This document shows positions 1-46,112 of a DNA stretch of 46,112 bases, in pieces. This DNA comes from Wenzhouxiangella sp. XN201 (lineage in GTDB: Bacteria; Pseudomonadota; Gammaproteobacteria; Xanthomonadales; Wenzhouxiangellaceae). The stretch is from contig NZ_JAAIVI010000021.1 in NCBI RefSeq assembly GCF_011008905.1, forward strand, positions 1-46,112, read 5' to 3'. The position numbers and the translations under genes were made by a program. Positions within the stretch are counted from its first letter, which is position 1; every line of letters begins with the position of its first letter. The notes under the pieces were generated by a model that made no database searches, was not told where the DNA came from, and saw only the letters and a list, made by a program, of their open reading frames with translations.

Positions 1-220
1 TTTTGGTGACTTTTGTCGCGACTGACAAAAGTTACTCGCCCAAAGAGCTTGCGAAGCAAGCCGGGCGAAACCGCCTTTGACTTGTCGAGGCCCGCCAACC
101 CGGCGGTAGCGACACACAGCCTAGCGACAGAGCAGCAGACGAACCACCCGCTATCAGCCCGCGAAGCGGGCGGGCGGAACCGCCTTTGACGTGTCGAGGC
201 CCCCACGGCAACCCGTGGCA
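1..220 (+). repeat. Structured intergenic repeat, copy R1 (hairpin A plus two B-C hairpin units)
   Basis: Hairpin A is at 5-36: 13 pairs including two G.T wobbles, loop 18-23. Two repeats of a second unit follow. Each has a B hairpin with a GAA loop (47-61, stem GCTTGC/GCAAGC; 157-171, stem GCCCGC/GCGGGC), a conserved linker containing TTTGACKTGTCGAGGCC, and a C hairpin (92-106, CCGCC/GGCGG; 203-218, CCACGG/CCGTGG). A second copy (R2) lies inverted at 45510-45715 and a partial third (R3) at the right edge. No convincing gene lies in 1-304; the rest up to the carbonic anhydrase start is unremarkable. Confidence 0.85.
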
Positions 221-304
221 ATGACCATTCCAGCACCCGCACCCCGTGCGCACCCGCCAACCCGCAGGCTACAATGCCTCACCCCCCAAAATGAAAAAAG
301 AGCA

Positions 305-904
305 ATGCCAGATGACCTGATTCGCGGCAATCGCCGCTGGGCGGAAGGAATCCGCGACGAATCCCCCGACTACTTCGAGCGCCTGGCCGCGGTCCAGAAA
401 CCGGACTACTTCTGGATTGGCTGTGCCGATTCGCGCGTTCCGGCCAACGTGGTCACCGGTCGGGATCCGGGGCGGATTTTCGTGCATCGCAATATTGCCA
501 ACGTGGTCCATCCGGCCGATCTCAACCTGCTCTCCTGCCTGGAGTTCGCCGTCGAGGGCCTGGGTATTCGCAATATCGTGGTCTGCGGTCACTACGGCTG
601 CGCCGGGGTGCGTGCGGCGACTGAGGACATGGTGCACGGCCTGGCCGATCACTGGGTCGAGCCGATCCGGCGCGTCGCGCGGAAGAAGGCCGACGAGCTC
701 GATGCGCTGGGTGACAGCGAAAGTCGCTTGGACCGGCTGGCCGAGCTCAATGTGATCGAGGGCGTCAGCCGGGTAGCCGAAACACCGATCATCCAGCGCG
801 CCTGGTCGCGCGGCGACGACATCGCCGTGCACGGCCTGATTTACGGCCTCAAGGATGGCCTGCTCGAGTCCCTCGATTGTTCCATCCGTCGCGAATCCGC
901 CTGA
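305..904 (+). CDS. can: Beta-class carbonic anhydrase
   Basis: Interconverts CO2 and bicarbonate with a zinc ion; cytoplasmic. The 199-residue protein has the beta-class zinc ligands Cys40 (in CADSRVP), His96 and Cys99 (in CGHYGC), and the Asp42-Arg44 dyad that gates the metal. The length suits the bacterial Can family. I chose the ATG at 305 (MPDDLIRGN...) because this is where family similarity begins; the frame is open further upstream, but those residues are low-complexity and run into repeat R1. The ribosome-binding site is weak (an AAAAAGAG stretch just upstream). It is convergent with radC, with six bases between the stops, and appears monocistronic. Confidence 0.93.
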   Translation: MPDDLIRGNRRWAEGIRDESPDYFERLAAVQKPDYFWIGCADSRVPANVVTGRDPGRIFVHRNIANVVHPADLNLLSCLEFAVEGLGIRNIVVCGHYGCAGVRAATEDMVHGLADHWVEPIRRVARKKADELDALGDSESRLDRLAELNVIEGVSRVAETPIIQRAWSRGDDIAVHGLIYGLKDGLLESLDCSIRRESA

Positions 905-910
905 ACGGCG

Positions 911-1585
911 TCAAACAAGGCCGCGTTCGGCCAGTGACACCACTTCACCGTCGCCGACGATGAAGTGATCGAGCAGGCGGATATCCACCAGCCCCAGCGC
1001 ATCGCGCAGCCGTCGTGTGATCGCCAGGTCGGCCTGGCTGGGCTCGGCGATGCCGGAAGGGTGGTTGTGGGCGACGATCAGGGCCGCGGCGCGGCGCGAC
1101 AGGGCCTTCTCGACCACCACGCGTGGATGCACGTGGGCCGAGTCGATGGTGCCGGCAAACAGTTCGTCGAAGGCGATGACCCGGTGGCGGGTGTCGAGGT
1201 GCAGGGCGCAGAAGACTTCGTGCGGTCGGTCCCTGAGGGCGGCGCGCAGGTATTCGCGCGTGGCCTGCGGGCTGGTCAGCGGCCGGCCGCGTTCCAGGTT
1301 CTCGCGTAAGTGGCGCCGGGCCAGTTCGAGAGCGGCCTGCAGCTGGGCATACTTGGCCGGGCCCAGTCCCGGCGTATCGCAGAAGACTTCGCAGTCGGCC
1401 TCGAGCAGACCGCGCAAGCCACCATGGCGATTGATCAGGTGGCGGGCGAGATCCAGCGCCGAGCGTCCGCGCGCGCCGGTGCGCAGCAGGATGGCCAGCA
1501 GCTCGGCATCGCTCAGCCCAGTCGGCCCGTTGTCCAGCAGGCGCTCGCGCGGTCTTTCGGTCATTGGCCAGTCGGCGATTCGCAT
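911..1585 (-). CDS. radC: RadC family JAB-domain protein
   Basis: A 224-residue protein with an N-terminal helix-hairpin-helix region (about 20-85; [13 protein letters not shown] and [12 protein letters not shown]) and a C-terminal JAB/MPN domain. The metal-binding JAMM motif is seen as His173-Asn-His175-Pro-Ser-Gly plus Asp186. The domain resembles metalloproteases and deaminases, but the cellular role of RadC is unresolved; the old link to DNA repair is doubtful. It is divergent from coaBC, with about 106 bases between the starts for both promoters. In Pseudomonas radC also sits beside coaBC-dut-algC, so this is conserved synteny. The start [17 protein letters not shown] is the usual family start. 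Confidence 0.93.
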
Positions 1586-1691
1586 GGCATCGTTCCACTT
1601 GTCGGTCGGAACCGTTATTCTGGGCAGCGCCCGGCCCCAAAGACCATCGCCAACTGACTCCGAACCCGGTAGGAAATCGACTCAAGCGACC

Positions 1692-2906
1692 ATGAGCAGC
1701 CTTGCAGGAAGACAGGTCCTCGTCGGCGTAACCGGCGGTATCGCCGCCTACAAGACGCCGGAACTGGTGCGGCGGCTGCGCGAAGCCGGCGCGGAGGTGC
1801 GCGTGATCATGAGCGCCGGTGCCGAAGCCTTCATCACGCCCTTGACCCTGCAGGCGGTCAGCGGCCACCGGGTGCGAAGCGATTTGCTCGATCCCGAAGC
1901 CGAGGCCGGCATGGGCCATATCGAACTGGCGCGCTGGGCCGACGACATCCTTGTTGCCCCGGCCACCGCGCACGTCATTGCCCGCCTGGCCCACGGCCTG
2001 GCCGACGATCTGCTGGCCACTCTGGTGCTCGCCAGCGAAGCACGGTTGTGGCTGGCGCCGGCGATGAATCGCGTCATGTGGGATGCCGCGGCAGTACGCG
2101 ACAATGCCGCCCGGCTGGCCGAACGCGGCGTGCGCCTGCTCGGCCCCGGCTCCGGTTCCCAGGCCTGTGGCGAGGAAGGTCAGGGCCGCATGCTCGAACC
2201 GGCTGAACTTGTTGCGGCGTTGTCAGCGGTCGGCGCGGAGGGTCCGCTGGCCGGTCGCCGTTTTGTCGTCACTGCCGGACCGACCCACGAACCGCTCGAT
2301 CCGGTGCGCTTTATCGGTAATCGGTCTTCCGGACGAATGGGTTTTGCCGTGGTTGCCGCACTGGCCGAGGCCGGTGCCGATGTCGACCTGGTGGCCGGGC
2401 CAAGCACCCTGGCCACGCCGCCGGGAGTGCGGCGTGTGGACGTTCGTACGGCCATCGAAATGCGCGAGGCTGTGATGGCCCGTATCGCAGGTGCCGACGG
2501 CTTCGTCGGCGTGGCGGCAGTGGCCGATTACCGGCCGGCGGAAGTGGCCGGCGACAAGATCAAGAAGTCGGACAGCGCGCTGCGGGTCGAACTGGTACCC
2601 AATCCCGACATCCTGGCCGAAGTCGCGGCCCTGGCTGAACGCCCGGCCCTGGTGGTCGGATTCGCCGCCGAAACCCGGGACATCGAGGCGGCCGCGCGTG
2701 GAAAGCTCGAGGCGAAGGGGCTGGATTTGATCGCGGCCAACCAGGTCGGTGATGATCGCGGTTTCGAGCAGGCCGACAACGCACTCGAGATCTACGCCGC
2801 CGACCGACACTGGTCGCTGCCGGCTCGCCCCAAGCCGGAGCTGGCGCGCGAGCTAGTTGCTATCATCGCCGAACGAATGCCGCTGAGGGAGCAGCACAGC
2901 CAATGA
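1692..2906 (+). CDS. coaBC: Bifunctional phosphopantothenoylcysteine decarboxylase / phosphopantothenate-cysteine ligase
   Basis: Carries out two consecutive steps of coenzyme A synthesis: CTP-dependent joining of cysteine to 4'-phosphopantothenate (C-terminal CoaB half), then FMN-dependent decarboxylation (N-terminal CoaC half). The 404-residue length is normal. Visible CoaC residues are His76 (catalytic), the PAMN motif at 123-126 and Cys159 in the flexible flap ([11 protein letters not shown]). CoaB shows [10 protein letters not shown], Asn210 in NRSSGRMG and Lys289 in GDKIKKSD. The open frame extends far upstream to 1017, but that part is the shadow of radC; the ATG at 1692 starts the real protein ([21 protein letters not shown]). 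The stop overlaps the dut start as ATGA. Confidence 0.97.
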
Positions 2907-3358
2907 ATGACCTCAAGGTGAGGATTCTCGACCCGCGCCTGGGCCGCGACTGGCCCCTGCCGGCGTACGCCACCGAAGGCTCGGCCGGGATGGACCTGCG
3001 CGCCTGCCTGGATGAAGCGCTAACGCTCGAGCCGGGCGAGACGGCCCTGCTCCCTTCGGGCATGGCCATTCACCTGCAGGATCCCGGTCTGGCAGCAGTG
3101 CTGTTGCCGCGCTCGGGCCTGGGTCACAAGCAGGGCCTGGTGCTGGGCAACCTGGTCGGGCTGATTGACAGCGACTATCAGGGCGAAGTCAGGATCTCCT
3201 GCTGGAACCGCGGCCGCGAATCGATCCGGATCGAGCCTGGCCAGCGTGTCTGCCAGCTGGTCGTGGTGCCGGTGGTCCAGGTGCAACTCGAGATCGTTGA
3301 TGCCTTCGAGGTCAGCGAGCGCGCCGAGGGCGGGATTGGCCACACGGGAGTGCACTGA
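2903..3358 (+). CDS. dut: dUTP diphosphatase (dUTPase)
   Basis: Hydrolyses dUTP to dUMP and pyrophosphate, keeping uracil out of DNA and feeding dTMP synthesis; a trimeric cytoplasmic enzyme. The 151-residue protein has the family motifs in order: AGMDLRA (28-34), [10 protein letters not shown] (69-78), [14 protein letters not shown] (82-95, with the catalytic Asp), [11 protein letters not shown], and the C-terminal glycine-rich arm [10 protein letters not shown], a slightly altered form of the usual RGxGGFGSTG. It is translationally coupled to coaBC by a 4-base ATGA overlap, the arrangement seen in many gammaproteobacteria. Confidence 0.97.
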
Positions 3359-3400
3359 CATGACTCAGTTCGGGCCGACAGATCGAAAGGAGACGGGTTC

Positions 3401-6373
3401 ATGAACCAGCGAAGGATCGGTGTCGCCGTTGTGTTTGTGGGCGCTGCGGTGCTGCTGGCGGGCGTTTTGCTGGCCGGAGTGAAGTTCGTTTCGGGCGGTG
3501 GCTCCGAGCTGCCCCCGCCCGAGAGCGTGGACGCCATGGAGTCGGCCATCGATCAGGCCCGTCAGATTCTGCAGGATCCGCAAGTGATCGAGGCGGCTCG
3601 CTCGGTACTGGCCGGCGGCAGTGCCGAGGCCCTGCGGCGGCCCCTGCGTTCGGCGGGTGCGGCCAACGTGATCGATGCGCAGGTTTATTCACCGCCGCTG
3701 GAAGACATCGCGCTCGGCAGCTATCCGGAGCCGGATTTTGCCGTGCTTCACATGCTGATCGAGGCGCGGCGGCAGGGGTTGGCACCGGCCCAGGTGCATT
3801 ATTCGGGCACGGCCAACGAGAACCTGGTCCTTGCCGCGGCTATCCCCGAGGCGGGAGTTGATGCCGATGCGCCGGCCGGTTACCTGCTCGTGCGACTGCC
3901 CGTCAGCCTCGTTGCCCGCCGCATCGGCGAGGCGGCCGAGCGGCAGTGGCTGGCATTGCAGCAGGATGACAGCATCATCGCCAGCGCGGGTGAACTGCCG
4001 GAGGAGATCGAAGCCGACAATGAATTCCCACTGGCCGGATCACAGTTGCGTCTGCTGACGGGACGGACCGGAGTGCTGGACGGTATCGCCTATCCGATGG
4101 TCATGGGTATCGCCGTCGGTGGCGTATTGCTGCTGCTGATTGGACTGTGGGTCTGGCGCAAGCCGGACTCGCCGACCGTTCCGGCGCCGCGACAGGAAGG
4201 ACAGAAATCGACCGCGCGGACACCGGACGAGCCCAAGCCGGTAGCGGAGGGCAAGAAGGCGGCCGAGCCGAAGCAGGATCTGCCCGACTGGATGCTCGAC
4301 GAGGAGCGGGCTGAGGAAGCGGCCGGGCCCTTTGCCGACATGCCGAAGCCGGCCGAGCAACCGGAGGATGCTCCGGCGAAATCGACGGAAGCCGGGACGA
4401 GCAGCGACGATTCGCTGCTCGACGTGCCGGATCTCGACACCATTCTCGAACAGATTGAATCCGAGGGGGTGGAGCTGGACGAGGAGTCAAGCCTGCCCCC
4501 CGATGCAGAGCTCGCCGCCGAGTCCGAGCCGGAACTCGATTTGGATCTGGACGAGAGCGATGCCGGGCTGCTGGGCGAGGAGCTCGATTTCGACGATGAG
4601 AACCCCTTCGAGGATGAGGGTGCCATCGGTGCGGACGAGGGGGCGGATACCGAGGCCGATGAGGTCGAGGAAGCTCCGGCCGCGGACGCTCCGGACAAGG
4701 AACGGGTCCAGGCGCAACCAGGCGACGCCGCCGAAGACGATGATCTCGATTTCACTGCCGAACAGGTCGCCGAGATCCCGAGCGACGATGATTCGGAGCA
4801 GGCGTCGGAAAAATCCTCCAGCGAACTGGATCTGGACTTCGCCTTCAGTAGCTCGATCACCGAAGATGAACGTGGCCACGAAACGTCGGAAGAATCCGAG
4901 CCGGAACCGACGGCGGCGTCGGCCGCTTCAACCGAGCCTGAGCTTCCCGAAGCGGCGGCAACAGAAGACGCGCCGGAAGACCTGCAAACAGCCGTCGAGG
5001 CACCCGGCGGCTTGTATCGTTCCGGCAGGATCACCGGCACCTTCGAGCAGGATCTGACCGCGGCATCGGCCACGGCCATCGGCCGCGCGCTCGGTGCCAT
5101 GCTGCATGAGCGCGGCCAGGGTCGCATCGCCGTGGCGCGCGACGGGCGGGTCAGCGGCCCGATTCTGCTCTCGGCCCTGATCCGGGGCCTGCGCAACAGC
5201 GGCATCAATGTGATCGAGACCGGGGCCGTGCCCACCCCGTTGCTGTGGTTCGCCGCCGCCGAGCTTGCCGACGGCTGTGGTGCCATGGTCACCGCCTCGC
5301 ACGAGCCGGCTGAGCGCAATGGGTTTCTCATCCACATTGGCGGTCGCCCGCTGGACGCGGCTTCAACGAAAGAACTGGCGCAGCGCGTCGAACAAGGGGA
5401 CGTCGCCGAGGGTCGCGAAGAGGGCGACTACGAACAACAGGACATCCGCGACCGTTACGCCGAACGCTTGAGCGCTGAAGTCCAGCTTGAGCGCTCGATC
5501 AAGGTCGTGATTGACTGCGGCAACGGCATCGGCGGCACCGTTGTTCCCGAGCTTGCAGAGGCCATCGGGGCTGATTTGATTCCGCTCTACTGCGACGTCG
5601 ACGGAAGTTTCCCCAATCATTTGCCCGACCCGATCGCGTCCGAGGCGCTCGAGGACCTGCGCTTGTGCGTGCGCAACTTCCATGCCGATCTCGGCATCGC
5701 TTTCGACGGCGACGCCGACCGGCTGGTACTGGTGGCCAACACCGGCGAGATCGTCTGGACCGATCGGATGCTCATGCTGCTCGCGCGGGACGTGCTCGGT
5801 CGGCACCCGGGTGCATCGGTGGTCTTCGACGCGCGCTGTTCGGGTCACCTGACGCGCTGGGTCGAGCAGCTCGGCGGACAAGCGGTCATGACGGCCGTCG
5901 GTGAGCTGCCCCTGGCCGAGAAACTCCAGGCACTCGAAGCCCCGCTGGGTGGAGAATGGGACGGACATGTCATCGTCGCCGACGGCTGGTATGCCTTCGG
6001 CGATGCCATCCATGCCGCAGCGCGATTGATGGCCCTGTTCGCGGCCGACTCCCGTTCGGCCGACGAGATCGTCGACGAGCTGCCTGAATTCACGGGCAGT
6101 CCCGAGCTGGCGGTTCTCACCGAATCAGAACAGAGTCGGCAACTGCTTGACCGACTGGCGCAGGAGGGCGAATTCGGTGATGCCCGCGTCACGCGGGTTG
6201 GCGGCGTGCGGGTGGACTGGGAAAATTGCTGGGGGCTGGCGCGCGTCGACCTCGAGACCGGTCACCTGCTGCTGCGTTTCGGCGGCGACGATGCTGCCGC
6301 GCTGGGCCAGGTTCGCAGCCGCTTTCGCGAACAGCTGCTGGCGCTCGAACCGACCTTGAAACTGCCGTACTGA
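3401..6373 (+). CDS. Membrane-anchored AlgC-like phosphohexomutase with long acidic linker and altered active site
   Basis: A 990-residue protein in the algC position after coaBC-dut. Order: membrane helix at about 7-28, an extracytoplasmic domain, a second helix at about 229-250, a very acidic Asp/Glu-rich cytoplasmic linker (about 255-535), then a phosphomannomutase/phosphoglucomutase domain (about 537-990). Kept features: the phosphoserine loop TASHEP (Ser633), the metal loop DGDADR (769-774), and Glu852 and His856 of the sugar loop. Against my memory of Pseudomonas AlgC, many active-site positions differ: Tyr17 to Gly542, Arg20 to Thr545, Asn110 to Glu635, Lys118 to Leu643, the KTGHS loop to AVGEL (832-836), and the phosphate-binding RASNTTP to RVDLETG (948-954). 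The fold is secure, but I doubt normal mutase activity. SD AAGGAG lies nine bases before the ATG. Confidence 0.85.
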   Translation: MNQRRIGVAVVFVGAAVLLAGVLLAGVKFVSGGGSELPPPESVDAMESAIDQARQILQDPQVIEAARSVLAGGSAEALRRPLRSAGAANVIDAQVYSPPLEDIALGSYPEPDFAVLHMLIEARRQGLAPAQVHYSGTANENLVLAAAIPEAGVDADAPAGYLLVRLPVSLVARRIGEAAERQWLALQQDDSIIASAGELPEEIEADNEFPLAGSQLRLLTGRTGVLDGIAYPMVMGIAVGGVLLLLIGLWVWRKPDSPTVPAPRQEGQKSTARTPDEPKPVAEGKKAAEPKQDLPDWMLDEERAEEAAGPFADMPKPAEQPEDAPAKSTEAGTSSDDSLLDVPDLDTILEQIESEGVELDEESSLPPDAELAAESEPELDLDLDESDAGLLGEELDFDDENPFEDEGAIGADEGADTEADEVEEAPAADAPDKERVQAQPGDAAEDDDLDFTAEQVAEIPSDDDSEQASEKSSSELDLDFAFSSSITEDERGHETSEESEPEPTAASAASTEPELPEAAATEDAPEDLQTAVEAPGGLYRSGRITGTFEQDLTAASATAIGRALGAMLHERGQGRIAVARDGRVSGPILLSALIRGLRNSGINVIETGAVPTPLLWFAAAELADGCGAMVTASHEPAERNGFLIHIGGRPLDAASTKELAQRVEQGDVAEGREEGDYEQQDIRDRYAERLSAEVQLERSIKVVIDCGNGIGGTVVPELAEAIGADLIPLYCDVDGSFPNHLPDPIASEALEDLRLCVRNFHADLGIAFDGDADRLVLVANTGEIVWTDRMLMLLARDVLGRHPGASVVFDARCSGHLTRWVEQLGGQAVMTAVGELPLAEKLQALEAPLGGEWDGHVIVADGWYAFGDAIHAAARLMALFAADSRSADEIVDELPEFTGSPELAVLTESEQSRQLLDRLAQEGEFGDARVTRVGGVRVDWENCWGLARVDLETGHLLLRFGGDDAAALGQVRSRFREQLLALEPTLKLPY

Positions 6374-6397
6374 CGATCGCGCTTCAGTCGCCTTGTT

Positions 6398-7750
6398 CTA
6401 GTAGGCGTATTCGCGAAACAGGCGGGTCAGGTCGCCGTCCCAGCGGTGCTCGAATGCATCGAGCTTGACCTCGGCCGGCGTGGTGCCACGGTCGACCACC
6501 TTGTGCAGCGAGTTGAGAAAGCCGCCCTCGTGATCGCCCGAGCCGTCGAGGCGCTGGCGGCGCGCCAGGCCATTGCGGGCCAGGTCGAGCAGTTCGCGAG
6601 CAATTTCGAGCACGCTGCGGCCGTGGATTTCGGCCTTCAGTCCGATGCGGGCAACATCGTCGCGCAGGCGCTGGCGCTCCTCGGTGCTCCAGTCGCGGGT
6701 CAGTTCCAGGCAGGCGGCGAGGTTGTCGGCGTCGTAGAGCAGGCCGACCCAGAATGCCGGCAGGGCGCATAGTCGCCGCCACGGACCGCCGTCGGCGCCG
6801 CGCATCTCCAGAAAGCGCTTGAGCCGCACCTCGGGGAAAGCCGTGGTGAGGTGGTCTTCCCAGTCGGCCAGGGTGGGCTGCTCGCCCGGCAGGGCCGGCA
6901 GGCGACCGGCCAGAAAATCGCGAAAACTCTGCCCGGCACAGTCGATCATCCGGTCGCCGCGCTTGACGAAGTACATCGGTACGTCGAGCATCCAGTCGAC
7001 ATAGCGCTCGAAGCCCATGCCCGATTCGAACACCCACGGCAGCATGCCGGTACGGTCGGGATCGGTATCGGTCCAGGCCTGGCTGCGATAGCTGAGATAG
7101 CCGCTCGGGCGCCCCTCGACAAAGGGCGAGTCGGCGAACAGGGCCGTGGCGATTGGCTGCAGGGCCAGTGAGGCGCGGAACTTGGCGACCATGTCGGCTT
7201 CGCTGGCGTAGTCGAGATTGACCTGCACCGTGCAGGTCCGTTTCATCATGTCATGACCGTGGCGCCCCACTTTCGGCATGTAGTTGCGCATGATCACGTA
7301 GCGCTTCTTGGGCATCCAGTCGATGTCGTCGAGCGTGGCGGTCGGATGAAACCCCATGCCAAGAAAGCCGATGCCGAGCGGTTCGGCCACGGCACGCACC
7401 TCGGCCAGGTGGGCATTGACCTCGTTGCAGGTCTGGTGCAGGTTATCGAGCAGTTCGCCGGACAGTTCCAGCTGGCCGCCGGGTTCGAGCGTGACCGAGC
7501 AGCCGTCCTTTTTGAGTGCAATCGGCAGGCCGTCTTCGAGCACCGGTTCCCAGTCGAAGCGCTCGGCCAGGCCTTCGAGCATGGCGCGAATCGAACGCTC
7601 GCCGGCGTAGGGCAGCGGCTTGAAGCTTTCGAGGCAGAAGCCGAATTTCTCGTGCTCTGTGCCAATGCGCCAGTCCGATTCCGGCTTGCATCCGGATTCG
7701 AGCCAGGCGGCGAGCTCGCGCTTGTCGGTAAGAATGGTGTCGGGCTTCAA
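6398..7750 (-). CDS. gshA: Glutamate-cysteine ligase (proteobacterial/plant-type)
   Basis: Makes gamma-glutamylcysteine from glutamate, cysteine and ATP, the first step of glutathione synthesis. Recognised from the overall sequence of the plant/alphaproteobacterial/Xanthomonas-type family: WRIGTEHEKFGF near the N-terminus, then LEPGGQLELSG, CTVQVNLDY, FLEMRGADGG and LPAFWVGLLYD. There is no in-frame ATG near the expected N-terminus. I placed the start at a TTG at 7750 (LKPDTILTDKRELAAW), giving 450 residues, close to the family length; no clear Shine-Dalgarno is visible, so the exact start is uncertain. The open frame continues upstream through period-9 element E1, but that part is repeat translation. 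It is convergent with the AlgC-like gene and divergent from oppA1. Confidence 0.9.
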   Translation of the reverse strand: MKPDTILTDKRELAAWLESGCKPESDWRIGTEHEKFGFCLESFKPLPYAGERSIRAMLEGLAERFDWEPVLEDGLPIALKKDGCSVTLEPGGQLELSGELLDNLHQTCNEVNAHLAEVRAVAEPLGIGFLGMGFHPTATLDDIDWMPKKRYVIMRNYMPKVGRHGHDMMKRTCTVQVNLDYASEADMVAKFRASLALQPIATALFADSPFVEGRPSGYLSYRSQAWTDTDPDRTGMLPWVFESGMGFERYVDWMLDVPMYFVKRGDRMIDCAGQSFRDFLAGRLPALPGEQPTLADWEDHLTTAFPEVRLKRFLEMRGADGGPWRRLCALPAFWVGLLYDADNLAACLELTRDWSTEERQRLRDDVARIGLKAEIHGRSVLEIARELLDLARNGLARRQRLDGSGDHEGGFLNSLHKVVDRGTTPAEVKLDAFEHRWDGDLTRLFREYAY

Positions 7751-7828
7751 GGCGGGACAGCCGGCTAGAATGAGGCGCCAATTATCCCTTTTTTGTTTCC
7801 GTGCTGCATGAGCGTCCGGAACAAATCT

Positions 7829-7979
7829 GGAACCACGGAAAACACGGAAGTCACGGAATGATGGATTCTGAACCAACGCTGGAGCGAGGGTCGCCATTCC
7901 CGAGCATGGCGTATCGCTGCGGGGAGCAAGGCGTCTTCCAACGCTTTCGTTCCGTGCTTTCCGTGTCTTCCGTGGTTCC
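7829..7979. repeat. Period-9 inverted-repeat element E1
   Basis: Left arm 7829-7858 and right arm 7950-7979 are inverted copies of 30 bases with 27 matches. Each arm is three tandem units of a CACGGAA core plus two spacer bases. The 91-base centre holds no recognised gene. The element lies between divergent gshA and oppA1, and its right arm runs into the oppA1 reading frame, encoding part of the predicted signal peptide. It shares its layout, but not its core sequence, with E2, E3 and E4. Confidence 0.85.
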
Positions 7980-9486
7980 AGTCTTCTTTGTCTTGATGCT
8001 CGCCGCCAATGCGGCAACAGCCGCCACGCTGCACCGTGGCGTTGGGCCGGAGCCGGACTCGCTCGACATCCACACCGCGCAGACCCTGTCGGCACTCAAC
8101 GTACTGCGCGATCTGCACGAAGGCCTGATCACCTTCGATGCAGGCGCCGAACTGGTGCCCGGCGTGGCCGAATCCTGGACCGTCAGTGAGGATGGGAAGA
8201 CCTGGACCTTCCGGCTCGACCCCGAAGCGCGCTGGTCCGACGGTGAACCGATCGTTGCTGCGGATTTCGTGGCCGGCTGGCGCCGCGCGCTGAACCCGGC
8301 GACCGCCTCGCCGACGGCCGCTCTGCTCGACGTGGTCACCAATGCCCAAGCCGTTCGCAGTGGCGAGGCCGATGCCGAGTCGCTCGGCGTCGAGGCGGTC
8401 GACCGGCACCGGCTGGAGGTGCGTCTGGTCCGTCCCCTGGCCTGGTTCGACGAGCTGCTGACCCATCCCGTGACCTACCCCTGGCCGGGTGATCGCGGCG
8501 AGCGCTACAGCGGGGCGTTCGTTCTGGCCGAGCGGGTCCCGGGAGCACACCTTGAACTACTTCCGAACCCCGCCTGGCGAGCGGCCGACACGGTCGCGCT
8601 CGAGGGCCTGATCTGGCACGTCATCGAACAGCCCAACGTCGAGTTGGCGCGCTACCGGGCCGGCCAGCTGCACGTCACCGAGACGATTCCGCCCGGGCGG
8701 GTCGACTGGCTGCGCGAGCAGTTCGGCGAGGAACTCAGGATCTCGCCTTATCTGGGAAGTTTCTATCTGGGCTTCAACCTGGCGCGCGAGCCGTTTGCCG
8801 AATCACCCGGACTGCGGCGCGCACTAAGCCTGGCCATCGACCGGGAACTGATCACCGAGCGGGTTCTGGGTTCGGGTGAAATCCCGGCCTGGGGACTGGT
8901 GCCGCCGGGCATGCCCGGCTGGTCCGAAGGCCGCCAACCGCCGTTGCCGGCCGCCGAGCGCCTGGCCGAGGCCGAGCGTCTGTATCGCGCCGCCGGCTAC
9001 GGTGAGCACCGGCCGCTGAAAGTGGAACTGCGTTTCAACACCTCGCTCACCCATCGGCGCATGGCGGCTGCCATCGCCGCGATGTGGAAACTGCACCTGG
9101 GCGTGCAGACCCGCCTGGTCAACGAGGAATGGAAGGTATTCGTCACCAACCGTCGCCAGGGTCGCCTGACCGAAGTGTTCCGCGGCGGCTGGATCGCCGA
9201 CTGGCGCGACGCGGCCAACTTCCTGCAGTTGTTCGTCAGTGATCACCCGGGCAACTACACCTTCTTCGACGATCAGCGCTATGACGAGCTGATGGGCCGG
9301 GCGACCCGGCTGCGTGGGCCCGAAAGGCTGGAGATGCTGCGCGCGGCAGAAAGCCGGCTGCTCGAGGAACAGGCGATCATTCCCCTGTACTACTATGTCT
9401 CCAGGCATCTGGTGAAACCCGAAGTGAGCGGATTCAAGGACAACCCGATGGACGTGCACCTGTCGCGCTGGATGACGCTGCCGTGA
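7906..9486 (+). CDS. oppA: Peptide ABC transporter substrate-binding protein (OppA-like), first copy
   Basis: Periplasmic solute-binding protein of family 5 (SBP_bac_5), expected to deliver oligopeptides to the OppBCDF importer encoded downstream. The mature part begins near TLHRGVGPEPDSLDIH and shows the family features: the N-terminal domain with LRDLHEGLITFD and WTFRLDPEARWSDGEP, then FYLGFNLAREPF and the LRRALSLAIDRE segment. The signal peptide ends in ANAATAA and has no lipobox, unlike the second copy. The start is unclear: I use the ATG at 7906 (MAYRCGEQG...), but it lies in the centre of element E1 and lacks a Shine-Dalgarno; GTG codons at 7954, 7963 and 7972 are alternatives. The stop overlaps the next gene as GTGA. 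Confidence 0.88.
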   Translation: MAYRCGEQGVFQRFRSVLSVSSVVPVFFVLMLAANAATAATLHRGVGPEPDSLDIHTAQTLSALNVLRDLHEGLITFDAGAELVPGVAESWTVSEDGKTWTFRLDPEARWSDGEPIVAADFVAGWRRALNPATASPTAALLDVVTNAQAVRSGEADAESLGVEAVDRHRLEVRLVRPLAWFDELLTHPVTYPWPGDRGERYSGAFVLAERVPGAHLELLPNPAWRAADTVALEGLIWHVIEQPNVELARYRAGQLHVTETIPPGRVDWLREQFGEELRISPYLGSFYLGFNLAREPFAESPGLRRALSLAIDRELITERVLGSGEIPAWGLVPPGMPGWSEGRQPPLPAAERLAEAERLYRAAGYGEHRPLKVELRFNTSLTHRRMAAAIAAMWKLHLGVQTRLVNEEWKVFVTNRRQGRLTEVFRGGWIADWRDAANFLQLFVSDHPGNYTFFDDQRYDELMGRATRLRGPERLEMLRAAESRLLEEQAIIPLYYYVSRHLVKPEVSGFKDNPMDVHLSRWMTLP

Positions 9487-11204
9487 GGCGGCTGTTGCCG
9501 GCGCTTTCGCTATTACTGCTGGCTGCGTGCAGCGGCGGATCCGGTGAATCCGAGCCGTTGCCGGCGCCGGAACTGTCGCAGCCGGTCGAGGTGGTCTTCG
9601 ACGAATCGGGTCAACCGTTGCCCGAAGTGCTGGCAGAAATTCAGGTGGTACACCGCGGCAACGGCGATGAACCGCAGACGCTCGATCCGCACCTGGCCGA
9701 GGGCGTCCCTTCCGCCAATATTCTGCGCGATCTGTTCGAGGGCCTGACCACGACCGCACCGGACGGCCGCGTCGTGCCCGGAGCGGCCCGGCACTGGGAC
9801 ATCAGCCGCGACGGTCTGACCTACACCTTCTTTCTCGACCCGGCCGCTCGCTGGAGCAACGGCGAGCCGGTCACGTCCGAGGATTTCGTCTGGTCATGGC
9901 AGCGTGCGGTCGACCCGGAAACCGGCGCGTCCTACAGCCGCATGCTCTCGCCCGTGCGCAATGCCGAGGCGATTTTTTCCGGCGAACTGCCGCCCGATGA
10001 GCTGGGCGTGACGGCGCTCAGTGAAACGACCTTCCAGGTACAGCTATCGGATCCGACGCCTTATTTTCTCGGCCTGCTGACCCATCCCACGACCTACCCG
10101 GTCTGGCGGCCGTCGCTCGAGGCCCATGGCGACAGCCATGTCCGCCCCGGCAATCTCGTCTCCAACGGCGCCTTCGAGCTGGCCGAGTGGCAGGTACGCT
10201 CGCGTATCGAACTGACGAAGAATCCCCATTTCCGGGCCGTCGACGACGTCATCGTCGAGCGCGTGGTCTACTATCCCTTCGAGGACGAGAATACCGAGTT
10301 CAATCGTTTTCGGGCCGGCGACCTGCACTGGACCTACCAGTTGCCATCGGGGCAGTTCGAATGGCTGAAGCGCGAAATGCCCGAGGCGCTGATGGTCGCG
10401 CCCTGGTTCGGCACGTACTTCTTCTCGTTCAATCTGACGCGCGAACCTTTCGAGGAAAACCTGGCGCTCAGGCAAGCGCTGACCCTGGCCATCGACCGCG
10501 AGATTCTGACCGAACGGGTCAGCCGCTACGGCGAAATCCCGACCTTCAACCTGATTCCGCCGGGTTTGCCCGACTACGAATCGCCACAGCCCGAGTGGGC
10601 CGACTGGACCCAGCAGGAACGCGAGGAAGAGGCCCGCCGCCTCTACCGCAAGGCCGGCTACGGCGAGGATCGGCCGCTGGAGGTCGAACTGCGCTACAAC
10701 ACCTCGGAGAACCACCGCCGCATTGCCGTGGCGATGTCGGCCATGTGGAAGCAGGTGCTGGGCGTGCGAACGCGGCTGGTCAACGAGGAATTCCGGGTCT
10801 TTTTGCAGAACCGCGCTCAGCGGCGCGTCACCGAAGTCTTCCGCTCGGGCTGGATCGGCGACTACATGGACGCCTTTACCTTTCTCGAGCTGTTCCACTC
10901 CGAGCACGGCCGCAACGACGCCGGCTTTGACAACGCACGATACGATCGCCTGCTCGAGCGCATCGCGTCCGAGCGAATTCCGGCTAGCCGCCGCAACCTG
11001 ATGGCCGAAGCCGAGCGCATGATCCTGGCCGAGCAGGTCATCCTTCCCGTCTACCACTACGTCACCAAGCGCCTGATCGACCCGCGCCTGAAAGGCTGGG
11101 AAGAAAATGTCATGGATTACCATTTGACGCGCTATATGTACCTGGTGAGGTCCCGAGAGGTCGGGGCGGAAGAGGCTTCTGAGGAGTCTGATCGTGCGGA
11201 GTAG
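9483..11204 (+). CDS. oppA: Peptide ABC transporter substrate-binding lipoprotein (OppA-like), second copy
   Basis: Second family-5 solute-binding protein of the operon, 573 residues. It is clearly related to the first copy across its whole length (shared blocks such as QTLDPHLAEG, RWSNGEPVTSEDF and EILTERVSRYGEIP, with matching C-terminal halves) but not recently duplicated. It starts at a GTG (9483) overlapping the preceding stop as GTGA. The N-terminus MRRLLPALSLLLLAACSGGS is a lipoprotein signal with lipobox LAAC (Cys16), so this copy should be membrane-tethered while the first is soluble. The two may differ in ligand range or offer soluble and anchored forms. The C-terminus has an acidic tail next to element E2. 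Confidence 0.92.
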   Translation: MRRLLPALSLLLLAACSGGSGESEPLPAPELSQPVEVVFDESGQPLPEVLAEIQVVHRGNGDEPQTLDPHLAEGVPSANILRDLFEGLTTTAPDGRVVPGAARHWDISRDGLTYTFFLDPAARWSNGEPVTSEDFVWSWQRAVDPETGASYSRMLSPVRNAEAIFSGELPPDELGVTALSETTFQVQLSDPTPYFLGLLTHPTTYPVWRPSLEAHGDSHVRPGNLVSNGAFELAEWQVRSRIELTKNPHFRAVDDVIVERVVYYPFEDENTEFNRFRAGDLHWTYQLPSGQFEWLKREMPEALMVAPWFGTYFFSFNLTREPFEENLALRQALTLAIDREILTERVSRYGEIPTFNLIPPGLPDYESPQPEWADWTQQEREEEARRLYRKAGYGEDRPLEVELRYNTSENHRRIAVAMSAMWKQVLGVRTRLVNEEFRVFLQNRAQRRVTEVFRSGWIGDYMDAFTFLELFHSEHGRNDAGFDNARYDRLLERIASERIPASRRNLMAEAERMILAEQVILPVYHYVTKRLIDPRLKGWEENVMDYHLTRYMYLVRSREVGAEEASEESDRAE

Positions 11205-11637
11205 GTTTGCCTCACGCCAGGGCGCGAAGGCGCCAGGGTCGCCAAGAAGACCTGAAGAAGATGTAATAGTGAGTGCTGCAGTCGATGAGGCTGTGAAGAT
11301 TCATCGCGATCTGGGGCCTGGCCTTCTTGAGTCGGTATATGAAGCTGTATTGGCCAAGCGGCTTACAGATCAGGGAATGCAGGTAAAGAGGCAAGTCTCC
11401 GTCCCCCTCGTCTATGAAGGAATCAAATTCAAGGAGGCTTTCCGAGCGGATATCGTCGTCAATGAGAAGGTAATACTTGAATTGAAGGCGGTCGAGAAAT
11501 TGACTCGAGCGCATAAGAAGCAGTTGCTCACCTATCTCAAGCTCTCGGAGTTGCGCGTGGGCTTGTTGCTGAACTTCTCCGAGGAACTCATGAAACACGG
11601 AATCAGCCGAGTGGTTAACCAGTTCGATGAATCTTGA
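11194..11637 (+). CDS. GxxExxY protein, PD-(D/E)XK nuclease-like, carried in element E2
   Basis: Recognised by the signature GLLESVY (GxxExxY) after HRDLGPG, and by a PD-(D/E)XK-like core: an Asp in RADIVVNEK, ELK in VILELKAVE, then LTYLKLSELRVGLLLNF. Pfam places this family (PDDEXK_3) in the nuclease superfamily; its biological role is unknown to me. The GTG at 11194 has a GAGGAG site eight bases upstream and overlaps the oppA2 stop. The first ~25 residues are simply translated repeat arm, and a GTG at 11269 would give a 122-residue protein closer to the usual family length. The stop is one base before the right arm (11639). The gene splits oppA2 from oppB, so it is an intruder in the operon. 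Confidence 0.85.
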   Translation: MRSRFASRQGAKAPGSPRRPEEDVIVSAAVDEAVKIHRDLGPGLLESVYEAVLAKRLTDQGMQVKRQVSVPLVYEGIKFKEAFRADIVVNEKVILELKAVEKLTRAHKKQLLTYLKLSELRVGLLLNFSEELMKHGISRVVNQFDES

Positions 11638-11680
11638 TTTCTTGGCGAACTTGGCGCCTTCGCGTCTTGGCGTGAGGCAA
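11207..11680. mobile_element. Candidate mobile element E2: GxxExxY gene between 42-bp inverted arms
   Basis: Left arm 11207-11248 and right arm 11639-11680 are inverted copies with 38 of 42 positions identical. Each arm is built of 9-bp units around a CGCCAAG/CGCGAAG core. Only the GxxExxY gene lies between them, and its stop codon is one base from the right arm. The unit is 474 bp and sits between oppA2 and oppB inside an otherwise tightly packed operon. I see no target-site duplication and no transposase, so mobility is inferred from the architecture. Confidence 0.7.
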
Positions 11681-11703
11681 GTCAGCGCTCCATGGAGGCG
11701 CTT

Positions 11704-12642
11704 GTGCTGAAGTATTCGCTCAGGCGCTTGGGGTCGGCGGTTCCGACGCTGTTTCTGCTAATCACTTTCGCGTTCTTCCTGATTCGCGTAGCTCCCGGTG
11801 GGCCGTTCGATTCGGAGCGGGCGCTGCCGCCGGAGATCGAGGCCAACCTGGCGGCCAAGTACCATCTCGACGAGCCGCTGGTGTTTCAATACGGGCGCTA
11901 TCTCTGGCAGATCGTTCGCGGCGATCTCGGGCCTTCGTTCCATTACCGCGACTGGACCGTCAACGACCTGGTCATCCAGGGGGCGCCGGTTTCGTTCACG
12001 CTTGGCCTGGCGGCGCTGGTACTGGCATTGCTGTTCGGTGTGACCATTGGCGCCTGGGCGGCGCTCAGGCAGAACCGGCCGGCTGATTACACCGTGATGA
12101 GCATCGCCATGATCGGAATATCGGTGCCCAATTTCGTCATGGCGCCGCTGCTGATCCTGCTGTTTGCCATCACGCTCGGCTGGCTGCCGGCCGGCGGCTG
12201 GGAGTTCAGTCTCGATCGCATGGTACTGCCGGTCGTGACCCTGGCCCTGCCGATGATTGCCTACATCGCCCGCATCACGCGCGGATCGATGATCGAGGTG
12301 CTGCACTCGAGTTTCATCCGGACCGTGCGCGCCAAGGGCATGCCGGAAAATGAAGTGATCTTTCGCCATGCCCTCAAACCGGCCCTGCTGCCGGTCATCT
12401 CCTATCTCGGGCCGGCGGCGGCGGCCATCCTGACCGGTTCGGTCGTGGTCGAGCGCATCTTCACCATTCCCGGCATCGGCTCGTATTTCGTGCAGGGTGC
12501 GCTCAACCGCGACTACACCCTGGTCATGGGCGTGGTCATTCTCTACGGTGTGCTGATCATCCTGTTCAATTTCATGGTTGATCTGCTCTATGCCTGGCTC
12601 GACCCGCGCATTCGCTACGACGACGGTGAAACCGAATCATGA
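11704..12642 (+). CDS. oppB: Oligopeptide ABC transporter permease OppB
   Basis: Inner-membrane permease of the oligopeptide importer, about six helices. It has the MetI-type domain and the EAA-like loop that contacts the ATPases (VLHSSFIRTVRAKGMPENEVIFRHALKPALLP). The start is decided by a good Shine-Dalgarno: GGAGG at 11694-11698 lies five bases before a GTG at 11704, giving MLKYSLRRLGSAVPTLF, the typical OppB N-terminus, and 312 residues. An in-frame ATG at 11692 is less likely because it overlaps that site. The right arm of element E2 ends at 11680, just 13 bases before the Shine-Dalgarno, so the insertion spared the translation signal. The stop overlaps oppC as ATGA. Confidence 0.93.
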   Translation: MLKYSLRRLGSAVPTLFLLITFAFFLIRVAPGGPFDSERALPPEIEANLAAKYHLDEPLVFQYGRYLWQIVRGDLGPSFHYRDWTVNDLVIQGAPVSFTLGLAALVLALLFGVTIGAWAALRQNRPADYTVMSIAMIGISVPNFVMAPLLILLFAITLGWLPAGGWEFSLDRMVLPVVTLALPMIAYIARITRGSMIEVLHSSFIRTVRAKGMPENEVIFRHALKPALLPVISYLGPAAAAILTGSVVVERIFTIPGIGSYFVQGALNRDYTLVMGVVILYGVLIILFNFMVDLLYAWLDPRIRYDDGETES

Positions 12643-13544
12643 ATGAGACCACCCGCGATGCCTTCGATCAGGCGCTGGACACGCGCGACGTCCGCGGGCG
12701 CTCGCTCTACGTCGATGCCTGGCACCGCCTGCTCAAGAACAAGGCGGCGGTGGCGGCCCTGGCCATCCTGATCGTGCTTATCGCCCTGGTCACTTTCGGT
12801 CCGATGTTGTCGAACTGGGACCACGAGATCCCGGACTGGGACAATTACTCGACACCACCGTCGCTGGAGAAGGGCCACCTGTTCGGGACCGATGCGCTGG
12901 GACGCGATCTGTTCGTGCGCACCTTGATTGGCGGGCGGATTTCGCTGCTGGTCGGCCTGGTCGCCACGCTGGTGTCGTTGATCATCGGTGTCACCTGGGG
13001 AGCCTTCGCCGGCTATGTCGGTGGACGGGCCGACAACGTGATGATGCGCATCGTCGACGCGGTCTATGCCATGCCCTTCATGTTCTTCGTGATCCTGTTG
13101 ATGGTGGTGTTCGGGCGCAACATCTTCTTGATCTTCATCGCCATCGGCGCAATCAACTGGCTCGACATGGCGCGCATCGTGCGCGGCCAGACCCTGAGCC
13201 TCAAGAACAAGGATTTTGTCGAGGCCGCGCGCGCCTGCGGCGCGACCGAATGGCAGATCATCCGGCGCCACATCGTGCCCAACCTGCTCGGCGTGGTCAT
13301 CGTCTACGTCACCCTGACCATTCCCCAGGTGATCCTGGTCGAATCCTTCCTGAGCTTTCTCGGCCTGGGCGTGCAGGAGCCGCTGACCTCCTGGGGCGCA
13401 CTGGTCAATGAAGGCGCCCAGGAACTCGAAACCGCCCCCTGGTCGCTGCTCTACCCGGCCACGTTCCTGGCGGTGACCCTGTTTGCCTTCAACTTCCTCG
13501 GCGACGGACTCAGGGATGCGCTGGATCCGAAGGATCGGCTATGA
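12639..13544 (+). CDS. oppC: Oligopeptide ABC transporter permease OppC
   Basis: Second inner-membrane permease, 301 residues, pairing with OppB. It has the usual N-terminal OppC-type segment (DAWHRLLKNKAAVAALAILI), a periplasmic stretch with GHLFGTDALGRDLFVR, and the cytoplasmic coupling loop VEAARACGATEWQIIRRHIVPN before the final helices. Expected to move peptides across the membrane, powered by OppD and OppF. It is translationally coupled to oppB (ATGA overlap). Downstream, 42 bases that include repeat tract E3 separate it from oppD, whereas most other junctions in the operon overlap. Confidence 0.95.
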   Translation: MNETTRDAFDQALDTRDVRGRSLYVDAWHRLLKNKAAVAALAILIVLIALVTFGPMLSNWDHEIPDWDNYSTPPSLEKGHLFGTDALGRDLFVRTLIGGRISLLVGLVATLVSLIIGVTWGAFAGYVGGRADNVMMRIVDAVYAMPFMFFVILLMVVFGRNIFLIFIAIGAINWLDMARIVRGQTLSLKNKDFVEAARACGATEWQIIRRHIVPNLLGVVIVYVTLTIPQVILVESFLSFLGLGVQEPLTSWGALVNEGAQELETAPWSLLYPATFLAVTLFAFNFLGDGLRDALDPKDRL

Positions 13545-13546
13545 GG

Positions 13547-13580
13547 AAGCACGAAATTCGAAATACGAAATCCGAAGGAA
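13547..13580. repeat. Period-9 repeat tract E3 (single arm)
   Basis: A CGAAAT-type core recurs at a spacing of about 8-9 bases four times between the oppC stop and oppD. It is built like the arms of E1, E2 and E4, but I find no inverted partner nearby. Its 3' end (AAGGAA, 13575-13580) acts as the Shine-Dalgarno site of oppD. Confidence 0.6.
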
Positions 13581-13586
13581 TGTGCC

Positions 13587-14567
13587 ATGGCCTTGCTTGA
13601 AGTCCGCGACCTGACCGTCTCCTTCGACACCCCCGACGGCGTGGTGCACGCGGTCAACGGCATCAGTTTCGATCTCGAGCCCGGCGAGACCCTGGGCCTG
13701 GTGGGCGAATCCGGTTCGGGCAAGACGCAGACGGCGCTGGCCCTGATGGGCCTTTTGGCGGAAAACGGACGCGCCACCGGTTCGGTGAAGTTCCGCGGCC
13801 AGGAACTGCTGGGTATGTCCCTGTCCGAGTTGACGCGCGTGCGTGGCTCGAAGATCTCGATGATCTTCCAGGACCCGGTTTCCTCGCTCAATCCCTATCT
13901 GACCATCGGCGATCAGCTCGTCGAGGTGCTGACGCATCATCGCAATCTCAAACGCAAGGAAGCGCGTGCGCGCGCCATCGAGATGCTCAGGCTGGTGCAG
14001 ATCAGCGATCCGGAGCAGCGCATGCGCCAATATCCGCACGAGCTTTCCGGCGGCATGTGCCAACGCGTGATGATTGCCATGGGGCTGCTGTGTCAACCCG
14101 ACCTGCTGATCGCCGACGAACCGACCACGGCGCTGGACGTGACCGTGCAGTCACAGATCAATTCACTGATGGGCGAACTCTCGACCCAGTCGTCGACGGC
14201 GATTCTCCTGATCACGCATGACCTGGGCGTCGTTGCCGGCCTGTGCGATCGCGTGCTGGTGATGTATGCCGGCAAGGAAATGGAGCTGGCCGGCATCAAT
14301 GAATTGTTCGCCGATCCGCGCCATCCTTATACCGAGGGTCTGCTCGAGTCGGTGCCGCGCCTCGACCGCGACCAGTCCGGCATCCTGCACGCCATTCCGG
14401 GCAACCCGCCCAACCTGCTCGAAGTGCCCGAGGGCTGTCCCTTCCGCGATCGTTGCTCCTACGCCTGGGACAAGTGCCGTGAATTGCCGCCTTTCGAGGA
14501 AGTCGTCGAAGGCCGCTTCAAGCGCTGCCACCTCGACGCCCTGCCGTCGAAAAAGGAGGCCGGCTGA
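13587..14567 (+). CDS. oppD: Oligopeptide ABC transporter ATP-binding protein OppD
   Basis: Cytoplasmic ATPase of the importer, 326 residues. Walker A is GESGSGKT (40-47), followed by a Q-loop in IFQDPVSSLNP, signature LSGGMCQRV and Walker B LLIADEPTTALD. The C-terminal oligopeptide/dipeptide extension has four cysteines in the CPFRDRCSYAWDKC region and near RFKRCH, the spacing typical of the OppD/DppD iron-sulfur or metal site. Its Shine-Dalgarno AAGGAA lies in repeat tract E3. The stop and the oppF start share one base (TGATG), so OppD and OppF should be made together for the heterodimer. Confidence 0.96.
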   Translation: MALLEVRDLTVSFDTPDGVVHAVNGISFDLEPGETLGLVGESGSGKTQTALALMGLLAENGRATGSVKFRGQELLGMSLSELTRVRGSKISMIFQDPVSSLNPYLTIGDQLVEVLTHHRNLKRKEARARAIEMLRLVQISDPEQRMRQYPHELSGGMCQRVMIAMGLLCQPDLLIADEPTTALDVTVQSQINSLMGELSTQSSTAILLITHDLGVVAGLCDRVLVMYAGKEMELAGINELFADPRHPYTEGLLESVPRLDRDQSGILHAIPGNPPNLLEVPEGCPFRDRCSYAWDKCRELPPFEEVVEGRFKRCHLDALPSKKEAG

Positions 14568-15595
14568 TGCGCAATCCGGTACTGCAGGTGCGCGATCTGA
14601 AGGTCAGTTTCCGGGTCGACACCGGCTCGATCTTTCGCCACGACTACCATCAGATCCGTGCCGTCGATGGCGTGAGCTTCGATGTCTACCCGGCCGAAAC
14701 CCTGGGCATCGTCGGCGAGTCGGGCTGCGGCAAGTCGACCCTGGCCCGTGCCCTGCTCGGCCTGCAGCGCTCCGACAGTGGCGAGATTCTGTGGCTGGGC
14801 GAGGATCTGGCCCGGGCCAGCGAGGAGACGTTTCGTCGCAAGCGCCGTGAAATCCAGTTGATCTTCCAGGACCCGCAGGGCTCGCTCGACCCGCGCATGA
14901 CCATCGGCGACATCATCGCCGAACCGCTCAAGACCTTCTTCCCGTCGATGTCCCGGCTGCAGATTCGTGAGCGGGTCAGCGGCATCCTCAAGATGGTCGG
15001 TCTGAGCAGCAATCAGATCAACCGCTACCCGCACGAGTTCTCCGGCGGGCAGTGCCAGCGCGTCGGCATTGCCCGGGCGCTGGTGGTCAATCCGCGCCTG
15101 GTCGTCTGCGACGAGCCGGTCAGCGCGCTGGACGTGTCCATCCAGGCGCAGATCGTCAATCTCCTCAAGGATCTGCAGCAGAAGCTGCAACTGTCCCTGA
15201 TCTTCATTGCCCACGACCTGTCGATCGTGCGCCATGTTTCCGACCGCGTTCTGGTGATGTACATGGGCAAGGTGATGGAGCTGGCCGATCGCGAGAGCAT
15301 CTATCACCAGCCGCGCCACCCCTATACCCGGGCGCTGATCGAGTCGGTACCGATTCCCGATCCGGTGCGCGAACGGGCCCGTGCCCGGCGCGCGCTCAAG
15401 GGCGACATGCCCTCGCCGCTCAATCCACCCAAGGGCTGTGTGTTCAGCACGCGCTGCCCGTTTGCCACCGAGCGCTGCGTGCGCGAAGTACCCGAGCTGG
15501 AAACGCTCGACGACGGTCACCAGGTCGCCTGCCATCACCATCGTGAACTGCCCGAGGGCAACCTGCCCGAGCCGGAGGCCTCGACCGAGTCGTGA
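14567..15595 (+). CDS. oppF: Oligopeptide ABC transporter ATP-binding protein OppF
   Basis: Second ATPase of the importer, 342 residues. Walker A GESGCGKS, Q-loop in IFQDPQGSLDP, signature FSGGQCQRVGIARAL and Walker B VVCDEPVSALD are all intact. The C-terminal extension has the cysteines of CVFSTRCPFATERC and ACHHH, again typical of the peptide-importer subclass. Intact motifs in both OppD and OppF suggest a working transporter. The stop overlaps the GTG start of rsmG (GTGA), tying a nutrient importer to the rsmG-parAB replication-origin cluster. Confidence 0.96.
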   Translation: MRNPVLQVRDLKVSFRVDTGSIFRHDYHQIRAVDGVSFDVYPAETLGIVGESGCGKSTLARALLGLQRSDSGEILWLGEDLARASEETFRRKRREIQLIFQDPQGSLDPRMTIGDIIAEPLKTFFPSMSRLQIRERVSGILKMVGLSSNQINRYPHEFSGGQCQRVGIARALVVNPRLVVCDEPVSALDVSIQAQIVNLLKDLQQKLQLSLIFIAHDLSIVRHVSDRVLVMYMGKVMELADRESIYHQPRHPYTRALIESVPIPDPVRERARARRALKGDMPSPLNPPKGCVFSTRCPFATERCVREVPELETLDDGHQVACHHHRELPEGNLPEPEASTES

Positions 15596-16221
15596 GCGAC
15601 GAGCGGATCGGCCAGCGCCTGATTGCCGGACTGGGTGAACTCGGACTCGAGCTAGACGATGGCCAGGTCGGGCAGCTGCTGGCCTACCTCGAACTGCTGG
15701 CGCGCTGGAATCGGGCCTATAATCTCACCGCCGTCGACGAACTGCCGGCGATGGTCGATCGTCACCTGCTCGATAGCCTGAGCATCCTGCCGTGGATCAC
15801 CGGTGAAGTCATTGTCGACGCCGGCACCGGCGCCGGACTGCCCGGGGTGCCGCTGGCCATCGCCTGTCCCGATCGGCACTTCGTGCTGGTCGACAGCAAC
15901 GGCAAGAAGGTCCGCTTCCTGCGCCAGGTGCGACGCGAGCTCGGACTGGACAATATCGAGCCGGTGCAGGCCCGTCTCGAGGAATTCGTGCCGGAAACGG
16001 TACCGGACGAGATCGTGGCACGTGCCCTGGCGCCCCTGCCGCGGCTGCTCGCGCAGCTCGGACGCTTCATCGACGATGGTGCGCGCCTGCTGGCGATGAA
16101 GGGCCGACTGACCCCGGAGGAGTGCGCCGCCGTCGGGGATGCGTACAATGTCGATCGAATCGAACTCAAGGTGCCCGGAGCGGACGGTGTCCGCAGCCTG
16201 GCCATCGTGGAACGCCAATGA
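15592..16221 (+). CDS. rsmG: 16S rRNA (guanine527-N7)-methyltransferase
   Basis: Transfers a methyl group from S-adenosylmethionine to N7 of G527 in 16S rRNA (formerly GidB). 209 residues with the expected SAM-binding motif VDAGTGAGLPG (75-85), LVDSNGKKVRFL, and the RWNRAYNLTA motif near the N-terminus. The start is a GTG overlapping the oppF stop. Normally this gene follows mnmG (gidA); here mnmG is absent and the opp operon takes its place. The stop overlaps parA as ATGA, so rsmG, parA and probably parB are co-translated. Confidence 0.97.
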   Translation: MSDERIGQRLIAGLGELGLELDDGQVGQLLAYLELLARWNRAYNLTAVDELPAMVDRHLLDSLSILPWITGEVIVDAGTGAGLPGVPLAIACPDRHFVLVDSNGKKVRFLRQVRRELGLDNIEPVQARLEEFVPETVPDEIVARALAPLPRLLAQLGRFIDDGARLLAMKGRLTPEECAAVGDAYNVDRIELKVPGADGVRSLAIVERQ

Positions 16222-17057
16222 CTCAAAGACGGGCCCGCATCGTGGCCGTGACCAACCAGAAGGGCGGCGTGGGCAAGACCACCACGGCGCTCAACCTCGC
16301 CGCCGGGCTGGCCGAGCTCGAGCGCCGCGTCCTGCTGGTCGATATCGATCCGCAGGGCAATGCCACCACCGGCTCGGGGGTCGAACTCGAGGACGGGCAG
16401 AACACGCTCTGCGAGGTGCTGCTCGGTGAGTGCAGTGTCACGGAGGCGACCGTGCACGTCGAGGCCATGGGCTTTGACCTGGTGCCGGCCAACGGCGACC
16501 TGACCGCCGCCGAAGTCGCGCTGATGGACGAAGACGATCGCGCCACTGTATTGCGTGCCGCCCTGGCCAACGCGGCTTCGCGCTATCACCACATCATCAT
16601 CGATTGCCCGCCGTCGCTGAGCGTACTTACGCTCAATGCCCTGACCGCGGCCGACTCGGTGCTGATTCCGATGCAGTGCGAGTACTACGCGCTCGAGGGC
16701 CTGACCGCCCTTTTGAGCACCATCGAGCAGATCCAGGACTCGGTCAATCCCGAGCTCGAAATCGAAGGCCTGGTTCGGACCATGTTCGACGTCCGCAACA
16801 ATCTCTCCGGCGCGGTTTCGCGCCAGCTCTCGGAACATTTCGGCGACAAGCTCTACGCCACCGTGATTCCACGCAACGTGCGCGTGGCCGAAGCGCCGAG
16901 CTACGGCCAGTCGGTGATTCACTACGACCGTGAATCGCGCGGCGCCGTGGCCTATCTCGGCCTGGCCGGCGAATACCTGCGCCGCATGGGCGAGGCGGCG
17001 CGCGGGGCGCCGTCATCCACCCCGCAGGACCTGGCTGCCGAAAGCGGCAGCGCCTGA
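16218..17057 (+). CDS. parA: Chromosome-partitioning ATPase ParA (Soj)
   Basis: A deviant Walker ATPase that binds DNA non-specifically and, with ParB-parS, segregates the origin region. The 279-residue protein starts at the ATG overlapping the rsmG stop; the longer upstream frame is shadow. The deviant Walker A KGGVGKTT is at 15-22, with VDIDPQGNATTG near 40-51 and DCPPSLSVLTLNAL. There is no N-terminal helix-turn-helix, so it is the chromosomal (Soj-like, small) type rather than plasmid type Ia. Linkage to rsmG and parB places this part of the window near a chromosomal origin. Confidence 0.96.
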   Translation: MTQRRARIVAVTNQKGGVGKTTTALNLAAGLAELERRVLLVDIDPQGNATTGSGVELEDGQNTLCEVLLGECSVTEATVHVEAMGFDLVPANGDLTAAEVALMDEDDRATVLRAALANAASRYHHIIIDCPPSLSVLTLNALTAADSVLIPMQCEYYALEGLTALLSTIEQIQDSVNPELEIEGLVRTMFDVRNNLSGAVSRQLSEHFGDKLYATVIPRNVRVAEAPSYGQSVIHYDRESRGAVAYLGLAGEYLRRMGEAARGAPSSTPQDLAAESGSA

Positions 17058-17071
17058 TACAGGATTCAGAC

Positions 17072-17956
17072 ATGGCAGCGTCACGCAAGAAGAAACCCCT
17101 GGGCCGCAACCTCGATGCCCTCCTGGGCAAGACCCGGGCCGCGGCCGAGAAGGCCAGCCCCGAAGGCGAGCTGACCGGGCTGAAGGAGTTGCCGCTCGAC
17201 GTGATCGAGCCCGGCCGCTACCAGCCCCGATCGGCCATGGATCCGGATCGCCTGGAAGAGCTGGCTGATTCGATCAGGGAACAGGGACTGGTGCAGCCCA
17301 TCGTGGTGCGCCCCCTGGCGAAGCAGGGGCGCTACGAGCTGATCGCCGGCGAACGCCGCTGGCGCGCCTGCCGGATGGCCGGCATGGAGACCATCCCGGC
17401 GCTGGTGCGCGAGATTGCCGACGAGGCCACCCTGGCGCTGGCCCTGATCGAGAACATCCAGCGTGAGGACCTCAACCCGCTCGAAGAGGCCGTCGCGCTC
17501 AGGCGCCTGATCGACGAGTTCGGCCTGACCCACGAACAGGCGGCCAGGAGCGTGGGCCGCTCGCGTACCTCGGTGACCAACTTGCTCAGGCTGATGGAGC
17601 TGGCCCCGGAAGTACGCGAGTTGGTCGACAGCAAGCAGATCGACATGGGCCACGCCCGCGCCCTGCTCACCCTCGAACGCTCCGACCAGATTCGCGCCGC
17701 GCGTGAGGTGGTCGACAAGGACCTGTCGGTGCGCCAGACCGAGGCCCTGGTGCGACGCCTGCGCGAAGGCACTCCGGCGAAAAAGAAGACGACGTCCGAC
17801 AAGCCGGCCGATATCGAGCGGCTCGAGCAGGAGCTGACCGAAACCCTGTGCGCACCGGTGAGCGTCAAGCACTCGGCTTCCGGCAAGGGCCAGGTCACCA
17901 TTCGCTACACCAGCCTGGACGAGCTCGACGGCCTGCTCGAGCGATTCAGGCGGTAG
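17072..17956 (+). CDS. parB: Chromosome-partitioning protein ParB (Spo0J)
   Basis: A CTP-dependent sliding clamp that loads at parS sites and recruits the segregation machinery. 294 residues: a basic N-terminal tail with LGRNLDALLG (the ParA-stimulating segment), the N-domain with the CTP-binding arginine patch GERRWRA (93-99), ENIQRE at 127-132, a helix-turn-helix around 150-175 (THEQAARSVGRSRTSVTNLLRL), and a C-terminal dimerisation domain ending DELDGLLERFRR. It starts 14 bases after parA. I found no convincing parS in the window. Confidence 0.96.
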   Translation: MAASRKKKPLGRNLDALLGKTRAAAEKASPEGELTGLKELPLDVIEPGRYQPRSAMDPDRLEELADSIREQGLVQPIVVRPLAKQGRYELIAGERRWRACRMAGMETIPALVREIADEATLALALIENIQREDLNPLEEAVALRRLIDEFGLTHEQAARSVGRSRTSVTNLLRLMELAPEVRELVDSKQIDMGHARALLTLERSDQIRAAREVVDKDLSVRQTEALVRRLREGTPAKKKTTSDKPADIERLEQELTETLCAPVSVKHSASGKGQVTIRYTSLDELDGLLERFRR

Positions 17957-18081
17957 GGTTCCGGGATTGTCGGCGTTCCCGAGCCGGGGACGTTTCCGGA
18001 TTGCGTCGCGCGCGGAATGCTGCTAGCTTATTAGGTTGATTAGAGAACGCTCATTTATCCCCACTGCAGGGAGATTTCTAG

Positions 18082-18909
18082 ATGAAAAGGCTTCTGACGC
18101 TGATTTTCGCGGTCGCCGCCGCCCTTTCGAGCAGCTTTGCTGCGGCCCAGACGATTGATCTATCGATCGACGGTAACGAGGCACATGCGCGCATCGAGCT
18201 GGTCGGTGTCGCGACTGCCGATCTGACCATCCGGTTCGAGAAAGTGGTCGGGTTGAGCGAGCAGAGCCTCGGCCTGTCGGTCTCCCAGGTCAATCCGCTG
18301 TCGCCGGCCTTGCTTGGCCGGCTGCCGAATGCCACCGAGATCACGGTGCCGTCCGGGTTTCCCCTGATGATCACCATCGATCCCCCGGTGGACGGCGGGC
18401 TGAGCTTCGAGGGCGTCGCCGAGGTCGAGATCTACACCACCGCGCTGCACTACTCGCCTGCTACACCGTTGCGGCTTTTCAAGAGCAGCAATGGCGCGCC
18501 GTTTCGGGACATCACGGATGAAACCGCGGCCGGCAGCTATCGGGTCAGAGGCAGTGGCGGCCAGTGGTCGGACTTCCTGATCCTTGCCGACACACGGCTG
18601 CTGGATCAGACCATCGAGGACAAGTTCGACGGTCTGCAGGACACCCTTTCGGATGCCTCGGGTGATCTCGATTCGGGCACTTTCGGTGACTTGCAGCTCC
18701 TGGTTGATGATGCCTACGCTGCCTGGCTGCTCGACGATGTCTCGGGAGCGGTTCAGAAACTGGTTCAGTTCGAAGCCGCAGTCCGGTCGGCCGCCGATGC
18801 CGGACTGGTGCCCAAGGTGTGGCGCTCGGCTCGAGACCTGGACAACCATGAGGGCATGCTGCGCGCTCGCGCCAGCACGCTTCGCTACAGTCTCGGCCTT
18901 GCCGGCTAA
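18082..18909 (+). CDS. Secreted protein of unknown function
   Basis: 275 residues with a clear Sec signal peptide (MKRLLTLIFAVAAALSSSFA, cut near AAAQ). The N-terminal half of the mature protein is predicted beta-rich (IDLSIDGNEAHARIELVG, LSFEGVAEVEIYTTALHY), and the C-terminal part is helical from about residue 170. I recognise no catalytic motif; it may belong to a DUF family found next to Ser/Thr kinases, but I cannot name it with confidence. A GGGAG Shine-Dalgarno precedes the ATG. It is the first gene of the signalling run; its 3' end overlaps the FHA-GAF frame, so the two are probably co-expressed and the protein may be an envelope-side partner of the kinase. The 125 bases between parB and this gene show no clear structure. 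Confidence 0.75.
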   Translation: MKRLLTLIFAVAAALSSSFAAAQTIDLSIDGNEAHARIELVGVATADLTIRFEKVVGLSEQSLGLSVSQVNPLSPALLGRLPNATEITVPSGFPLMITIDPPVDGGLSFEGVAEVEIYTTALHYSPATPLRLFKSSNGAPFRDITDETAAGSYRVRGSGGQWSDFLILADTRLLDQTIEDKFDGLQDTLSDASGDLDSGTFGDLQLLVDDAYAAWLLDDVSGAVQKLVQFEAAVRSAADAGLVPKVWRSARDLDNHEGMLRARASTLRYSLGLAG

Positions 18910-19738
18910 GGACGAGCGCTTCGATCACGACGGGCTCTGCCTGACCGCTTTCCTGCCCGGGCAGCCCGGGCAGTTGCACTGGCTCGAGCCTGGCCGTCGA
19001 TATGCCGTTGGCCGCTCGCCCGACGCCGACGTCTGTCTTGATCACGCCAGTGTGTCGCGTATTCACCTGCTGCTCGAGGACGCCGGGAGCGGCTGGCTGG
19101 CAACCGACCAGGTCAGCAAGAATGGTACCCGCCTGGACGGCCGCCCCATAGACCGGGCCGTGATTTCGTCACCCGGCTGGCTCGAAGCCGGTGGTATTCC
19201 CTTGCTGGTCAGGCCCGCGGCGGCAGAATCGGGCGATGCCGGACGCTCCGGTCACGGCGACGGCGGTGTCGAACCCGGGCCCGACTGGGGCAAGTCGAAT
19301 TCCGACGCGCTCGATCACACCGTACGGGAACTCGCCCGGCTTTCGGGCTGCGAGCGGGCCGGTCTCTGGCAAGTTTTGGAAGATGGCGGATGTCGACCTG
19401 TCGTGCAGCTGGGCGATGCCGAACCGGCCCCGAGCATGACAGCGATTCGCCGCGCGGCGATCGAGGGCATCAGTGAATTTTGCTCCGATACCGACGGCGC
19501 CCGGGCGCTGGCCGGTAGCGAGAGCATTTCGACCGGAGGAATCCGGGCCCTGTTGGCCATGCCGATTTTTCGGGGCGAGCAAGTCATCGCCGTTGCCTAC
19601 GCCGACAGCCTCGAGCCCGGCAAGCTCTTTACCCGGCACGACGCCGATCTGCTGGAGGCCGTCATCAGGCAGCTGAAACTGCTTCTGGATACGGCATGGG
19701 TACGAGACAACATACACGCCATACAGCGGAGCCTGTAA
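18848..19738 (+). CDS. FHA-GAF domain protein
   Basis: A cytoplasmic two-domain signalling protein. The FHA domain (about 32-100) shows YAVGRSPDADVCLDHASVSRIHLLLE and SKNGTRLDG, the phosphothreonine-binding core. The GAF-like domain (about 130-285) has ELARLSGCERAGLWQV, ALLAMPIFRGEQVIAVAYADS and the closing helix of a small-molecule sensor. The start is uncertain: ATG 18848 lies inside the previous gene, TTG 18899 would give an 11-base overlap, and neither has a good Shine-Dalgarno. FHA domains read kinase output, and the next gene is a Ser/Thr kinase, so this is its likely reader or substrate. Confidence 0.82.
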   Translation: MRACCALAPARFATVSALPAKDERFDHDGLCLTAFLPGQPGQLHWLEPGRRYAVGRSPDADVCLDHASVSRIHLLLEDAGSGWLATDQVSKNGTRLDGRPIDRAVISSPGWLEAGGIPLLVRPAAAESGDAGRSGHGDGGVEPGPDWGKSNSDALDHTVRELARLSGCERAGLWQVLEDGGCRPVVQLGDAEPAPSMTAIRRAAIEGISEFCSDTDGARALAGSESISTGGIRALLAMPIFRGEQVIAVAYADSLEPGKLFTRHDADLLEAVIRQLKLLLDTAWVRDNIHAIQRSL

Positions 19739-19840
19739 ACGCGTGCCGCCGGGCCGTACCGCTTGATCGGCCGTGCCGTTTGGCTGTAACGTGATCCTCA
19801 GTCGGGGAAAGGGGCGGGCGAGCACCGGAGATTGCGCTCG

Positions 19841-23155
<3,315 letters not shown>

Positions 23156-23162
23156 TCGACCC

Positions 23163-23933
23163 ATGGCACACTTTCACGGCCTATTCAGCAGGCGTCGGCG
23201 CAAGGATTCCCTGCAGGAACGTGTCGAAGCGCTGGCACACGAAAACCAACGCCTGTTTTCCGAGCTGGAGGACATGCAGCGGGATTTCTCGCACTTGGCG
23301 CGAAGCACCTGGCGAGTCCAGGAGGACGAGCGTCGTCATCTGGCGCGGGAGCTGCACGACCATCTCGGCCAGATGCTGACCGCACTGGTGCACAGCCTGG
23401 AGCGCTCGCCCGAAGACCGGGCTCGAAGCGTGGAACTGGCGCGCAAGGCGCTGGAGGACACGCGCGAGCTGTCGAGGGTGCTGCGACCCCAGGTGCTGGA
23501 CGACCTGGGGCTCGGTGCCGCGCTCGAATGGCTGGGGCGTCGCGCCGGAGAAACCGCCGGTATCGAAGTCTCGGTGTCGGTTGAAGGCCTGCCCGAGGAA
23601 AGCCGGGACGCCGATCTGGAATCCCTGCTATTTCGCATCTCGCAGGAAGCCCTGAATAACGTCGTCAAGCACGCCCGCGCCAGCCAGGCCAGTTTGTCGC
23701 TGACCCGCTCGGGCAACTCCCTCGAGCTTCGAATTCGCGATGACGGCGTTGGCTTCGAACCCGACCGGAAGGAAGTTGACGAAGAACGCGGCATCGGCCT
23801 GGCCGGCATGAGCGACCGCGTCCGGCTGTTTGGCGGCCAACTGGCGATCAGCAGTGCCCCCGGGCGAGGCACCGCCATTACGGTCACGGTGCGTCTCGAT
23901 TCACAATCGTCGATGGACGCTGGCAGCCCATGA
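23163..23933 (+). CDS. Sensorless NarL-family histidine kinase
   Basis: 256 residues, cytoplasmic, with no membrane helix and no recognisable sensor domain. A basic start and a coiled coil (about 15-50) lead into a HisKA_3 dimerisation domain with ERRHLARELHDHLGQ; His65 is the phospho-acceptor. The ATPase domain has the N-box EALNNVVKHA, G1 DDGVGF and G2 GIGLAGM. The start could also be the ATG at 23145, which overlaps the kinase stop and adds six residues. The stop overlaps the regulator gene as ATGA. With no sensor of its own, it probably takes its signal from a partner, and the adjacent Ser/Thr kinase and FHA-GAF protein are obvious candidates. Confidence 0.93.
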   Translation: MAHFHGLFSRRRRKDSLQERVEALAHENQRLFSELEDMQRDFSHLARSTWRVQEDERRHLARELHDHLGQMLTALVHSLERSPEDRARSVELARKALEDTRELSRVLRPQVLDDLGLGAALEWLGRRAGETAGIEVSVSVEGLPEESRDADLESLLFRISQEALNNVVKHARASQASLSLTRSGNSLELRIRDDGVGFEPDRKEVDEERGIGLAGMSDRVRLFGGQLAISSAPGRGTAITVTVRLDSQSSMDAGSP

Positions 23934-24577
23934 AACCGATCCGAATTTTCCTGGCTGACGATCACACCATCGTCCGTGACGGTCTCAAGGCGCTGCTCGA
24001 ACAAGACGATTTGTGCCGGGTCATCGCCCAGGCCGGCGACGGCATGGAGGCGATTGCCAAGGCGCAGGAGCTGCCGCTGGATCTGGCCATAGTCGATTTG
24101 AGCATGCCTCGGCTCAATGGCCTGGAAGTGGTGCGTCGGCTCGCCGAGTCGCTGCCGGAGTTGCGCATCCTGGTTCTGACCCATCACCATGAACCCGAGT
24201 ATGTGTTGCCGCTGGTTCGTGCCGGTGCTCATGGCTATCTGGTCAAGGACACGCCGGGCGAGGAACTGCGCCGCGCGGTCGAATGCGTGGCCTCGGGGGG
24301 CAGCGTGTTTGGCCCGCAGGCCGCGGCAGCGCTGGCGCGCGCACAGCGCGAGCCGCGTGACCAGGCGATCGAGGATCCCTATCAGTCGCTGACCGCGCGC
24401 GAGCGAGAGGTCATGCACCTGGTGTGTGAGGGCAAGAGTACGAAGGAAGTGGCGCGCACGCTGGGGATTGGCGTCAAGACCGCGGAAAACCATCGCGGCC
24501 GGGTGCTCGACAAGCTCGATGTCAGGAATACCGCCGAACTGGTGCGCTACGCGGCCCGCCGGGGGCTGATCGACTAG
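23930..24577 (+). CDS. NarL/FixJ-family response regulator
   Basis: 215 residues. The receiver domain (1-120) has the acidic pair Asp10-Asp11, phospho-acceptor Asp56 in AIVDLSMPRLNG and the conserved lysine in YLVKDTP. The LuxR-type helix-turn-helix is at about 148-212 (LTAREREVMHLVCEGKSTKE, VKTAENHRGRVLDKL). It is coupled to the histidine kinase by an ATGA overlap, so they are a cognate pair. The next gene is the first protease, 155 bases downstream. The shared upstream element of the three protease genes is a plausible target, but nothing in the sequence proves it. Confidence 0.95.
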   Translation: MKPIRIFLADDHTIVRDGLKALLEQDDLCRVIAQAGDGMEAIAKAQELPLDLAIVDLSMPRLNGLEVVRRLAESLPELRILVLTHHHEPEYVLPLVRAGAHGYLVKDTPGEELRRAVECVASGGSVFGPQAAAALARAQREPRDQAIEDPYQSLTAREREVMHLVCEGKSTKEVARTLGIGVKTAENHRGRVLDKLDVRNTAELVRYAARRGLID

Positions 24578-24581
24578 GAAG

Positions 24582-24594
24582 CCCCCCCCCCCCC
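24582..24594 (+). repeat. Homopolymeric tract of 13 C
   Basis: An uninterrupted run of 13 cytosines just after the response-regulator stop and about 50 bases before the shared element upstream of protease 1. Tracts of this length are prone to slippage and to sequencing error. Confidence 0.85.
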
Positions 24595-24640
24595 GAGCAA
24601 ATCTGCATGGCGTGATGCCGTCGCACCGGATCCCTGAGGG

Positions 24641-24700
24641 TTTTCCCACTGGAATGAATGGGAAATCCCGGATTTCCCCGCGGCGCCCGATCGGTTCTCC
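24641..24700 (+). promoter_or_regulatory. Shared protease upstream element, copy 1
   Basis: TTTCCC (24642-24647), 12 bases, GGGAAA (24660-24665), then TCCCGGATTTCCC and, further on, GAT...TTCTCCT. It starts 91 bases before the protease 1 start codon. Similar sequence precedes proteases 2 and 3. It could be an operator or a structured leader; no clear -35/-10 pair was identified. Confidence 0.6.
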
Positions 24701-24732
24701 TGTCAGGATTCGACATCTGACGGAGGATCAAC

Positions 24733-27210
<2,478 letters not shown>

Positions 27211-27220
27211 GGCCCGTTGG

Positions 27221-27247
27221 AAGGCCCCGGGCACGGCCCGGGCCTTC
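27221..27247 (+). terminator. Probable intrinsic terminator after protease 1
   Basis: GC-rich stem AAGGCCCCGGGC / GCCCGGGCCTT with an ACG loop and one bulged C, ten bases after the stop. The following T run is short (TTCCT), so strength is uncertain. Confidence 0.6.
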
Positions 27248-27295
27248 CTGCCATCCGCTCCGGCCGTCCAGGGCATGCCTCGACGATGGGCTGGG

Positions 27296-27355
27296 GGTTT
27301 TCCCCGCCAGTCCATGAGGAAAGTCCCGGATGGCTTCCCGATCCGCGATCACGTC
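27296..27355 (+). promoter_or_regulatory. Shared protease upstream element, copy 2
   Basis: TTTCCC (27299-27304), 12 bases, AGGAAA (27317-27322), then TCCCGGAT...TTCCC, GATC and TCTCAT. It starts 97 bases before the protease 2 start codon, and its arm spacing equals that of copy 1. Confidence 0.55.
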
Positions 27356-27395
27356 TCATGACGATACGTCAACTGACACTTGAGAGGAGTTATCC

Positions 27396-29861
27396 ATGAA
27401 CCCCCTTCCACGATCCATTTCAGGCCTGCTGGCCGTCTTGCTGATCACCGTGCTGGCATCGACCCCGGTGACGGCAGCGGTCATCGGTGACAGCCTGCTT
27501 GACCGGCTTGATTCCGCTTCGCTTAATGACGGCATCGAGGTCGTCGTCAGCTTCGACCGCGCGCATGCCGGCGAACCGCAACGGATGGTCGACACCCTCG
27601 CCCCGGTCGGCGTGAGCGGTCTGGCCTTCCAGGTTCTGCCCATGGCCGGCGTGGTGGCCACCCCGGAACAGGTGCTGGCAATCGCCGATCTCGACGGCGT
27701 TCAGTCGGTGTGGCTCAATGAACGGCTGGAATATGACAACGCCGACGCCCGCGACCTGACCGGGGTCGACCGGATGCGTACCGATGCCAACCTGCGCAAC
27801 GCCACAGGCTTGCCCTATTCCGGCAAGGGCATTGGCGTGCTGGTCAACGACTCCGGCGTCGACGGCAACCATCCGGACCTTCAGTTCGGTGAAAAGGTGG
27901 TGCAGAACGTCGCCGCCCAGACCAACCTGAACGCCACCGACGAAATGCTGCCGATCACCTATCTCGAGGGCGTGCCCGACACGGATATCGCAGGCGGACA
28001 CGGCACCCATGTTGCGGGAACCGTCGGCGGCACAGGTGCATTCTCAGGCGGCGACCACGCGGGCGTGGCCGTTGGCGCCGACATCATCGGCTACGGCTCG
28101 GGCGCCGGCCTGTTCATTCTCGACACGCTGGGCGGCTTCGATTATGCCCTGGTCAACCAGTTCCGCTACAACATCCGCGTGGTGACCAACTCGTTCGGCA
28201 GCCCCAGTGACACCGGTACCGACTTCGACCCGGATCACCCGACCAATATCGCCACCAAGATGCTTGCTGACCGCAACATCGTGGTGGTCTTCTCCGCCGG
28301 CAACTCCGGCTCGGGCGAGAACACCATCACCGGCAACTTCAAGAAGGCGCCGTGGATCGTGCGCGTTGCGGCCGCCAACAAGAACGCGACCCTGGCTGAC
28401 TTTTCCTCGCGCGGCAAGCGCGACGGCGGCGGCACCGTGGAAATCGACGGCGAGACCTTCACCTGGTTCGACCGGCCCACGGTGACCGCGCCGGGCGTCG
28501 ACATCGTATCGACCCAGGCCAAGACCGACCCGCTGGCCACCACCGACGGCAATCTGGGCTACACCTCGCTCAGCGGCACCTCGATGTCGGCCCCGCACGT
28601 GGCCGGGATCGTGGCGCTGATACTCGAAGCCAACCCGCGCCTGCACTGGTCGGAAGTGATCGAGATTCTCGAGGCGACCGCCACCAACATCCCCGGCCGC
28701 GAGGACTGGGAGGTCGGTGCCGGCATGGTCAACGCCCACGCCGCCGTGGCCATGGCCGCCGGCGCACGCGACGACTACGGCCAGACGGTCAACATGCTGC
28801 GCGAGTTCAACGCCAACGTGCAGCAAAGCCGCATCGAAGGTCCGGACTTCGAGCTGTACTTCGATCCGCTGCTCGAGTCCGACGAAGAGACCTTCACGGT
28901 CGCCGAGGGCCTGTCGACGGTGATCGCCAGCGCCAACGTCTCGGAGAACACCGTGGCCCTGGTGCTGACCGACCCCGACGGCAACCGCTACGGTTCGGCC
29001 ATCTCGCTGCCGCTGCTGGGTCCGTCGATTGCCGTGACCGCCCCGGCGCGCCCCGGTGAGTGGACGATCACAGTGCGCGGCATCGGCGCGGTCTCGGGTG
29101 TCGTGCTCGATCCGCTGGGCCTGACCAACGGCACGGCTGTGCCGGGCACGGTCGATGCCGATGTCGACTTCATGCGCGTCGACGGCTTTACCGGTCTGGA
29201 TGATGTCGACGGCCATCCCGCCCGGGGCATGATCGAGTTCGCCGTGGCCAACCGCCTGGCCGACAGTCGTGCCGGCGGCGTGTTCGAGCCGGATGATTCG
29301 ATCACCCGCGCCGAGACGGCCGAGTACCTGACCATGGGTGCCGGTATGCGCCAGATCCGTCCCACCGACGGGACCGACAGCTTCTTCGATGTGTTCGGAC
29401 TGGACCTGGCAACCGCCGAGTCCGGCGCGGCCCGCGGCGCTGCGCTCAAGGACAGGGTCCAGGTGCAGGACCCGGTGGTGCTGGCCGACGCTTCCGGCCA
29501 GTTCGAGCCCGAGGGCGCGGTACTACGCGCCGAGCTGGCCTACGGGCTGATCCAGTCGCTCGGTCTGCAGGCCGAAGCGGCCGAGGTCGAGGCTGCGCTG
29601 GGCGACGATCCGATCACGGTCGCAGTCAACGGCGAGCGCATCGCGCTGGAAGACGATGCCGAGGTTCCGGCGGGCTTCCGCGGCCATGTGCAGCTGGCGC
29701 TCGACCTGGAGGTCATGGGCGCACGCTTCGAGCTGGAGCAGGGTCCGTTTGACCTGCAGCCGACGCTCAAGGCCTGGTTCGAACCGCTTGATGCGGTCAG
29801 CCGCGCCGGCTACGCCTTCGCCAAGGTCAACTTCTTCGACCGCTATCGCCAGGGTAATTAA
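27396..29861 (+). CDS. Secreted subtilisin-like (S8) serine protease with SLH-like C-terminus, paralogue 2
   Basis: 821 residues, same architecture as paralogue 1. The signal peptide ends near TPVTAA (28). Catalytic residues are Asp152 (VNDSGVD), His202 (GHGTHVAG), Asn in SAGNSGSG and Ser396 (GTSMSAPHVAG). The N-terminal half differs from paralogue 1 at many positions, including those between the catalytic Asp and His (NVAAQTNLNATDEML against NVFATANLNAVDGML), while everything from the Ser motif onward is almost identical. Substrate preference may therefore differ while surface attachment stays the same. AGAGGAG precedes the ATG. It lies between its own upstream element and a strong terminator, so it is probably a separate transcript. 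Confidence 0.93.
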   Translation: MNPLPRSISGLLAVLLITVLASTPVTAAVIGDSLLDRLDSASLNDGIEVVVSFDRAHAGEPQRMVDTLAPVGVSGLAFQVLPMAGVVATPEQVLAIADLDGVQSVWLNERLEYDNADARDLTGVDRMRTDANLRNATGLPYSGKGIGVLVNDSGVDGNHPDLQFGEKVVQNVAAQTNLNATDEMLPITYLEGVPDTDIAGGHGTHVAGTVGGTGAFSGGDHAGVAVGADIIGYGSGAGLFILDTLGGFDYALVNQFRYNIRVVTNSFGSPSDTGTDFDPDHPTNIATKMLADRNIVVVFSAGNSGSGENTITGNFKKAPWIVRVAAANKNATLADFSSRGKRDGGGTVEIDGETFTWFDRPTVTAPGVDIVSTQAKTDPLATTDGNLGYTSLSGTSMSAPHVAGIVALILEANPRLHWSEVIEILEATATNIPGREDWEVGAGMVNAHAAVAMAAGARDDYGQTVNMLREFNANVQQSRIEGPDFELYFDPLLESDEETFTVAEGLSTVIASANVSENTVALVLTDPDGNRYGSAISLPLLGPSIAVTAPARPGEWTITVRGIGAVSGVVLDPLGLTNGTAVPGTVDADVDFMRVDGFTGLDDVDGHPARGMIEFAVANRLADSRAGGVFEPDDSITRAETAEYLTMGAGMRQIRPTDGTDSFFDVFGLDLATAESGAARGAALKDRVQVQDPVVLADASGQFEPEGAVLRAELAYGLIQSLGLQAEAAEVEAALGDDPITVAVNGERIALEDDAEVPAGFRGHVQLALDLEVMGARFELEQGPFDLQPTLKAWFEPLDAVSRAGYAFAKVNFFDRYRQGN
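28572..29861 (+). repeat. Near-identical direct duplicate, copy 2
   Basis: Partner of 25921-27210. It begins at the AGCGGCACCTCG block encoding the catalytic-Ser motif and runs to the stop codon without indels. Confidence 0.9.
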
Positions 29862-29896
29862 TCGGCCGGGGGTCGTGCCCTCTAGCCCGGCCGGTT

Positions 29897-29927
29897 GGCC
29901 GGCCTCCACTCGGAGGCCGGCCTTTTT
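29897..29927 (+). terminator. Intrinsic terminator after protease 2
   Basis: A perfect 11-bp stem GGCCGGCCTCC / GGAGGCCGGCC with loop ACTC, followed by TTTTT. It lies 36 bases after the stop codon. Confidence 0.92.
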
Positions 29928-29933
29928 GTGAGG

Positions 29934-29995
29934 GATTTCCCCCAAGCTGAATGAGGGAACCCCCGGGTTCCCGGCCCGATGCAGATCTGTTCTCC
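29934..29995 (+). promoter_or_regulatory. Shared protease upstream element, copy 3
   Basis: TTTCCC (29936-29941), 13 bases, GGGAAC (29955-29960), then CCCCGGGTTCCC, GAT and TGTTCTCCT. It starts 98 bases before the protease 3 start codon and just after the terminator of protease 2, so it can only serve protease 3. Confidence 0.58.
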
Positions 29996-30033
29996 TTTCG
30001 GGGTATGCATGAATCCATTTGGAGGGCCCGACC

Positions 30034-32337
30034 ATGAAGCGTTATCTGTTGCTGCCGCTGCTGTTGCTCCTCGGTGCGAAAGCGCTGGCCGCGATCTCGA
30101 TCGACCCTGAACTGCGCACGGCCGTCGAGCAATCGCCGCTCGACCATCATCCTGTCGTGATCACCTTCGAACACCAGCCCGGCGATGCCACGCTGCTGGA
30201 TCTGCAGCTGGGCGGCATCATCGATGGCTACGTGCTCGAACAGCTACCCATGGTGCTCACCCATATCAACGCCAGCCAGTACGAGTGGTTGCGTGATCAT
30301 CCGGACGTGGTCTCGCTCTACGGCAACCGCATTCATCAGCCCTACACCAACGCCAGCCGGGAATTCATCGGCCAGGCGGCCTTGATGCGCGACCGCGAGG
30401 TCACCGCCGACAACGGCGGCATGCCGGTCAGCGGCGCCGGCGTCGGCGTGGCCGTCGTCGATACCGGCCTGGACGCCACCCATCCGGACCTGCAGCTGGG
30501 CAACAACGTCGTCCAGAACGTCTACTTTCCGCTCGCCGACGTGCCGCTGAGTCCGCCCTCCGGACTGGTTCCGCCGGCGGCCCTTGAGGATCAGCCAATG
30601 ACCGATATCGAGGGCGGCCACGGCACCTTCGTCAGCGGCGCGGTTGGCGCTACCGGCGCCGCATCGGGCAATTTCTACGGCGGCGTCGCGCCCGGTGCCG
30701 ATCTGATCGGTCTGGTCGCCGGCAACGATGCCGGGCTCTCCACCTTTGCCATCGTGACTGCCTACGACTGGATTCTGGTCAACCAGTTTCGCTACAACAT
30801 CCGGGTGGTCAACAACTCGTTCGGCTCCGATCTCGGAAGTGCTGAGAACTACGACCCCTACGACCCCATCAACGTCGGCACGCGCGAGATGCACGACCGT
30901 TTCATCGCCGTTGTCTTCGCCGCCGGAAACAGCGGCGATGTGCCCGGCGCGATCAACCGGCTGGCTGTGGCGCCCTGGGTCATTTCCGTGGCGGCCGGGG
31001 AAAAGGAAGGATTGGGCACGCCGGCGAGTTTCTCCTCGCGCGGTGAGGACAACGGCAGCGGCGTCGATTCGGCACCGCACCCTGCCGATCCGGACCAGGC
31101 GCCCAACCTGCGCCCCGACATCACCGCGCCCGGCGCGAACATCAAGAGCACCCGCTCGAAGGGCGCGGGCGTCACCAACCTGGCCGGTACCGCCCTGCTA
31201 CAGGACAATGACATTCCGCCCGGATTCCTGCCGTTCTACACCACCTCGCAGGGCACCAGCTTCGCCGCACCCCACGTGGCCGGGGTGGTCGCCCTGATGC
31301 TCGAGGCCAATCCCATGCTCACGCCACAGGAGATCATGGAAATCCTGCGAGATACCGCCATGCCGATGCCGTTCGAAGAACGCGTGGTCGGCGCCGGGTA
31401 TGTCGATGCGCACAATGCGGTCCGTAGCGCCATGGGCCTTTCAGCCGTGGAAGCCCCGGCGAACCTGATTCCCGGCCCCGACACTCCCGAGATCGTCGAT
31501 TCGCGCAACGACCAGATCGGCACCCAGGCCCAGGACATTCTCAATGGCCGTTTCCGATTTGACGATGGCAGCGAACGGTTGCTGTTCGAACTCGAGATGG
31601 GCGACCTGTCCGAGCGCACGCCCAATTCGCGTTGGACCCAGAGTGCGCAATTTGGCGATACCCGGGTATTTGTATCGTCGAACGTCACCGAAACCGGTGA
31701 GCTCGAATACACCTACGGCACCATCGCGCCGGACCCGGATACCGGCGTCAATACCCAGACCAACCTGGGTCCGGCCGACGCCGGCCGCGTCACGGGCAAC
31801 CGCCTGGTGGTTGAACTGGCGCTCGATCGCATCAGCGCAGCGGTTGGTTTCGACGTCTTCGGGACGACGGCGACGAGCACCGAGGCCAGTGCCCAGATCC
31901 TGATCGGCAGTAGCCTGACCGGCGGGTTGCTGCTCAATGCCGATTCGGCATCCGGGCGCGATTTCGTGGCCGGCCCCGACTCCCGGGACGAAGGAGACGA
32001 CAGCGAGGCCGATCCTGGCGACGGCGCAGTGGGTGCGGATTGTTCCGCGGGCTTCAAGGAGCGCTGGGCGGGCCTGATCGAGCCGGGCGCCTCGGCGTCC
32101 ATCCCGTTCCAGCAGGCTTGTGCCGGTTTCTCGGCCATTCTGACTTACCATCCCGGCAACCAAGACATTGGTATTGCCTTGCATGATGCAGACGGCCAGC
32201 GTATCGAGACCGCTGAAACCGGGAATCGACGCCGGCTGGAAATGGAAGGGCTGAGTTCGGGTGACTATGAACTGCGACTTTCCGGACCGCAGGATCGCGC
32301 CGTGGACTACGTCGTCCAGGTGCACCAAAAGGATTAA
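30034..32337 (+). CDS. Secreted subtilisin-like (S8) serine protease, divergent third paralogue
   Basis: 767 residues from the ATG at 30034, which has GGAGGG seven bases upstream; an in-frame TTG at 30019 is rejected. The signal peptide ends near AKALAA (20). Catalytic residues are Asp143 (VVDTGLD), His196 (GGHGTFVSG; the usual second His of HGTH is Phe), Asn in AAGNSGD and Ser409 (GTSFAAPHVAG). It has no SLH-like module. Instead an acidic Asp/Glu-rich stretch (about 645-670) leads to a C-terminal beta domain (FSAILTYHPGNQDIGIALHD ... YELRLSGPQ) resembling PPC/P-type domains that are often removed after secretion. The propeptide-like region (VVITFEHQPG ... QLPMVLTHI) is of the inhibitor I9 kind. 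It shares its upstream element with the other two. Confidence 0.92.
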   Translation: MKRYLLLPLLLLLGAKALAAISIDPELRTAVEQSPLDHHPVVITFEHQPGDATLLDLQLGGIIDGYVLEQLPMVLTHINASQYEWLRDHPDVVSLYGNRIHQPYTNASREFIGQAALMRDREVTADNGGMPVSGAGVGVAVVDTGLDATHPDLQLGNNVVQNVYFPLADVPLSPPSGLVPPAALEDQPMTDIEGGHGTFVSGAVGATGAASGNFYGGVAPGADLIGLVAGNDAGLSTFAIVTAYDWILVNQFRYNIRVVNNSFGSDLGSAENYDPYDPINVGTREMHDRFIAVVFAAGNSGDVPGAINRLAVAPWVISVAAGEKEGLGTPASFSSRGEDNGSGVDSAPHPADPDQAPNLRPDITAPGANIKSTRSKGAGVTNLAGTALLQDNDIPPGFLPFYTTSQGTSFAAPHVAGVVALMLEANPMLTPQEIMEILRDTAMPMPFEERVVGAGYVDAHNAVRSAMGLSAVEAPANLIPGPDTPEIVDSRNDQIGTQAQDILNGRFRFDDGSERLLFELEMGDLSERTPNSRWTQSAQFGDTRVFVSSNVTETGELEYTYGTIAPDPDTGVNTQTNLGPADAGRVTGNRLVVELALDRISAAVGFDVFGTTATSTEASAQILIGSSLTGGLLLNADSASGRDFVAGPDSRDEGDDSEADPGDGAVGADCSAGFKERWAGLIEPGASASIPFQQACAGFSAILTYHPGNQDIGIALHDADGQRIETAETGNRRRLEMEGLSSGDYELRLSGPQDRAVDYVVQVHQKD

Positions 32338-32406
32338 CAGACTGGCGAGTGATGCCAGAAAGATCAGTTCGTTAATTTGGTCGAACCTGCGGTGAATACC
32401 AAACCA

Positions 32407-33558
32407 ATGCGCTGCCGTAGGTATTGGCGGTACTGGCGGCGGCTTCTCAGTAGGGTCTTCAATGAGGAGCGGGCCTTTGACCGGCTGCAGTCATTTTGGC
32501 CGTCATCCGACGCCTTGTTGTTGACGGGGTGTTGCCTGATCGCGCTTTTGGGCATTACATCGTTTGCGGCGATCAAGTGGACTCAGGGTGGGCTCGATTG
32601 GATCCTGATCGGGATGCTCCTGCTGGTGCTGTTTTTTGCCGGTGCCGCGGTTTTCGTGCGGCAGACAAACCGTATCCATCTGACGGGCATGGCTGTGGCC
32701 GTGGTGGCCAGCGCAGCCGTCACCATAGCCCTTGCGCTCGATTCTAACGGCCTGCCGGGTGCCTGGGCTCTGGCCATTCCGGTGATCATGGCCAACTTCT
32801 TCGTCACCCATGCGCGGCTGGCTATCGTGCTCGCAGCCATCATGGTGGTGTTCCTGGTACTGGACACTCCTTCCGCGGTGGTGGGCAATGAAAAAATCGC
32901 CTTCGTGATGGCATTAATCTGCCTTGTCCTGTTGTCGCTCCTATTCTCGTGGCACTGGAATCGTCAGCATTATCAGCTGGACATACTGGCGCGCCGTGAT
33001 GCGCTGACCGGTGCCGGTAACCGGCGCTCACTGGAGCTGGATATTCAGGTTCGGGTGGCAAGCCGTGCTCGTGGAGAGTCGTGTGCCATTGCGTTGCTCG
33101 ATCTCGACAATTTCAAGCACTTGAACGATTCGTTCGGGCACGAATTTGGAGACCGGGTCCTGGTCAGTGTGGTCGAGATGGCCGGTCAGGCCCTTCGTTC
33201 GGGCGATCGCATCTATCGATTCGGTGGAGACGAGTTCGCGATCGTGTTCCCGGGGACGCCGCACGAAGGCGTCGCGGCAGCCCTGACCAAGCTGCACGCC
33301 GCACTGGCCCGGGGCTTCGAACAGCTGGGCCAGTCTGTGACGGTTTCGACCGGGGCGGCCTGCCTCGAACCTGGGGAAACGGCCGACAGCTGGCTCCGAC
33401 GCGCCGATCAGGCACTGTACCGGGCCAAAGCCGCCGGCCGGGACTGCTTCCGGGTTGATGAACCATTCAAATCGGTGAGCGCAGAAGGTATTTCTCACTG
33501 TTCGCTCGCGAAGCAGGCCGGCCGCGTAGGCAAAGGGCCGGGCGAGCGGCTCAAATAG
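32407..33558 (+). CDS. Membrane diguanylate cyclase (GGDEF)
   Basis: About 383 residues: a basic N-terminus, five or six membrane helices (about 35-183), then a GGDEF domain (about 195-350). The active site RFGGDEFA (GGDEF at 273-277) is intact, and an inhibitory I-site RSGD (264-267) sits exactly five residues upstream, so it should make cyclic di-GMP from GTP with product feedback. No EAL domain. The first in-frame ATG (32407) is used; TTG 32377 and GTG 32392 are possible. The last ~20 residues (from about SHCSLAKQAG) are not part of the fold. It follows protease 3 by 69 bases with no obvious terminator between. Confidence 0.9.
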   Translation: MRCRRYWRYWRRLLSRVFNEERAFDRLQSFWPSSDALLLTGCCLIALLGITSFAAIKWTQGGLDWILIGMLLLVLFFAGAAVFVRQTNRIHLTGMAVAVVASAAVTIALALDSNGLPGAWALAIPVIMANFFVTHARLAIVLAAIMVVFLVLDTPSAVVGNEKIAFVMALICLVLLSLLFSWHWNRQHYQLDILARRDALTGAGNRRSLELDIQVRVASRARGESCAIALLDLDNFKHLNDSFGHEFGDRVLVSVVEMAGQALRSGDRIYRFGGDEFAIVFPGTPHEGVAAALTKLHAALARGFEQLGQSVTVSTGAACLEPGETADSWLRRADQALYRAKAAGRDCFRVDEPFKSVSAEGISHCSLAKQAGRVGKGPGERLK

Positions 33559-33660
33559 TCAATTCTGGAAACGAGGCGGTGCCCCTGAAGTGGCCCGTTA
33601 ACCAGCCAACACTCGATTCTCTTGCGACCTTTTCGCCCGCCCGGGCGTCTATACACCGAC

Positions 33661-34203
33661 ATGAGCCTCTCGAGCCCCATTGACGACCTGGCCCTGGCCG
33701 CCCTGAAGCGACGCTGTCGGCGCACGCAGGAGCGGGTCTACCGCCAGTACTCACGGCCGGCGTGGACGCTTGCGGTCCGCCTCAGCGGCTGCGAGGCGCG
33801 GGCCTGGGATGCGGTGCAGTCGGCCTTCGTGCTGGCCTTCGAACGCGTCGGCCAGCTTCGAAACGCCGAGCAGTTCGGCTTCTGGCTGCGCCGCATCCTT
33901 GTCAACCAGGTCATGGATCAGCATCGACGCCGGGCGAGCGAGCAGCCGGAAATCGAGGAGGCGGGCGCATTTCGCGATCACGATTCGGCACTGGACCTGG
34001 AGCGGGCCCTCGCGGAACTCGACGCGCTCGACCGCCAGGTGGTCTGGCTGCACGACGCCGAGGGCATGAAGCACGCCGAGATCGCCGAGCTGGCCGGGCA
34101 GACCGTGTCCTGGTCCAAGTCGCGGCTGGCGCGGGCAAGGGAAAAGCTCAGGAAGCAATTGACGGCCGGCGAAGCGCCGGTCAGGAGCATGGAACATGGA
34201 TGA
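33661..34203 (+). CDS. ECF-type RNA polymerase sigma factor
   Basis: 180 residues. Region 2 (about 18-85) shows VYRQYSRPAWTLAVRLSG, AWDAVQSAFVLAFERV and FGFWLRRILVNQVMDQHRR. Region 4 (about 112-165) shows ALAELDALDRQVVWLHDAEG and AEIAELAGQTVSWSKSRLAR, the DNA-binding helix-turn-helix. The linker is short and acidic. I use the ATG at 33661 (MSLSSPIDDL). The anti-sigma candidate starts inside its 3' end (8-base overlap), the usual arrangement for an ECF pair. The 102 bases upstream contain GGAAAC and CGTTA blocks reminiscent of an ECF promoter, but their spacing is too long to claim autoregulation. Confidence 0.93.
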   Translation: MSLSSPIDDLALAALKRRCRRTQERVYRQYSRPAWTLAVRLSGCEARAWDAVQSAFVLAFERVGQLRNAEQFGFWLRRILVNQVMDQHRRRASEQPEIEEAGAFRDHDSALDLERALAELDALDRQVVWLHDAEGMKHAEIAELAGQTVSWSKSRLARAREKLRKQLTAGEAPVRSMEHG

Positions 34204-34675
34204 GCGCATCGACTTCACCCGAATGCAGCAAACCGGTCCGCCCGAGGACCTTTGGCCGGCGATTGCCGAGGATCTCGACCGGCGCGGGAAACAGCGTTTC
34301 CTGCGGCGCTTCTCGGCGGTGGCCGCGATGGTCGCCGTGGTCGTGCTGGCCACGGTGATGGTGGAGATGCCTGCCCCACCTGCGCCAGGTGATGGCCCGA
34401 CCGCACAGCCCGCGGGCGTGACGCTTGCCGACCTGCAGGCGACGTCGGCGCAACTCGAATCCCGGCTGGCCGACCAGCGCCAGAGCGTGGTCGAGGGCAT
34501 CGAGCTGGAAGCACTGCTCTGGCTCGAGACCGAACTGGCCTGGCTCGACGAGCAGCTGGCCGATTCGCCGGCCGACCGTGATCTCTGGCGGCAGCGGATC
34601 GTGCTGCTGCAGGAGCTCAACCGGCGCTACGCCGAAGGCGACTGGCGGCACGACCTGCTGCTGGCCAGCGTCTGA
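34196..34675 (+). CDS. Probable membrane anti-sigma factor
   Basis: 159 residues: a short cytoplasmic N-terminus (PPEDLWPAIAEDLDRRGKQR), one membrane helix at about 40-58 (FSAVAAMVAVVVLATVMVEM), and a periplasmic part with a proline-rich hinge followed by helices or a coiled coil (LADLQATSAQLESRLADQRQ). I see no zinc-binding HxxxCxxC motif. The assignment rests on overlap with the ECF sigma gene and on topology rather than a named domain. It is followed after 35 bases by the PDZ protein, so a set of sigma factor, membrane inhibitor and periplasmic PDZ protein is likely. Confidence 0.75.
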   Translation: MDERIDFTRMQQTGPPEDLWPAIAEDLDRRGKQRFLRRFSAVAAMVAVVVLATVMVEMPAPPAPGDGPTAQPAGVTLADLQATSAQLESRLADQRQSVVEGIELEALLWLETELAWLDEQLADSPADRDLWRQRIVLLQELNRRYAEGDWRHDLLLASV

Positions 34676-34710
34676 ACCGACCTGAATTCAACCCACAGAG
34701 GTACCTGAAA

Positions 34711-35748
34711 ATGCGCACACTTTTAATTGTATTGATTACCCTGATGTTGGGCGTTCCACAAGCCCTCATGGCCCAGACGGAGGAAGATGCCCAGGCCGTT
34801 GCCGAGGAAGAACGTGTCGAGCACGAAGCGCTGAGAGCGGAGCTCGAACAGGCGCGCCGCGAGGTGGCCGAAGCGGCCCGAAAAATGGCGCGTATTCAGC
34901 GTGAGCTGGCCGATACCAAAGCCTTCGATATCCGCGCCGAACGGCTCGAGGCTATCGAGGGCCTGGAAGGCGAGCTTGCCGGCATGGAAGAGCGCATCCA
35001 TCGCGAAGTCATCAGGGGTCTGCGCTTGACTCGGCCCCGCCTCGGTGTATTGCTCGGGGATGACGCCAGTGAAATCACCGGCGTCACGCCCGGCAGCGGG
35101 GCCGACAAGGCGGGCATCGAGGCAGGAGATCGGCTGATCTCGATCAACGGCGAGGTGGTCGATGGCAAGAACCCCGAGACCCTCCGCGCGCCAATGGAGG
35201 GCCTTGAACCGGGCGACACGGTCCCCGTCGAGATCGAGCGCGATGGCAGTCGCATGACCTTCGATGTGGAACTCTCTTCTCCGGCTCGCGATTTTCGCGT
35301 GATTACGCATAACATTTACGGGCCGCCACACGCGCCGGGTGCCCCGGATGCGCCCGCCATTGACCGGGAAGTGATCGTCCTGGAAGGCAAGGGCCCCCGG
35401 AGTCCGGCACCGCCGCTGCCACGGCGCCTGGCTGGCCTGGGCCGTCACAGCGACATGATCAGCAATCACGCCGGCCTCGAACCGTATTTCGGCACGGCCG
35501 AAGGCGTGGTTGTGCTGCGCATCGACGCGGACAACCCGCTCCAGCTTCAGGACGGCGACGTCGTGCTCAGCATCGACGGCGAGTCGGTTTCGCGTCCGGT
35601 GGAAATTGGCCGGGCCCTGCTGGGCCAGGGCGGCGAGACCGTCACGCTGGAAGTCATGCGCGACGGCGAGCGCATCACGATCGAAGCCGATCTGCCCGAG
35701 CCGAAGGCGGTATCGGCTCTGATGCAGACCCTCCTGCCCGGCTTTTAA
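34711..35748 (+). CDS. Periplasmic protein with coiled coil and two PDZ-like domains
   Basis: 345 residues: signal peptide (MRTLLIVLITLMLGVPQALM, cut near AQ), then a charged helical coiled coil (about 25-105, rich in EEER/ELEQARREV). PDZ domain 1 spans about 110-190 (RPRLGVLLG, TPGSGADKAGIEAGDRLISI) and a second PDZ-like domain about 258-335 (GVVVLRIDADNPLQLQDGDV). No protease domain is present, so it is not a DegP/RseP-type enzyme. PDZ domains bind exposed protein C-termini, so in this ECF/anti-sigma context a role in sensing misfolded envelope proteins is a reasonable inference. An intrinsic terminator follows. Confidence 0.85.
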   Translation: MRTLLIVLITLMLGVPQALMAQTEEDAQAVAEEERVEHEALRAELEQARREVAEAARKMARIQRELADTKAFDIRAERLEAIEGLEGELAGMEERIHREVIRGLRLTRPRLGVLLGDDASEITGVTPGSGADKAGIEAGDRLISINGEVVDGKNPETLRAPMEGLEPGDTVPVEIERDGSRMTFDVELSSPARDFRVITHNIYGPPHAPGAPDAPAIDREVIVLEGKGPRSPAPPLPRRLAGLGRHSDMISNHAGLEPYFGTAEGVVVLRIDADNPLQLQDGDVVLSIDGESVSRPVEIGRALLGQGGETVTLEVMRDGERITIEADLPEPKAVSALMQTLLPGF

Positions 35749-35766
35749 GCCCTCGAATGCCGACCC

Positions 35767-35798
35767 GGGCCCGCCAGCTCCGCGGGCGGGCCCCTTTT
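35767..35798 (+). terminator. Intrinsic terminator after the PDZ gene
   Basis: Stem GGGCCCGC (35767-35774) / GCGGGCCC (35786-35793) followed by CTTTT. It separates the ECF-PDZ set from the atp operon. Confidence 0.88.
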
Positions 35799-35832
35799 CT
35801 CCGGCCCATGCGTCATCGAAACGGGCTCAGTC

Positions 35833-35862
35833 TTGCCGCAAAAAGCAATCACCTGCTATAAT
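35833..35862 (+). promoter_or_regulatory. Sigma70-type promoter of the atp operon
   Basis: -35 TTGCCG (35833-35838), an 18-base spacer and a perfect -10 TATAAT (35857-35862), about 35 bases before the atpI start codon. Confidence 0.85.
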
Positions 35863-35896
35863 TGATGCGATTTGGACGAGACGGAGCGTAGGTCAC

Positions 35897-37184
<1,288 letters not shown>

Positions 37185-37214
37185 CTGGTGTTCGGAAAAA
37201 CTGGAATTTCTTGA

Positions 37215-37505
<291 letters not shown>

Positions 37506-37539
37506 CCGATCGCGACCGACTGGATACGGAGGCAAGGGC

Positions 37540-38010
37540 ATGAACATTAATCTCACCCTGATCGGCCAGAGCATCGCGATGCTGGTGTTCGTGTGGTTCG
37601 TGATGACCTATGTCTGGCCGCACATCACCGCCGCTTTGCAGGAACGCCGCAAGGCGATTGCCGACGGCCTGGCGCAGTCGGAAGAAGCCGAGCGGGCCCT
37701 GGAGAAGGCGAATGCCGAAGCCGACGAAGCCATTCGTGAAGCGCGGCGCAAGGCTGGCGAAATCATCGAACAGGCCAGCGTGCGCGGGAATCAGTTGGTC
37801 GAGCAGGCCAAGCAGGATGCCATCGCCGAGCGCGATCGCCAGGTTGCCGCAGCCGAGGCGGAGATCCGCCAGGCCACCAATCAGGCGCGAGAAGAGCTGC
37901 GCGAAAAGCTTGCCGGCCTGGCAGTCTCGGGCGCCAGCCGCGTGATCGAGAAAGAAATCGACACCGAGCGTCATCGCGAAATGCTCGACAAGCTGGCGGC
38001 GGACCTCTGA
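37540..38010 (+). CDS. atpF: ATP synthase F0 subunit b
   Basis: 156 residues, the peripheral stalk: one N-terminal membrane helix (LTLIGQSIAMLVFVWFVMTY) and a long charged coiled coil. The frame is open from 37444, but the ATG at 37540, preceded by GGAGGCAAGGG, gives the standard N-terminus MNINLTLIGQ. It links the membrane a subunit to the delta subunit encoded next, 13 bases downstream. Confidence 0.97.
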   Translation: MNINLTLIGQSIAMLVFVWFVMTYVWPHITAALQERRKAIADGLAQSEEAERALEKANAEADEAIREARRKAGEIIEQASVRGNQLVEQAKQDAIAERDRQVAAAEAEIRQATNQAREELREKLAGLAVSGASRVIEKEIDTERHREMLDKLAADL

Positions 38011-38023
38011 CGGTGTTTAAGCC

Positions 38024-38560
38024 ATGTTGAATCGAACCACACTGGCGCGGCCGTATGCCCGGGCCGCCTTCGAGGCGGCGAGCGCCGACAATACGCTCGA
38101 ACGCTGGAGTGATGCACTGACCTTTGCCGCCACCATGGTGGGCACCGAGGAAATGCATTACCTGGTGGGCGATCCGCGAATGGGCGGCGAGCGCGTACTG
38201 GAAGTGTTCATCGAAGTGGGCAAGGATCGCTTCGACGAGGCGTTTCTCAATTTCCTGCGTATCGCGATCGCCAATGGCCGGCTCGAGTTGCTGCCGGAGA
38301 TTTCCGAGCAGTTCGAGGAGCAGCGCCGTCAAGCGGATGCGCGAATCAAGGTGCAGGTCATCTCGGCGATGCCGATGGATGATGAGCAGACCGATCGCCT
38401 CGCAGACCGGCTCAAGTCCCGCTTCGGCCGCGAGATCGAAATGGACGTCGAAGTGGATGAATCCCTGATCGGCGGAGCGATCATTCGCGCCGGCGATCAG
38501 GTGATCGATGGCAGTGTTCGCGGTCGGCTCGAGCAGCTCGGCCGCCAGATGACTGGATAG
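38024..38560 (+). CDS. atpH: ATP synthase F1 subunit delta
   Basis: 178 residues. N-terminal helical domain (LARPYARAAFEAASADNTLERW) and C-terminal domain with the family pattern VQVISAMPMDDEQTDRLADRL and the ending LIGGAIIRAGDQVIDGSVRGRLEQL. It joins the b stalk to the top of the alpha/beta hexamer. The ATG follows the atpF stop by 13 bases. Confidence 0.97.
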   Translation: MLNRTTLARPYARAAFEAASADNTLERWSDALTFAATMVGTEEMHYLVGDPRMGGERVLEVFIEVGKDRFDEAFLNFLRIAIANGRLELLPEISEQFEEQRRQADARIKVQVISAMPMDDEQTDRLADRLKSRFGREIEMDVEVDESLIGGAIIRAGDQVIDGSVRGRLEQLGRQMTG

Positions 38561-38620
38561 ATGAACCGGTCCCGGCACCAGTGCCGGATCGAAATAAATT
38601 GATTGTTCAAGGATGCAATG

Positions 38621-40168
38621 ATGCAGCAGACCCTCAACCCGACTGAAATTTCCGATCTGATCCGCAAGCGCGTCGAGCAGTTCGAAATCTCTTCCGAAGC
38701 ACGCACCGAAGGCACGGTGGTCAGCGTCTCCGACGGCATTTGCCGACTGCACGGGCTGGCCGACGCCATGCAGGGGGAAATGATCGAATTCCCCGGCGAT
38801 ACCTACGGCCTGGCGCTCAACCTCGAGCGCGATTCGGTCGGCGCCGTCGTGATGGGCGACTACACGCATATCAGTGAAGGCGACACGGTTCGTTGCACCG
38901 GCCGCATCCTGGAAGTGCCGGTGGGTGAAGCGCTGCTGGGTCGCGTGGTCGACTCGCTGGGCAATCCGATCGACGGCGGTGGTCCGATCGATACCGACCG
39001 CACCGAGCCGATCGAGAAGATCGCCCCGGGCGTGATCGACCGCCAGAGTGTCGACCAGCCGGTTCAGACCGGCCTGAAGTCGATCGACGCCATGGTGCCG
39101 ATCGGCCGCGGCCAGCGCGAACTGATCATTGGCGACCGCCAGACCGGCAAGTCGGCCGTGGCGATCGACGCGATCATCAACCAGAAGGGCAAGGGCATCA
39201 AGTGCGTCTACGTCGCCATCGGCCAGAAGGCCTCTTCAGTGGCTTCGGTGGTGCGCAAGCTCGAAGAGCACGGCGCCATGGAACACACCATCGTGGTCGC
39301 CGCCAATGCCTCCGACTCGGCCGCGCTGCAGTACATCGCGCCGTACGCCGGCTGTGCCATGGGCGAGTACTTCCGCGACAAGGGTGAAGATGCCCTGATC
39401 GTCTACGACGATCTGACCAAGCAGGCCTGGGCCTATCGCCAGGTGTCGCTGCTGCTGCGTCGTCCGCCGGGCCGTGAAGCCTATCCCGGCGACGTCTTCT
39501 ATCTCCACTCGCGCCTGCTTGAGCGCGCCTCGCGCGTGAACGCCGAATTCGTCGAGCAGAATACCGGCGGCAAGGTCAAGGGCAAGACCGGTTCGCTGAC
39601 CGCTCTGCCGATCATTGAAACGCAGGCCGGTGACGTGTCCGCCTTCGTGCCGACCAACGTCATCTCGATTACCGACGGCCAGATCTTCCTCGAGACCGAC
39701 CTGTTCAATTCGGGCATTCGTCCGGCCATCAATGCCGGCCTGTCGGTTTCGCGCGTGGGCGGCTCGGCCCAGACCAAGATCATCAAGAAGCTCGGCGGCG
39801 GTGTCCGCCTTGCGCTGGCCCAATACCGCGAGCTGGCGGCGTTCTCGCAGTTCGCCTCCGACCTGGACGAGTCGACCCGCAAGCAGCTCGAGCGCGGCCA
39901 GCGCATTACCGAGCTGATGAAGCAGCCGCAGTACTCGCCGCTGTCGGTCGCCGAAATGGCCGTCAGCCTGTTCGCGGGTAACGAGGGCTACCTCGACGAT
40001 CTGCCGCTGAACAAGGTATCGGACTTCGAGGCCGCGCTGCGCGACCACATGAATGCCGAACACGAAGATCTGATCAAAAAGATCAACGAGAGCGGCGACT
40101 GGAACGACGAGCTCAAGGAAGAGCTGCGAAAAGCCTGCGACGAGTTCAAGAAGACCGGCAGCTGGTAA
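38621..40168 (+). CDS. atpA: ATP synthase F1 subunit alpha
   Basis: 515 residues from the second of two adjacent ATGs (38618 and 38621). CAAGGA at 38608-38613 is spaced best for 38621, giving [17 protein letters not shown], the usual start; an upstream in-frame TTG at 38603 is unlikely. The P-loop GDRQTGKSA is intact, as are the VLARQPPG-equivalent [18 protein letters not shown] region and the [16 protein letters not shown] segment. It forms the non-catalytic nucleotide sites of the F1 hexamer. Element E4 separates it from atpG. Confidence 0.97.
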
Positions 40169-40194
40169 GCGTCACTGACCGAACTGGAGTTTTG

Positions 40195-40274
40195 GGAACC
40201 GCAGATTACGCAGATATACGCCGATTCAAGTGAGAAAGTACCAATCTGCGGCAATCTGCGAAATCTGCGGTTCC
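40195..40274. repeat. Period-9 inverted-repeat element E4 between atpA and atpG
   Basis: Left arm 40195-40226 and right arm 40243-40274 are inverted copies with 27 of 32 positions matching. Each arm is about three units of a CGCAGAT core plus two bases, and the outer ends are GGAACC/GGTTCC as in E1. The 16-base centre would be the loop of a long hairpin in the atp mRNA. No gene inside. Confidence 0.85.
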
Positions 40275-40302
40275 AGGAAACCAACACGAAACTGAGAAGC
40301 AT

Positions 40303-41166
40303 ATGAGCGGATCAAGAGAGATCGTCGGCCAGATAAAGAGCGTCAAGAACACTCGCAAGGTGACGAGTGCGCTCGAGATGGTTTCGGCCAGCAAGATTCG
40401 CAAGGCGCAGGACCGGATGGAAGCCTCGCGGCCTTACGCGCGGATGATGCATCAGGTGATCGGCCATCTGGCCCACGCCAATCCCGAATACCGCCACCCC
40501 TTCACGGTCGAGCGCAAGGAAGTCAAGCGCGTCGCCTACATCGTGCTGGCGACGGACCGTGGCCTGTGCGGCGGGCTGAACACCAACCTTTTCCGTACCC
40601 TGCTGGGCGAGTTCCGGCAGTGGCAGGAGCAGGGCGTGGAGGTCACCACCGTGCTGATCGGGCGCAAGGCCGCACAGTTTTTCCGGCGTCTGAAGATCGA
40701 AGTCTCGGCGGCCACCCAGGATCTGGGTGAAAGGCCGCGCCTCGAGGATCTGATCGGCTCGATCAAGGTGGTGCTCGACGGCTACCGGGAAGAAAAGATC
40801 GATCGGGTTTACCTGTGCTACAACCGCTTCATCAACACGATGACCCAGCAGGCTGTGGCTGAACAGGTTCTGCCGCTGCCGCCGTCCGAAGACGAGCCCA
40901 TGCTGCAGTACTGGGACTACATCTACGAGCCCGATGCCGAGCAGCTGCTCGACGACGTGCTCACGCGCTATGTCGAGTCGCTGATCTACCAGGCCGCCCT
41001 GGAAAACGTGGCCAGCGAGCAGGCCGCGCGCATGGTCGCCATGAAGAGCGCCTCGGACAATGCCAGCGACCTGATCGACGACCTGCAATTGGCCTACAAC
41101 AAGGCACGGCAGGCCTCGATTACGCAGGAGATTTCCGAGATTGTGGGCGGTGCCGCCGCGGTCTGA
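40303..41166 (+). CDS. atpG: ATP synthase F1 subunit gamma
   Basis: 287 residues, the central rotor shaft. The N-terminal helix [20 protein letters not shown] and the C-terminal helix ending [20 protein letters not shown] form the coiled coil inserted into the hexamer; the middle [11 protein letters not shown] block is conserved. It starts at the ATG at 40303, 28 bases after the end of element E4. The leader lacks a strong Shine-Dalgarno (GAGAAG nearby). Confidence 0.97.
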
Positions 41167-41240
41167 TGGGCTGCTCAAGGTACGTGAAACGAATTGAAAA
41201 CCCGGCTGTACTCGAACAAGTGCCGCCAAACATATACTGA

Positions 41241-42641
<1,401 letters not shown>

Positions 42642-42644
42642 GGA

Positions 42645-43070
42645 ATGGCCTCCACGATTCATTGCGACATCGTCAGCGCCGAGGCCGAGATCTTTTCGGG
42701 CGAGGTCACCATGGTGGTGGTCACCGGCGAGGAAGGCGAGCTCGGCATCGCACCCCGGCACGCGCCGCTTCTGACCCGGCTCAAGCCCGGTCAGGTGCGA
42801 GTCATGCTGCCCGAGGGTGGTGAGGAGTTCTACTACATCTCCGGCGGCATGCTCGAGATCCAGCCGCACGTGGTGACGGTGCTGTCGGATACCGCCCTGC
42901 GAGCCAGTGACCTCGACGAGGCGGCCGCATTGAAGGCCAAGGAAGAAGCCGAGCGTGCCATTGCCGATCGCTCCGCGGACCTGGAAGTGGCACAGGCCCA
43001 GGCGCAATTGGCCGAGGCGATGGCCCAGCTTGCAGCGCTGGAACGGCTCCGCAAGCAGCTCAAGCGCTGA
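42645..43070 (+). CDS. atpC: ATP synthase F1 subunit epsilon
   Basis: 141 residues: N-terminal beta-sandwich ([39 protein letters not shown]) and a complete C-terminal helical hairpin ([19 protein letters not shown]), the part that can inhibit the enzyme by inserting into the hexamer. It is the last gene of the operon, followed by a strong terminator. Confidence 0.96.
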
Positions 43071-43109
43071 TCAATCGGCCGCGCCGGCCCAGAATAGCTG
43101 ATCTTCAGG

Positions 43110-43138
43110 ATGCCCCGGCTGGACCGGGGCATTTTTTT
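43110..43138 (+). terminator. Intrinsic terminator of the atp operon
   Basis: A perfect 9-bp stem ATGCCCCGG / CCGGGGCAT with loop CTGGA, running into seven T. It lies 40 bases after the atpC stop. Confidence 0.95.
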
Positions 43139-43201
43139 GCCTCGATGCGGTCTATTAGGAAAATCTGGTATTCTGCATGAAAAGGGAAACAGGAGAAGTT
43201 C

Positions 43202-43615
43202 ATGACAAGACTGCATTGGGTACTCTTGGTCATGTTTCTCGTCCTGGGGGTCGCGGGTTGCGGCGGCGGTGACGCCCTGCCCGACAACCAACGCCTGATC
43301 GAGGCATTTGAACAGGGGCGGACGGGAATCTGGGTCAGCGGTCATGGCACCGTCAACCAATTGATCGGCGATGAGACCGTCGACGGCGAGATTCATCAGC
43401 GCCTGGTCGTGCGTGTCAGCGATGGCCTGTCGCTGATCATCCGCCACTCGGTCGAGGCCTCCGACCGGATTCCGCTGCAGCAGGGCGACACGGTTGCATT
43501 CCAGGGCCGCTACGAGTGGAACGGCCGCGGCGGCATGCTCGCTCGAACGCATCATGATCCCGAGCAGCCTGGCGGCGGCGGCTGGATCCGCCACAACGGC
43601 ACGCTCTACGACTGA
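43202..43615 (+). CDS. DUF3465 family lipoprotein
   Basis: 137 residues. The N-terminal lipoprotein signal (MTRLHWVLLVMFLVLGVAGC) has a lipobox ending in Cys20, then a Gly-rich linker. The body matches my memory of DUF3465: VSGHGTVNQLIGD, EIHQRLVVRV, GDTVAFQGRYEWNGRGGMLARTHHDPE and a C-terminal GGWIRHNG. It looks like a small beta-barrel of OB-fold type, but its function is unknown. AGGAGAAG precedes the ATG. It stands alone after the atp terminator and is convergent with the next gene. Confidence 0.85.
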   Translation: MTRLHWVLLVMFLVLGVAGCGGGDALPDNQRLIEAFEQGRTGIWVSGHGTVNQLIGDETVDGEIHQRLVVRVSDGLSLIIRHSVEASDRIPLQQGDTVAFQGRYEWNGRGGMLARTHHDPEQPGGGGWIRHNGTLYD

Positions 43616-43646
43616 CGCGGCCCGCGCCGCGGAAGATCTGCTCCGC

Positions 43647-44339
43647 TTAAGGCTCGTCGCCGCTGAAGCTTACCGGCTCGGCGCCGGACACCTCGCCAAT
43701 GGTCGCGCTTTCGTGCACATAAAGCTGGACTTCGCGCTCGAAGTTCAGCGGCCCCTCGACGCGCACATCGGCGCCGATGATCACTTCCGGCGGGCTGCCG
43801 ATCTGCAGGCTGAAGCCCGTCGAGCGCTTCATGGTCAGTGGGCCATTCACCTCAGTGCCGGCATCGAGCCGGATGCTGCCATTCTGACTTTGTATGCCCG
43901 CCAGCTGCACGCCCGAGAGGCTGATCAGACCGTTGACGCTGACCACTTGTCCGGTAATGACGGTCTTCTCTTCGGCCATGACTGAGCCGTTGACGGTTTC
44001 GACATCGCCTTCGATATGAGTGCCCGGCCCCAGGTTAATCTGTCCATTGACGTTCGCGATACCGCCATCGACAGTCACATCTTCGGTCAGTCGAATGCGG
44101 CCGTTGACGTTTTCAATGCCCCCCACAGTTGATCCGCCTTCAATGCTGATGCTGCCGTTGACGCTCGAAACCTCGCCGTTCACACGGCAGTCGCGGCCGA
44201 TTTCCACCGCGCCGTTGACCGCCGAAATGCCATTGTTGAGGACCGAGCCATCCTCGAGTACAAAGCCTTCGCTGAATGGCCCGCAGGCGGCAACAAACAG
44301 TCCCGCCGCCAGAAAAGGAATCAGTTGTCGTGTGAGCAT
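43647..44339 (-). CDS. Lipoprotein with ~19-residue VNG repeats (beta-solenoid-like)
   Basis: 230 residues from the ATG whose Shine-Dalgarno GGAGGTGC is at 44343-44350; the longer upstream frame is rejected. The signal MLTRQLIPFLAAGLFVAAC has a lipobox with Cys19. The body is a run of about six or seven repeats with a VNG (once QNG) motif every 17-19 residues: SAVNG, SSVNG, ENVNG, ANVNG, ETVNG, VSVNG, SQNG. Regular spacing with alternating small and hydrophobic residues suggests a beta-solenoid with one coil per repeat, as in bactofilin or polymer-forming proteins, though I cannot assign it to either. Envelope-anchored; function unknown. Confidence 0.85.
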   Translation of the reverse strand: MLTRQLIPFLAAGLFVAACGPFSEGFVLEDGSVLNNGISAVNGAVEIGRDCRVNGEVSSVNGSISIEGGSTVGGIENVNGRIRLTEDVTVDGGIANVNGQINLGPGTHIEGDVETVNGSVMAEEKTVITGQVVSVNGLISLSGVQLAGIQSQNGSIRLDAGTEVNGPLTMKRSTGFSLQIGSPPEVIIGADVRVEGPLNFEREVQLYVHESATIGEVSGAEPVSFSGDEP

Positions 44340-44404
44340 GAAGCACCTCCTGAATTGACCCCTCCAGCATGCACTGACACCACTTGTCATGCCAGTGCCT
44401 GAAG

Positions 44405-45253
44405 TCATGCTCCCGTCAGGGCCAGCGACTCGAAGTCGAACAACTCGCGGTCACACAGCTGGGACGGCGCCACCTTTCCCAGGGCACGGAATATGGACAT
44501 CTTCCGTCCGGGCTGCTGACGTTCCCACTCGGCCAGCATGGCCTTGATCTGCTGGCGCTGCAGATTGGGCTGGCTGCCGCAGAGGTCGCAGGGAATGATC
44601 GGATACTCCCGTACTTCGGCCAGCCTTTCCAGATCCGCTTCCAGGCAATAGGCGAGCGGGCGAATGACCATGTTGTCGCCGTCGTCGCTGAGCAGCTTCG
44701 GCGGCATGGCCTTGAGCGTGGCGCCGTGGAACAGGTTGAGGAAGAAGGTTTCGACAATGTCGTCCAGGTGGTGACCCAGTGCGATCTTGGTCATGCCGTG
44801 ATCGCGCGCAAACTGATAAAGCGTGCCCCGACGCAGGCGCGAGCACAGTCCGCAGGTGGTCTTGCCCTCCGGCACGACGCGCTTGACCACCGAGTAGGTG
44901 TCCTTCTCGATGACGTGCCAGTCGACGCCAAGCGACTCGAGGTAGTCGGGCAGAACGTGCTCGGGAAAGCCCGGCTGCTTCTGGTCGAGGTTGACGGCAG
45001 TCAGCTCGAAATCAATCGGTGCGGCTTGCTTGAGTCCCAGTAGCAGGTCAAGCATCGCGAAGGAATCCTTGCCGCCGGACAGGCAGACCATGACACGGTC
45101 GCCGTCGGCAATCATGTTGTAGTCAGTCACGGCCTGCCCGACCTGGCGGCGCAGACGCTTGATCAACTTGTTGGTGTTATATTGCCGTTTGCGCGAGCGT
45201 ATGTCGGTCGGCTGGTCGTCGACAACGGTCAGCGGCAGGCTGGCGCGGTTCAT
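44405..45253 (-). CDS. ttcA: tRNA 2-thiocytidine(32) synthetase TtcA
   Basis: 282 residues. A PP-loop ATPase that thiolates cytidine 32 of certain tRNAs using an iron-sulfur cluster. The PP-loop SGGKDS is at 59-64. The cluster cysteines are visible as Cys134 and Cys137 (CGLC) with a further CxxC in [10 protein letters not shown]. Also present are [20 protein letters not shown] and [20 protein letters not shown]. The N-terminus carries about 20 extra residues before the conserved [20 protein letters not shown]. It is divergent from the YdcH-like gene. Confidence 0.97.
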
Positions 45254-45300
45254 GGTGGCGCTCCGAAATTGTTCCCAAGCATCTCATTCTAGCGGCAATA

Positions 45301-45504
45301 GTGACTAAAGACTTCGCCGAAATGACAGCTCGCCTGCACGAGCTCCGCCAGGAGCACCGCGACCTCGACCAGGCAATCGAGCGCATGGCCGACAGCGCCT
45401 CCGTCGATCAACTGCAATTGCGGCGACTCAAGAAGCGCAAATTGCGGTTGCGTGATCAGATTGCATGGTATGAGAGTCAGTTGATTCCTGATCTCGATGC
45501 CTGA
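45301..45504 (+). CDS. DUF465 (YdcH-like) small coiled-coil protein
   Basis: 67 residues from a GTG at 45301 (an ATG at 45322 would give 60). Almost entirely helical and charged: RLHELRQEHRDLDQAIERMA, then LQLRRLKKRKLRLRDQIAWYE, the pattern of the DUF465/YdcH family, often annotated as SlyX-like. The family is widespread in proteobacteria with no established function. No strong Shine-Dalgarno for either start. Confidence 0.8.
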   Translation: MTKDFAEMTARLHELRQEHRDLDQAIERMADSASVDQLQLRRLKKRKLRLRDQIAWYESQLIPDLDA

Positions 45505-45509
45505 TCGGT

Positions 45510-45715
45510 GGTTGACGCCACGGGTCGCGGCGCGGGCCTCGACACTTCAAAGGCGGTTTCGCCCGGCTTGCTTCGCAAGTTGGGCACTGGACTGGCTGAT
45601 GCCACTTGTCGCAGTGGAGGCCTCGACAAGTCAACTTCTGTTCCGCCCGCCTGCTTCGCAGGCTGATGGCGGGTAACTTTTTTCCCGCGCGAAAAAAGTC
45701 ACCAAAAAACGCGCT
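45510..45715 (-). repeat. Structured intergenic repeat, copy R2 (inverted relative to R1)
   Basis: On the minus strand it has the same order as R1: hairpin A (45672-45703, 13 pairs, loop 45685-45690), then two units each with a B hairpin (45649-45663, stem GCCTGC/GCAGGC; 45567-45579, stem CTTGC/GCAAG, GAA loop when read on the minus strand), the TGTCGAGGCC linker and a C hairpin (45602-45617, CCACT/AGTGG; 45516-45532, CGCC/GGCG). Most stem changes against R1 are compensated. The rest of the 45505-46061 gap shows no credible gene. Confidence 0.85.
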
Positions 45716-46061
45716 TAAAAGCAGGCGGTTGCGCCTCAAGATCCTTCAGGCGGAGTGGCTTCACGGACTGTGACTGGGGCTTTGCTTGGGCCCGGCTGCG
45801 GAACATGCTGGCTTGCGATGACGCCTGCAGCGGCCCGCATCTGGCACTAAGACTTCGAGTGGCGTTCCAGCCCCAACCACTGTTCCACGATCAATCGAAG
45901 CCGACCCCGATCGAGGTCGTGCTGTCTGGGTGCGGGCTACGCCAGGGCCTTATCGAAAACGCCATGTTTCACGACCGAACACTAGCGAAGGCACGAACGG
46001 TATCTCCGTTAAGCCCAGGAGCCTTCTGGTCCTGCGGACCAACCGCGTCTTCTAAGAGCGT

Positions 46062-46112
46062 TTTTGGTGACTTTTGTCGCGACTGACAAAAGTTACTCGC
46101 CCAAAGAGCTTG
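46062..46112 (+). repeat. Partial repeat copy R3, identical to bases 1-51
   Basis: 51 bases exactly equal to the first 51 bases of the window, in the same orientation: hairpin A at 46066-46097 and the start of the first B hairpin, cut off by the window edge. It fits either a sequence end inside a dispersed repeat or an overlap that would close the window into a circle of 46061 bp. Confidence 0.95.

Follow-up and report, generated by a model that had tools for sequence, protein, structure and literature searches.

We found that genes of the GxxExxY family are typically enclosed by a pair of inverted arms made of short repeated units, and that the arm type of one such gene, located in the opp operon of Wenzhouxiangella sp. 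XN201, recurs elsewhere in its genome as inverted pairs that hold no gene. The association of inverted arms with GxxExxY genes is real and general. Our preferred reading, to which we assign a probability of about 55 %, is a REPIN/RAYT-like system in which a resident nuclease would be tied to dispersed inverted-arm elements, the opp unit being the gene-bearing member. The window referred to below is the whole stretch of DNA analysed (46,112 nt); an earlier note on it had proposed that the opp unit is a minimal mobile or self-spreading unit, a proposal that held up only in part, as the arms are dispersed and the gene mostly remains in place.

The opp unit begins with a left arm of 42 nt on the forward strand (11207..11248), composed of the 8–9-bp units CGCCAGGG CGCGAAGG CGCCAGGGT CGCCAAGAA, and ends with a right arm on the reverse strand (11639..11680). 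The arms are 90 % complementary (38/42), are separated by 390 nt, constitute the longest inverted pair within 700 bp anywhere in the window, and align with a score of 64, whereas none of 100 shuffles exceeded 30. A single ORF lies inside (longest form 11194..11637, forward strand), the stop codon of which ends at 11637, so that the right arm begins one base past it; the earlier description of arms enclosing this gene alone and nearly touching its stop codon was therefore accurate. This ORF scored above the respective cut-offs of 22 and 35 bits for PF13366 (E 5.9e-40, 136.7 bits) and TIGR04256 (E 1.3e-40, 138.4 bits), and the only ORF between the arms is thus a PF13366 gene, neither RAYT nor S23p/IVP. 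As the family match starts only at residue 26–27 of the long ORF, the initial residues of that ORF are a translation of the left arm (arm plus linker before residue ∼22), which for the window gene confirms the suggestion of a repeat-derived N-terminus. The likelier start is the GTG at 11269, from which the probable coding sequence runs to 11637 on the forward strand; the PF13366 match in a genome search spanned 11269–11613. The unit is bordered by a gene for a solute-binding protein and by oppB, and is not inside an rRNA gene; its neighbours (Pfam) are solute-binding proteins of family 5 and a permease of the BPD_transp_1 type. Other ORF junctions of the opp operon overlap by 4, 4, 1 and 4 bases (9483/9486, 12639/12642, 14567/14567 and 15592/15595), and one (13544/13587) is a gap, so the unit does interrupt an operon with mostly overlapping junctions, as had been noticed.

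An AlphaFold model of the window protein, built with 43 sequences, reached a mean pLDDT of 88, with residues 1–16 below 50. Its best Foldseek match, itself weak, was the Cas4 protein SSO0001 (PDB 4ic1; E 1.1e-3, TMq 0.41), and the next weak matches were lambda exonuclease, MGME1 and AdnAB. The putative active site consists of D86 and E96-x-K98 (11449..11487, forward strand), a RecB/Cas4-like set to which E46 (11329–11331), Q110 (11521–11523) and Y114 (11533–11535), on the same strand, also belong; in 25 sequences E46, D86, K98, Q110 and Y114 were invariant, and E96 was conserved in at least 90 %. We take the combination of D, ExK and QxxxY to be the motif of the RecB/Cas4 branch of PD-(D/E)XK nucleases. 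A profile search of PDB sequences returned just a Cas4 chain (E 0.71), and in searches that bear on a role in defence, matches were also weak in PADLOC (RTasPDDEXK, E 2.3e-4; Cas4, E 0.0036) and in PHROGs. On the strength of the model and these residues, the window protein appears compatible with the RecB/Cas4 branch, and we refer to it as a putative nuclease.

Arms were present at all five PF13366 places in the genome of the window, one of which is truncated (scores 47–81, versus 30 or less in shuffles), and their sequence differed from place to place. For a broader view we compiled 168 GxxExxY loci from this genome, its relatives, a phylum draw of 396 genomes, and 79 named loci from many phyla; the latter stem from the best 80 of at least 580 candidates against the profile of one subfamily and are not a random draw. 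L120 was excluded because its sequence contains L093. With 11 loci left out that did not have 300 bp on both sides, 157 were testable, and 135 of these, from more than ten phyla and including orthologs, had inverted arms within 300 bp at a score of at least 30; a lack of arms at most genes of the family, which the earlier note would have taken as refutation, was thus not seen. At this score, arms were detected at 3/471 sham positions, 2/312 boundaries of other ORFs and 40/600 cross-locus pairs, the excess in the last being due to the resemblance between arms of different loci. At a score of at least 38 the corresponding values were 115/157 for GxxExxY loci, 1/471, 0/312 and 10/600. The remaining 22 of the 157 loci scored below 30. 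Among the named loci with flanks, chosen by similarity from the best 80 of at least 580, 63 of 73 were armed by hand count. Armed units had a median length of 480 nt.

Most arms are made of 8–10-bp units of the kind CRCNRA[G/T/A/C], e.g. CRCNRAG, and their self-similarity at lags of 8, 9 and 10 was 0.417, 0.323 and 0.355, against 0.28 after shuffling (0.337 at lag 2). Many of them read like TCACGCAAAGGCGCAAAGACGCAAAG, in loci titled Cyanobacteriota, Planctomycetota, Bacteroidota, Verrucomicrobiota, Acidobacteriota and Pseudomonadota, among others. In 42 of the 157 loci the gene was additionally flanked by direct repeats (score at least 30, up to 189). Two approaches were discarded. The direction of neighbouring genes as judged by the longest open frame (++ in 61/127) was set aside because this measure is noisy in high-GC DNA, and it had called the sufC side of L001 on the wrong strand. 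The pattern CGCNARGNCGCNARGNCGC with two mismatches was too loose for counting (149 matches versus 150 in a reversed control); just its exact and near-exact places were kept as leads, and subsequent patterns were stricter. Rfam gave no match at gathering scores among 20 loci. Within the open-licence PMC papers searched, with preprints outside the scope, we found no earlier description of the association between arms and GxxExxY genes; in the parts of the articles consulted, the family is named once, near a CRISPR-like RT (PMC8934634), and one viral GxxExxY gene is listed (PMC12085832).

The unit sequence of the arms varies together with the protein. In a gene tree of 162 proteins, which is based on few columns and has many weak forks, a clade of 32 rows received a support of 99. 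Of the 129 armed loci in the tree, seven with fewer than three units were left out of the comparison; all 26 armed loci of this clade had units that mostly end in a base other than G (CRCNRAT, or with A or C), whereas the units of all 96 others mostly end in G. This difference in the last base corresponds to one change on the tree, and hence to one deep event kept in step rather than to many independent ones. Such co-variation, seen at the level of sequence, would fit with recognition of the arms by GxxExxY. The tree also mixes phyla. Furthermore, two distant GxxExxY clades with different arms (L057 and L097 versus L004, L056 and L094) were seen, in different species, upstream of what seems to be the same short-chain dehydrogenase gene.

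In the genome of the window, 14 of 16 forward matches to the window arm pattern had an inverted partner 91–458 nt away, one of the 14 being the gene-bearing unit itself. We read 13 gene-less pairs in full, measuring 91–196 bp from arm to arm; these are dispersed inverted doublets with a variable spacer, as in REPIN/RAYT systems. Arm identity was 0.84 within an element and 0.86 between elements. The arm type of the gene at L004 likewise occurs in six further gene-less pairs and one unpaired arm in this genome; thus, both the window gene and the L004 gene are flanked by repeats of a dispersed flavour. The 13 gene-less interiors are unrelated to each other at the median (12, versus 12 for shuffled sequences), with the best pair (24) above the shuffled maximum of 20. 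Compared with the gene-bearing interior, the 11 gene-less interiors of the window type (type 1) scored 26 at best (shuffled 95th percentile 20, maximum 27), and five interiors of type B scored 17 at best. By these alignments, the gene-less interiors bear no clear relation to the gene-bearing element, from which MITEs would be expected to derive.

Two further gene-less elements are found in the window. One of CCGCAGATT units (40195..40274, unstranded) lies between genes for an ATP synthase alpha/beta-family protein and the gamma subunit (Pfam), and the arms of the GxxExxY gene at sufB|sufC are the most similar to its own (35 and 45 against L001; next 33 and 28 against L002). The other, of ACCACGGAA units (7820..7988, unstranded), is located at the 5′ end of the ORF for the first solute-binding protein and has arms similar to those found in a divergent branch of GxxExxY (L057, L097, L072); no GxxExxY gene with arms of this type occurs at the five gene places of this genome. 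At the window end (45668–46101) we also observed a 41-nt inverted pair of AAAAAAGTCACC type, 352 nt apart, that is unlike the CRCNRAG arms.

The GxxExxY genes themselves appear to be resident for the most part. Orthologs occupy the carA|carB junction in G000, G019, G002, G018 and G015, and the sufB|sufC junction in G000 and G026, with another beside sufC in a different genus (G034); similar arms accompany each set, with neighbours assigned by eye and, for L047 and L001, confirmed with HMMs. In the eight of 13 ortholog pairs for which it was computable, dN/dS was 0.04–0.15, with synonymous sites often near saturation, and by this sequence measure the gene is under purifying selection. A search with the window protein as single query, which may miss distant relatives, matched 7 of 72,556 plasmid records and none of 50,697 phage records. 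The opp-site gene is present in G000, G003 and G023, the three full copies of which group in the gene tree (support 88), and has an internal deletion in G005; the arms at this site score 40–64 within each pair and 13–38 between species. In six more species the opp site has gene-less arms of other types (score at least 28), and 12 of 22 showed no arms in the spacer that was measured, seven of these with the two frames touching or overlapping. The gene-less or empty opp alleles that the earlier note proposed to look for are thus present in the genus, so that its second refuting outcome, the gene at this site in all relatives, did not occur either. In G025, arm-like repeats were seen inside the upstream frame of this site.

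These data bear on the alternative of an autonomous mobile element, for which the arms would be terminal inverted repeats, the nuclease would move the unit together with its gene, and the gene-less pairs would be MITEs that arose by internal deletion. The tight fit of the arms around the gene, truncated copies inside arms (L005 and G005), the mixing of phyla in the gene tree and the absence of the opp-site gene from many congeners would all agree with it. However, copies within one genome have diverged from one another and differ in their arms, orthologs hold the same junction across species, and the gene-less interiors resemble neither each other, at the median, nor the gene-bearing one, and we therefore regard this explanation as unlikely. 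The same observations speak against a cassette that spreads with its own gene, as first envisaged: the five places of this genome have five arm sequences and differing proteins, orthologs remain at carA|carB and sufB|sufC across species, and it is the gene-less arm pair that occurs in many copies.

We counted three arm types in 30 congeneric genomes, with reversed-pattern controls that gave no matches except for five in the third search; the thresholds (at least 17 and at least 10 matches) were chosen after the counts were seen, and as genera share descent, the counts are not independent and the contrasts are inflated. Type A arms (CCGCAGATGAACGC) had 17–43 matches in seven genomes and 0–3 in the remaining 23, and were abundant in 5/5 genomes with the carA|carB gene versus 2/25 others (Fisher p 1.5e-4, kinship ignored), with both type-A-rich genomes in which no gene was found being incomplete assemblies (65 % and 88 %). 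G003 and G010 have sister genes with CACAGATGAACAC arms and no match of the CGC type, and G027, which has a decayed gene copy (E 4.0e-4), has one CCGCAGATGAACGC-type match. Type B arms (CGCAAAG..CAGC) reached at least 10 matches in five of seven genomes with the gene or a remnant (5 and 3 in the other two) versus two of 23 without it (Fisher p 0.0027, kinship ignored). The window arm type had 10–30 matches in G000, G028, G003, G010, G001 and G012 and 0–2 elsewhere; four of these six yielded a gene whose arms are of this or a similar type, and G010 and G001 (75 % and 65 % complete) yielded none. Genomes rich in an arm type in which no cognate gene was found were G001, G005 and G010, and, for type B, G012 and G028. 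We also scanned the phylum draw for a generic pattern of three units, which was present on both strands in 20 of 39 genomes with the gene and in 10 of 357 without it (p 5.5e-16); the other 19 gene-positive genomes did not show it, and the pattern is blind to the non-G clade because it has a fixed 8-bp spacing and ends in G. All ten pattern-bearing gene-negative genomes belong to two families (f58 and f64) in which the gene is frequent. Across the genus, arm-type copy number thus tends to follow the presence of the cognate GxxExxY gene.

The intergenic sites of these elements are shared between species, although not always by the same arms. We looked up eight gene-less sites of this genome in five relatives and detected inverted arms (score at least 30) in 23 of the 37 site regions retrieved, usually of another arm type. 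G003 had TCTCGC arms at four sites, which is the arm type of its own opp gene; G011 and G017 had CGAAATCC-like arms at three; and G019 had 7-bp units at five, one element there holding an IVP gene (L259 within L313). At L297 and L305, inverted-arm elements are nested inside others of a different type. A third arm style (CGAAATTCGAAATCC with GAAGCACGAA) was also noted in G011 and G017 (L202, L203, L278, L279, L298, L299) and in G022 (L216). At four sites shared by G000 and G003, their interiors scored 23, 15, 24 and 21 against each other, compared with 13–26.5 for non-orthologous pairs, and at three sites G011 and G017 align by eye as orthologs, less well between the arms. Element-free alleles exist, with flanks too diverged to define junctions or a target-site duplication. 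Judging from these alignments, sites may be shared either through repeated insertion at tolerant positions or through replacement of arms in place.

The IVP gene at one of these sites is not an isolated case. We looked for genes for IVP four-helix proteins (PF05635) in 61 genomes, and of 49 listed places we tested 25, the sham control being for the GxxExxY set only; 19 were in inverted arms at a score of at least 30, and 16 at 38 or more. Their arms are mostly of 7-bp units, e.g. GGGAGAC and GGTGACG, and the genes here (L230–L259) lie outside rRNA. In the sections consulted of two published accounts, IVP occurs in rRNA insertions (PMC11270868), and the intervening sequence (IVS) of Coxiella 23S rRNA has an S23p ORF, a 28-bp stem, GACAGAT heptamers and excision by RNase III, the origin and functionality of such IVSs being described as unclear (PMC4990558). 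IVP genes in 7-bp-unit arms, arm pairs in the ten gene-negative genomes and differing arm classes at the same sites could indicate that some other enzyme, e.g. a RAYT or an IVP-type system, spreads arms at tolerant intergenic sites, with GxxExxY as one of several cargoes. As a cargo would not account for the match of arm unit to protein clade, nor for gene and copy number going together, we consider this quite improbable. A wider proposal, possible but distinctly more doubtful than our preferred reading, is that GxxExxY and IVP are two drivers of a large, unrecognized, multi-phylum class of hairpin-armed elements, which would share intergenic sites and replace each other there. The elements of a genome would carry the arm sequence of the current driver, driver specificity and arms would co-evolve, giving a natural series of nuclease and target that can be followed in genome sequences, and 23S rRNA IVSs would be members that landed in rRNA.

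When folded as RNA, the window unit forms a long terminal stem from the arms at its two ends, and the gene occupies the loop, at −203.2 kcal/mol versus −164.6 for shuffles (sd 6.5, z −5.95). Arms could be hairpins kept for a role in RNA, such as processing or mRNA tolerance or stability, as in 23S rRNA IVSs, by RNase III or another host factor, with the gene as a passenger in the loop; besides the stem, the occurrence of the unrelated IVP family in similar arms and the differing arm types at the same sites in different species would suit this idea. For a passenger, however, one would expect neither a correspondence between its clade and the arm unit nor a link between its presence and how many gene-less arms there are, and a purely RNA-based explanation is in our judgement improbable. 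In the REPIN/RAYT-like reading that we prefer, GxxExxY would act in trans as a resident nuclease of the Cas4/RecB type, recognizing its own arm unit in DNA, perhaps single-stranded or as an extruded hairpin, and nicking or cutting at the arms; cutting would allow intergenic sites to receive copies of arm pairs or to regain them. In the transcript, the stem formed by the arms would leave the gene in its loop, as in 23S rRNA IVSs, which may explain why an insertion between co-transcribed genes is tolerated. Speaking against this reading are the loci that scored below 30, the gene-positive genomes that do not show the generic pattern and the gene-negative ones that do, the genomes rich in an arm type in which no cognate gene was found, the element at 7820..7988, the similar architecture of the IVP genes, and the one pair of interiors above the shuffled maximum.

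If correct, this reading would give a function to a widespread family so far named after a motif alone, tie repeats inside housekeeping operons (car and suf, and opp and atp in the window) to a cognate enzyme, and link the origin of 23S rRNA IVSs to a genome-wide class. It would also mean that partnerships of the REPIN/RAYT kind arose with an unrelated class of nuclease as well. With protein clades and arm units already paired in nature, recognition is open to a direct test.

Among known systems, Cas4/RecB-type nucleases (SSO0001, lambda exonuclease) have the closest folds and the D/ExK/QxxxY motif in common with the window protein, and are remote in sequence. MITEs and insertion sequences have inverted ends and dispersed gene-less copies, as do the arm elements; unlike them, the arm elements showed no transposase domain and no conserved interior, and their gene copies are not multiplied, while no duplication was seen at sites whose flanks are too diverged to define one. 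The 23S rRNA IVS, as far as the consulted portion of its description goes (PMC4990558), resembles the window unit in its length of ∼430–480 nt, in a single small ORF enclosed by inverted arms that consist of short repeats, and in an RNA stem whose loop contains the ORF. The window unit differs in that it lies in a protein operon, encodes PF13366 and not S23p/IVP, and has units of 8–10 and not 7 bp. For REPIN/RAYT systems, the extracts consulted (PMC3116915) describe distinct single-copy RAYTs, each of which has a separate flavour of dispersed doublets whose spacers are less conserved; shared with the arm system are extragenic inverted doublets, several flavours per genome, insertion of element into element, and a distinct single-copy nuclease gene adjoining each flavour. 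Here, by contrast, the enzyme is of the PD-(D/E)XK type and not a HUH/Y1 transposase, the arms are of 8–10-bp tandem units, and the gene is enclosed by the two arms of a single unit; as the enzyme is unrelated to RAYT, the arm system is not a member of that group. By this comparison, the arm system would work like REPIN/RAYT, through a presumed movement of its arms, and be built like an IVS, with a nuclease and repeats of its own.
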